50,207 bases of DNA from Candidatus Omnitrophota bacterium (lineage in GTDB: Bacteria; Omnitrophota; Gorgyraeia; Aquiviventales; Aquiviventaceae). The translations under genes and the position numbers were made by a program. Within the stretch, counting starts at the first letter, position 1. The number at the start of each line of letters is the position of its first letter. Where the stretch lies: NCBI GenBank assembly GCA_023247215.1, contig JAHFGX010000005.1:1-50207 (forward strand), written 5' to 3'. The notes under the pieces were generated by a model. That model worked only from the letters and a program-made list of their open reading frames with translations. It was not told the origin of the DNA and searched no databases. Shown here piece by piece: positions 1 through 50,207 of the stretch.

Positions 1-2
1 CG

Positions 3-590
3 CCGGACCGGATTTACGCCAACGGCCTGAGCCACTTCGTCCAGCAGCTCGGCATCAACCGGGAGTTCGCCCGCTCGTTCGCCTTGCTGGCGTTCGCCAC
101 GTTCATCTACGACACGCTGGACGTGGCCACGCGGCTCGGGCGGTACGTCTTCCAGGAGCTGACCGGCCTGTCGGGAAATTGGGGGCGCGCGCTCGCGACG
201 ATCTGCACGCTGGCCCTCCCCGCGGTATGCGTCAGCGTCACGCTGCGCGACGGCGCCGGCCACGTGGTGCCGGCGTGGAAAGTGTTCTGGACGATCTTCG
301 GCACGTCCAACCAGCTCCTGGCCGCCCTGACGCTGCTGACGGTGACGGTCTGGCTCAGGCGGGCCGGCAAACCGTGGTGGATGAGCGCAGCGCCGGCGGC
401 CTTCATGCTGGTGATGACGCTCTGGTCGCTGGGGCTGACCGCGCGGCCGTGGCTGATGACGCTGCTGGCAGGCCGCCTCGTCTTCGACGGCATCGCCGTC
501 ATCGCGGTGGTGCTCTTAGGGCTGGGGGTGATGGTCGCCGGAGAAGCGCTGGCGGCCGTTCAGATCACAGAAGTCAGGCGGAAGGGGTGA
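3..590 (+). CDS. cstA: Carbon starvation protein CstA family, C-terminal part (5' truncated by window edge)
   Basis: Open frame from the window edge; FATFIYDTLDVATRLGRYVFQEL and WTIFGTSNQLLAALTL are typical of the CstA C-terminus; multiple hydrophobic segments. Confidence 0.85.
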   Translation, partial: PDRIYANGLSHFVQQLGINREFARSFALLAFATFIYDTLDVATRLGRYVFQELTGLSGNWGRALATICTLALPAVCVSVTLRDGAGHVVPAWKVFWTIFGTSNQLLAALTLLTVTVWLRRAGKPWWMSAAPAAFMLVMTLWSLGLTARPWLMTLLAGRLVFDGIAVIAVVLLGLGVMVAGEALAAVQITEVRRKG

Positions 591-846
591 GTCCGGCGAG
601 GGCATCCTGCACGATCTGGTCCACGTCCGCCAGCGTCACGCCGGCATACCAGCGGCCATCCGGAAAGAGCATCACGTTCGGCCCCTGCGCGCACACGTCC
701 TGGCAGCCTGATTTGCTGACGCGGATTTTTCCGGACATCCCCAGGGACTTCACTTTGGACTTCAGCGCCTCGGCAATCTGCTCGGACTCCCGCGCGGCGC
801 AGCAGGCTTCCCCCTCGGGCCGGCGGTTGATGCACACGAACAGCAT
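574..846 (-). CDS. (2Fe-2S) ferredoxin domain protein, thioredoxin-like fold
   Basis: MLFVCINRRPEGEACCAARES...KSGCQDVCAQGPNVMLFPDGRWYAGV: Cys pattern of the thioredoxin-like [2Fe-2S] ferredoxin family; ORF extends to 876. Confidence 0.8.
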   Translation of the reverse strand: MLFVCINRRPEGEACCAARESEQIAEALKSKVKSLGMSGKIRVSKSGCQDVCAQGPNVMLFPDGRWYAGVTLADVDQIVQDALAGLTPSA

Positions 847-888
847 CCGCTGAAACGGCACCGGCGCGTGTCGCATCTCTCGCCCAGC

Positions 889-1491
889 CTACACGTGCAG
901 TCCCACGGCGGCCAGCTCTTTTTCCAGGGAGAGGCCGGGGGCAAAGTGGATCGCCTGAATGCCCAGCCTGCGCGCGGCCTCCGTGTGCTCTTTGGTGTCA
1001 TCAATGAAGACGGCGGCATGCGCAGGCACCTGCGCCCGGCGCAGGGCCAACTGGAAGATTTGGGTTTCCGGTTTGCAGCACCCCACTTGGCAGGAGGCGA
1101 TCCAGTGATGGACGTGCTGGAACACCGGCCACGTCTCGCGGATGTAGGCGTCGTGCAGCGGGTTGGTGTTCGTCAGCACCAGCAGCGTGTAGCGGGCCCG
1201 CAGGCGCTCCAGCACCCACGTGGTCTGGCGGTTCTCTTCCACCATCCGGTTCCACGCGTCCACGAACTGCGCAAAGTGCAGGCCGCCTTCCAACTTGGCG
1301 GAGAGGTGCCGCACCATGTCTTGGGAGCTGATCTGGCCGAGCTGAAACTCCCTGCGCAACAGCGGATCGGCCAGCACGTTGGCGCACGCGGCGAGCGGCT
1401 GCCCGGTCGCCTGGGCCAGATGCTGGACGGTCCGCTCCGGATCCACGTTGATCAGCACGCCGCCCAGATCGAAGATCACCGCCTGCAGCAT
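889..1491 (-). CDS. HAD-superfamily hydrolase
   Basis: MLQAVIFDLGGVLINVD motif I, LTNTNPLH motif II, CKPETQIF and FIDDTKEHTEAARRLGI motifs III/IV; start chosen at MLQAVIF rather than ORF start 1617. Confidence 0.85.
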   Translation of the reverse strand: MLQAVIFDLGGVLINVDPERTVQHLAQATGQPLAACANVLADPLLRREFQLGQISSQDMVRHLSAKLEGGLHFAQFVDAWNRMVEENRQTTWVLERLRARYTLLVLTNTNPLHDAYIRETWPVFQHVHHWIASCQVGCCKPETQIFQLALRRAQVPAHAAVFIDDTKEHTEAARRLGIQAIHFAPGLSLEKELAAVGLHV

Positions 1492-1498
1492 CGCCGGC

Positions 1499-2539
1499 TC
1501 ACGCGTGCCGATCGCCGCCGAGCAGCACGGTCCGGACGGGAAACGCGATGCCCTCCTGGCGGTAGCGCGCATGGAGGCGCTTGATGAACTCGTGCTTGAC
1601 GAAAAACTGATCGGCAAACTCCCGGGCGCGGAGGACGACGGTGAAATTGACGCCGGGATCGCCGAAGGTGTGGTAGCGGATGCACGGCTCGAACGTGGGC
1701 ACGGCTCCGGGAACCGTCTTGAGGACGGCCGCAGCCACCTCGGTCGTCACGCGCTCCACCCGCTCTAAATCGCTCGCGTAATCCACGGCCACCTCCACCG
1801 TGACCGCCAACTCCTTGTCCGGCAGGTCATAGTTCGTGATGACGGACTGGCCGATTTTCGCATTGGGAATGATCACCAGGCTGTTCGACAGCATGCGGAT
1901 CTTCGTGGCGCGCCAGCCGATGTCGGTCACATAGCCTTCCTGCCCGCTTTCGAGTTTGACGTAGTCCCCGACCCGAATGTGTTTGCTCAAGGTAACGTAC
2001 ACGCCGGCAAAGACGTTCGACAAGGTGTCCTGCAGCCCCAGCGCCACCGCCAAGCTTCCGATGCCGAGCGCCGCCAGGAGGCTGCCGATCTTCACGCCGA
2101 GGCTGTCCAGCACCATCAGCAGCCCCAGCCCCCAGACGACGCTCTTGGCCAGGTTTTGGGTCAAGCTCGTCATGGGCAGCGCGATTTGCCACCGGGAGGC
2201 GTGGTGCGTGATCAGCTGGGCCACCACGTTGGCGCTGACCCAGGCCAGCGACAGGATCCACAGCGTTTTGAGGATGGGGACGGACAGCTCCGCCACGTGC
2301 TTGGGCAGATCGGAGGACGCCATGGCGAGGTACGTCCCGGCCATGACCGACCACAGGAGGAGAGGATTGCGAACGGCCCGGAGGATCATGTCGTCGCCCG
2401 CCCAGCGCGTCCGGGAAGCGAGCGTGAGCATCTTGGCGACGGCGACGCGGCGCAGCCAGATCCCGATCACGATCGAGGCCGCCACAATGCCCAGCGGGAC
2501 GAGCCACGAGATCCCCTGCACCAGGATGGCGGTGTCCAT
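1499..2539 (-). CDS. MscS-family mechanosensitive ion channel
   Basis: LLAALGIGSLAVALGLQDTLSNVFAGVYVTLSKHIRVGDYVKLESGQEGYVTDIGWRATKIRMLSNSLVIIPNAKI. Confidence 0.9.
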   Translation of the reverse strand: MDTAILVQGISWLVPLGIVAASIVIGIWLRRVAVAKMLTLASRTRWAGDDMILRAVRNPLLLWSVMAGTYLAMASSDLPKHVAELSVPILKTLWILSLAWVSANVVAQLITHHASRWQIALPMTSLTQNLAKSVVWGLGLLMVLDSLGVKIGSLLAALGIGSLAVALGLQDTLSNVFAGVYVTLSKHIRVGDYVKLESGQEGYVTDIGWRATKIRMLSNSLVIIPNAKIGQSVITNYDLPDKELAVTVEVAVDYASDLERVERVTTEVAAAVLKTVPGAVPTFEPCIRYHTFGDPGVNFTVVLRAREFADQFFVKHEFIKRLHARYRQEGIAFPVRTVLLGGDRHA

Positions 2540-2988
2540 CAGGCGCGCTCCGCCTCGGCGACCAGCCGGTTGCGGGACACGGGGCCGTAATGGCGGGAAT
2601 CCCGGCTCGAAGGCCGGTTGTCTCCAGCCACGAAATATTCGCGTGGGCCTAGGCGCACAGTCCTACTCTCCTGATGATCTCCAGGCCCCTGGGCGGACAA
2701 CCGCGCGTAGGGCTCCTGAAGCGGCGTGCCGTTGATTGAAAACTGTCCTGCCTGCCATTCGATCAGCTCTCCCGGAAGCCCGATGAGCCGCTTCACGTCC
2801 CACCGGCCCGGATCGTCGGGAGCCTCGAGCACCACCACGGATCCCCGGCGAGGCATGCGGCGAAGGGAGGTTAATTGCAATCGGGTCCCAGGCAGGAGGG
2901 CCGGTTCCATGCTGGGACCGGTCACGTGCGCAGGCGCGCGCAGCAATGGCGCGAACCATCGCCGGACGGCCTGCCGCAGCGTTGGCAT
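2539..2988 (-). CDS. sodX: S26-family signal peptidase, probable nickel-type SOD maturation protease (SodX-like)
   Basis: GPSMEP (Ser) and DVKRLIGLPGE (Lys) catalytic motifs, FVAGDNRPSSRDSRHYGPV box; directly downstream of the Ni-SOD gene on the same strand. Confidence 0.8.
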   Translation of the reverse strand: MPTLRQAVRRWFAPLLRAPAHVTGPSMEPALLPGTRLQLTSLRRMPRRGSVVVLEAPDDPGRWDVKRLIGLPGELIEWQAGQFSINGTPLQEPYARLSAQGPGDHQESRTVRLGPREYFVAGDNRPSSRDSRHYGPVSRNRLVAEAERA

Positions 2989-3014
2989 CGCCTGTTGTTG
3001 CGCGGCGAATCGCG

Positions 3015-3539
3015 TTACTTCGCGGCAGGAACCGGATAGAGCAGCTCGCCGCCGGACTTCTGCAGGGAGGGCTGCTTGCGCACTTCGACGTTCTTACTCT
3101 TCCAGAAGATTTCGGCGATGCGCTGCACTTTGGCCAGCAAATCCTGGGCCGCCTGCAGGTTGACTTCCTGGCGGGTCTTGGAGGCCAGCTTCATCGTCTC
3201 CCAGAACAGGCCGTGCAGGTCCGGGAACTTCTGGAGATGCTCCGGCGTAAAATAGTCGCCCCAAATAATCCGCAGCTCGTGCTTGCACGCCTCGGCATTG
3301 ATTTCTTTCACGTGGGTGTAGCGGGCGAGCTTGTGCTGGTACGCCTCAAGCTCTTGCGGGCCGGTTTGCGGGCCGGGCTTGGGCAGCTCAGCGATGAGCT
3401 GGTTCATTCGGACCACGCCGAGCGCGGCGATCTGCGCGGTATGCGGATCATAGATGCCGCATGGGACGTCGCAGTGCGCGTGCACGAGAATTGGGCGCCG
3501 AAACGCGCGGGCTGCCAGCCAGCTCCGGAAACGGTTCAT
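3015..3539 (-). CDS. sodN: Nickel-type superoxide dismutase precursor
   Basis: HCDVPCGIYDP nickel hook at residues 22-32 after a short leader; downstream helical sequence typical of SodN. Confidence 0.92.
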   Translation of the reverse strand: MNRFRSWLAARAFRRPILVHAHCDVPCGIYDPHTAQIAALGVVRMNQLIAELPKPGPQTGPQELEAYQHKLARYTHVKEINAEACKHELRIIWGDYFTPEHLQKFPDLHGLFWETMKLASKTRQEVNLQAAQDLLAKVQRIAEIFWKSKNVEVRKQPSLQKSGGELLYPVPAAK

Positions 3540-3583
3540 GGTGATTCCCTCCCCTGTCGTTGTGTGATAGCCGCGATCATCTC

Positions 3584-3613
3584 ATTATAGAGCTTACGAG
3601 GGGCGCTCCTCAA
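3584..3613 (-). promoter_or_regulatory. Predicted sigma70-type promoter of sodN
   Basis: Minus strand TTGAGG-N18-TATAAT, followed by GGGAGG Shine-Dalgarno before the sodN ATG. Confidence 0.45.
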
Positions 3614-4019
3614 GCGGCCGCCGCCCGGCGAAGCCGGCCTCCATGCTGTGCCAGAACTTGACCCGGTCTTCGCCGAGCTTCCAGCACAAATAGACCAGGT
3701 CCGAGCCGTGCATCGCGTAAAAATCCACGAGGCCCTGGGAGAGGTCTTTGATCACCGCGCCGAGGTCTTCAAGCTGCTGCAGCGCTGAGCTGAAGGCCTC
3801 GAGCAGGTCCAGTTGATGGCGGGTGAGCTCCTCGACGTGCTTTTGGATTTCCTGGAGCGGATAGCCGTTGCCCTGGGAGAGCTTGCGGACGTTCTGGTTG
3901 AGCTCCTCGGTCGTCTTGCTGATGGATTGCTGCAGTCCCTGAAGCTGCTCGATGAGCGGAATGATGCGCGGCAGAAGCTGATTCGCTTCCTCGGGAGTGA
4001 ACAGTCTCTCACGAGGCAT
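3594..4019 (-). CDS. DUF2203 family protein
   Basis: MPRERLFTPEEANQLLPRIIPLIEQLQ N-terminus and DFYAMHGSDLVYLCWKLGEDRVKFWHSMEAGFAGRRPL C-terminus. Confidence 0.85.
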   Translation of the reverse strand: MPRERLFTPEEANQLLPRIIPLIEQLQGLQQSISKTTEELNQNVRKLSQGNGYPLQEIQKHVEELTRHQLDLLEAFSSALQQLEDLGAVIKDLSQGLVDFYAMHGSDLVYLCWKLGEDRVKFWHSMEAGFAGRRPLEERPS

Positions 4020-4052
4020 GGGAGGCGTGGGGAAAACCGGGCGGGCGGCCGA

Positions 4053-4379
4053 TTACGCGCTGAACGAATGCCCGCAGCCGCAACTTTTCTTGGCCAGCGG
4101 GTTCTGGAACTCGAAACCCCCACCCATCACGTCGGTCTTGAAGTCAATGGTGGTGCCGTCCAGATACAGGTGGCTCTTGGCATCCACCAGCACCTTCACA
4201 CCGTCTTGCTCGAAGACCTGGTCATACTGCTTCGGCGTCGGGTCATCCAATCCCATCTGGTAGGAAAAACCGGAACAGCCGCCGCCTTTAACCCCCAGGC
4301 GCAGCGCCACGTTCGGCGTGGACTGCTGAGAGACCAACCGCTTTGCTTCTTGGACTGCTGCAGGGCTCAATGTGATCAT
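4053..4379 (-). CDS. Iron-sulfur cluster assembly/insertion protein (IscA/ErpA family)
   Basis: LRLGVKGGGCSGFSYQMGLD and C-terminal KKSCGCGHSFSA; conserved Cys/CGC motifs. Confidence 0.92.
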   Translation of the reverse strand: MITLSPAAVQEAKRLVSQQSTPNVALRLGVKGGGCSGFSYQMGLDDPTPKQYDQVFEQDGVKVLVDAKSHLYLDGTTIDFKTDVMGGGFEFQNPLAKKSCGCGHSFSA

Positions 4380-4390
4380 GGGTTGTCCTC

Positions 4391-4855
4391 CTATTTCCCT
4401 TTTAGTATAGCACGAGACCGAAGGCGGGACAACCGGTTTGAGGAGGCTAACAGCTCAATCAAGGGACGGTCGGCCGGAGGAAGCCGCAGCCGCTTGAGCT
4501 GCGTCATGCTCACCCACCGAATGGCTTGCGACGCCAGCGGCTTCGGCTCGCCGATGATGCGGCAGCGGAACACTTCCAGGCACACTCGCCGGTCCGGGTA
4601 GCGAAAGCGCAGGGTGGTCAAGCGCCGGCCTATCCTGGCGCGCACCCCCAGCTCCTCTGTCAGCTCCCGGCGAAGGCAAGTCTGCCATGACTCTCCCGAA
4701 TGCCGCTTACCGCCGGGAAACTCCCAGCAGCCGCCCTGATGCGCGGCGCGGTGGCGGCGCGTAAGGAGGTAACGGCCGTCCCGCTCAATCACGGCGACGG
4801 CGACTTGCACGAGCGGTCGCGCCGGCATCGAGAGAGGGGTAGGTTTGGCACGCAT
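4391..4855 (-). CDS. Nudix hydrolase (MutT-like)
   Basis: Complete Nudix box GKRHSGESWQTCLRRELTEELGV; ORF extends upstream to 4912, start likely 4855 or 4828, overlapping the mutY 3' end. Confidence 0.85.
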   Translation of the reverse strand: MRAKPTPLSMPARPLVQVAVAVIERDGRYLLTRRHRAAHQGGCWEFPGGKRHSGESWQTCLRRELTEELGVRARIGRRLTTLRFRYPDRRVCLEVFRCRIIGEPKPLASQAIRWVSMTQLKRLRLPPADRPLIELLASSNRLSRLRSRAILKGK

Positions 4856-5573
4856 GGCGCAGCACGCAGGTTGGACATTTGGGGGCGCGGGCGGTGCAGA
4901 TCGTCGCCCCAAAGTCCATCATCCCCTGGTTGATCGTATAGGCGTCTCCCGGCGGGATGACCTGGCGCGCCAGCTCCCACAACACACGCTCCCGTCGTCC
5001 GGTCGGTTTTCCTGCCGGGCCGGATCGCGTTCGCCGCCCCGCCGTTCCGAAGAAGCGCTCGAGGAGCCGGGCCACGTTCGTGTCCAGAATAGGCGCGTCC
5101 TGCCCGAAGGCAAAGCTCAACACCGCGCCGGCCGTGTAGCGGCCGATGCCGTCCATGGCGATGAGCCCGTCGTACGAACCGGGCAATCGGCCCTCATGCC
5201 GCCGCACTACCTGTTTGGCGATGTTGCGCAGCCGGAGCGGGCGGATGTTATAGCCGAGCGGATACCACACCTTCTTCAGCTCGGCGACCTTGGACTTGGC
5301 CAGGTGGCGCACGGTGGGATACCGGGTCAAGAACTCGCGGTATTTGGGGATGACGCGGTCCACCTGCGTTTGCTGGAGCATCACTTCCGAAACGAGGATC
5401 TTGTAGGGATCGCGCGTCTCCCGCCACGGCAGCTTCCGCTGGTGGCGGCGGTACCAGGTAAGGAGCCGGCGCTGGAAGACGGGGATGCGCTCGGTGAGAC
5501 GACGCGGAAGGACCACAGCGCGGGCCGGCATGGTTCGCGCGCCCACCATACCAAACCCCTTCCTCCCCGTCAA
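4785..5573 (-). CDS. mutY: A/G-specific adenine glycosylase (MutY), catalytic and [4Fe-4S] domains only
   Basis: LPWRETRDPYKILVSEVMLQQTQVDRVIPKY, GIGRYTAGAVLSFAFGQDAPILDTNVARLLERF, CTARAPKCPTCVLRHAC; ends soon after the Fe-S loop. Confidence 0.88.
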   Translation of the reverse strand: MTGRKGFGMVGARTMPARAVVLPRRLTERIPVFQRRLLTWYRRHQRKLPWRETRDPYKILVSEVMLQQTQVDRVIPKYREFLTRYPTVRHLAKSKVAELKKVWYPLGYNIRPLRLRNIAKQVVRRHEGRLPGSYDGLIAMDGIGRYTAGAVLSFAFGQDAPILDTNVARLLERFFGTAGRRTRSGPAGKPTGRRERVLWELARQVIPPGDAYTINQGMMDFGATICTARAPKCPTCVLRHACQTYPSLDAGATARASRRRRD

Positions 5574-6742
5574 TGGGCCCGGCTTCCGAAGCTTGCAGTG
5601 CCATGAAGGAGCTGCGGCAAAGGGAGCACCTCAACGCTGACATACTCATCTTTTAGCGTGTAGGGACGGTTAACGTCATGCGCGACGAGGAGATTGCTTC
5701 CCTGCGGATACAACCGGCGGAACGCTCGGAGGTTGGTGGTATCAAAGTGTGACGCAGACCATTTGCACTCAATCGTAGTTGGTGGCCCGCTGCGATTTAC
5801 CAAGATAAAATCAACTTCATGGCCTTGTTTGTCGCGCCAGTAGCGAATGTCCCTGATGTGAAGTTGACCGTGCAGCTCGTTCAAGACGAAGTGCTCCCAC
5901 AGGAGGCCGAGATCTTCTCGCCGCAGCTCGTGCCAGCCCCGGTGGTAACAGACAAATCCCGTGTCAAATCCATACACCTTGGGCGCGGCGACGATTTCGG
6001 TGGGCCGATGCGAGCTGAATGGACGGATGATGTGGGCCACGAAGGTGGCTTCAAGGGCACGCAGATAATTCGTGATGGTTTGCCGGCTGACCTCGCATTC
6101 GGTCGTGAACTTGTTGGCCTCAAAAATCCCGCCGCTGCGGGCCATGATGAGTTCAGCGAATTTCTGGAAGGAATAGCGGCGCTCCAACCGGAAGAGCTCC
6201 TGGATGTCCTTCGCCCAGTACGCATCCATCCATTCCTGGAAGTCACGGTCTGGCGGTGTTGGCGCGAGAAAGAAGGGCGGCAGCCCGCCGTGAAGCAGGC
6301 GGTGAGGCAGCGCCTCGCGGTGGAAGTCCTCGAGGTCCGCGAGGATCATCGGAGTCAGCCAGAGCTCCGCTTTCCGTCCGGTCAGCGTGTCGCGAAACTT
6401 GCGGGAAGCCCCCAACGTCGAAGATCCGGTGGCGAGCACCTGGAGCTTTGGATAATGATCCGCAGCGATCTTGAGCAGCTCAGCCGGCGCCCGCAGGCGA
6501 TGGATTTCATCCAGAACAATCCGCTTGCCAGTGACGCTCGAAAGGAAACCTTCCGGATCATCAAGCATCCTCCGAACGCGAGGCAATTCACAATCGAAAT
6601 AGTCCACTCCATCCAGGCTCTGCGAGAGCGAGGTCTTCCCGGTCCGCCGCACGCCGGAGAGCCAAACCACCGAGCGGCGGGTCCAGGCTTCTTCGATAGC
6701 TTTGAGCCAATAATGGCGCTTAACGATGTTTACCATGTGCAA
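5570..6742 (-). CDS. AAA ATPase with DUF4143-type C-terminal region
   Basis: WLSGVRRTGKTSLSQSL Walker A, GKRIVLDEIHRL Walker B, ATGSSTLG sensor, C-terminal EVDFILVNRSGPPTTIECKWS nuclease-like motif. Confidence 0.88.
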   Translation of the reverse strand: MHMVNIVKRHYWLKAIEEAWTRRSVVWLSGVRRTGKTSLSQSLDGVDYFDCELPRVRRMLDDPEGFLSSVTGKRIVLDEIHRLRAPAELLKIAADHYPKLQVLATGSSTLGASRKFRDTLTGRKAELWLTPMILADLEDFHREALPHRLLHGGLPPFFLAPTPPDRDFQEWMDAYWAKDIQELFRLERRYSFQKFAELIMARSGGIFEANKFTTECEVSRQTITNYLRALEATFVAHIIRPFSSHRPTEIVAAPKVYGFDTGFVCYHRGWHELRREDLGLLWEHFVLNELHGQLHIRDIRYWRDKQGHEVDFILVNRSGPPTTIECKWSASHFDTTNLRAFRRLYPQGSNLLVAHDVNRPYTLKDEYVSVEVLPLPQLLHGTASFGSRAH

Positions 6743-6882
6743 CTACGATAGCATATAGTTATACCAAATGCAAATCTACTTGCTCATGGTAAACACAAGT
6801 TGGAGAGAGAGTTTGGTTTAAACCACGGCGATTTACAACGACGACGGAGACCGGTACAATGATCATCTTGTTTCATACAATC

Positions 6883-7632
6883 ATGCCGGCTACCACCTAC
6901 CACACCACCGTCGAGCGGATTGACGTCCTCTCGTACAACGTGCGCAGCTTCCGCTTGAAGCTTGCGCAGCCGTTCGAGTTCCAGGCGGGCCAGTTCGTCA
7001 TCATCAACATCCCGGCGGACCTGCCCGGGGCGCCGCCCGACGTGCGCGCCCGCGCGGCCCAGAGCGGCGGCGGTGTGGTCAAGCGCGCGTACTCGATCGC
7101 TTCCCCGCCACACGAGGCCAACATCGTCGAGCTGTGCATCCAGCACGTCGAGCACGGCATCGCCTCGACGTTCTTCTGGCAGCTGAAGGAGGGCATGCCG
7201 GTGAGCCTCTCCGGCCCGCACGGCCGTTTCACGCTCAAGGAGCCGCTGACCTACGAGCCGGTCTTCCTGGCCACCGGCACCGGGGTGGCGCCGTTCCGCA
7301 GCATGATCAAACACCTGATGCACATCTCCTTCACCAACCAGATGTGGCTGCTCTTCGGCTGCCGGTACGAGCACGGCCTGCTGTATGAAGGTGAGTTCCG
7401 GGCCATCGCGTCGCTGCGGCGCAACCTGCGCTACATCCCGACGGTGAGCCGGCCCAAGGAATGGCTGGGCGAAACCGGGCACATCCAGCAGACGTTCCTC
7501 AAGCACATCACCGATGTGAGCAACAAAGAGATTTACCTGTGCGGCTGGTCGGAAGTGGTCAAATCGGTCATGACCGACCTCACCGCCGCCGGCATCCCCA
7601 GCGCCAGGCTCCACTACGAAGAGTGGGCTTAA
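6883..7632 (+). CDS. FAD/NAD(P)-binding oxidoreductase, ferredoxin-NADP reductase family
   Basis: RAYSIASPP FAD motif, LSGPHGRFTL, ATGTGVAPFRSMI NAD(P) motif, IYLCGWSEVVKSV; start could also be 6859. Confidence 0.88.
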   Translation: MPATTYHTTVERIDVLSYNVRSFRLKLAQPFEFQAGQFVIINIPADLPGAPPDVRARAAQSGGGVVKRAYSIASPPHEANIVELCIQHVEHGIASTFFWQLKEGMPVSLSGPHGRFTLKEPLTYEPVFLATGTGVAPFRSMIKHLMHISFTNQMWLLFGCRYEHGLLYEGEFRAIASLRRNLRYIPTVSRPKEWLGETGHIQQTFLKHITDVSNKEIYLCGWSEVVKSVMTDLTAAGIPSARLHYEEWA

Positions 7633-7649
7633 CCGGAAAGCGCGCGACC

Positions 7650-8504
7650 ATGACCCAGACTCACGAGATCAGCGTCGGACACACCCCGGACATGGACGAC
7701 GCCTTCATGTTCTACGCCTGGACCGAGGGAAAAATCTCCGCCGGCGGGCTGCAGGTCCGCCACGTCATCGAGGACATCCAAACGCTCAACCAGCGCGCGC
7801 TCCGCGCGGAGCTGGACGTCACCGCGATCTCGGCGGCCGCCTACCCCGCGCTCGCCAAGGACTATTGGATCCTCTCGGTCGGCTCCAGCATCGGGCAGAA
7901 CTACGGCCCGGTGGTGGTTTCGTCCACCGCCATGAGCCCGGAAGAACTCCGCGGCAAGCGCATCGGGGTGCCGGGATTGCAGACCACCGCCTACTTGTTG
8001 CTGCGCCTGGCGGTGGACGGGTTTGAAGCCGTCCCGATGAGCTTTGAGCGGATTTCAGACGCGGTGCTGCGGGGCGAGGTGGACGCCGGGCTGTTGATCC
8101 ACGAGCGGCAGCTCACCTATCACGACCAAGGGCTGCTGCCGATTCTGGACTTGGGGATGTGGTGGCACACACACGTCGGGCTGCCGCTGCCGCTGGGGCT
8201 GAACGTGGTCAAGCAATCGCTGGGGACGGCGCTGGCGTCGCAGATCGCGCAGGGGCTGCGGGAGAGCATCCTGTACGCGATGAGCCATCAGGAAGACGCG
8301 CTGGCGTGGTCGCTGCAGTTCGGGCGCGGCATTGACTTGACGCGGGCCCGCCAGTTCGTGGGCATGTACGTCAACGAAGAGACGCTGCTGCTCTCGCCGC
8401 ACACCCGCCAGGCGCTGGAGGAGCTCTACCGGCGCGCCCGCGAGGCGGAGCTGATTGATCCGCACCCGCAGCCGCTGACGTTTATTGAGCCGGTCGCCCG
8501 CTAG
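7650..8504 (+). CDS. mqnD: 1,4-dihydroxy-6-naphthoate synthase (MqnD family)
   Basis: GHTPDMDDAFMFYAWTEGKI N-terminus, periplasmic-binding-like fold sequence, AGLLIHERQLTYHDQGL. Confidence 0.85.
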   Translation: MTQTHEISVGHTPDMDDAFMFYAWTEGKISAGGLQVRHVIEDIQTLNQRALRAELDVTAISAAAYPALAKDYWILSVGSSIGQNYGPVVVSSTAMSPEELRGKRIGVPGLQTTAYLLLRLAVDGFEAVPMSFERISDAVLRGEVDAGLLIHERQLTYHDQGLLPILDLGMWWHTHVGLPLPLGLNVVKQSLGTALASQIAQGLRESILYAMSHQEDALAWSLQFGRGIDLTRARQFVGMYVNEETLLLSPHTRQALEELYRRAREAELIDPHPQPLTFIEPVAR

Positions 8505-9018
8505 TCCCGTCCGCGCGCCAATACGTCTTGCGCTGGAAGACGTCCGTTTTGGCGTTGCTGACGCGGTCGAGAAACAGTTTGCCCTGCAGGTGGTCCACTT
8601 CGTGCTGGACCGCAATCGCCTCAAACCCCTCGAACCACGCCGTCCACGGCCGGCCCTCAGCGTCGCGCGCTTGCACCCGCACCCGGGCGGCCCGGCGGAC
8701 GTTGCCGGTTAAGTCCGGGACCGACAGGCATCCTTCCCGCTGCAGCACCGCCCCGTCCGCCTCGACGATCTGAGGATTCACCAGCACCATCAACCCGCTC
8801 TCCGGCGCGCCTTTGGGATGGCGGCTGGTCTCCAGCACCGCCACGGCCCATCGGACGCCGACTTGCGGCGCGGCCAACCCCACGCAGCGCGGGTGATGGC
8901 GCATCGTCGCAGTGAGGTCGTGAATCAGGCGGTGGACGGTCGGGGTGACGCGCTCAACGGACTGGCAGGACAGCTTGAGGATCGGATCGGGAAAGACGCG
9001 AACCGGCAGCACGGCCAT
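8482..9018 (-). CDS. def: Peptide deformylase
   Basis: CVGLAAPQVG, EGCLSVP and QHEVDHLQGKLFLDR motifs. Confidence 0.92.
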   Translation of the reverse strand: MAVLPVRVFPDPILKLSCQSVERVTPTVHRLIHDLTATMRHHPRCVGLAAPQVGVRWAVAVLETSRHPKGAPESGLMVLVNPQIVEADGAVLQREGCLSVPDLTGNVRRAARVRVQARDAEGRPWTAWFEGFEAIAVQHEVDHLQGKLFLDRVSNAKTDVFQRKTYWRADGTSGRPAQ

Positions 9019-9033
9019 GCGGTTCGGGGCGGG

Positions 9034-9606
9034 CTACAGCACGGCGGTGTCTACGGCTCGGCAGCCGATCTCCACGCCCAGCCGCTTGCCCAACTGGCGC
9101 AAGCGTGGTTCCAGCCGGCTCACGCTGAGACGGGAGGGTAGCTGGACTTCCAGCACCAGCAGGTAGAGCGGCGGGCGGGACGCGCGGCCCTTGCTCGGAG
9201 CGGCCAGATGCGTGGAGAGATCAATGATGTTGACGCGGTGGCTCGCCAGCAGATGCGAGACGTGATAGACGATGCCCGGCCGGTCCGCGCCATAGACGGA
9301 AATCAGGTGGGAGGGACCGGAGGGCGCGGCGCGATGCGTGACGGCCTTCAGGTGGACCGCCAACCCGAACCGGCGCGACACCGCGGCAAACGCGCGCTCC
9401 AATTTTACCGCGGAGAGGGCTGCGGGCGCGGTCAAGGCCAGCATGATGGTGAACTCTCCGGCCAGCCGCGTCATGGCCGAGTCTTCGAGGTTGCCGCCCA
9501 GGCGGAAGAGCACTTCGGTGACCCCGGCGACCATGCCGGGGCGGTCGTTGCCCGACGCGGTCAGGATCCACGTGCGATGCGCCGCGCCCGTCCGTGATCC
9601 GGCCAT
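9034..9606 (-). CDS. Tandem ACT-domain protein (GcvR-like)
   Basis: Two ACT-like repeats: ILTASGNDRPGMVAGVTEVLFRLGGNLEDSAMTRL and LISVYGADRPGIVYHVSHLLASHRVNIIDLSTHL. Confidence 0.85.
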   Translation of the reverse strand: MAGSRTGAAHRTWILTASGNDRPGMVAGVTEVLFRLGGNLEDSAMTRLAGEFTIMLALTAPAALSAVKLERAFAAVSRRFGLAVHLKAVTHRAAPSGPSHLISVYGADRPGIVYHVSHLLASHRVNIIDLSTHLAAPSKGRASRPPLYLLVLEVQLPSRLSVSRLEPRLRQLGKRLGVEIGCRAVDTAVL

Positions 9607-10616
9607 TACGCGCAGCTCCTCGCTCCGGCGTCCACCGACACCGGCTCCAGTTCAAATCCCAAATCCGCCACCATCTGATGCGCGGCCTGCGCCTGCTGGC
9701 CGGGCGTGGTCAGATACCCTTCGACGAAAATTGAATTCGCCGGGTAGAGCACGAGCGCCTGCAGCGAGCGCAGGTTCAACTCCCGCCCGCCGGCGGCGCG
9801 CAAATCGCTCTTGGGGTTGAGCAGCCGGAACAAGCAGAGCACCTTCAGGCAGCGCCAGGGGCTCAAGTGCTCGTAGCCGGCCATCGGCGTGCCGTCAATG
9901 GGATGCAGGAAGTTGATGGGCAGCGAGTCTACGTCGCTCTCGCGCAGCGCGTAGGCCAGGTCGAGGATGTCGGCGTCCGTTTCCCCCATGCCGATGATCC
10001 CGCCGCTGCAGGTGCGCAGCCCGGCCTGCTTGACGTGGCGCAGCGTGTTGATGCGGTCCTGGTAGGTGTGCGTCGTGCAGATCTGCGGGTGAAACCGCTC
10101 GCTCGTGTTGAGGTTGTGGTTGACCCACCCCACCCCGGCCTCTTTCAACCGCCGGGCCGGCTCTTCCGCCATGATGCCCAGCGACACGCACACCTCCATT
10201 TCCGGATAGCGCTGCTTGATCAGGCGGGTCGCCTCGCAGAAATGCGCGATGTCCGCTTCGCTGGGGCCGCGCCCGCTGGTCACCATGCAGTACCGGCGGG
10301 ACTTCGCTTCGTAGGCGCGCCCGGCATTCTCGAGCAGCTGGTCCACAGGCAGAAGGCGGTACTTCTCGATCTCGGCTTTGGAGACGGCGGACTGGGAGCA
10401 GTAGTGGCAATCTTCCGGGCAGAGGCCGCTGCGGGCGTTCTGCAGCACGCAGATTTTCACCCGCTTGCCCCAGCGGGCCTTGCGAACCTCGAAGGCGGCT
10501 TGCAGCGCTTCAGGCGTGCGCTCATCCGGCAGGGACAGGACCGACTGCGCTTCATCGCGGGTCAGCGCGTCGCCGCCCAGCGACTTTGCCACATAGGAGC
10601 TCCAATCCATGGCCAT
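9606..10616 (-). CDS. bioB: Biotin synthase
   Basis: ARSGLCPEDCHYCSQS radical SAM CxxxCxxC, NHNLNTSERF, TCSGGIIGMGET, INFLHPIDGTP. Confidence 0.93.
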   Translation of the reverse strand: MAMDWSSYVAKSLGGDALTRDEAQSVLSLPDERTPEALQAAFEVRKARWGKRVKICVLQNARSGLCPEDCHYCSQSAVSKAEIEKYRLLPVDQLLENAGRAYEAKSRRYCMVTSGRGPSEADIAHFCEATRLIKQRYPEMEVCVSLGIMAEEPARRLKEAGVGWVNHNLNTSERFHPQICTTHTYQDRINTLRHVKQAGLRTCSGGIIGMGETDADILDLAYALRESDVDSLPINFLHPIDGTPMAGYEHLSPWRCLKVLCLFRLLNPKSDLRAAGGRELNLRSLQALVLYPANSIFVEGYLTTPGQQAQAAHQMVADLGFELEPVSVDAGARSCA

Positions 10617-10618
10617 CG

Positions 10619-11104
10619 TTATGGAGTCGAGGCGGTCAGGGTATCTTTGACAAGGCTCGCCGAGCGTTCCCACGCCTCAGGATCCAGGCGGATCAGCTCC
10701 TCCCGAAGACGCTGACGCTCGACGAAGCTCAAGGGTTCAAGCGACACCCTGCCTTGCATCGCTTCCGCCATACGGTTGACCTGCCCGGCCACACTTTTGT
10801 AGCCGAGACGGTCCTGGGCGTTGATGAGTACCTCACTGGCCGCGATCCCCAGGTAGCGCAGCGGCTGTTGCGCCGCATCCAACTCCACAGCCACCCAGAT
10901 CATCCAGTAGGATGCGGCATGCCCCGCGTCTTCACGTCGCTTCACCCATTCGGCGACTGGTCCCTCGACGGCGCTTCGGCCGTGGAGCGCGCCCGCGTCC
11001 AGCACCACGTCCCCGTCAGGTGAGAGCACCAGCGCCGTCACCAACGTGTTCGGGGCCATCACCTCGCCGAGCTTCGCGGAGAGCGGAACCGGCTGCATCA
11101 TCAC
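10619..11104 (-). CDS. Hypothetical protein, 161 aa, in the mqn/bioB operon
   Basis: Long ORF flush between bioB and mqnC (overlaps mqnC stop by 4 nt); no recognised family. Confidence 0.65.
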   Translation of the reverse strand: MMMQPVPLSAKLGEVMAPNTLVTALVLSPDGDVVLDAGALHGRSAVEGPVAEWVKRREDAGHAASYWMIWVAVELDAAQQPLRYLGIAASEVLINAQDRLGYKSVAGQVNRMAEAMQGRVSLEPLSFVERQRLREELIRLDPEAWERSASLVKDTLTASTP

Positions 11105-12186
11105 CAGCGCCGGATCGTCTCGTAGAGGGTGGTGCGCTGGGCCGGCTGGAAGCCGGACTCGCGGATCAAGGTCACGATCTCCTCCACGGTGGTTTTATTG
11201 ACGAAGCTGGTGGCCGCGTGGACGTTTTCCTCGAAGAGGGTGCCGCCGAAGTCGTCCGCCCCGAAATGGAGCGCGACCTGGCCGGTTTTCTTCCCCTCCG
11301 AGAACCACGAGGCTTGGACGTGCGGCACGTTGTCGAGGTAGAGCCGCGAGAGGGCGATCACGCGCAGGTACTTGGTGGGCAGCGCGTGGCGCGTGATGTG
11401 CTTCTCCAGCGGCGTGTTGCCCGGCTTGAAGCTCCACGGCACAAACGCCGTGAACCCGCCGGTCTCATCCTGCAGGCTGCGGACGTGCTCCAGATGCTCG
11501 AGGATGTCTTCGTCCTCTTCGATGTGGCCCATCATCATCGTCGCGGTGGACTTGAAGCCCAGCCGGTGCGCCTCGCGATGGACGGTGAGCCAGGACTCCA
11601 CCCCGCCCTTCTTGGGCGCCAAGCGCCGGCGGATGCGATCCGACAAAATCTCCGCCCCGCCGCCGGGCAGCGTCAGTTGCCCGGCTTCTTTCAGCCGGCC
11701 CAGCACTTCCTGCAGCGGCAAGCCTGACACCTCGGCCATCGTGTGGATTTCCGACGCGGTAAAAAAGTGGGGGGTGACGTTCGGGAAGCGGCGCCGGGTC
11801 TCGCGGACGAGCGAGGTGTAGTACTCAAGCGGCAGCTCTTTGTTGTGGCCGCCCTGCAGCAGCACCGTCGTCGCGCCCAGGTCGGCCGCGCGCTGCACCT
11901 TTTCCATCACCTGCTCGACGGTGAGCGTGTAGGCGTCTTTGTCGCCGGGCTTGCGGTAAAAAGCGCAGAAGACGCAGTCGGTCTTGCAGATATTGGTGTA
12001 GTTGGGGTTGGAGTCGATGACAAAGGTGACCACCGGCTCGGGATGGAGGCGGAAACGCACCGCATTGGCCAGCTCGCCCAGGTCCAGCAGCTCGCTCTCC
12101 TGGAGGAGCCACAACCCCTCTTCGCGGGTGAGCCGCCCGCCGGCGCGGACCTTGTCCGCGATCCCCTCAGAGCAAGCGGTGCTCAT
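11101..12186 (-). CDS. mqnC: Cyclic dehypoxanthine futalosine synthase (radical SAM)
   Basis: CKTDCVFCAFYRKPG, LLQGGHNKELPLEYY, LPGGGAEILSDRIR, TATMMMGHIE, QASWFSEGKKTGQVALHFGADDFGGTLFEENVH. Confidence 0.92.
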   Translation of the reverse strand: MSTACSEGIADKVRAGGRLTREEGLWLLQESELLDLGELANAVRFRLHPEPVVTFVIDSNPNYTNICKTDCVFCAFYRKPGDKDAYTLTVEQVMEKVQRAADLGATTVLLQGGHNKELPLEYYTSLVRETRRRFPNVTPHFFTASEIHTMAEVSGLPLQEVLGRLKEAGQLTLPGGGAEILSDRIRRRLAPKKGGVESWLTVHREAHRLGFKSTATMMMGHIEEDEDILEHLEHVRSLQDETGGFTAFVPWSFKPGNTPLEKHITRHALPTKYLRVIALSRLYLDNVPHVQASWFSEGKKTGQVALHFGADDFGGTLFEENVHAATSFVNKTTVEEIVTLIRESGFQPAQRTTLYETIRRW

Positions 12187-12985
12187 ACGCCAGCTCCGTG
12201 AAACGGCTGATGCCTTGCTCTTCCATCTCGCCCAGGCGATACACGAACTGCTCCAGATAGGCGCTGACGGCTTCCGGCGGCAGCCCGAGCGCTGCGGCCC
12301 GGTCCCGGCCGATCTCCGGCAGCCGGCCGTGATTCGCGCTCAGCGCCTTGAACACCGCGCGGTTGAGCTGGTCCTTGGCTTCCGCGTCGCACTCCCGACG
12401 CACCGCCCACACCGCAAAGACACACGGCAGATGCTGCCACAGCCACCACTCGAAGGAGAGGTCCACCTCAAACGGATGCGTGCGGTTGGCGGCGCGGAAC
12501 TGCATGGCTTCGTCTCCGATCAAGAGCATCGCCGGCACGTCTTCGGACAGGCGCGCGGGCGAAGCGCTCCACCCCTGCTCTACCCGGCGATACTGGAGGC
12601 CGGGGAGGTGGTCCCGCTGCTCCAGGATGAGGCGCAGCAGCACGGCGGTCGTCGAGGTTTCTTCGGTCACCGCGATGGCCGCCCCGCCCAATTGCCGCAT
12701 CGGCACGCGCGAAAACAGGAAGGTGCTCCCTGAGCGCCCCCGTGCCGCGATGCCGAGGTGCCCCATCCGTTCGAAGCGGTCCTGGAGCCGCAGGAAATCC
12801 ACCAGCGACATCGGCCCGGCGTCCACCCGGTCGGCGTCCGCCTCCTGGCCAAGCTGACGCGGCGGCATGGCGCTGGCCTGCCACCGAGCGCCCAGCGCCA
12901 AGCCGTGAAAGAACGGCTCGCAGTTGAGGTACGGCAGATGGGCGAGCGCGTACGTGCGAGCGGGGGTGTGAACGTCGGTCGTCAT
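12167..12985 (-). CDS. mqnA: Chorismate dehydratase (MqnA family)
   Basis: YALAHLPYLNCEPFFHGL, DAGPMSLVDFLR, AAIAVTEETSTTAVLLRLIL, LLIGDEAM; start chosen at MTTDVHT. Confidence 0.87.
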   Translation of the reverse strand: MTTDVHTPARTYALAHLPYLNCEPFFHGLALGARWQASAMPPRQLGQEADADRVDAGPMSLVDFLRLQDRFERMGHLGIAARGRSGSTFLFSRVPMRQLGGAAIAVTEETSTTAVLLRLILEQRDHLPGLQYRRVEQGWSASPARLSEDVPAMLLIGDEAMQFRAANRTHPFEVDLSFEWWLWQHLPCVFAVWAVRRECDAEAKDQLNRAVFKALSANHGRLPEIGRDRAAALGLPPEAVSAYLEQFVYRLGEMEEQGISRFTELAYEHRLL

Positions 12986-13001
12986 GCGGTTGGAAACCTG
13001 G

Positions 13002-14096
13002 TTAATCGGCAGCGACGAGGCGATGGCCATTTTCGAAGACCTGGAGAACGTTGTAGAGCGCGTCGCGCTCCACCGGCACGCAGCGCGCCTCGCGGATGAG
13101 CTGGATGAGCCGGTCGCGGGTCTGCCGGATCGGGCTTTCCGCATCCGCCGCGTGCATGATGCGCTCTTCGCCGATGGTGCCATCGAGGTCGTCCGCGCCG
13201 AAGTTGAGGGCGACGGAGGCGGTCTCTTCTCCGATGGTCACCCAATAGGCCTTGATGTGCGGGATGTTGTCGAGCAGCAGCCGGGCGATGGCGATGGTCT
13301 TCAGGTCCTCAAGCGCGGAGGCCTGCCGCTCCACCAGCCGGGTCTTGCCCACCTGGTAGGCCAGCGGGATGAAGCTCATGAAGCCGCCGGTCTCGTCCTG
13401 GAGGGCGCGCAGCCGGAGCATGTGGTCCACGCGCTCCTCGTGCGTTTCAATATGGCCGTAGAGCAGCGTCGAGTTGGTGGGGATGCCCAGCCGGTGCGCG
13501 ATCTTGTGGATCTCCAGCCACCGGGGCGCGCCCAGCTTGAACGGGAAGAGCGCCTTGCGCACCCGCTCAGAAAAGACTTCCGCCCCGCCGCCGGGCAGCG
13601 CGTCCAATCCCGCCGCTTTCAATTGCGTCAGCACTTCCTCGACGGTGAGGCGGAATTTCTTGGAGAAGAAATCAATCTCGACGGCGGTGAACGCCTTGAT
13701 CTGCACCTGCGGCACGCGGGCCTTGATGGCCTTGAGCATCTCCACGTAATAGCTCCATGGCCAGTCCGGGTGCAGCCCCCCGACGATGTGGACTTCCCGG
13801 AGGTCGGCATCGCAGCGCGACACCACCTCTTCCAATGTCATCTCGTAGGCGTTGGGGCGGCCGCGCTTGGTGGCGAAGTCGCAAAACTTGCAGGAGAGCA
13901 CGCAGACATTGCTGGGGTTGATCTGCCGGTTGAGCACGAAGTGCGCTTGATTGCCCCACCGGCGCTGCTTGACCTGATTGGCCAGCCGGCCCAGGCGCAG
14001 GAGGTCGTTCGTCCGGTACAGCTCCAGCGCGTCCTCGCGGGTGAGCCGCTCCTGCGCGGCGAGCTTGCCGGTTATGCGGTCCAGTATTGATGCCAT
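13002..14096 (-). CDS. mqnE: Aminodeoxyfutalosine synthase (radical SAM, MqnE family)
   Basis: NRQINPSNVCVLSCKFCDFATKRG, IVGGLHPDWPWSYY, KAFTAVEIDFFSK, STLLYGHIET, NFGADDLDGTIGEERIMHAA. Confidence 0.92.
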   Translation of the reverse strand: MASILDRITGKLAAQERLTREDALELYRTNDLLRLGRLANQVKQRRWGNQAHFVLNRQINPSNVCVLSCKFCDFATKRGRPNAYEMTLEEVVSRCDADLREVHIVGGLHPDWPWSYYVEMLKAIKARVPQVQIKAFTAVEIDFFSKKFRLTVEEVLTQLKAAGLDALPGGGAEVFSERVRKALFPFKLGAPRWLEIHKIAHRLGIPTNSTLLYGHIETHEERVDHMLRLRALQDETGGFMSFIPLAYQVGKTRLVERQASALEDLKTIAIARLLLDNIPHIKAYWVTIGEETASVALNFGADDLDGTIGEERIMHAADAESPIRQTRDRLIQLIREARCVPVERDALYNVLQVFENGHRLVAAD

Positions 14097-15862
14097 CGTT
14101 GGTCCACGCGCTTGACGATCGCTGCGTCCATCACCACCGGGTCCGGGTAGCCCCGCTTGAAGGTGGCGTCAATGCCCATCCGGCCCCGGTAGACCGGCCA
14201 GCTTCCCTTCACCGCCGCCTCGGTGAACACCACGTCCCGCGCCGGATCGAAGCGGGTGAAGATGCCCCACAAGAGGCTCTCCGTGTCGCCCAACTCCACG
14301 TCCGGGCTGACCACCGCGATGAGGGTGCAGCCCTCGGCCGCCTTGGCTTTCACCAGGAGCTCGGCGATCGTCCACCCCTCGCCCTCCGCCTGAACGACCA
14401 GCAAGCAGCCCTCCAGACACCGGGACGCTCGAATTCGTGGATGCAGCGCTCGAATCGCCGCGTCGTCTACTTGGGCCGGCCCGCTCGACGGCAGCGACCC
14501 GTGGCGCCTGTCCGCCTCGAACCCAGCGGAGTCGGCGGAGGTCGCGTCCAGCACCATCTTGCTGCCGAGATTGAGGGTGAAGCTGGTGAAATCCAGCGTA
14601 TCAAAAGGCACTCCGGGAAGCAAGAGGAAGTCCTTGGACGGATCGCAGTGCTCCCGGACGGCGCGCAGCACCTCTGTCAGGTTCCGCGCGTCCACGTCCG
14701 CGTCCACCAGGATGACGCACTTGGTGAGCGCCATCTGCCCGGTGCCCAACAAGCCCAGGGCGGTCTTCATGCCTTCCTTGCCGAAGCGCGACTGGATGGA
14801 GGCCACCGCCAGGCTGTGGAAGCCGGTTTCGTAGTAGGCCCAGAGGTCCCGCAGCTCCGGATGGACCAGCCGGATCATCGGCAGCAGCATCTCCTGGACC
14901 GCATTGCCGATATATTTATCTTCCTGGGGCGGTTTGCCGACGACGGCCGAGAGATAGATCGGCTGGCGGCGGCGGGTGACGTGCTGCACCCACAGCGACG
15001 GGAACGGCGCGGGGTGCGAATAGTGGCCGAAGTGGTCGCCGAAGGGCCCTTCGGACATCCGGTCATCAGGCGGGACGAACCCTTCCAGCACAATGTCCGC
15101 CTCCGCCAGCGCCACGGTCATGCCGGTGCGGCCTGTGATGATCGGGATCGAACGGCCCCGGAGGAACCCGGCGAAGGCCAGCTCATCCACGCCTTCGGGC
15201 AGCGGGGCCACCGCCGCGATGTAGAAGATCGGGTCGCCGCCGATGTTGACGGAGACGGCCAGCGCCTTGCCTTGCTGCTCCGCCTTCCAGTAGTGGAACC
15301 CGCCGCCCTTCTGAATCTGCCAGTGCATCAGCACCTGGTCCGGCCCCACCACCTGCATGCGGTAGATGCCAAGGTTGCGCGCGTCGGTGTCCGGGTCGTG
15401 GGTGAGCACCATGCCGCAGGTGATGAACCGGCCGGCGTCGTGGGGCCAGCACTTCATGATGGGAAACTTCGCCAGGTCCGGCTCTTCCACCACCTCGTGC
15501 ACGGGAGCGCGCGCGACCTTGTGAGGCGAGGCGCGCAGGATCCGCCCGATGGTGCGCCATTCCTGGCGCAAGAGCTTGGGGCGCGGCGGGCTGACCGCTT
15601 CGATCAAGCGCTTCAGCTGCGCGCCCACGTCCTGCGGCGACCGTCCCAGCGCCAGCTCAATGCGCCGGTCGTTGCCGAGCAGGTTGATGGCCAAGGGAAA
15701 CGAGGAACCCTTCACCCGCTCGAAGAGGAGGGCCGGGCCCTGCTGCTTCACGACGCGCGTGGCGATCTCGGTGATCTCCAGCTCCGGATCCACCTCCACG
15801 CGGACGCGGGCGAGCTGTCCCTCCCGCTCGAGCAGGGCCACAAACGAGCTCAAATCGCTCAT
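14072..15862 (-). CDS. ubiD: UbiD-family decarboxylase (probable menaquinone-pathway role)
   Basis: Long UbiD ORF: AINLLGNDRRIELALG, MHWQIQKGGGFHYWKAE, SEGPFGDHFGHYS, KCVILVDADVDARNLTEVLRA. Confidence 0.9.
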   Translation of the reverse strand: MSDLSSFVALLEREGQLARVRVEVDPELEITEIATRVVKQQGPALLFERVKGSSFPLAINLLGNDRRIELALGRSPQDVGAQLKRLIEAVSPPRPKLLRQEWRTIGRILRASPHKVARAPVHEVVEEPDLAKFPIMKCWPHDAGRFITCGMVLTHDPDTDARNLGIYRMQVVGPDQVLMHWQIQKGGGFHYWKAEQQGKALAVSVNIGGDPIFYIAAVAPLPEGVDELAFAGFLRGRSIPIITGRTGMTVALAEADIVLEGFVPPDDRMSEGPFGDHFGHYSHPAPFPSLWVQHVTRRRQPIYLSAVVGKPPQEDKYIGNAVQEMLLPMIRLVHPELRDLWAYYETGFHSLAVASIQSRFGKEGMKTALGLLGTGQMALTKCVILVDADVDARNLTEVLRAVREHCDPSKDFLLLPGVPFDTLDFTSFTLNLGSKMVLDATSADSAGFEADRRHGSLPSSGPAQVDDAAIRALHPRIRASRCLEGCLLVVQAEGEGWTIAELLVKAKAAEGCTLIAVVSPDVELGDTESLLWGIFTRFDPARDVVFTEAAVKGSWPVYRGRMGIDATFKRGYPDPVVMDAAIVKRVDQRWHQYWTA

Positions 15863-15863
15863 G

Positions 15864-16415
15864 TCACTCCAAGGCGTCGGGCTTCCACGCCATGGCGGCG
15901 CCGACGCCCAAGAGCGAGAGCATCCGGTCAGCGAAGTGGCCGGCCATCTCCTCGATGCTGGCCGGGCGGTGATAGAACGCCGGGCAGATGGGCATGATGA
16001 CGGCCCCGGCCTGCGAGAGCTTGTGCGCCTGCTCCAGCGCGATCGTGGAAAGCGGCGTTTCGCGCAGCGCGATGATGAGCCGGCGACGCTCCTTCAACGC
16101 CACCTGCGCGGTGCGGGTCAGCAGCGTGTCGCCCAATCCGCAGGCGATCTTGGCCATGGTCGAGACGGAGCACGGCGCGATGACCAGCGCATCGAACGGC
16201 GTGGAGCCGGAGGAGAAGGGTGCTGAGAGGTCCTCGTCGGAAAACGCGCGTTTGACGTGCTCGGCTAGGTGATGCTCGGTCAGGCCGGTTTCCTCTTTCA
16301 GCACGCACCGGCCCCACTTGGTCAGGATCAAAAACTTCTCCTCGGAGCAGCGCCGCAGGAACTCCACCCCCACCAGCGCGCCCGACGCCCCGGTCATTCC
16401 CACCACGATCCGCAT
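15864..16415 (-). CDS. ubiX: UbiX-family flavin prenyltransferase
   Basis: MRIVVGMTGASGALVGVEFLR, SGSTPFDALVIAPCSVSTMAKIACGLGDTLLTRTAQVALKERRRLIIALRETPLS. Confidence 0.92.
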   Translation of the reverse strand: MRIVVGMTGASGALVGVEFLRRCSEEKFLILTKWGRCVLKEETGLTEHHLAEHVKRAFSDEDLSAPFSSGSTPFDALVIAPCSVSTMAKIACGLGDTLLTRTAQVALKERRRLIIALRETPLSTIALEQAHKLSQAGAVIMPICPAFYHRPASIEEMAGHFADRMLSLLGVGAAMAWKPDALE

Positions 16416-16433
16416 TCTTGGCCTCCCGCTTAC

Positions 16434-16462
16434 TTGACAGACATCTGAAAAACAGCCATACT
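16434..16462 (+). promoter_or_regulatory. Predicted promoter of the toxin-antitoxin pair
   Basis: TTGACA (16434-16439), 17-nt spacer, CATACT (16457-16462). Confidence 0.5.
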
Positions 16463-16484
16463 AGAGATGGTTCGAAAAAAGACC

Positions 16485-16745
16485 ATGACAACCGTCAACA
16501 CCGTTGAACTTAAAACACAAGCCAACCGGCTGCTGAACAAAGTGGCCAAGCACCAGATTGTCTTGATCACCAGGCGAGGCCACCCCTGTGCCGCGCTCAT
16601 CCCCGTTTCCAGCGAGACGCTCGCAGACCTGTTGTGGGAGTATTCCCCCGAGGTCCAGCGGCGATTGCAGACCGCCGTAGAAGAATTGCAGGCGGGCAAA
16701 ACGCAATCGCTGAAAGCGTTCGCCAAGCGGCATGGCCTTGCCTAG
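16485..16745 (+). CDS. Phd/YefM-family antitoxin
   Basis: MTTVNTVELKTQANRLLNKVAKHQIVLITRRGHPCAALIPVS; ORF begins at 16467 but the promoter position favours 16485. Confidence 0.82.
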   Translation: MTTVNTVELKTQANRLLNKVAKHQIVLITRRGHPCAALIPVSSETLADLLWEYSPEVQRRLQTAVEELQAGKTQSLKAFAKRHGLA

Positions 16746-17028
16746 CAAACTTCCCGACACCGTCCAGCTCCTCCCCTCAGCCTCGGACGATCTGGCCCGC
16801 ATCTTGAAGCGAAACCGCCAGGAATTCATGAGAGTTCAGGCGGATCTCGTCCGCCTCGGCTCCGGCAACCTGCTTTCCCAAGGCAAAAAGAAACTCAAAA
16901 GCGTTGACGCCTTCCAGATTGACTCCGGCCGATACCGCATCGTCTATTCTCGCCGAGAAACGACGTACACCATTTTAGCCGTCTTCGCCAAACCGGAGCA
17001 ACAGCGGTATCTCAAGCGTTTCCGTTAG
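16732..17028 (+). CDS. RelE/ParE-family toxin-like protein
   Basis: VQLLPSASDDLARI...KLKSVDAFQIDSGRYRIVYSRRETTYTILAVFAKPEQQRYL; overlaps the antitoxin ORF by 14 nt. Confidence 0.8.
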   Translation: MALPSKLPDTVQLLPSASDDLARILKRNRQEFMRVQADLVRLGSGNLLSQGKKKLKSVDAFQIDSGRYRIVYSRRETTYTILAVFAKPEQQRYLKRFR

Positions 17029-17882
17029 ACACCCATCCACACCAACCCCAGCACCAAAAATCCAATCGCAGCGTTAATTTGAAAAAACGCCAGCTCAGGC
17101 GCGCGTTCAGCGACGGCCTGTTCCCACACCAGGCAGGCGCCGACGGCGCCGACGCAGGCCGCAGACCAGGGCGAGCCCAACTGGGATCGCCACAACGCCA
17201 CTAACGACAGGAACGCCAGCGCGTGCAGCGCCTGCGACACGCGCAGGGCGCGGCGGCGGCCCAGCGCAGCCGGCAGCGAATGAAGGCCGGCCTGGCGGTC
17301 AAACGCCTCATCCATCGTCGCATAGATGATGTCGAACCCCGTCACCCAGAGGACGGAAAATAGCCACAGCCACCCGACCTGGCCGATCCGTTCCAGCGAT
17401 CCGGTGGCCGCCAGCCAGCCGCCGAGGGGCGCCATGGACCAGGCCAGCCCCAACCCAAGATGGGCCAGCGACGTGACGCGCTTCAAATAGGGATAGATGG
17501 CAAACAACGCCACCGGAATCAGCGCCAGCCGCACGCACACCGGCGCAATGGCCGCTGCGCCAGCGGCGTAGACCGCGCCGGCCACTGCGACAACCGCCCA
17601 GGCTTCCCCTCGCGTCATCACGCCGCGCGGCAGCTCGCGCATTTTGGTGCGGGGGTTGCGCGCGTCAATCTCCGCGTCAATCAGGCGGTTGAGTCCCATC
17701 GCCATGACGCGCCCCGCGGCGCCCGCGATGAGCACCAAGAGCAGCACCCGCGCCGGCGGCCAAGCGCCGGCCTGCCCCGCTACGTGCGAGGCCCCCAGTC
17801 GCACGCCCGCGTAGATGAGCGGGAGCGAAAACACGGTATGTTCCAGCTTCACGAAGCCGGCGTACGTCGAAAATCTTGGCAT
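17025..17882 (-). CDS. UbiA-family prenyltransferase (probable MqnP-type menaquinone enzyme)
   Basis: MGLNRLIDAEIDARNPRTKMRELPRG (NxxxDxxxD) and DIIYATMDEAFDRQAGLHSLPAALG second motif. Confidence 0.9.
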   Translation of the reverse strand: MPRFSTYAGFVKLEHTVFSLPLIYAGVRLGASHVAGQAGAWPPARVLLLVLIAGAAGRVMAMGLNRLIDAEIDARNPRTKMRELPRGVMTRGEAWAVVAVAGAVYAAGAAAIAPVCVRLALIPVALFAIYPYLKRVTSLAHLGLGLAWSMAPLGGWLAATGSLERIGQVGWLWLFSVLWVTGFDIIYATMDEAFDRQAGLHSLPAALGRRRALRVSQALHALAFLSLVALWRSQLGSPWSAACVGAVGACLVWEQAVAERAPELAFFQINAAIGFLVLGLVWMGV

Positions 17883-17910
17883 CCGAACACACCAACACTG
17901 ACTGTGGCGC

Positions 17911-18741
17911 CTAGGGGCACGACCCGCTCTGCAGCGTATAACCCTCCTGAACCGCTTCTGCTTTGGTGTTCGGACAGGTTTTACAGGTCATATTGCCATC
18001 GTGCGTCATCCGCTGCAACATGCCATTGGTGTCGTATTCGCACCACAGATTCCCCGCACAGTTCCCGCTGAGGTACCAATAATGCTGATAGCACGTCGTG
18101 CCGGGGGCTCCGGAGATGGTCAGAATATTACCGGATGTGTTGCACGTCATGCCCCCGGCGCATTGCACTTGCGTCACCACGCTGTTCGACCCCACCAGCA
18201 CGTCCGTCGCTTTGATCACTCCGTTCACTTCCAACTTTTGTCCCGGATTCGCCGTCCCGATCCCCACGCTGCCATCCTGCAGGATGGTGAGTTTCTCCCC
18301 CGCTCCTGTCCCGGTGCGGCTGAGGCGGAAGCGGCCCCCACCGCTGTCGGCGAACAGGGTCCAGGCATCGGTGGTGTTGTTTTGCTCTAAGCGAATCTGC
18401 GCGGTATTGATGGCGGACTTCAGGCTCAAGAGATTCGGCGGATTGTCGGTGCCGATGCCGACGTAGCCATCGCTGTTGATCTCGAAGGGTGTGGCGATGC
18501 CGTTGGGGGCCTCCACCCGCAGGGGATGCTGGATGCCTCCCGCTCCCACTACCTGGAGCCGAGCCACAGGAGTACCGGTCGTCCCAATAGCCGCATCCCC
18601 ACTAGTCCGCAGCTCTTTATAGACGCCGCGGGGGGAGGGGTAGTAGGTGGTGAGGGTCAGGTCCTCCGCGAGGGCGTAGGCGACGGTACAGAGGAGGAGG
18701 GCCGGCACCAACCACCCGCTGATCTTGACCCCTCCCTTCAT
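17911..18741 (-). CDS. Secreted stalk-like protein with GIGT repeats and Cys-rich C-terminus (paralogue of 49001-49834)
   Basis: Signal/TM segment then AEDLTLTTYYPSPRGVYKELRTSGDAAIGTTGTPVARLQVV; repeats VGIGTDNPPNLLSL and VGIGTANPGQKLEVNG; C-terminal cluster of Cys. Confidence 0.75.
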   Translation of the reverse strand: MKGGVKISGWLVPALLLCTVAYALAEDLTLTTYYPSPRGVYKELRTSGDAAIGTTGTPVARLQVVGAGGIQHPLRVEAPNGIATPFEINSDGYVGIGTDNPPNLLSLKSAINTAQIRLEQNNTTDAWTLFADSGGGRFRLSRTGTGAGEKLTILQDGSVGIGTANPGQKLEVNGVIKATDVLVGSNSVVTQVQCAGGMTCNTSGNILTISGAPGTTCYQHYWYLSGNCAGNLWCEYDTNGMLQRMTHDGNMTCKTCPNTKAEAVQEGYTLQSGSCP

Positions 18742-18743
18742 TT

Positions 18744-18959
18744 TTACCGCAGCCTCTTGAGGACGGCCACCAGCTTGGCGCGCTGGAAGGGATTGTCGAG
18801 CACCATCTTCACCTTGGACCAGCAGTCGGGCATGCACCGCTTATAGGCCACAGCGACGAACGCGTGGACCGCCTGATCCAGTTGCTGCTTATTCGCGGAT
18901 GTCGCGGTTACGCCGGCTTCGGCGAACACATCCTTGAGATACCGGAAGTAGCACGACAT
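18744..18959 (-). CDS. Small hypothetical protein, about 71 aa
   Basis: MSCYFRYLKDVFAEAG...DNPFQRAKLVAVLKRLR; lies 2-4 nt from both neighbouring co-directional genes. Confidence 0.6.
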   Translation of the reverse strand: MSCYFRYLKDVFAEAGVTATSANKQQLDQAVHAFVAVAYKRCMPDCWSKVKMVLDNPFQRAKLVAVLKRLR

Positions 18960-18963
18960 GGCG

Positions 18964-19296
18964 TTAGAGCACGAAAGGAAGAAACGGCGCCAGCGAGGTG
19001 GCAACGGGCAGCGAGACACCGACCAGCCGCATCGCGCCCCGCGTTGTGTAACCGATGGTGCCCAGGATGCCGCGCAGCGCCCCGCCGATGGTGCCGATGA
19101 TCGGCGGGCCGGTGAGCGTGCCGGAGATGACGCTCATTGGGATGGAGAGCGCTCCGGTTAGGATGTCCCCGACACCGCCGACGATTCCGCCCACCACATC
19201 CACCTCCGCCCGCGCTGGAGGAACGCCGGCGCCCAGCACCAGCGCCGCGGCTACGCTCGCGGTCAGTACCCAGCGGGGGCGAAGCGTGTCAGCCAC
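18964..19296 (-). CDS. Gly-rich secreted hypothetical protein
   Basis: N-terminal signal peptide (VLTASVAAALVLGAGVPPARA) then GGIVGGVGDILTGAL...GTIGGALRGILGTIG; 8-nt overlap with the upstream gene. Confidence 0.6.
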   Translation of the reverse strand: MADTLRPRWVLTASVAAALVLGAGVPPARAEVDVVGGIVGGVGDILTGALSIPMSVISGTLTGPPIIGTIGGALRGILGTIGYTTRGAMRLVGVSLPVATSLAPFLPFVL

Positions 19297-19780
19297 CGTA
19301 ATGCCATCCTGTGTCCAACAGCGTCAGCGCCGGCGCCTCTTTCACGCGCACGCCCGCCTCCACCACCTCGCCGATCACAATGGCATGGTCGCCGCGCTCG
19401 TTGGCGATCTCCCGCACCTCGCACTCGACGTAGGCGATGGCCTCCTCCAACAAGGGCGCGCCGGTCTTGCCGAACCGGTGCGGCACCGTGGCGAGCTTCT
19501 CCCCGACGACGGTGGCCGGCTTCACGAAGTGCTCCGCGAGCGGCTTGTGCTCTTTCCCCAGCAGGTTCACCGAGAATACCCCGCCGCCCTTGATCATCTC
19601 AAAGGAGTGGGAGTCCTTCTTGATCCCCAGCGCCACCAGGGGCGGGGTGAAGGACACCTGGGTCAGCCAGGTCGCCGTGAAGGCGTTGACGTCTGCGCCG
19701 TTTTTCACGCCGACGATATGCACCCCATGCGGGATCTTGCGCAGCGCAATCTTCTTGGCTTCCAAATCCATTCCATTCAC
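19289..19780 (-). CDS. Flavin reductase-domain (FMN-binding split-barrel) protein
   Basis: PHGVHIVGVKNGADVNAFTATWLTQVSFTPPLVALGIKKDSHSFEMIKGGGVFSVNLL. Confidence 0.9.
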   Translation of the reverse strand: MNGMDLEAKKIALRKIPHGVHIVGVKNGADVNAFTATWLTQVSFTPPLVALGIKKDSHSFEMIKGGGVFSVNLLGKEHKPLAEHFVKPATVVGEKLATVPHRFGKTGAPLLEEAIAYVECEVREIANERGDHAIVIGEVVEAGVRVKEAPALTLLDTGWHYGG

Positions 19781-20487
19781 CCCAGGTGGTTGGTGAAGAA
19801 CTTCAACGTCCGCTGCCAGGCGTCTTGCGCCTCCGTCGGGCGATACACCTCGGGGCGCGTGTCATTGAAGAAGGCGTGCGGGCAGTCCGGATAGATGTGG
19901 ACCTCGCCGGGCCGGCCGAACTGCTTCAAACCCTGCGCCAGTCGCTCCGCCTCGCGCTTGAGGATCCACATGTCGGCCCCGCCGTGGATGTAGAGCACGG
20001 GCGCCACGAGATACTTCAAGCTGTCCGTGGGGGGGATCTGCCCGTAGAAGGCGACGGCGGCTTTGACGTCCGAGTTGTGCGCGGCTAGCATCAGCGAAAA
20101 CGTGCCGCCCATGCAGAACCCGACGACGCCGATCTTCCACGCGTCCACGAACGGCTGCGATTTCAGGTACTGGGTGACGGTGGCGTTAAGCTCTTTGAGT
20201 GTATCCTGCGACTTCAGGCTCTCCATGAGCTTGGCCGCCTCTTGCGGGTCTTTCGTGACCTGGTGGCCGGCGCGCGAATAGAGGTCCGGGGCCAATGCCA
20301 CGTAGCCCTCCCGCGCGAACCGCTGGGCGATCTCCTTGATGTGGTCGTTTAAGCCCCACCATTCCTGAATGACGACGATCGCGGGCCTCGGTTGGGCGGT
20401 GTCAGGCCGCGCGAGAAACCCATGCAGGGTGACGCCCTCGCCGGGGTACTGGACGGAAGAGGTGATCAGTGACTCCGCAATCGGCAT
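19777..20487 (-). CDS. Dienelactone hydrolase family protein
   Basis: IVVIQEWWGLNDHIKEIAQRFAREGYVALAPDLY, GVVGFCMGGTFSLMLA (Cys nucleophile), DCPHAFFNDTRPEVY. Confidence 0.92.
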   Translation of the reverse strand: MPIAESLITSSVQYPGEGVTLHGFLARPDTAQPRPAIVVIQEWWGLNDHIKEIAQRFAREGYVALAPDLYSRAGHQVTKDPQEAAKLMESLKSQDTLKELNATVTQYLKSQPFVDAWKIGVVGFCMGGTFSLMLAAHNSDVKAAVAFYGQIPPTDSLKYLVAPVLYIHGGADMWILKREAERLAQGLKQFGRPGEVHIYPDCPHAFFNDTRPEVYRPTEAQDAWQRTLKFFTNHLG

Positions 20488-20489
20488 CT

Positions 20490-21179
20490 CTACCCTCCGA
20501 TATCCTTGAGGATTTCGGCGAACGGCTTGGCGACGCAGGTGAAGATCGGCGTGTCGCGCAATGTGAAGGGCCGGGCCTTGCTCTCCCGCATCGCCATCAC
20601 CAAATCCAAAAAGTCCTGCGGGCTGTCGGTCTCGAAGGCCAGCACGAACTCCGGATCATCCAGCCCAAAGGAATAGGTGGTGTGGATCCGCACTGACGGG
20701 TATTTGTGGCCCAGGACGATGTGCTCGTCCATCATCGCTTGGCGCTGGTCGAAGGGCAGCATGTACCAGTCGGTCGTCTTGACGAAGGGATAGACGAAGA
20801 GGTACTTCCGGTTGAATGGCGTGATGAACCGCCGCTGCTCCGGATGATCCGGATCGAGCTTGTCCACGTAGGTGGAGCGCTTGGTCATCGAGAGATAGGC
20901 GTACGGCATCGAGAGATAGCCGGCCATGGCAGTCTGCCGCACAGCGGCCGACATGGCCTGGAGCTCTTCCAGCGAGCTCCCGACGCGCCAGATGAGAAAG
21001 TCCACGTCGGCTTTCAATCCCACCAGCGAGTACGTCAGCACCATCAGCTTCTTGGCATGCCGGTGGACAACGCCGGCCAGCTCGCCGGTGTGCTTGTTCT
21101 TGGTTCCCTTCGGCAGCCGGCGCCAGGCCGGGTCCAGCCGGTAGAACGAGAACCCGACGAATTGCCGTGTGTCCTCCAT
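20490..21179 (-). CDS. HemQ/chlorite dismutase family haem protein
   Basis: RKYLFVYPFVKTTDWYMLPFDQR, MMDEHIVLGHKYPSVRIHTTYSFGLDDPEFVLAFETD; start at MEDTRQF overlaps the thyX stop as TAATG. Confidence 0.85.
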   Translation of the reverse strand: MEDTRQFVGFSFYRLDPAWRRLPKGTKNKHTGELAGVVHRHAKKLMVLTYSLVGLKADVDFLIWRVGSSLEELQAMSAAVRQTAMAGYLSMPYAYLSMTKRSTYVDKLDPDHPEQRRFITPFNRKYLFVYPFVKTTDWYMLPFDQRQAMMDEHIVLGHKYPSVRIHTTYSFGLDDPEFVLAFETDSPQDFLDLVMAMRESKARPFTLRDTPIFTCVAKPFAEILKDIGG

Positions 21180-22774
21180 TAGATCAGGCGCCGGTACTGC
21201 TCGACGGGGAGCTTCCACACCGCGACACCGCAGAACCGGTCGCCCTCCGGGCAGGCGGGGCGGACCCCGGCCTGCGCCCGCGGCCAGCAGGGCGCGGCCA
21301 GATATTTCCCGATCTCCGGGAATCGCCGGCTCACCTGCAGCACCTCTTCACGGCAGGAGCCCCAGATCTCCTCCTGCGCGGTGTAGCAGAGGCGCTGCAC
21401 CCACTTGTGATGGAAATGGAGCAGGTCGCCGGACTCTTCGAACCGGATCGGGAAGGCGTTGGGCAGCAGGTACAGCGCAAACTCTTCCGACACGCCGAGG
21501 TTCAATAGTTGGTCAATCGCCGCCCACGTGCGCGCCATGATCCGGCGGTACGCGTCCTCTGCCTCCGGCGACGCGGCCACCAGCGGCGGCAGGATGTAGT
21601 CGGGCCGGGTGCTCACCACGTGGCAGGCGAGGATGGGCCGTGAGGCCGGCACCATGCGGTGGCGCTGGTCCTGGGAGTCGGCGGTGTGCGAGAGCTTCTT
21701 CTTGAAGGTGAAGTGCGGGTGGACCATCGCGCGCGAGAGCTTGCTCATCGTCGTGAGCGTCAGCGGCTCGGAGAGATACGGATTCCGCGATGGATCGAGA
21801 ACCAGCTTGATCGCCTCGCAGCTTGGCAGCTGCGCCTTCGCCAGCCCGAGGACGGAGCGCACGCCCTGCGCCAAAACCTCCTCGGCATCGGCGCTGCAGT
21901 CCACGAGCAAGGAGGCGCGCCCGCCGAGCTCTTGGTCGAACTCGTCCAGAAACTGCGCCGTCGAGCCGTTCCTCGATGTCCCGTGAAACTGCGTGAATGC
22001 CTGGTACTCCAGCGTCTGCTCCAGCGGGATCGGATCGGCCGCAATGCGCATGAAATCCGGATCAATTTTCGCCACTTCCTCGACCATGCGCTGCACGACG
22101 ATTCTCTGCTCCAGCGGCGCATCAAACTGCTGGCACATCCGCCAGTACCGGTGCAGCGTGACCCCGCTGACGGTGTGGTACAGGTGCGCGTGCGTGGCGA
22201 CGGGCAGGACGTAGCGCGAGACTTCCTGGCAGCGCTTCTTGACGGCGCTCGCCCAGCGCTTTTCCTCGATATCGCGATTCGGGAAAATCCGACGGTACTC
22301 CTTCACCACCACCGGCTCCACCAACTCGCTCAGCCGGTGGTAAGCCTCCATCTGCGCCTCAACTGTATCCAGATAGATGGCGCGCGCCTGCTCATCCAGC
22401 GGCGGCACGACCACGTTGCCCGGCTTTACCTCGACATAGCGTTGCGAAACTTGTTCCGAATTATAAAACGGGTGCGCGTGGAGGAACGACCACAGGAATT
22501 GCCGCGAGACGCGTTCGAGGACGAACTGGAAGGTGGGGTGTTGGATGGTCGTGTGGTGCCCCGCTTTGTAGATGCTCTCGGCGATGCGGTCGCGCTGAAG
22601 GCGCGTTTGCTCATCTCGCCCCACGTCCTCCGACGAGATCACGCGGGGGGAATAGCAGGTGCGAGCGGTCGCCACGGCGAGATCGTACGGATGCTGGAAG
22701 TAGTTCTCCAGTCGCACGACTGGGTCTGGACTGAAGGTCACGGTATGCGTCGTCGGCATGAGGGTGGGAACCAC
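21179..22774 (-). CDS. thyX: Long (about 530 aa) ThyX-family flavin-dependent thymidylate synthase with apparent tandem domains
   Basis: GHHTTIQHPTFQFVLERVSRQFLW...NSEQVSQRYVEV in the N-half; SHTADSQDQRHRMVPASRP and LHFHHKWVQRLCYTAQEEIW in the C-half. Confidence 0.8.
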   Translation of the reverse strand: MVPTLMPTTHTVTFSPDPVVRLENYFQHPYDLAVATARTCYSPRVISSEDVGRDEQTRLQRDRIAESIYKAGHHTTIQHPTFQFVLERVSRQFLWSFLHAHPFYNSEQVSQRYVEVKPGNVVVPPLDEQARAIYLDTVEAQMEAYHRLSELVEPVVVKEYRRIFPNRDIEEKRWASAVKKRCQEVSRYVLPVATHAHLYHTVSGVTLHRYWRMCQQFDAPLEQRIVVQRMVEEVAKIDPDFMRIAADPIPLEQTLEYQAFTQFHGTSRNGSTAQFLDEFDQELGGRASLLVDCSADAEEVLAQGVRSVLGLAKAQLPSCEAIKLVLDPSRNPYLSEPLTLTTMSKLSRAMVHPHFTFKKKLSHTADSQDQRHRMVPASRPILACHVVSTRPDYILPPLVAASPEAEDAYRRIMARTWAAIDQLLNLGVSEEFALYLLPNAFPIRFEESGDLLHFHHKWVQRLCYTAQEEIWGSCREEVLQVSRRFPEIGKYLAAPCWPRAQAGVRPACPEGDRFCGVAVWKLPVEQYRRLI

Positions 22775-22796
22775 GCTATTGTATCAAACTTCTCTA

Positions 22797-23921
22797 TCAC
22801 ACTTCGAGGACTTTGGGGGCTTGGGTCAAAACGCGGCACCCGTCTTTGGTGACGACTACCACGTCCTCGATGCGGATGCCGCCGGCATCCAGATAGTACA
22901 GGCCGGGCTCGACGGTCACGACCATGCCGGCCTTCAGGATGTCCGACCGGGGGCTGATGCGCGGCGGCTCGTGGATCTCCAGCCCCACGCCGTGGCCGGT
23001 GCCGTGGAAAAATCCCTGCATGCGCCCGCCCTGCTCACCGGTGTGGAACCCCTGCGCTTCAAACAAGGCCAGGATGTCGCCGTGGATCGCCGATCCGTCC
23101 GCGCCGTCGCGGATCGCGCGGTAGGCGATCTCTTGCCCCTCCAACACCAACTGGAACATCCGGCGGATCTTGTCGGAGGCGCGGCCTTTCACGACGGTGC
23201 GGGTGATGTCAGCGAAATAGCGGCTGGTGGCGTGCTGGGGGAACACATCCATGACGATGGGCTCATGCGCGCGCAGCGGGCCGCTGCCCTCGTTATGCGG
23301 GTCCACGGCCTGCACGCCGCACGCCACAATCGTGTGCTGGCCCACGCAGTCGCGCTCCATCATCTGCAGGTGGAGGACCTTGCGGACCAACTCGGCCGTC
23401 AGCGGCTTGCCCGCGAGCCGCAGGGTGCCGTCCGAGGCAATCTCGGAATTTCGGATCAGCTCCACGGCGCGCTCCAGGGCATCCTCGGTGGCGCGCAGGC
23501 TCTGCGTAATCAGCTCGACCTCGCGGTCCGATTTGATGGCCCGCTCCGGAAAGAACGGCTCCGGCTGCGGCTCGACCGCGTAGCCCCGCTTGCGCAGCCC
23601 ATCGGCGTACGCCACGCTGAAATCCATCGGCACCTGGAGGGCGGTCACCCCGGCTTCCTTGAAGCATTCATCCACCACGTCCAGCAGCCCGGCCTCGCGG
23701 TTCAGGCGGCGCTTGGCGGCGGCGGCGACCTTGGTGTAGGAACGCACGTCCTTCACGGCGGCCTGGGCCTTGGCGCGGTCAATCTCCAGGTCACTCATCA
23801 CGAGGGTCTTGCGCCCGTCCACCTCGAAGAAGATGAACGCGTCCGGCGCCAAAAACCGGGTGGCGTAGTAGAGGTTGGCGTTCTTTTCGCTGTCGGCGAT
23901 GAGGAGGCGGGCCTGGCTCAT
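22797..23921 (-). CDS. M24-family Xaa-Pro peptidase
   Basis: IVMDVFPQHATSRYFADITRTVVKG, FFHGTGHGVGLEIHEPP, GMVVTVEPGLYYLDAGGIRIEDVVVV metal-ligand motifs. Confidence 0.92.
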   Translation of the reverse strand: MSQARLLIADSEKNANLYYATRFLAPDAFIFFEVDGRKTLVMSDLEIDRAKAQAAVKDVRSYTKVAAAAKRRLNREAGLLDVVDECFKEAGVTALQVPMDFSVAYADGLRKRGYAVEPQPEPFFPERAIKSDREVELITQSLRATEDALERAVELIRNSEIASDGTLRLAGKPLTAELVRKVLHLQMMERDCVGQHTIVACGVQAVDPHNEGSGPLRAHEPIVMDVFPQHATSRYFADITRTVVKGRASDKIRRMFQLVLEGQEIAYRAIRDGADGSAIHGDILALFEAQGFHTGEQGGRMQGFFHGTGHGVGLEIHEPPRISPRSDILKAGMVVTVEPGLYYLDAGGIRIEDVVVVTKDGCRVLTQAPKVLEV

Positions 23922-23992
23922 GGAAACGGTAGGATAACACACGAGGGGCGGTGAAATCCAGACGTGTACGAGCGAGGAGAGGCGCCGATAAC

Positions 23993-25225
23993 TTACAGCT
24001 CGCGCCAGCTTTGCAGGCTGAGATGCCCGCCGGAGCCGCTGCCTACACTGTTCAGCTCCACGTCGTAGTGGATGGCGGAGTTGCTATCCATCTCCACTGA
24101 CTGGGCGACGACCGCGCCGTAGAGGTCGGAATTGCTGTCCATGTTGAGCAGCGACAGCGGGGCGTAGATCGCGCCATAGAATTGGGTGTTGGAGTCCAAG
24201 TCGATCATCCCGGCTGAGGCCGACTGACCATCTCCAGTCACATAGAGGGTGAGCTGAGTCGGGTCTGACGCGGCCGACAGGAGACTGTTGGAGTCCAGCT
24301 GCACCACCGGCACCGCGGCATCTCCGGTGCCTTTGACATAGATGGCGATGGTGCAGGTGGCGCAGGTCGTCACGAATTGCGAGTTGCTGTTGAGGGTGAA
24401 GGAGCTCTCCACATAGAACGTGGCGTCGCCCGCCACCAGGACGTTCGCGTTGGAACCCACTTGGACCGAGGTATACCAGTACGTTCCGGCAGGCACGATC
24501 TGAACCTTCCCATTGGCCAACACCAGCGCGCTGGTGGCCGTGCCGCTTGGGAAGGTGACGCCTGGCAGTTCCTTCGCGGTGGATAAGGACAGTTTCAAGC
24601 CCAGGATCTGCGAACTGCCGGCGATGATCGCCGTGGCCGGATCGCCGCCTGGGCCAATAATCGCATTCCCCGTGATCAGCGAATTTTTGTCCAGCGTGAT
24701 CGTGCCGGCCAACGCGGAATTGGAGCCCACATCCCCCTCGGTGCCGACGTTGGTTCCTCCATACACGCCCAGTTGCGAATCGTAACTGTCCACGAGGGCG
24801 TTGCTGTCCAGGTGGATCGCGCCGCTGGAGAACAGACCGTAGTCAAAGGGCCCGGACGGCTCGATCAGGACCGTGGATTCGATCCGGCGGGATTGATAGC
24901 CTTCCGCCGAGGCGTTATTGGAGGGAGAGTAACCCGTGGCCGTGATCCGCCGAATCGTCGAGCTGACCGACACAACGCTGACCTCATACCCGCCTGTCCC
25001 CAGCGAGGTGTAGCCGACCCCGCTCCAGCTGGGATCCTGGGCCAGTTGTGTGAGGGCGGCATCCGTGCCGGCTTCGGCCGCATGAAACGATTTGGCCAGG
25101 CTCAGCGACCGCTGGGCGACCCGCTGCTCGGTCAGGGACCGGACGGTCGTGGTCAGCCCCAGCACGACCATCACGGTCATGACCACGCAGCATCCGAGAA
25201 ACACCGAGCCCCGTACAGCCCGCAT
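23993..25225 (-). CDS. PilX-like type IV pilus assembly/secreted protein with DSN repeat (DUF7305-like C-terminal region)
   Basis: N-terminal hydrophobic helix followed by FHAAEAGTDAAL; repeated [LM]DSN[SAT]; FYGAIYAPLSLLNMDSNSDLYGAVVAQSVEMDSNSAIHYD; start at 25225 with GGGAGG SD. Confidence 0.72.
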   Translation of the reverse strand: MRAVRGSVFLGCCVVMTVMVVLGLTTTVRSLTEQRVAQRSLSLAKSFHAAEAGTDAALTQLAQDPSWSGVGYTSLGTGGYEVSVVSVSSTIRRITATGYSPSNNASAEGYQSRRIESTVLIEPSGPFDYGLFSSGAIHLDSNALVDSYDSQLGVYGGTNVGTEGDVGSNSALAGTITLDKNSLITGNAIIGPGGDPATAIIAGSSQILGLKLSLSTAKELPGVTFPSGTATSALVLANGKVQIVPAGTYWYTSVQVGSNANVLVAGDATFYVESSFTLNSNSQFVTTCATCTIAIYVKGTGDAAVPVVQLDSNSLLSAASDPTQLTLYVTGDGQSASAGMIDLDSNTQFYGAIYAPLSLLNMDSNSDLYGAVVAQSVEMDSNSAIHYDVELNSVGSGSGGHLSLQSWREL

Positions 25226-25339
25226 GCTTCCTCCCTCTGAAGCGGCTACCATCGGGGTAGCCGCGGAATGCCGAGCGCGGCGGGCGCTCGGTCCCCGTTC
25301 TTCAAGTATATCTGAGTATCGATATCTGAGGATAGGTTC

Positions 25340-25394
25340 TAGACACCCGCCCAGCTTCCGGCTATAATAAACTGTTTGTGATTTATTTCACAAA
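25340..25394 (+). promoter_or_regulatory. nuoJ promoter (TAGACA-N17-TATAAT) with downstream Rex/CRP-like palindrome
   Basis: TAGACA 25340-25345, TATAAT 25363-25368, TTTGTGATTTATTTCACAAA 25375-25394 placed at the expected transcription start. Confidence 0.75.
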
Positions 25395-25414
25395 CCCTCT
25401 CCCTCGGGACCATC

Positions 25415-25912
25415 ATGGCTGAAACCATCGGGTTCTACCTGGTTGCCGCTATGGCCTTGGGTGCCGCGCTCATGGTCGTGATGAGCCGGCATCCGGTCTA
25501 TAGCGTGCTGTCGCTGCTGGTCACCATGTTCTGCCTGGCGGTGCTCTTCATGATGATGGGCGCCTACGTGGTGGCCGCGTTGCAGATCCTGCTCTATGCC
25601 GGCGCGGTCCTGGTGCTGTTCCTCTTTGTTCTGATGCTGCTCAACCTCAACCAGGAGCACGCAGGCCGGAGCAGCCGAAGCTGGGGTTGGGTCGGAACGC
25701 TCATCGCCGGCCTGTTCGCCGGGCAGCTGGCGCAGCTTTTCCTGCGGCCTCTGTCTCCGCTGTGGACGAGCTCCAGCTCGGCCCCGGCCGGCACCGTCGC
25801 CGAGCTGGGCCGGCTGCTGTTTACGACCTACCTGCTGCCGTTTGAGCTCACCTCCTTCCTGATGCTGGCCGCGATCATCGGGGCCGTCACGCTGGCCCGC
25901 GGCCGCCGATGA
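25415..25912 (+). CDS. nuoJ: NADH-quinone oxidoreductase subunit J
   Basis: FYLVAAMALGAALMVVMSRHPVYSVLSLL; membrane protein with GAVLVLFLFVLMLLN. Confidence 0.92.
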   Translation: MAETIGFYLVAAMALGAALMVVMSRHPVYSVLSLLVTMFCLAVLFMMMGAYVVAALQILLYAGAVLVLFLFVLMLLNLNQEHAGRSSRSWGWVGTLIAGLFAGQLAQLFLRPLSPLWTSSSSAPAGTVAELGRLLFTTYLLPFELTSFLMLAAIIGAVTLARGRR

Positions 25913-26207
25913 CGCTGCCCCTCCAGCACTATTTGGTCCTCAGCGGCGTGCTCTTCGCCATCGGGCTGGCCGGCATCCTCACGCGGCGCAACATCCTCTT
26001 CCTGCTGCTCTCCATTGAGCTGATGTTCAACGCCGCCAACCTGCTGTTCGTCGCCTATGCGCGGATGTGGCACGACCTGGGCGGGCAGGTGATCGTCCTC
26101 TTCATCATTACCGTCGCCGCGGCCGAGGTGACGGTGGGGCTGGCCATCGCCATTTTGATGAGCCGGCAGCTTCGCACCCTGAATGCCGATGAGGCGCGCA
26201 GCTTGAA

Positions 26208-26214
<7 letters not shown>
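25909..26214 (+). CDS. nuoK: NADH-quinone oxidoreductase subunit K
   Basis: HYLVLSGVLFAIGLAGILTRRNILFLLLSIELMFNAANLLFVAY. Confidence 0.95.
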
Positions 26215-28084
<1,870 letters not shown>

Positions 28085-28085
<1 letters not shown>

Positions 28086-29650
28086 TGCCGCCGCTCTCTT
28101 CTTCCTGGATCCTGGCCCTCGTGCTGCTCGCCCCGGCGGCCGCCGCGCTCCTGTTGTGCGTGGTGCCGGCCGCGCAAGCCGTCTGGGTGCGGCGAATTGC
28201 CGTCCTGGCCACCGGCGCGTCCCTCGCCGGCGCGCTGACCATCTTCTTCCACTACAACCGCGCCCTCGCCGGCTACCAGTACGAGATGCTGGTGCCGTGG
28301 ATTTCCTCCTTGGGCATCTCCTTCCACTTGGGCGTGGACGGCATCGGCACGACCCTGGTGCTGCTTCATGCGCTGTGCGCCTTCTGCGGGGTGCTGATTT
28401 CCTATGCCATCACAGACCGCGTCAAGGAGTACTACATCTTCTACCTCGTCCTCATCACCGGCGTGTTCGGGGTCTTCACGTCGCTGGACGTGTTCTTCAT
28501 CTACTTCTTTTACGAAATGGCCGTCATCCCCATGTACCCGCTGATCGGCATCTGGGGCAGCGACGTGAAGGAGCACGGCATGGTGCGCTTCTCCAAGGAA
28601 TACGCGGCCATGAAGCTGACGATTTACCTGACCGCCGGCGCCGTGCTCGCCCTGGTCGGCCTGTTGTGGCTGTATGCCAGCTCCGGGCTGCAGACCTCCG
28701 ATCTCGTCGCGCTGGAGCATCACTTCAGCCTCACCCCCCTGGCGCCGCACTTGCAGCGGATGATCTTCCCGCTGCTCGTCATCGGGTTCGGCGTTATCGC
28801 CCCGATGTGGCCGTTCCATAGCTGGTCGCCCATCGGCCATGCCGCCGCGCCCTCCGCCGTGAGCATGCTCCACGCCGGCGTCCTGATGAAGCTGGGCTCC
28901 TACGCCATCCTCCGGCTCGCCGTCTCGCTGATGCCGGACGGGGCGCGCCTGTGGCTCCCCTGGCTGGCCGGCCTGTGCGTGATGAACATCATCTACGGCG
29001 GCTTGGTGGCCATGGCGCAGAAGGACCTCAAGCTCATCATCGGCTATTCCTCTTCCAGCCACATGGGCTACGTGCTCCTGGGCATTGCCGTGTTGACGCC
29101 GGTGGGGCTCAACGGCGCGGTGCTGCTGATGTTCGCCCACGGCCTCATGACGGCGCTGGCCTTCGCGCTCGTCGGGCATGTCTATGACCAGACCCATACC
29201 CGCTACCTGCCGGAGCTGGGCGGTCTGGCGAAGTCGCTGCCGTTCATCGCCACGTGCGGCGTCATCGCCGCCATGGCCTCCAGCGGCCTGCCGGGGTTCG
29301 CCAACTTCGTGGCCGAGCTGCTCGTGATCGTGGGGGCCTGGGACCAGTACCGGCTGCAAGCCGTGCTGGCGGTCCTGGGCGTGGTCATCACCTCGGTCTA
29401 CATGCTGCGGCTGGTGCGGGGGACGTTCTTCGGCCAGGCGAATGAAAGCCTGCCCCACGCGCGCGATGCCACGACCCCGTTTGCGCGCCTGCCCTATCTG
29501 ATCTTGACCGGCGCGCTGCTGGCCGTGGGCTGCTGGCCCAAGCCGCTGATCTCGCTGATTGATCTCTCCACCCGGCCGATCATCGCCCGGATCGCGCGCG
29601 CCCAGGCGGCCGCGCCGGGGGTGGGATCCACATGGCGGGAGTCGTACTGA
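28085..29650 (+). CDS. nuoM: NADH-quinone oxidoreductase subunit M
   Basis: FFYEMAVIPMYPLIGIWG, PFHSWSPIGHAAAPSAVSMLHAGVLMKLGSYAILR, YSSSSHMGYVLLGI; start MPPLSS overlaps the nuoL stop. Confidence 0.95.
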
Positions 29651-31098
29651 TGAACTGGCACGTCATCGCCGTGGAAGCGGCCCTGAGCCTGTTGGTCGTC
29701 GGGCTGCTGGTCGGCGACCTGCTGCTGCCTTCCGGCCGCAAGCCGCGATTGTGGCTCATCGCGCTCGCGGGGCTCGCCGCGCTGGCCGCGGTGCTCTGGT
29801 GCCAGCGGCCGTGGGTGGGCGAGGTCTTCACCAGCGCGCCGCAGGCCGGCCTCATGACGGGCGGGGCGATGTTCGTGCTGGACCCCTTCGCCTATTACTT
29901 CAAATGGCTCTTCCTGCTGACGACGGGGCTGGTCGTGCTGCTCACCCGGAACGACGCGAAACTGCTCTCCACCCAGGTTGGAGAATTCTACCTCCTGCTG
30001 TATATTGCGCTGCTGGGCATGCTGGTCTTGGCGTCCGTCAACGACCTGCTGCTGCTCTTTATCGGCCTGGAGCTGCTCACGTTCTCCGCCTACGTGATGA
30101 CGGCGTACGTGAAGACCGACCCCAAGGCCGTCGAGGCGGGGATGAAGTACCTGATCCTCGGCTCGGTCTCCTCCGGCTGCCTGATTTACGGGGTGGGGCT
30201 GCTCTATGGCGCGGCGGGCAGCACCAACTTCGACGTGCTGCGGGCGCTCTTCTCGACCGGCGTGATCCCGCCGCTGGCGACCGTGGGCTTGTGGCTCGTC
30301 CTGGTGGGGCTCGGGTTCAAGATCGCGGCCGTGCCGTTCCATCTCTGGGCGCCGGACGTGTACGAAGGCGCGCCCACGCCGGTGGTGGCCTTGCTCTCGG
30401 TCGGCTCGAAGATGGCCGGGATGGTCGCGCTCCTCCGGGTGCTCTATGGCGTGTTCTGGGCCGCCGAGAGCGTGTGGGGGAGCATGCTGGCGGTCATGTC
30501 CGCCGCCACGCTGCTGTACGGCAACCTGGCCGCCATCCCGCAGACCAACATCAAGCGGCTGCTGGGATATTCCTCAATCGGCCACGCGGGCTACTTGCTG
30601 ATGGGCCTGTCGACCGCCACGCTGTTCGGGGCGCAAGCGGTCAGCTTTTACCTGCTGGCGTACCTGTTCAGCAACCTGGCGATCTTCTTCGTGATCACGC
30701 TGGTGTCGAAGGCCGGCGGCAGCGATGCGCTGGACGAGTACAACGGCCTGTCGCGCCGCTCGCCCCTGCTGGCCGCGGCGATGTTCATCGGGCTGTCGTC
30801 GCTGGCCGGGGTGCCGCCGCTGGCGGGCTTCGCGGGCAAATGGTTCGTGCTGCTGGCGACCGTGCAAGACCAGCGCCTGTGGCTCGTGGCTGTCGGAGCG
30901 GTGAACGTGGCCATCTCGCTCTACTACTACTTCATGGTCGTCCGGCGCGTCTACCTGCTGGCCCCTCCCACCGCAACCCCGATCCGGGTGGACGGCCTGA
31001 ACCGGCTGATCCTCTTCTTCCTCCTGGGCGGCATCCTGGTGATCGGAACCGTCCAGGGGCCGTTCCTCGCGCTGCTCTCCCGCGTCGTTACGTTTTAA
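29650..31098 (+). CDS. nuoN: NADH-quinone oxidoreductase subunit N
   Basis: FIGLELLTFSAYVMTAY, PFHLWAPDVYEGAPTPVVALLSVGSKMAGMVALLR, YSSIGHAGYLLMG. Confidence 0.95.
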   Translation: MNWHVIAVEAALSLLVVGLLVGDLLLPSGRKPRLWLIALAGLAALAAVLWCQRPWVGEVFTSAPQAGLMTGGAMFVLDPFAYYFKWLFLLTTGLVVLLTRNDAKLLSTQVGEFYLLLYIALLGMLVLASVNDLLLLFIGLELLTFSAYVMTAYVKTDPKAVEAGMKYLILGSVSSGCLIYGVGLLYGAAGSTNFDVLRALFSTGVIPPLATVGLWLVLVGLGFKIAAVPFHLWAPDVYEGAPTPVVALLSVGSKMAGMVALLRVLYGVFWAAESVWGSMLAVMSAATLLYGNLAAIPQTNIKRLLGYSSIGHAGYLLMGLSTATLFGAQAVSFYLLAYLFSNLAIFFVITLVSKAGGSDALDEYNGLSRRSPLLAAAMFIGLSSLAGVPPLAGFAGKWFVLLATVQDQRLWLVAVGAVNVAISLYYYFMVVRRVYLLAPPTATPIRVDGLNRLILFFLLGGILVIGTVQGPFLALLSRVVTF

Positions 31099-31198
31099 TC
31101 GCTCGGGGGCAAGTTCCGCCGCATCGCCTGCCCCCTCACTCACGAAAGGGTATGGTATGCTTTCATCATATATACCCGTATACCCGGAAGGAGGAGCG

Positions 31199-32254
31199 AT
31201 GGCGGACGCGCAGATGAATGAACTGCTTCAGACAGCCACGCAGCAGCAAGCGAGCGACCTGCATGTGGCGACCGGATCGCCGCCGATCGTGCGGGTCCAC
31301 GGCACGCTTCGATCATTGGAGTTGCCGGCGCTGACGGCGGAGGGCGCGCGCGCCCTGATCGCGCAGGTCCTGAGCCCGGCCGACCAGACCACGTGGGACC
31401 AGGAACGCGACGTGGACTGCGCCTATGAGCTGCCGGGCGTGGCCCGCTTCCGCGTGAACGCGTTTTGGGAGCGGCAAGGGCCGGGGGCGGCCTTCCGATT
31501 AATCCCCTTCCAGATCAAATCCATCAAAGAGCTCGGGATGCCGGAGAGCCTGCTGAAGTTTACGGAGTACCGCAAGGGGCTCTGCCTGGTCACGGGCGCG
31601 ACCGGCAGCGGGAAATCCAGCACGCTGGCGGCGCTGATTGACCACATCAACCGCAGCCGCGCCGACCACATCCTCACCGTGGAAGATCCCATCGAGTTCG
31701 TCCATCAGAACCAGCGGAGCCTGGTGACGCAGCGCGAGGTGGGCTACCACACGCGCTCCTTCGCGGTGGCGCTGCGGGCGGCGCTGCGCGAAGACCCGGA
31801 CGTCATCCTCGTCGGCGAGATGCGGGACTTGGAAACGATCGAGCTGGCGCTGACCGCGGCGGAAACCGGCCATCTGGTGTTCGGCACGCTGCACACCAAC
31901 AGCGCGGCTGACTCCATTGACCGGATCATCAACGTATTCCCCGGCAACCAGCAGGCCCAGATCCGCCACATCCTCTCCACCGTCCTGATCGGCGTCATCT
32001 CCCAGAACCTGCTCCAGCGGGTGGGCGGGAACGGCCGGGTCGCGGCCGTTGAGACCATGCTGTGCAACCAGTCCATCACCAGCCTGATCCGCGAGGCCAA
32101 AACATTCCAGATTCCTTCGATGATCCAGGTGGGACGCAAAGAAGGCATGCAGACCATGGACCAGGCCCTGACCGCCCTGCTCCAGGAGAACAAAGTCCTG
32201 CCGGATGAAGCCTACCAGTACGCGCGCGAGAAGGAGCAGGTCGTCAAGCGCTGA
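31199..32254 (+). CDS. pilT: Type IV pilus twitching motility ATPase PilT
   Basis: ASDLHVATGSPPIVRVHG, VTGATGSGKSSTLAALIDHIN, VEDPIEFVH, ALREDPDVILVGEMRDLETIELALTAAETGHLVFGTLHTNSA; AGGAGG SD before 31199. Confidence 0.95.
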   Translation: MADAQMNELLQTATQQQASDLHVATGSPPIVRVHGTLRSLELPALTAEGARALIAQVLSPADQTTWDQERDVDCAYELPGVARFRVNAFWERQGPGAAFRLIPFQIKSIKELGMPESLLKFTEYRKGLCLVTGATGSGKSSTLAALIDHINRSRADHILTVEDPIEFVHQNQRSLVTQREVGYHTRSFAVALRAALREDPDVILVGEMRDLETIELALTAAETGHLVFGTLHTNSAADSIDRIINVFPGNQQAQIRHILSTVLIGVISQNLLQRVGGNGRVAAVETMLCNQSITSLIREAKTFQIPSMIQVGRKEGMQTMDQALTALLQENKVLPDEAYQYAREKEQVVKR

Positions 32255-32287
32255 GCGGGCTTGACCAGCTCATCCCTTCCAGAAGAC

Positions 32288-32322
32288 AACACCCCGGGAG
32301 AGCCGAGCCCTCCCGGGGTGTT
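32288..32322 (+). terminator. Strong hairpin terminator downstream of pilT
   Basis: Perfect 13-bp stem AACACCCCGGGAG / CTCCCGGGGTGTT with 9-nt loop; weak T tract (TTTGTG); lies between convergent genes. Confidence 0.75.
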
Positions 32323-32343
32323 TGTGTCACAACCGTGTGCCGC

Positions 32344-32898
32344 TTACCGCGGCACGGACGCGATCAAGCGCTGGATCTCCTGCGTCGAACCCGTGGCCAC
32401 CTGGCGTCCCTCCGCATCGGTGACGATCATGCGGCCGTCCGCCAGCGTCTGGACGCGATACCGGACCTGGCCGGAGGCGTCCATCGCCACGGTCATGCCG
32501 CCGACCTCCTTGATGACCAGGGCGCCCGTCGGCTGCCCGTGATGCAGCGGCTGGATGGTCACCTGGCGCAGCGATGCGCTGGCCGTGTGCGTCACGATCG
32601 CTTCCGTGTCGCCCCGAGCCACTCGCTGAGTCGCCGTCTGCGGAGCGGCGTGCGCCATCGGGTTCTTGCCGGTCCAGAACTCGATGGTGTTGAACACGAT
32701 GGCATCCCCGGCCACGGCCAGGCTGTAGACCGGCGTGACGGCGAGGATCAGGAACACGATCTCATTCTCCCATTTGTCGCCCACCTGCCCGTTCCAGGTA
32801 TACAGCTTCCGGGTCAACTGGAACGGCCCGTAACACCCGCTCAGCAAGAGCGCTGACGCGACGATCCCGACTGCCAACCGACCGGTCTTCGACCTCAT
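32344..32898 (-). CDS. DUF3332-family lipoprotein
   Basis: LLLSGCYGPFQLTRKLYTWNGQVGDKWENEIVFLILAVTPVYSLAVAGDAIVFNTIEFWTGKNP; lipobox LLSGC. Confidence 0.82.
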   Translation of the reverse strand: MRSKTGRLAVGIVASALLLSGCYGPFQLTRKLYTWNGQVGDKWENEIVFLILAVTPVYSLAVAGDAIVFNTIEFWTGKNPMAHAAPQTATQRVARGDTEAIVTHTASASLRQVTIQPLHHGQPTGALVIKEVGGMTVAMDASGQVRYRVQTLADGRMIVTDAEGRQVATGSTQEIQRLIASVPR

Positions 32899-33088
32899 CC
32901 CAAGCCTCCTTGGCTGACTCGGCGATACCCATGCCGCTATCCCTGGGCCATTATACGCCGCCGCGGGGGCGCGGCACCACTGTTCCGCAAGCGTCTCGGC
33001 GATCCGGCTGATGACGCGCCGCTCCACCGCCGCGACACACGCTCGAAGAAAGCGGCGGATGCCATCGTAATTGCCAACGAAGATCACT

Positions 33089-33724
33089 TCAATCAGTTGT
33101 TTCCGGCGAGGATTTCAGGCGGCGGAAGTCGTCGAGGGAGAGCTGGACGAACTTCTGGGGCGGATCGGACGGCTTCTTCGACCCCGGGTGGAGCAGCTCG
33201 ATGATGTCGAGCCACATCCCGTCGCGCGAAGTCGCGGCGATGTCGTGCCGCTGCGTGTCCATCCGGATGGCGTCCTCCGGGCAGACTTCCACGCAATAGC
33301 CGCAGTACACGCACTTCCCTAAATCAAGATCGAAGCTCTTCGCCACCTTCTCGATGTTCGGATCCGGGTGCTCGGCCGGGGTAATATAGATGCACTTCGC
33401 CGGGCAGACCGTCTCGCAGAGCATGCAGGCGACGCAGCGTGGCGTGCCGTCGTCGCGCTGCATGAGCCGGTGGCGCGTCCGCAGGCGCGGCGACATCTCG
33501 CGCTGCTGCTCCGGATACTGGATCGTCACCGACGCGGGAATGTCGCGGAACGCCCCGACGCGGTGCGCGATGTGCAGGAACAGGTTGCGCCAGAAGTGCG
33601 TGGAGGTGATCCACAAGCCCAGCGCGATGGACGGCAGGTACGTCTGCTCCCACCACGTCAAGGGCTTGCGCTGATGCGCGCGGCGCAGCCGGTGCAGCAG
33701 CTCGGTGCTCAGTTGAGTTGGCAT
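33089..33724 (-). CDS. nuoI: NADH-quinone oxidoreductase subunit I (2x[4Fe-4S])
   Basis: CVACMLCETVCPAKCIYI and CVYCGYCVEVCPEDAIRM. Confidence 0.95.
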   Translation of the reverse strand: MPTQLSTELLHRLRRAHQRKPLTWWEQTYLPSIALGLWITSTHFWRNLFLHIAHRVGAFRDIPASVTIQYPEQQREMSPRLRTRHRLMQRDDGTPRCVACMLCETVCPAKCIYITPAEHPDPNIEKVAKSFDLDLGKCVYCGYCVEVCPEDAIRMDTQRHDIAATSRDGMWLDIIELLHPGSKKPSDPPQKFVQLSLDDFRRLKSSPETTD

Positions 33725-33728
33725 CTCG

Positions 33729-34853
33729 TCAATGCACCAAGACCCGCAAGAGGCTGGTCAGCCCGATGTTCGCCAGAGAGATGGGAAACAACCCCTTCCA
33801 CCCCAGCGCCATGAGCTGGTCGTAGCGGAACCGGGGCAGCGTCCAGCGGATCGCCATGAACAGCCAGATAAAGAACGAGACCTTCAGGGTAAACGCCCCC
33901 ACCCCCAACAACACCACGGTCAACCGCGACAGCTCGATCGCCCCGCCCCACGGGAAGGCGAACCCGTGCGGCCCCAGATAGGGCACCTGCCACCCGCCGA
34001 AGAAAATCACCGTCGTCAGCGCGGCCACGAGGACCGTCTCCACAAAATCCGTCAGGAAGAACAGCCCGAACTTCATGCCGCTGTACTCCACGAAATAGCC
34101 GATGATCTCCGGCTCGCCTTCGGGTAAATCAAAGGGCACCCGCTTGGTTTCGGCCAACGCCGCCGTCATGAAGACCAGGCACCCCACCGGCTGCACCACC
34201 ACCCCCCACTGCGGGATCCATCCGAACAGGTAGGTGCCTTGCTGACGGATCAGCTCCTGCAGGTCGAGCGTGCCGAACCAGACCACCACACCGATCAACG
34301 ACACCCCCAGCGCGATCTCATACGCCAGCATCTGCGATGCCGCGCGCAACCCGCCCAAGGCCGAGAGGTTGGTGCCGGAGCCCATGCCGGCGAGGATCAC
34401 GCCGTAAACGCCCAGCGATGCCAGGGCCAGCACGTAGAGGAGGGCCGGGTCAATGTGCGCCACCTGCAGATCGACGGTCCGGCCGAAGAGTTGCAGGCTG
34501 TCGCCGAACGGGATCGCCGCGAACGCTACCAGCGCGAAGAAGACCGAGATCCATGGCGCGAGGGTGAAGAGGAACGGCGCGCCGCTGGACGGAATGAAAT
34601 CCTCTTTCGTGAGCAGCTTGATCACGTCCGCCAGCGCGTGCAGCAGCCCCACCCCGCCCAGCTTGCGCAGCACCCAGTTGATCGGCGCCGCCCACCGCCA
34701 CGGCAGGTAAAAGACCGCCCGGTTCGCGCCCACGCGGTCCTGCATCAGAGCGCTCTGCTTGCGCTCCAGCCACGTCTGGATGCCGGCGAGATTCAGGACG
34801 GCAAAGAGCACGATCCCCGCCAGCGCCAATTTGATGAGCAGGTCGGTCCACAT
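33729..34853 (-). CDS. nuoH: NADH-quinone oxidoreductase subunit H
   Basis: TWLERKQSALMQDRVGANRA, PFDLPEGEPEIIGYFVEYSGMKFGLFFLTDF, RWTLPRFRYDQLMALGWKGLFPISLANI. Confidence 0.95.
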   Translation of the reverse strand: MWTDLLIKLALAGIVLFAVLNLAGIQTWLERKQSALMQDRVGANRAVFYLPWRWAAPINWVLRKLGGVGLLHALADVIKLLTKEDFIPSSGAPFLFTLAPWISVFFALVAFAAIPFGDSLQLFGRTVDLQVAHIDPALLYVLALASLGVYGVILAGMGSGTNLSALGGLRAASQMLAYEIALGVSLIGVVVWFGTLDLQELIRQQGTYLFGWIPQWGVVVQPVGCLVFMTAALAETKRVPFDLPEGEPEIIGYFVEYSGMKFGLFFLTDFVETVLVAALTTVIFFGGWQVPYLGPHGFAFPWGGAIELSRLTVVLLGVGAFTLKVSFFIWLFMAIRWTLPRFRYDQLMALGWKGLFPISLANIGLTSLLRVLVH

Positions 34854-34857
34854 CCGC

Positions 34858-36456
34858 TTAGGCCTTCAGCAGCGCCCCGGCGTCGCCGATGATCTCGTAG
34901 GTCAACCCCTTGAAGGCCGGCTCGCGCGCCGCGAGATCGGCGAAGACCGCGGCCGCGTCGGTGAAGCTGACCGGAACCTCGAGGCGGGCCGCCAATTCCG
35001 TCCAGATCTGCCAATCCGGCTTGGCCTCGCCCAGCGGCGCAAACGCCGGCCGGATCCGCTGCACGCGGCCCTGGTCGTTGGTGAAGGTGCCGTCTTTCTC
35101 CGCATAGACCGCGGCGGGCAGCACCAGATGCGCCGCCTGCACGCTGCCGCCGGCGTTGGAGCCCTGGTAGACGAACAGCTCGACACAGTTTTTGACTTGG
35201 TCCGCCGCCGCCTGGCCGTACGCCTCGATCACATCCGGCCCGCAGACGTAGAGCGTCGTCAGCTCGCCTCGCGCGGCCCTCGCAAACAGCCCCGCGGCGT
35301 CGAGCGACAACCCCAGGGCCTGCGCCCCGCGCGTGTTGGGCGAGGTGTCGGCCTTCATCAGGAAATCGTCCTGGCGCCCCGGACGCGCGGGGCCCTGCAC
35401 GGCGACGTTCCGGATCCCCAGCGCCTGGGCCACGCGCTTGGCCACGTAGAGGTCTTCGTTGGTCAATTGGGTGGAGAGGATCACGCCGGCCCGGTCCATC
35501 TGCCGGGCCTCCTGCAGCCGGCGCAGCGTCGAGGCCAGCAGGTCCAGCGCGTCGCTCCATGTGGAGGTCTGGTGGCCGTGTCCGTTGCGATGCTGCACGG
35601 TCGTGAGGCGCTGCTCATCAATCGCCTTGTACCCGTAGCGCCCCGCGTCGCACATCCACCACTGGTTCACGTCGGCGTTGTAGCGGGGCTTCAACCGCAT
35701 GACGCGCGCGCCCTGGGCCACGTGCGGCCGCTCCTTCCGTTCGCGGTTGTCATGGATCTCGATATTGCAGCCCATCGAGCAGCCGGGGCAGACGGACTTG
35801 GTGGAGCCCAAGTACCAGACGCGGCACTTGAAGCGGAAGTCCCGGTCGGTGAGCGCCCCCACCGGGCAGATGTCCACGGTGCAGCCCGAATAGTCGTTCG
35901 TCAGCTCTTTCCCCGGCGCGACCCCGATCTCCGAATGGTCGCCGCGGTTAAAGATGCCCAGCTCGCCGGTCTTGGTGATCTCGTCGCAGAAACGCACGCA
36001 GCGCGAGCAGAGGATGCACCGCTCCGCGTCGAGCATCACCGTCGGGCCGATGGGCACCGCCTTGGGCTTTTTCACCTTCTCTTCGTCGAACTTCGGGTTG
36101 TAGAGCCCGTAGTTCATGTAGTAGTCCTGCAGCCAGCACTCCCCGGCCTGGTCGCAGACCGGGCAGTCGAGCGGGTGGTTGATTAAGAGGAATTCCAGCA
36201 CGTCCTGGCGGGCTTTGAGCACTTTATCCGATGTCGTGTGGACCACCATCCCCTCGGCCGCCGGCGTGTAGCAGGCGATCGGCAGCTTGGGGGATTGTTC
36301 CACCTCCACCAGGCAGATGCGGCAGTTGCCGGCGATGGAGAGGCCGGGATGATAGCAGTAGAACGGCACCGGGCTGCCCGCCTGCTCGCACGCCTGCAAG
36401 ACCGTGGCGCCCTCCGGCACCGTGACCGTCTTGCCGTCAATCGTCAGCGTGGGCAT
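34858..36456 (-). CDS. nuoG: NADH-quinone oxidoreductase subunit G
   Basis: PFYCYHPGLSIAGNCRICLVEVE, CILCSRCVRFCDEI, GCTVDICPVGALTDRDFRFKCRVWYL, CPGCSMGCNIEIHDNR. Confidence 0.94.
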   Translation of the reverse strand: MPTLTIDGKTVTVPEGATVLQACEQAGSPVPFYCYHPGLSIAGNCRICLVEVEQSPKLPIACYTPAAEGMVVHTTSDKVLKARQDVLEFLLINHPLDCPVCDQAGECWLQDYYMNYGLYNPKFDEEKVKKPKAVPIGPTVMLDAERCILCSRCVRFCDEITKTGELGIFNRGDHSEIGVAPGKELTNDYSGCTVDICPVGALTDRDFRFKCRVWYLGSTKSVCPGCSMGCNIEIHDNRERKERPHVAQGARVMRLKPRYNADVNQWWMCDAGRYGYKAIDEQRLTTVQHRNGHGHQTSTWSDALDLLASTLRRLQEARQMDRAGVILSTQLTNEDLYVAKRVAQALGIRNVAVQGPARPGRQDDFLMKADTSPNTRGAQALGLSLDAAGLFARAARGELTTLYVCGPDVIEAYGQAAADQVKNCVELFVYQGSNAGGSVQAAHLVLPAAVYAEKDGTFTNDQGRVQRIRPAFAPLGEAKPDWQIWTELAARLEVPVSFTDAAAVFADLAAREPAFKGLTYEIIGDAGALLKA

Positions 36457-36459
36457 GGA

Positions 36460-36726
36460 TTAATGTGCGGCGCTCAGGATCGTCAGCACGATGGCGGCGA
36501 GGACGGCCAGGCCGACGGCGGTATAAAACATGCTGAGCCTCCGTAAATTCTTCCGAAGTTTCGCCGCGTCATGAATCGTCACCGTCAGGCCGAAGGGTTT
36601 CCACGGCTTCTTCAAAAACCACTGCACCCATCGGTGCGGATGCGCCCACATGAGATAGACGCTGCCGAACCAAAACAGGAAAAAGATTCCGAAAAAGATG
36701 AGGAAGCCGGCATCGACGGCCATCAT
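36460..36726 (-). CDS. Small two-TM hypothetical protein inserted between nuoEF and nuoG
   Basis: ATGA overlap with the nuoEF stop, nuoG start 3 nt after its stop; MMAVDAGFLIFFGIFFLFWFGSVYLMWAHPHRW... and YTAVGLAVLAAIVLTILSA. Confidence 0.75.
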   Translation of the reverse strand: MMAVDAGFLIFFGIFFLFWFGSVYLMWAHPHRWVQWFLKKPWKPFGLTVTIHDAAKLRKNLRRLSMFYTAVGLAVLAAIVLTILSAAH

Positions 36727-38534
36727 GTCTCGATCTCGCATCGCCCGTGGCGGACGTGATATTCAAACTCCGGACGGAACTTGGTGATATAGCTCTGGAT
36801 CGGCCAGGCCGCGGCGTCGGCGAACACGCAGATGGTCTTTCCTTCCATGTTGCCTGCCACGGTCAGCAGGTAGTCCAGGTCCTCCTGGCGCCCGTGCCCG
36901 TCGGCGATGCGGCTCACCACCTTGTGCAGCCAGCCGGTGCCTTCCCGGCAGGGCGAGCATTGGCCGCACGACTCGTGCGCGAAGAACTTGGAGGCATACC
37001 ACAGCGCCTTGACCATGCAGGTCGCGTCGTCCATGACGATCACGCCGGCCGAGCCGGCCATCGTCCCGGCCTCGAGCAGCGAGTCGAAATCCATCGGCAC
37101 GTCAATCTCGTCCGCCCGCAGGATCTTGGCCGAAATCCCGCCCGGCACCACGGCCTTGAGGGCGCGCCCGCCGGGGATGCCGCCCGCGTGGTCGAAGATC
37201 AGTTGGCGCAACGTGACCCCGTGCGAGGCTTCGTACAACCCCGGGCGGTTCACGTGGCCGCTGAGGCTGAACAGGCGCGTGCCGCCGGTGCGCCCGAAGC
37301 CCAGCTTCGCGAACCATTCCCCGCCCTTGCGCAGCAGCGCCGGCACGCAGGCGAGCGTCTCGACGTTGTTGATCACCGTCGGGCAGCCGAACAACCCTTT
37401 GATGGCGGGAAACGGCGGCTTCAGGCGCGGGAAGCCTTTCTTGCCTTCCAGCGATTCCAGGAGCGCGGTCTCTTCGCCGCAGATGTACGCGCCGGCCCCG
37501 CGGTGCACCACGATCTCGAAGTCGAAGGCGCTGTTGAAAATCTTCTTGCCGAGAAAGCCGTATTCGGCCGCCTCGCGGATGGCCTGCTGCAGGATCTGCG
37601 CCGACCGCACGTATTCGCCGCGCAGGTAGATGTAGGCCTTGCGGCAGCCGGTGGCGTAGCCGGCGATGATCATGCCCTCCAGCAGCCGGTGCGGGTCCCG
37701 CTCCACCAGATAGCGGTCCTTGAACGTCCCCGGCTCGCCCTCATCGGCGTTCACGACCAGGAACTTGGGCTGCGTCGTGTCCTTCGGGATAAACGCCCAC
37801 TTTTTCCCCGTGGGGAAGCCCGCCCCGCCCAGGCCGCGAAGATTCGCTTTCGTCACTTCGGCGATCACCTGGTCCGGCGTCAGCTCGGTGACCGCCTTGC
37901 GGGCCATCTGGTAGCCGTCATCGCGGACATAGGTGGCGATCTGTTCGGAGCCCGGCGTGGTGAAGCGGGCGGACAGCACCGGTTCGTTCAAGCCCGGCGC
38001 CCCGCGGAACGCCAAGGGGGCTGGGCTGAGCTGATCCGGATGGGCCACCGCCTGCTCGACAATCTCCGGCGTCAACGGGCCGACATAGGTGTCGTTGACC
38101 TGCATCATCGGGGCGTGCTCGCACGCGCAGAGGCATTCCACCGTCGAGAGGGTGAACCGACCGTCGGGGGTCGTCTGGCCCGGCGCAATGCCCAGCTTCT
38201 TCGAGAGGGCGGCCAGGCTGTGCTCCCCGCCGCGCAGCATGCAGGAGACATTCGCGCAGACCTGCAGGTGATAGGTCCCGACCGGCTGGCGATGATAGAG
38301 CGTGTAGAAGGTCACTACTTCGTGCACGTGCGCCACGGAGATGCCGAGCAAATCCGCCACCCAAGCTTCCGCGTCCATCGAGACGAAGCCCAGGCGCTGC
38401 TGCACCAGATGCAAGACCGAGAGGATGGCGGCTGGCCTGCGCTCATACCGGGCGACGATCTGCTCGGCCTCCGGCCGCAGCGGCTCAAGCGTCGAAGCCG
38501 AGGGAAGGGTGGCGGTGGAGGACATGGGCGTCAC
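36723..38534 (-). CDS. nuoEF: Fused NADH-quinone oxidoreductase subunits E and F
   Basis: NuoE part: AAILSVLHLVQQRLGFVS, VCANVSCMLRGGE, TVECLCACEHAPMMQV. NuoF part: RGLGGAGFPTGKKWAF, NADEGEPGTFKDRYL, ESCGQCSPCREGT; one uninterrupted 603-codon frame (GTG start 38534 or ATG 38525). Confidence 0.94.
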   Translation of the reverse strand: MTPMSSTATLPSASTLEPLRPEAEQIVARYERRPAAILSVLHLVQQRLGFVSMDAEAWVADLLGISVAHVHEVVTFYTLYHRQPVGTYHLQVCANVSCMLRGGEHSLAALSKKLGIAPGQTTPDGRFTLSTVECLCACEHAPMMQVNDTYVGPLTPEIVEQAVAHPDQLSPAPLAFRGAPGLNEPVLSARFTTPGSEQIATYVRDDGYQMARKAVTELTPDQVIAEVTKANLRGLGGAGFPTGKKWAFIPKDTTQPKFLVVNADEGEPGTFKDRYLVERDPHRLLEGMIIAGYATGCRKAYIYLRGEYVRSAQILQQAIREAAEYGFLGKKIFNSAFDFEIVVHRGAGAYICGEETALLESLEGKKGFPRLKPPFPAIKGLFGCPTVINNVETLACVPALLRKGGEWFAKLGFGRTGGTRLFSLSGHVNRPGLYEASHGVTLRQLIFDHAGGIPGGRALKAVVPGGISAKILRADEIDVPMDFDSLLEAGTMAGSAGVIVMDDATCMVKALWYASKFFAHESCGQCSPCREGTGWLHKVVSRIADGHGRQEDLDYLLTVAGNMEGKTICVFADAAAWPIQSYITKFRPEFEYHVRHGRCEIET

Positions 38535-39895
38535 CGGTCCAGCTCCCCGCCGATCATGTTGACGGAGCCGAAGGTCGGCACCAGGTCGGCCAGCATGCCG
38601 CCGATGAGCAGATCCGGGAGTGCTGCCATGATGGTGAAGCAGGGCGGCCGCACGCGGACCCGGTAGGGCCGGTCGCTGCCGTCGCTGACCACGTAAAATC
38701 CCAGCTCGCCGTTGGCCCCCTCGACCGGCGCGTACACTTCGCCTTGAGGCGGCCGGATGCCGTGCCCCATCATCACCAGCTTGAAGTGGTGCATGAGGCC
38801 TTCGATGTTGCCGTAGGTATCTTCCTTCGGCGGCAGGACCGCGCGCCGCTCCGGCGCGTTGATGCCGCAGTGGAAGCTCTTGGTGGAGCCGCCCAGCGTC
38901 GGGTCGGTCACCACGTTGACGCGTTTCATCCCGCCGGTCTGTCCGAGCTTGGCCAGGTCCACCATCGCCGCGGCCGGGATGGCCTGCCCTCCCCCATCCA
39001 CCAGGATCGGCCCCGCCGGGATCTGCTTCAGCGCCTGCTCAACGAGGCGCATGCTCTGCTCCATCTCTTCCATGCGCACGAGGTAGCGATCGTAGTTGTC
39101 ACCGGTGGAGCCGAGCGGCACGTCGAACTGCAGGCGGTCGTACACGAAGTAGGGATAGGCCTTCCGCACGTCGTAGTTGACCCCGGAGCCTCGCAGGAAC
39201 GGGCCGGTGATGCCGTAGGAGATCGCCAGCTCCTTGGAGATGACGCCGGTGCCCTGCATCCGATCCACGAAAATGCGGTTGCGGGTGAGCAGCTTGTCGC
39301 ACTCGATGAGCACCCGACGGACTTCCTCGAGGGCCGCGTGCGTGCGCTGCGCGAACCCCTCCGGCAGGTCGGCCTTGACGCCGCCCACGCGCCCGTAGGA
39401 GATGGTCAACCGCGCCCCGGCGACGGCCTCGATCAGCTCCCACAGCACTTCCCGCGCCTTGATCATGTAGAGGAACACCGTGAACGCCCCCAGCTCCATC
39501 GCCGAGGCGCCCACGCAGGTCAGGTGGTCGGTGATGCGGGAAATTTCGCTCAGGATCACGCGGATGTACTGGCAGCGCTCCGGCGCCTCGATGCCCATCA
39601 GCCGCTCGACGGCCCAGCAGTAGCCGAAATTATTGATCAGGGGGGAGACGTAGTTGAGCCGGTCCGTGTAGGGGATGGCGTTGTTGTAGGGCCCCAGCTC
39701 GCACATCTTCTCGAAGCCGCGGTGCAGGTAGCCGATTTCCACGTCGGTGGCCAGGAGGCGCTCGCCGTCCAGCTCCGCCGTGATCTGGATGATGCCGTGC
39801 ATCGCCGGGTGCGACGGCCCGATGTTCAAAAACATGTGCCGCGTCTCCGTCGAGCGGGTGTGCGGTTCAAGCGGCAGGACGTGGGTGTCGCTCAT
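38531..39895 (-). CDS. nuoD: NADH-quinone oxidoreductase subunit D
   Basis: LNIGPSHPAMHGIIQI, DVEIGYLHRGFEKMCE, GEVYAPVEGANGELGFYVVSDGSDRPYRVRVRPPCF. Confidence 0.96.
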   Translation of the reverse strand: MSDTHVLPLEPHTRSTETRHMFLNIGPSHPAMHGIIQITAELDGERLLATDVEIGYLHRGFEKMCELGPYNNAIPYTDRLNYVSPLINNFGYCWAVERLMGIEAPERCQYIRVILSEISRITDHLTCVGASAMELGAFTVFLYMIKAREVLWELIEAVAGARLTISYGRVGGVKADLPEGFAQRTHAALEEVRRVLIECDKLLTRNRIFVDRMQGTGVISKELAISYGITGPFLRGSGVNYDVRKAYPYFVYDRLQFDVPLGSTGDNYDRYLVRMEEMEQSMRLVEQALKQIPAGPILVDGGGQAIPAAAMVDLAKLGQTGGMKRVNVVTDPTLGGSTKSFHCGINAPERRAVLPPKEDTYGNIEGLMHHFKLVMMGHGIRPPQGEVYAPVEGANGELGFYVVSDGSDRPYRVRVRPPCFTIMAALPDLLIGGMLADLVPTFGSVNMIGGELDR

Positions 39896-39901
39896 CAGGG
39901 G

Positions 39902-40483
39902 CTAGTTGACCGGGCCGATCAGCGGCTGGCGCTTGTTGACGGGGTAGTCCTTGCGGAGCGGGTGCCCTTCAAACGGCTCATACATGAGGATCCGCTTCAG
40001 GTTCGGGTGGCCGGCAAAGCGCACGCCGTACATGTCCCACACTTCGCGCTCGAACCAGTTCGCGGCGCGCCACAGGCCGGTGACGGAGTCCACCACCGCG
40101 TCCTGCGCGGTGACCGGCACTTTGAGGCGCAGGCGGTGGCCGTGCGTCAGCGACGAGAAATGATAGACCACCTCGAAGCGGAACTCGTTCGGCACGCCCC
40201 GCTCCCACATCTCGGCGGTCGGCGCCGGCTTCATGAAGTACGGCAGCGGCGAGGGCGTTGTGAGCGTCGGCGCGCTGCCCTGGAACGAGCCGAAGGAGAG
40301 GTAATCCACGCAGCCCAGGTCCATCAGGAACTCACAGGCCAATTCCGGCGCGTCCCGCAGGGCGGCGCACACCTCCAGCAGCCCCTCGCGCTTGAGGACC
40401 ACCGTCTGGTCTCCCCGGTAGGCATGGGACGCGATCACCCAGTGAGGAAACCGCTCGTGAACCACTCGCGTGACGTCGGACAT
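39902..40483 (-). CDS. nuoC: NADH-quinone oxidoreductase subunit C
   Basis: WFEREVWDMYGVRFAGHPNLKRILMYEPFEGHPLRKDYPV. Confidence 0.95.
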   Translation of the reverse strand: MSDVTRVVHERFPHWVIASHAYRGDQTVVLKREGLLEVCAALRDAPELACEFLMDLGCVDYLSFGSFQGSAPTLTTPSPLPYFMKPAPTAEMWERGVPNEFRFEVVYHFSSLTHGHRLRLKVPVTAQDAVVDSVTGLWRAANWFEREVWDMYGVRFAGHPNLKRILMYEPFEGHPLRKDYPVNKRQPLIGPVN

Positions 40484-40502
40484 GGCTGTGTGTGGTTGTG
40501 AC

Positions 40503-41048
40503 TTACAGGTGGGCTCCTGGCTGGTGCAGCACGCGCAATTCCGCCGGGCGCCCTTCCGGCCCGGTGGGCGCGTCGGCCAAGGTGCCCAACTGGATCTTGT
40601 CCTGCAGCTTCATCAAGCCGTCCAGCACGTTCTCAGGACGTGGCGGGCAGCCGGGAATGTAGACATCCACCGGGATGATCGTATCAATCCCCATGACGGT
40701 GGCGTAGTTGTCGTAGAAGCCGCCGGTGCAGGTGCACACCCCGAAGGCCACGGCCCATTTGGGCTCCATCATCTGGTCATAGATCCGCTTCAGGACCGGC
40801 GCCATCTTGTGGCTGATGGTGCCGACGACGAACAGCACGTCCGCCTGGCGCGGGGAGAAGCGCGGGAAGCCGGCGCCGAAGCGGTCCACGTCGTAGTGGG
40901 AGCAGGCGGTGGCCATGTACTCCATGCCGCAGCAGGCGGTCACGAACGGATACTGGAAGATGGAGAACTTGCGCGCCCACCCCAGCGCCGCGTCCAGCTT
41001 GGTGGTCATCCAGTTGAGCTTGCCGGCGTCTGCCGTCCCCTGCCCCAT
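40503..41048 (-). CDS. nuoB: NADH-quinone oxidoreductase subunit B
   Basis: FVTACCGMEYMATACSHYDVDRFGAGFPRFSPRQADVLFVVGTIS, GVCTCTGGFY, DVYIPGCPPRPE. Confidence 0.96.
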   Translation of the reverse strand: MGQGTADAGKLNWMTTKLDAALGWARKFSIFQYPFVTACCGMEYMATACSHYDVDRFGAGFPRFSPRQADVLFVVGTISHKMAPVLKRIYDQMMEPKWAVAFGVCTCTGGFYDNYATVMGIDTIIPVDVYIPGCPPRPENVLDGLMKLQDKIQLGTLADAPTGPEGRPAELRVLHQPGAHL

Positions 41049-41052
41049 GTCC

Positions 41053-41409
41053 CTACTCCCAGTCCAAGGCGCCCTTGCGCCACGCATACGCGAACGCGGC
41101 CACGACGATTCCCAGAAACCACGCCATCTCGAACAGGCCGAACCAGCCCAACTCCCGCAGCACGACCCCCCAAGGGAAGAGGAAGATCAGCTCGACGTCA
41201 AAGACGACGAACAGCATGCCCAGGACGTAAAAATGCACCGGCATCCGCCCGGCCGGCAGGGCGATGGGATCCACGCCGCATTCAAACGGCTGTGATTTCA
41301 CCGGGGTGGGCCGGTGCGGTCCCAGGAACCGGTTGGCCACGAGCATGAAGGTGGCCACCAGCCCCGCGAGCACGGCGAAGAACAGGATGGCGAGGTATTC
41401 GAGTGCCAT
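41053..41409 (-). CDS. nuoA: NADH-quinone oxidoreductase subunit A
   Basis: KSQPFECGVDP, HFYVLGMLFVVFDVELIFLFPWGVVLRELG. Confidence 0.95.
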   Translation of the reverse strand: MALEYLAILFFAVLAGLVATFMLVANRFLGPHRPTPVKSQPFECGVDPIALPAGRMPVHFYVLGMLFVVFDVELIFLFPWGVVLRELGWFGLFEMAWFLGIVVAAFAYAWRKGALDWE

Positions 41410-41422
41410 GGGGAAACCTGAC

Positions 41423-41478
41423 TTTGTGATTTATTTCACAAACTCGTCTATCTTAACACCGTCGGCTCGTCCTGTCTA
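41423..41478 (-). promoter_or_regulatory. nuoA promoter (TAGACA-N17-TAAGAT) with downstream Rex/CRP-like palindrome
   Basis: Minus strand TAGACA (41473-41478), 17-nt spacer, TAAGAT (41450-41455), then palindrome 41423-41442, identical on the + strand to the nuoJ operator. Confidence 0.72.
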
Positions 41479-41496
41479 CCTCTTTCCCTCTTGGGG

Positions 41497-41549
41497 CGGT
41501 GGGGCGCCCGCCTCCGCGTCACCCGTGGCCCCTCGTGGGCTTCCCACCG
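41497..41549. repeat. Intergenic palindromic element
   Basis: Outer inverted repeat CGGTGGG/CCCACCG, inner hairpin GTGGG-CTT-CCCAC; shares GGGCGCCCGCCTCCG(G)CGTCACCCG with the 44984-45057 element. Confidence 0.5.
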
Positions 41550-41568
41550 TGTGTTATACTAAACTATT

Positions 41569-43353
41569 ATGTCGTCGAGCAACGCGTCCACGCCATCTCC
41601 GTCGAGCACGGGCCCAGGGCCGACCAGCCTGCAGCGGTTCCTCCGCTACGTGACCCCGTACCGGGGGGTCATCATCGCCGCTGTCGCCTGCGGGGTGGTG
41701 CGCTACCTCATCCCCCTGCTCATGCCCTGGACGCTCAAGCTGCTGGTGGACGACTTCTTGGTCCCGGGCAGCGCGCGCCCGCACGCAGAGCTCCACTGGC
41801 TCATGGCCGGCCTTTGCGCCGCCTACGCGCTCTACGCCGTCACGAGCTATTACCGTTCGTATCTGTCCGGCTTGGCCGGCCACCGCATCATTTTCGACCT
41901 GCGCCAGGAGCTGTACCTCCACGTCCAGCGCATGAGCCTGAGCTTCTTCGACCGGCAGCAGATCGGCGCGGTGGTCGCCCGCATGACGGGAGACATCGCC
42001 TCGGCGCAGAACTTCGTCGGCTCGGCGCTGGTGAACACGGCAATGGACCTCTCCTGCGTCATCGTGATCATCGCGCTGCTGTTCGCCGCCCACTGGAAGC
42101 TGGCCCTGGTCTCGCTGGCCGTCCTCCCCTTCTATGCCGTCATCAGCGGCGTCCTGACCAAGCGGATCCGCCTCAAGAGCCGGGACATCCACCACCAGCT
42201 TCAGGAGATCTCCGGCGACCTGCACGAGCAGTTCGCGGCCATCTCCACGATCCAATCCTTCACCCATGAAGAAACGGAGGCGCGGGAATTCAAGGCGCAA
42301 AGCCACCGCTATTTCGACACGGTGATGGAGAGCGTCACCCTGCAATCCATCGCCCTGGGCGCCACCGGGTTCCTGACGGCGCTGGGCCCGATCCTCGTCT
42401 TGTGGTTCGGCGCCGTGGAGGTGTGGCGCGGGCAGCTCTCGGTGGGAACCCTGATGGCGTTTTACGCCTACCTGGGGATGCTCTACCAGCCGATCCAGCG
42501 GCTCACCGAGCTGAACCTGATCCTGACGAACAGCCTCGCCGCCATGGACCGCATCTTCGAGGTGTTCACCATCTACCCGGACGTGCAGGACCGGCCCGGC
42601 GCCGCCGCCGTCTCCCGCGCCCGCGGCGAGATCGTCTTTGAGCGCGTGGCTTTTCAGTATGAGGGGCGCGAGCCGATCCTCACGGACTTTTCCCTGCGCA
42701 TCCCGTCCGGCACCACCGTCGCGCTCGTCGGGCCCAGCGGCGCGGGTAAATCGACCTTGGTGAAGCTGCTGGCCCGGTTCTACGACGTGAACGGCGGGCG
42801 GATCACCCTGGACGGGGCTGACCTGCGCGACATCCGGTTGAAGTCGCTGCGGCAGCAGATCGCCATCGTGACGCAGGACCCCATCCTCTTCAGCGGGACG
42901 ATCGCCGAGAACCTGCGCTACGGCAACCCGCAGGCCACCGACGAGGAGCTGCGGCAGGCGGCCCGCGAGGCATTCTGCGACACGTTCATCGGGCAGATGC
43001 CGAAGGGCTATGAGACCGAGGTGGGAGAGCGCGGGGTCAAGCTGTCCGGCGGGCAAAAACAGCGGCTGGCCATCGCGCGGGCGTTTCTGAAGGGCGCGCC
43101 CATCGTGATCCTGGATGAGCCGACCTCCGCCCTGGACGCCGAATCAGAAACGCTGATCAAGCAGGCGCTCATCCGCCTGCTGCAGGGCCGCACCGCGCTG
43201 ATCATCGCGCACCGGCTCTCGACCATCGAGCACGCGGACCAGGTGGTGGCGATCGAAGGCGGGCGCATCGTCGAGCAGGGCCGGCACGAGGAGCTGCTCG
43301 CCAAGCCGCACGGCCTCTATCGCCGTTACGCCAGCCAGCAGATCCTCCGATGA
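41569..43353 (+). CDS. ABC transporter, fused permease/ATP-binding (MsbA-like exporter)
   Basis: VALVGPSGAGKSTLVKLLARFYD Walker A, VKLSGGQKQRLAIARAFLKGAPIVILDEPTSALD signature/Walker B, IAHRLSTIEHADQVV. Confidence 0.95.
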   Translation: MSSSNASTPSPSSTGPGPTSLQRFLRYVTPYRGVIIAAVACGVVRYLIPLLMPWTLKLLVDDFLVPGSARPHAELHWLMAGLCAAYALYAVTSYYRSYLSGLAGHRIIFDLRQELYLHVQRMSLSFFDRQQIGAVVARMTGDIASAQNFVGSALVNTAMDLSCVIVIIALLFAAHWKLALVSLAVLPFYAVISGVLTKRIRLKSRDIHHQLQEISGDLHEQFAAISTIQSFTHEETEAREFKAQSHRYFDTVMESVTLQSIALGATGFLTALGPILVLWFGAVEVWRGQLSVGTLMAFYAYLGMLYQPIQRLTELNLILTNSLAAMDRIFEVFTIYPDVQDRPGAAAVSRARGEIVFERVAFQYEGREPILTDFSLRIPSGTTVALVGPSGAGKSTLVKLLARFYDVNGGRITLDGADLRDIRLKSLRQQIAIVTQDPILFSGTIAENLRYGNPQATDEELRQAAREAFCDTFIGQMPKGYETEVGERGVKLSGGQKQRLAIARAFLKGAPIVILDEPTSALDAESETLIKQALIRLLQGRTALIIAHRLSTIEHADQVVAIEGGRIVEQGRHEELLAKPHGLYRRYASQQILR

Positions 43354-43373
43354 TCGGCTTGGGCAGCGCTATG

Positions 43374-43410
43374 AGGTGTCAGACACTTTTTGAAAAAGTG
43401 TCTGACACCT
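43374..43410. repeat. Perfect 18-bp inverted repeat with 1-nt centre between convergent genes
   Basis: AGGTGTCAGACACTTTTT-G-AAAAAGTGTCTGACACCT. Confidence 0.85.
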
Positions 43411-44554
43411 AATAGCGGGGGAGTTCCGGGTCCACCTCGGCCGCCCACGCGTCAATCCCGCCGTGCAGGTGCTTCAGCTTCTTGAATCCGAACCGCTCCA
43501 GGATCTTCACCGCCTGCTGGCTGCGCGGCCCGTGGTGGCAATGGACCAGGATGGTGTCCGCCGTGTCCAGCTCGTTGGCTCGCAGCGGCAGCTCCGACAG
43601 CGGGATGAGCTTGGAGCCCTCCAAGTGCACGATCTCGTACTCATGCGGCTCGCGCACGTCGAGGATCACGACCTTCGGGTTGTGCTCCAGCAGCGCCTTC
43701 GCTTCTTCCGGGTTGACGTCGTACTGCCCGGCTGAGGCCTCCGGCTCGTGGCCGCGGATGCCGCAGAACTGCTCGTAATCAATCAGCGTGGTGATCGTGG
43801 GCTGATCTCCGCAGACCGGGCAGCCCAGATCGCGCCGCAGCTTGACCTCGCGAAACGTCATCTTCAGCGCGTTGTAGAGCAGCAGCCGCCCGATGAGCGG
43901 CTCGCCCTGCCCGATGATCAGCTTGATCGCCTCCGTCGCCTGGATCACCCCGATGATGCCGGGCAGCACGCCCAGCACCCCGCCCTCGGCGCAGCTCGGC
44001 ACCATGCCCGGCGGCGGCGGCTCAGGATAGAGGCAGCGGTAGCACGGCCCCTTGAACGGATAGAACACCGTCGCCTGCCCGTCGAACCGGAAGATGGAGC
44101 CGTAGATGTTCGGCTTACGCAGGAAGACGCAGGCGTCGTTGACCAGGTAGCGCGTGACGAAATTGTCGGTGCCGTCAATGACCACGTCGTAGGGCTTGAT
44201 CAGCTCCATCACGTGCTCGCTGGTCAGCCGCAGATTAAAGGTCTTGACGACGACGTCGGGATTGACGGCGTGGATGCGCTCTTTGGCTGACTCCACCTTG
44301 AGCCGCCCGACGTCCTCGGTGCGGTGGATGATCTGCCGCTGGAGATTGGTGAAGTCCACCACGTCGAAGTCCACGATCCCCAGCTCCCCGACCCCGGCCG
44401 CCGCCAGGTAGAGCCCCAGCGGCGAGCCCAAGCCGCCGGCGCCGATCAAGAGGATCTTGGCCTGGACCAGCTTCTCCTGCCCCTCCACCCCCACCTCCGG
44501 CATGATCAGGTGCCGGCTGTACCGCAAGATCTGCTCTTTCGTCAGGGTCGCCAT
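43409..44554 (-). CDS. MoeB/ThiF-type E1-like adenylyltransferase with C-terminal rhodanese domain
   Basis: RYSRHLIMPEVGVEGQEKL, LIGAGGLGSPLGLYLAAAGVG, GTDNFVTRYLVNDAC, rhodanese VVILDVREPHEYEIVHLEGSKLIPL...ILVHCHHGPRSQQAV. Confidence 0.93.
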   Translation of the reverse strand: MATLTKEQILRYSRHLIMPEVGVEGQEKLVQAKILLIGAGGLGSPLGLYLAAAGVGELGIVDFDVVDFTNLQRQIIHRTEDVGRLKVESAKERIHAVNPDVVVKTFNLRLTSEHVMELIKPYDVVIDGTDNFVTRYLVNDACVFLRKPNIYGSIFRFDGQATVFYPFKGPCYRCLYPEPPPPGMVPSCAEGGVLGVLPGIIGVIQATEAIKLIIGQGEPLIGRLLLYNALKMTFREVKLRRDLGCPVCGDQPTITTLIDYEQFCGIRGHEPEASAGQYDVNPEEAKALLEHNPKVVILDVREPHEYEIVHLEGSKLIPLSELPLRANELDTADTILVHCHHGPRSQQAVKILERFGFKKLKHLHGGIDAWAAEVDPELPRY

Positions 44555-44566
44555 CGGTTCCTCACG

Positions 44567-44980
44567 TTAAAATGTTAAGACGCGGTCCGCCGTGGCGACG
44601 TCCTCCAGCAAGAAGGCTGGGAGGCCGCGCACGTCGTCAATCTCCGCGATGAGCTGCTCGCGCTTCAGGCCGCTCAAGCTGAGCGAGGAGCTGCAGGCAT
44701 AGAGCTTCACGTCGCCGGAGGCCTTGATCTGGCTCAGCAGCTTCTGCAAATCCGTTAGGTCGTGCTTCTTCAGCCGCTCCAGCATCGCGGCCTCCTGCCC
44801 CTGGTACTCCGGGCTCCACGTCCACTGCTTCATCCCGTCCTGCGTCACGCGGAAGAGCGAGGCGTCGCGGAACAGCACGCTCGTCTTGATCTCCGAGTGC
44901 ACCGACGCCAGGAGCAGTGTCAGCACCTGGATGAAGTTGTTGGTGGTGCCTCCAGAGACGATCACGGCTAGTGATTTCAT
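44567..44980 (-). CDS. DsrE/DsrF-like family protein
   Basis: MKSLAVIVSGGTTNNFIQVLTLLLASVHSEIKTSVLFRDASLFRV...KLYACSSSLSLSGLKREQLIAEIDDVRGLPAFLLED. Confidence 0.75.
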   Translation of the reverse strand: MKSLAVIVSGGTTNNFIQVLTLLLASVHSEIKTSVLFRDASLFRVTQDGMKQWTWSPEYQGQEAAMLERLKKHDLTDLQKLLSQIKASGDVKLYACSSSLSLSGLKREQLIAEIDDVRGLPAFLLEDVATADRVLTF

Positions 44981-44983
44981 CGC

Positions 44984-45057
44984 TTGGCGGGTCCTGCCGC
45001 CTGCGGCAGCCCGTCGGCTTCGCTCGCCGGGCGCCCGCCTCCGGCGTCACCCGCCAA
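44984..45057. repeat. Compound palindromic intergenic element ending 3 nt from the dsrE-like start codon
   Basis: Outer 9-bp TTGGCGGGT/ACCCGCCAA, inner CTGCCG-CCTG-CGGCAG and further GC hairpins. Confidence 0.55.
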
Positions 45058-45068
45058 ACCCATCTTCG

Positions 45069-46727
45069 TCATAGCGCCGGCTCGTCTCGTTCGGGTACAG
45101 GGGCCGAGGGCACGTCCTCCATCGGATGCGGCTCTCCGTCGGTGAGCAGCTCCACGAGCCGCGCGTCGCCGGCGCGGCGGCACCACGCGTTGAACGGCTC
45201 CTGCGGCCGGCGCTCCCGCTTGAAGCCCAGCAGCAGCTGCTCCAGCCGCCGGGCGCACTCGGTGGCCGGCACCTTGCGCACGATGGCGTGGTTGAACGAC
45301 GCCTCCGCGCCCATCTGCCCGCCCACCAAAATGTCATACGCGTCCACCACCTGGCCGTCGCGCTTGGCCTTGGAGCCCATCAAGCCGATGTGGGCGATCT
45401 GGTACTGGGCGCAGGCGTTGGGGCAGCCGGTGATGTGTAAACGCAGCGGTTCATCCAGCAGCACCCGATGCTCGAGGTACTCGACGATCTGCCGGGTGCG
45501 CGCCTTCGTCTCGGTGATGGCCAGCTTGCAGAACTCCGTCCCCGTGCAGGTGACCGCGCCCCGACTGATGGGGTGCGCGTTCACGGATAACTCGACATCC
45601 GCCAGGCCGGCCAGCACGTTCTCGACGCGGGCTTCGGGGATGTGCAGCAACACCAGGTTTTGCCGGCTCGTCACCCGCAGCGGCGTCCCGAAGGACGCGA
45701 TCGAGAGATCCGCATACCGCTCCGAGAGCTCCGCCGCCCGCTTGAGCTGGGCGCTCGTGATGCGCCCCACCAGGATCGGCACGCCGACGTAGAAATAGCC
45801 GTCCTGCTTCTGGGCGTGCACGCCCACGTGGTCCCGGTACCGATCCGGCGCCTCCTGATAGGAGGGCGCGGCCGGCTCCAACGCACGGCCCAACCGCTCC
45901 TCCAAGACCTGCCGGAACTTCTCCACCCCCCAGTCATGGATCAGATATTTGAAGCGCGCGTGGTGGCGCTTTTCCCGGTAGACGGGGCTGCCCTGCCAGA
46001 TGTCGGTGATCGCCTGCAGGATCTCGATCACCTGCTCGGGTCGGACAAACGCATTCAGCCGCTGGGCGAAGAAGGCCTGGGTGGACAATCCCCCGCCCAC
46101 GCGCACGTCAAATCCCAGCGTCTTCCCCTCCGCCGTCTGCTGTTCGCACCCGACGAAGGAGACGCAATGGATTTCCGGATGCGGGCAGAGCGAACGGCAG
46201 CCGGTGACGCACACCTTATATTTCCGGGGGAGGTCGGCGTATTTCAGGTTGCCGGTGAACAGCTCATGGATCTGCTGCGCCACCGGCCCGGCGTCGAGCA
46301 CCTCGTCCCGGTCCACGCCGGCCACGGGACAGCCCACCACGTTGCGCATCACGTCCCCGCAGGCGCCCTGGGTGGTGATCCCCGCTGCCTTGAGCTCGTC
46401 GAGGATCGCCGGCACGTCGCGGAGGTGGCACCAATGGAGCTGGAAATCCTGCCGGGTCGTGATGTCCACGAATCCCTTGTTGCGCCGCTCGGCGATGCGC
46501 GCCACAGCCTTGGCCTGCTCGACCGTCACGTAGCCGTTGGGCTGCTTGGTGCGCAGCATGAAATAGCCAGGCTCGTGGCGGTGCGTGTAGAGGCCGTACC
46601 ACTTGCACAGGAATAGCTCGTCTTCGGACAGCTCGGCGCCGCCGGTGGACGCGCGCCGGATCGTCTCGATGATGGAGAAGGGATTGCCGGCTTGCTGTTT
46701 GATCAACTCAGAACGGTTGGGCGCCAT
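45069..46727 (-). CDS. Siroheme [4Fe-4S] nitrite/sulfite reductase
   Basis: TRQDFQLHWCHLRDVPAILDEL, GACGDVMRNVVGCPVAGVD, siroheme/4Fe-4S ligands CTGTEFCKLAITETKAR...CPNACAQ. Confidence 0.92.
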   Translation of the reverse strand: MAPNRSELIKQQAGNPFSIIETIRRASTGGAELSEDELFLCKWYGLYTHRHEPGYFMLRTKQPNGYVTVEQAKAVARIAERRNKGFVDITTRQDFQLHWCHLRDVPAILDELKAAGITTQGACGDVMRNVVGCPVAGVDRDEVLDAGPVAQQIHELFTGNLKYADLPRKYKVCVTGCRSLCPHPEIHCVSFVGCEQQTAEGKTLGFDVRVGGGLSTQAFFAQRLNAFVRPEQVIEILQAITDIWQGSPVYREKRHHARFKYLIHDWGVEKFRQVLEERLGRALEPAAPSYQEAPDRYRDHVGVHAQKQDGYFYVGVPILVGRITSAQLKRAAELSERYADLSIASFGTPLRVTSRQNLVLLHIPEARVENVLAGLADVELSVNAHPISRGAVTCTGTEFCKLAITETKARTRQIVEYLEHRVLLDEPLRLHITGCPNACAQYQIAHIGLMGSKAKRDGQVVDAYDILVGGQMGAEASFNHAIVRKVPATECARRLEQLLLGFKRERRPQEPFNAWCRRAGDARLVELLTDGEPHPMEDVPSAPVPERDEPAL

Positions 46728-46801
46728 GGCGGGAGCAGTGTCTCATATACGAGTTAATCAGTCAAGAACGTATGTAAAAAATAAACTAATACTAAACTAA
46801 T

Positions 46802-47860
46802 TTAGTTAACTATATCGACTTGCGCCCCGACGCGGCTCCACCATTCATCCAGCTCCGGGGTGAAATATTTCAGGCGGGTTTTTTTGTACTCTTTCGTGCT
46901 GAAGAGATTTTTGTGCGGGAACTGCCCCACCTCCGCTTCCATCTTCACGATCATCTCCATGCAGGCGGAATGGGTCGGGGCGTGCAGCATCGTGAAGAGC
47001 GGGTAGGGCCAGTCCGGGTAGACCGGGCGGCGGTAGCAGTGGCTCACCTGGCGGAACCGCGCGAGCTGCTCGCCGATGGCATCCACCTGCGCCTCCGGCA
47101 CCTGCCAGACCACCATGGCGTTGGCGATGAACCCCGCGCTGCGGTGGTGCAGGATGGCGGCGAAGCGGCGCATGTAGTTGTGCTGCTGCATCTGTGCGGC
47201 CCAGGCCAGCAGCTCTGCCTCCGTCATCTCTGCCTGCGCAGCCCAGACGGCGAAGGGCATCTCCACCAGCGGCAGGTCTTCCTGCATCACGCGGATCAGC
47301 GCGATGTCGCGCGGCTGAAGCGGCGGTTTCGGCGCGTTGCGGCGCTGCTCGTTGTAGATCTCTTCGTCGCTCTCCATCGTCGGGCCCGTGCCGGTCAAAT
47401 CCAGCTTCACGCCGATTTTGTAGAGACGCAGCGTGGGTAGGATGATCGTCTGGTCGGCCTTGGTCAGCGCGTGCAGGATGTCCACCGTCTTCTCCAGCGA
47501 GTCCGTCGGCGGCACCGCGATGGTAAACCAGATGTTGAAGAGGTCGTTGCGCTTGTAGTTGTGTGACACGCCGGGATGCTGGTTGATGATCTCCGCCGCC
47601 TCATCCGCCTGCACCGAGTCCACCTTCATCGCGACCAGGGTGCTGCGGTAGCCGAGGCTGCGGGTGTCGAAGATCGCCGAAAGCTGGCGGATGACTTTAT
47701 CGCGCTTCAATCGGCTGATGCGCTCGATGCATTCCGTCTCGGAAATGCCGATGTCCTGGCCCAGCCGGGCGTAAGGCCGGTGCTCGACGGGAAATCCCAT
47801 CTGGACTTTCGTGAGCAGCGCCTTGTCTGTGGCGTCGAAGGTTTGCGTGGCGGTGATCAT
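46802..47860 (-). CDS. Two-domain (AhbA/AhbB- or NirD/NirL-like) siroheme decarboxylase
   Basis: Two AsnC/Lrp-like repeats with VSHNYKRNDLFNIWFTIAVP and VSHCYRRPVYPDWPYPLFTMLHAPT; ATGA overlap with the upstream gene. Confidence 0.85.
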   Translation of the reverse strand: MITATQTFDATDKALLTKVQMGFPVEHRPYARLGQDIGISETECIERISRLKRDKVIRQLSAIFDTRSLGYRSTLVAMKVDSVQADEAAEIINQHPGVSHNYKRNDLFNIWFTIAVPPTDSLEKTVDILHALTKADQTIILPTLRLYKIGVKLDLTGTGPTMESDEEIYNEQRRNAPKPPLQPRDIALIRVMQEDLPLVEMPFAVWAAQAEMTEAELLAWAAQMQQHNYMRRFAAILHHRSAGFIANAMVVWQVPEAQVDAIGEQLARFRQVSHCYRRPVYPDWPYPLFTMLHAPTHSACMEMIVKMEAEVGQFPHKNLFSTKEYKKTRLKYFTPELDEWWSRVGAQVDIVN

Positions 47861-48873
47861 GAGATGGTGCCGGCAGAAGCCAGGCCGAACTGACCGGCGT
47901 ACAGCTCCGCCACTTTCGCACGTTCGTCTGCGGTGATGGGAGGCGTCTCTGGAGCGGCGGTGAATTCCTTGAGCAGCGCTTCATTGTAGATATTAGGGAG
48001 CACGGACGCCACCGCCGGCTCGGAGAGAATGTATTGAATCGCCGCCTGGCTGAGCGTGCGCCCGGCGCCTTCGGCCAAGAATCCAAGCTGGCGGATTTTT
48101 TTCAGCCCATCAATCTGCCACGCGCGCTTCTTGTCTTCGGTGGAGACGCGGTGGAAGCGATGGTCCTGCTCCGTAAAGACGGTGTCTTCCCGCACGGTGC
48201 CGTCCAGGAGGCCGGAGGCGTGCGGCACGCGGACCAGGAAGCTGGTCTGATGCTGTCGGCCCAGCGCGAACAACCCCTCGCCCAGTATTTGCTCAAGCAG
48301 ATTGTAGATGATGTAGACCAAGTCCGCGTGGCGGCGCTCGATAGCATAGCGCCCTTCCTCGATTTGCCGCTCGGCGATGGCGGGGCCGAGCGCCGGGCCC
48401 CAGGCGCGGATCTTCCCGTCTCGCTTCAACTCCTCCAGCGTTGAGAAGAGGTCGTCTTGCTGCATCGCATCCAAGCGCGGGTTGTGCAGTTGGTAGAGGT
48501 CCACGTGGTCGGTCTGCAGGCGCTTCAGGCTTTCCTCCAGCGCCTTGCGCACGTAGGCCGGGCTCCAATCGTGCGGCAGCTCCTCATGGCCCCGGCGGGA
48601 GGTGTTGGTGTAGAAGTCATAGCCGAACTTCGTGCCGATCACGATCTGGTGGCGCTTCGAGCCCAACGCCTCGGCGAGAATCGTCTCGCCCAGACCGTTG
48701 CCGTAGGCGTCGGCCGTGTCGAAGAAGGTGATGCCCGCGTCAAATGCCTGCTGGATCAGCCGGACGCCGAAGGCGTGGTCCGTGACCCCCCACCAGCTTG
48801 TCGCGACGGTCCACACCCCGAAGCCGACTTCGGAGACCCTCACGTCCGTCGCGCCGATCCGTCGGGTCTTCAT
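47857..48873 (-). CDS. Aldo/keto reductase
   Basis: VSEVGFGVWTVATSWWG, GITFFDTADAYGNGLGETILAEAL, VDLYQLHNPR, AIQYILSEPAVASVLPNI; start at MKTRRIG. Confidence 0.92.
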   Translation of the reverse strand: MKTRRIGATDVRVSEVGFGVWTVATSWWGVTDHAFGVRLIQQAFDAGITFFDTADAYGNGLGETILAEALGSKRHQIVIGTKFGYDFYTNTSRRGHEELPHDWSPAYVRKALEESLKRLQTDHVDLYQLHNPRLDAMQQDDLFSTLEELKRDGKIRAWGPALGPAIAERQIEEGRYAIERRHADLVYIIYNLLEQILGEGLFALGRQHQTSFLVRVPHASGLLDGTVREDTVFTEQDHRFHRVSTEDKKRAWQIDGLKKIRQLGFLAEGAGRTLSQAAIQYILSEPAVASVLPNIYNEALLKEFTAAPETPPITADERAKVAELYAGQFGLASAGTIS

Positions 48874-49001
48874 CCCCCCACCTGCGGCTGCCACGCTTTT
48901 GGCGTGGCACTGCAATCGTCATTCCGATATGGAGATAACATGGTTGTCATGCGCTCAAATTGCATGGGCTGTCTTTGACAGCCCGCCGCAGGTGGGGGGA
49001 T
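48872..49001 (-). ncRNA. Candidate structured leader or MITE-like palindromic element upstream of the aldo/keto reductase operon
   Basis: 17-bp perfect terminal inverted repeats ATCCCCCCACCTGCGGC/GCCGCAGGTGGGGGGAT, internal hairpins TGCCACGC-TTTTG-GCGTGGCA and GGGCTGTC-TTT-GACAGCCC, TGCAAT/ATTGCA central stem. Confidence 0.55.
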
Positions 49002-49834
49002 CATTTGCACACGTTGTAGCAATACCCCACGATCCAATAACTAGCGCCGCCGACTAGGGCGGTGGGCGCGCACCCTCCATAACCAATGAGCGTCGAGACT
49101 GCAGGGCAGGATGGCGGAACACATGAACCGCTTGCTGCCAGACTGAAGATTATGTTGCTAGCTGCCCAACCGCACGACACCGTAAAAAACCCACCTCCTC
49201 CCGCCGCCGCATCCACGTAGGCCTTGGTGACGACATCCGAGTCGGCCACCGGCGGGGTGGCCACGTTGGTGATGCGGCGTTTGGCGGCATCCGTGTTGGT
49301 GAGGGTGACCACATCGTCCAGGCCGGTCGGGCCGGCGACTTTCAGGCGGTAGGCGCCCGGAGTGCTCGTGCCGATGCCGATGTTCCCGTCGGCCTGCACC
49401 ACGAGGGTCGTCTGCCGGCATTCCTGGGGATCAATCGTGCCATCCCCATCCTCGTTGTACCAGTCATAGCCGGCGGGGCAGGTGCCGCCCACCGGATTCG
49501 TCATCGCCCCGGTGATGGTCAGCGGGCCTGTGGGATCGCGCGTGCCCAGGCCCAGCTTGCCGGTTTCATCCAGGACGAAGGGGGTGGGATCATTCGGGGC
49601 ATCCTCCACCAGGAGGGCCAGACTCGTCGCATCGGTGGCTCGCACGACCTGGAGCCGCGCCTGGGGGGTCCCGGTCGTGCCGATGGCCACATCCCCGCTG
49701 GCCCGCAGCTCCTTGTAGACCCCGCGCGGCGAGGGATAAAACGTGGTAAGGGTGAGGTCTTCGGCCAGGGCGTAGACCAGGGTGCCGAGGAGCACGACGA
49801 GCACCAACCCTCCGTAGAGACGGGAACGTGTCAT
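49001..49834 (-). CDS. Secreted stalk-like protein with GIGT repeats, tail-fibre-like VVTKAYVDA module and Cys-rich C-terminus
   Basis: VYALAEDLTLTTFYPSPRGVYKELRASGDVAIGTTGTPQARLQVV; LGLGTRDPTGPLTI, IGIGTSTPGAYRLKV; DAAKRRITNVATPPVADSDVVTKAYVDAAAGGGG. Confidence 0.75.
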   Translation of the reverse strand: MTRSRLYGGLVLVVLLGTLVYALAEDLTLTTFYPSPRGVYKELRASGDVAIGTTGTPQARLQVVRATDATSLALLVEDAPNDPTPFVLDETGKLGLGTRDPTGPLTITGAMTNPVGGTCPAGYDWYNEDGDGTIDPQECRQTTLVVQADGNIGIGTSTPGAYRLKVAGPTGLDDVVTLTNTDAAKRRITNVATPPVADSDVVTKAYVDAAAGGGGFFTVSCGWAASNIIFSLAASGSCVPPSCPAVSTLIGYGGCAPTALVGGASYWIVGYCYNVCK

Positions 49835-50207
49835 TTGACGCACACGGCGCAGGCCTGGCCGGTATCCGCGACCGACTTGCTGGCACACCCGGAGTTGGGG
49901 ACGCTCACGTTGTTGCCCACGCACTGGAGTTCCGCTACGCCCGCCCCGCCGGCGCTTCCACAGTTGGAGAAGAAGGCATAGACAAATTTCAACGTGCCGG
50001 TGTAGGCCAGCGTCCATCCCGTTGGGCAGTCGGTGCCGGCCATATTCACGAAACTCCCGCCGCCACCCCCGGCCGCCGCATCCACATAGGCTTTGGTCAC
50101 CACGTCCGAGTCAACCAGCGGTGGGGTCGCGACGTTCGTGATCCGCCGCTTGGCGGCATCCGTGTTGGTGAGGGTGACCACATCGTCCAGGCCGGTCGGG
50201 CCGGCGA
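49831..50207 (-). CDS. Paralogous stalk-like protein, 5' part beyond window edge
   Basis: DDVVTLTNTDAAKRRITNVATPPLVDSDVVTKAYVDAAAGGGGGSF followed by a different Cys-rich tail; ATGA overlap with 49001-49834; frame open at window edge. Confidence 0.7.
   Translation of the reverse strand, partial: AGPTGLDDVVTLTNTDAAKRRITNVATPPLVDSDVVTKAYVDAAAGGGGGSFVNMAGTDCPTGWTLAYTGTLKFVYAFFSNCGSAGGAGVAELQCVGNNVSVPNSGCASKSVADTGQACAVCVK

Follow-up and report, generated by a model that had tools for sequence, protein, structure and literature searches.

Two convergent halves of a complex I locus in an Omnitrophota bacterium very probably share control by the redox repressor Rex

INTRODUCTION

The closest described systems are the regulons of the repressor Rex. 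The Rex regulon of Streptomyces includes nuoA1-N1, atp, cyd and rex-hemA, with control of nuoA1-N1, atp and rex-hemA known from Streptomyces avermitilis, and the Rex consensus has been given as TTGTGAANNNNTTCACAA (PMC5355995). The Rex consensus of Staphylococcus aureus is TTGTGAAWWWWTTCACAA (PMC2883068, PMC5355995). The operator sequence in S. aureus, like the one described here, has an AT-only core; however, the named targets there are fermentation and nitrate-respiration genes, whereas here the target is respiratory complex I.

In this work, a stretch of 50,207 nt from a Candidatus Omnitrophota bacterium (contig JAHFGX010000005.1, positions 1 to 50,207; hereafter the window) was analysed together with the genome it belongs to and with related genomes. 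Rex control of nuo genes is already known from Streptomyces, and the window provides a well-supported further instance. What had been an anonymous palindrome can now probably be named as a site through which complex I is controlled by NADH sensing, in a lineage whose regulation has not been characterized.

RESULTS

A convergent complex I locus bounded by two promoters

The window carries nuoA-B-C-D-EF-G-H-I leftward from position 41409 and nuoJ-K-L-M-N rightward from position 25415, and two promoters bound this one convergent 16-kb complex I locus (Table 1). Because the first possible start of the nuoM reading frame overlaps nuoL by 121 nt, the true start of nuoM probably lies 3′ of the nuoL stop. 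The convergent nuoA-I/nuoJ-N arrangement, with 15–20 kb from nuoA to nuoJ, was also found in genomes from other genera of the same family (G008, G013, G017 and G019), and a similar layout occurs in other families of the class (G042, G081 and G098). Given this recurrence, the split of nuo is ancestral and not recent, and the earlier note's picture of an operon that was split here has to be given up. Its suggestion that paired operators keep subunit dosage balanced is plausible. The genome contains a second, paralogous nuo set (37–38% identity), the halves of which lie on separate contigs (G000:C30, L142; G000:C3, L143), and the genome motif scan detected no Rex site at this paralogous set.

Table 1. 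Positions of predicted operators, promoter elements and complex I genes in the window
Feature	Position	Strand	Remark
Rex operator (predicted), nuoA promoter	41423..41442	-	TTTGTGAAATAAATCACAAA along transcription direction
nuoA -35 TAGACA	41473..41478	-	homologous TAGACA/TGGACA in most relatives
nuoA -10 TAAGAT	41450..41455	-	7 nt ahead of operator
nuoA	41053..41409	-	PF00507
nuoB	40503..41087	-	PF01058
nuoC	39902..40483	-	PF00329
nuoD	38531..39895	-	PF00346
nuoE-nuoF, fused in one reading frame	36723..38534	-	PF01257 + PF01512 + PF10589
nuoG	34858..36456	-	PF22117, PF10588, PF00384
nuoH	33729..34853	-	PF00146
nuoI	33089..33724	-	4Fe-4S dicluster
Rex operator (predicted), nuoJ promoter	25375..25394	+	TTTGTGATTTATTTCACAAA
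nuoJ -35 TAGACA	25340..25345	+	promoter element
nuoJ -10 TATAAT	25363..25368	+	6 nt ahead of operator
nuoJ	25415..25912	+	PF00499
nuoK	25909..26214	+	PF00420
nuoL	26208..28085	+	PF00361, PF00662
nuoM reading frame	27965..29650	+	PF00361
nuoN (inferred)	29632..31098	+	position and similarity to antiporter-like subunits; frame matches in relatives

The same 20-nt palindrome lies at both promoters

The 20-mer TTTGTGATTTATTTCACAAA was found on the + strand at 41423–41442 upstream of nuoA and at 25375–25394 upstream of nuoJ, and no other copy was present in the 1.46-Mb genome. The earlier note had claimed that the two sites are identical over all 20 nt, the non-palindromic 6-nt core included, and that with respect to transcription the core points the opposite way at nuoA from nuoJ; both claims were borne out, the identity at both coordinates. 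It had also described the same -35 and the same 17-nt spacer at the two promoters, with a -10 TAAGAT 7 nt from the palindrome at nuoA, and this geometry was confirmed: the -35/-10 spacer is 17 nt at nuoA and at nuoJ, giving the shared form TAGACA-17-TANNNT. As the -10 is only 6–7 nt away, the operator starts at about the expected +1 in both promoters.

Two copies identical over 20 nt might also be a chance occurrence or a dispersed repeat that came to lie near promoters by accident. However, there are only two copies in the genome, which excludes the promoter-unrelated high-copy repeat named beforehand as the refuting case. Furthermore, 100 shuffles of the window gave 0 matches to the 20-mer even with up to 3 mismatches allowed, and roughly 20 genomes in the order show conserved positions before nuoA and nuoJ. 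The accidental origin is thus refuted, and its remaining probability is negligible. The bases flanking the nuoA and nuoJ copies are unrelated, so the 20-nt identity does not stem from a duplication but reflects shared constraint plus a coincidence of the AT-only core; in relatives the nuoA core and the nuoJ core are usually unlike each other.

Genome-wide, exact TTGTGAN6TCACAA occurs only at the nuoA and nuoJ places. The sole additional place at one mismatch (C23:3559) is intragenic and was dismissed as an operator. The looser pattern TGTGAN6TCACA has three places in the genome, namely those at nuoA and nuoJ and one in the fchA-folD promoter. This third, Rex-type operator (L206:1955-1974, G000:C53) occupies the spacer between -35 and -10, with the arrangement TTGAAT-CTGTGAATATTTTCACA-TATAAT in this genome, and the site is conserved in the order. 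The ends of the fchA-folD site (TATGTGAAAATATTCACAGA) are less symmetrical, which counts against reading it as a Rex operator.

The position at fchA-folD also bears on whether the palindrome works as a hairpin in the RNA leader instead of as a DNA operator. As RNA, the 20-mer could fold into a hairpin with 7 bp in the stem and 6 nt in the loop, located at the extreme 5′ end of the nuoA and nuoJ transcripts. At fchA-folD, however, the motif occupies the -35/-10 spacer and stays untranscribed, and across genomes it tracks the gene of a DNA-binding protein (see below), so that a function as an RNA hairpin is very unlikely.

The palindromes closely match the operator of Rex, which the genome encodes

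The site read on the nuoA strand, TTGTGAAATAAATCACAA, shows one mismatch to the Rex consensus TTGTGAANNNNTTCACAA among the 14 specified positions. The genome contains one Rex gene, located between hemL and ubiE. Its product matches PF06971, the winged-helix N-terminus, with 62 bits, exceeds the NCBIfam Rex equivalog cut-offs, and aligns over its full length with solved Rex structures (E 4e-41), with the RRDLSY stretch and GVGNLG present; it thus has the Rex layout of a winged-helix N-terminus and an NAD-binding domain. The genome motif scan showed no operator upstream of rex in this genome, that is, no sign of autoregulation, while an operator precedes rex in G027 and a similar form is seen in several class members. 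Rex autoregulation is common but not universal, so it is not a defining property.

The half-sites of the TGTGA-N6-TCACA palindrome match the Escherichia coli CRP consensus and would agree with binding by a protein of the CRP/FNR family. No regulator of the CRP/FNR type was found, however, in the 92%-complete genome: the single match to HTH_Crp_2 was below the cut-off, in a protein that we read from its sequence as nucleotidyltransferase-like, and the single cNMP-binding domain in the genome belongs to a presumably patatin-like membrane protein. In addition, a site starting at about +1 is ill suited to an activator, and the operators disappear where rex is deleted. A CRP/FNR-type regulator is therefore nearly refuted and has only a very small probability compared with Rex.

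Operators are conserved in the order and lost together with rex

The order was sampled with 28 genomes, and the regions 5′ of nuoA and nuoJ were taken wherever present. Sites with 10–14 of the 14 consensus positions were found just 5′ of nuoA and/or nuoJ in 20/28 genomes, and most of these sites had p~0 against block shuffles. The nuoA operator of the rex-containing G016 matches only 10/14 and was scored as present. A few genomes of the order have additional Rex-type targets, namely rex (G027), hemA (G016), atp (G011 and G015) and a second nuo (G011). Rex-type sites also lie 5′ of a ShyB/HydB-like hydrogenase subunit in other families of the class.

Natural deletions of rex provide supporting evidence for the Rex reading. 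In six genomes (G005, G013, G014, G017, G020 and G026) hemL directly adjoins ubiE with no rex in between, showing that the loss is real; five of these (all except G005) have this nuo locus and were used to count co-loss. No nuo operator was present in the nuoA/nuoJ upstream regions of G014, G017, G020 and G026, although the promoters remain. Promoters likewise remain in G013 (L227 and L146), where decaying operators were seen (nuoA 9/14, nuoJ 11/14), as if this genome had been caught soon after rex loss. The five genomes represent four lineages on a NuoABCJKL tree in which some deep nodes are weakly supported. Operators were present/absent in 17/1 genomes with rex versus 0/5 rex-deleted genomes (Fisher P = 0.0002, uncorrected for relatedness; G016 scored as present). 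The discordant genome, G002, has kept rex and the fchA site and has lost the nuoA operator. Three genomes with operators in which rex was not found (G008, G018 and G025) are uninformative, because the hemL ortholog is absent too and the rex locus is probably unassembled.

Taken together, the sites are consensus palindromes abutting promoters, Rex is encoded in the genome, and the sites track the presence and loss of rex. The proposal in the earlier note that nuoA and nuoJ are under one redox regulator is very probably correct, and the consensus, the rex gene and the co-loss point to Rex as this regulator. Judged from the sequences, we are highly confident that both palindromes are Rex operators at which the repressor would block nuoA-I and nuoJ-N until NADH accumulates, and that fchA-folD would be controlled likewise.

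Relatives with distant operators carry a T-run before the operator

In seven relatives (G010, G007, G015, G003, G025, G006 and G027; leaders L033, L081, L090, L094, L095, L096 and L097), the nuoA leader has a GC hairpin followed by 5–7 T before the operator. The nuoA operator of these relatives lies about 40–60 nt 3′ of the -10, and the T-run ends 8–11 nt before it. At class level (L021-L030, L237-L284 and others), runs of 5–9 T end 5–13 nt before operators that are placed downstream of the promoter, and none is seen where operator and promoter overlap. No T-run of this kind occurs in the window.

The T-run was analysed in 92 oriented sites, class members included, with counts limited to sites with a clear promoter. 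Far operators were defined as lying 22–60 nt downstream of the -10, and a T-run as at least 5 T ending 5–17 nt upstream of the operator (observed 5–13). With run length, distance window and near/far limits set after the data had been seen, and with sites that are not independent because many come from homologous promoters of a single hydrogenase operon, a T-run was present at 33/37 far operators versus 0/41 near operators, which overlap the promoter. Because near operators have little room for a run, the weight of the argument falls on shuffling and on position. In shuffled leaders the count averaged 5 and never exceeded 13, against the 33/37 observed, and the operator-proximal 13-nt bin contained T-runs in 40/92 sites, against 2–6/92 in other bins. 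The distance from T-run to operator was 8.9 ± 2.2 nt (5–13), compared with 21.0 ± 10.6 nt (8–43) from T-run to -10. T-runs were seen across nuoA, hydrogenase, rex and hemA leaders.

Several explanations of the T-run were considered. A symmetric flank for Rex binding was dismissed, since mirror A-runs across the palindrome are rare (4/37). An initial-transcription (stuttering) element is disfavoured by the variable distance to the -10 and the fixed distance to the operator. The hairpin was dismissed as a general leader feature, as it recurs reliably in GC-rich nuoA leaders alone, and a good many of the AT-rich ones lack the length for it; the GC-rich nuoA leaders, in which the T-run follows a GC hairpin, can for that reason be read as an intrinsic terminator.

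DISCUSSION

The binding, the response to NADH and the direction of control proposed here are modelled on studied Rex proteins. Rex is a well-known dimeric repressor responsive to the NADH/NAD+ balance, and it would very probably co-repress both nuo halves at high NAD+/NADH, when, bound to the operators at about +1, it is expected to exclude RNA polymerase from the nuoA-I and nuoJ-N promoters. As NADH builds up, Rex would leave the DNA and both half-operons would be transcribed together; the complex I made on derepression would then re-oxidize NADH. The operator in the fchA-folD spacer would place the tetrahydrofolate cyclohydrolase/dehydrogenase pair under the same Rex control.

For the class as a whole, we tentatively propose two Rex designs, a promoter-overlapping operator that would block initiation, and a far operator with a T-run that would act as a redox roadblock coupled to an RNA-release element; this proposal is possible but less likely than not, and any novelty would lie in the T-run design of the relatives. 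In the yeast Pol I terminator, a Reb1/Nsi1 roadblock has a T-rich element upstream, and polymerase halts 15 bp before the roadblock site (PMC12366685). By that stop distance, the RNA end would fall at the start of the T-run and not at its end, which counts against roadblock-coupled release, and the U-rich leader may instead act in translation or RNA stability. Trans-attenuation by Chlamydia YtgR is a bacterial precedent for repressor-dependent termination (PMC6504234). In E. coli, short spacing between promoter and roadblock lets more polymerase through (PMC4132739). The T-run design, if true, would be a bacterial counterpart of the yeast Pol I T-rich element and Reb1 and would offer a possible answer to how a promoter-proximal roadblock represses well. 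The likeness to Reb1/Nsi1 and to YtgR, which concerns this design only, lies in a DNA-bound protein that halts polymerase and is immediately preceded by a T-tract or a site of termination. In yeast, however, an RNA hairpin is required for efficient release, and the T-run is found here in relatives, outside the window.

The nuo locus itself compares most directly with the Streptomyces Rex regulon, with which it shares the repressor family and the operator consensus; the targets in this order likewise include nuo, atp and hemA. The two systems differ in arrangement: rex lies here between hemL and ubiE without an operator of its own, fchA-folD is an added core target, and in place of the one site over the -35 in Streptomyces there are two convergent half-operons, each with an operator at about +1.
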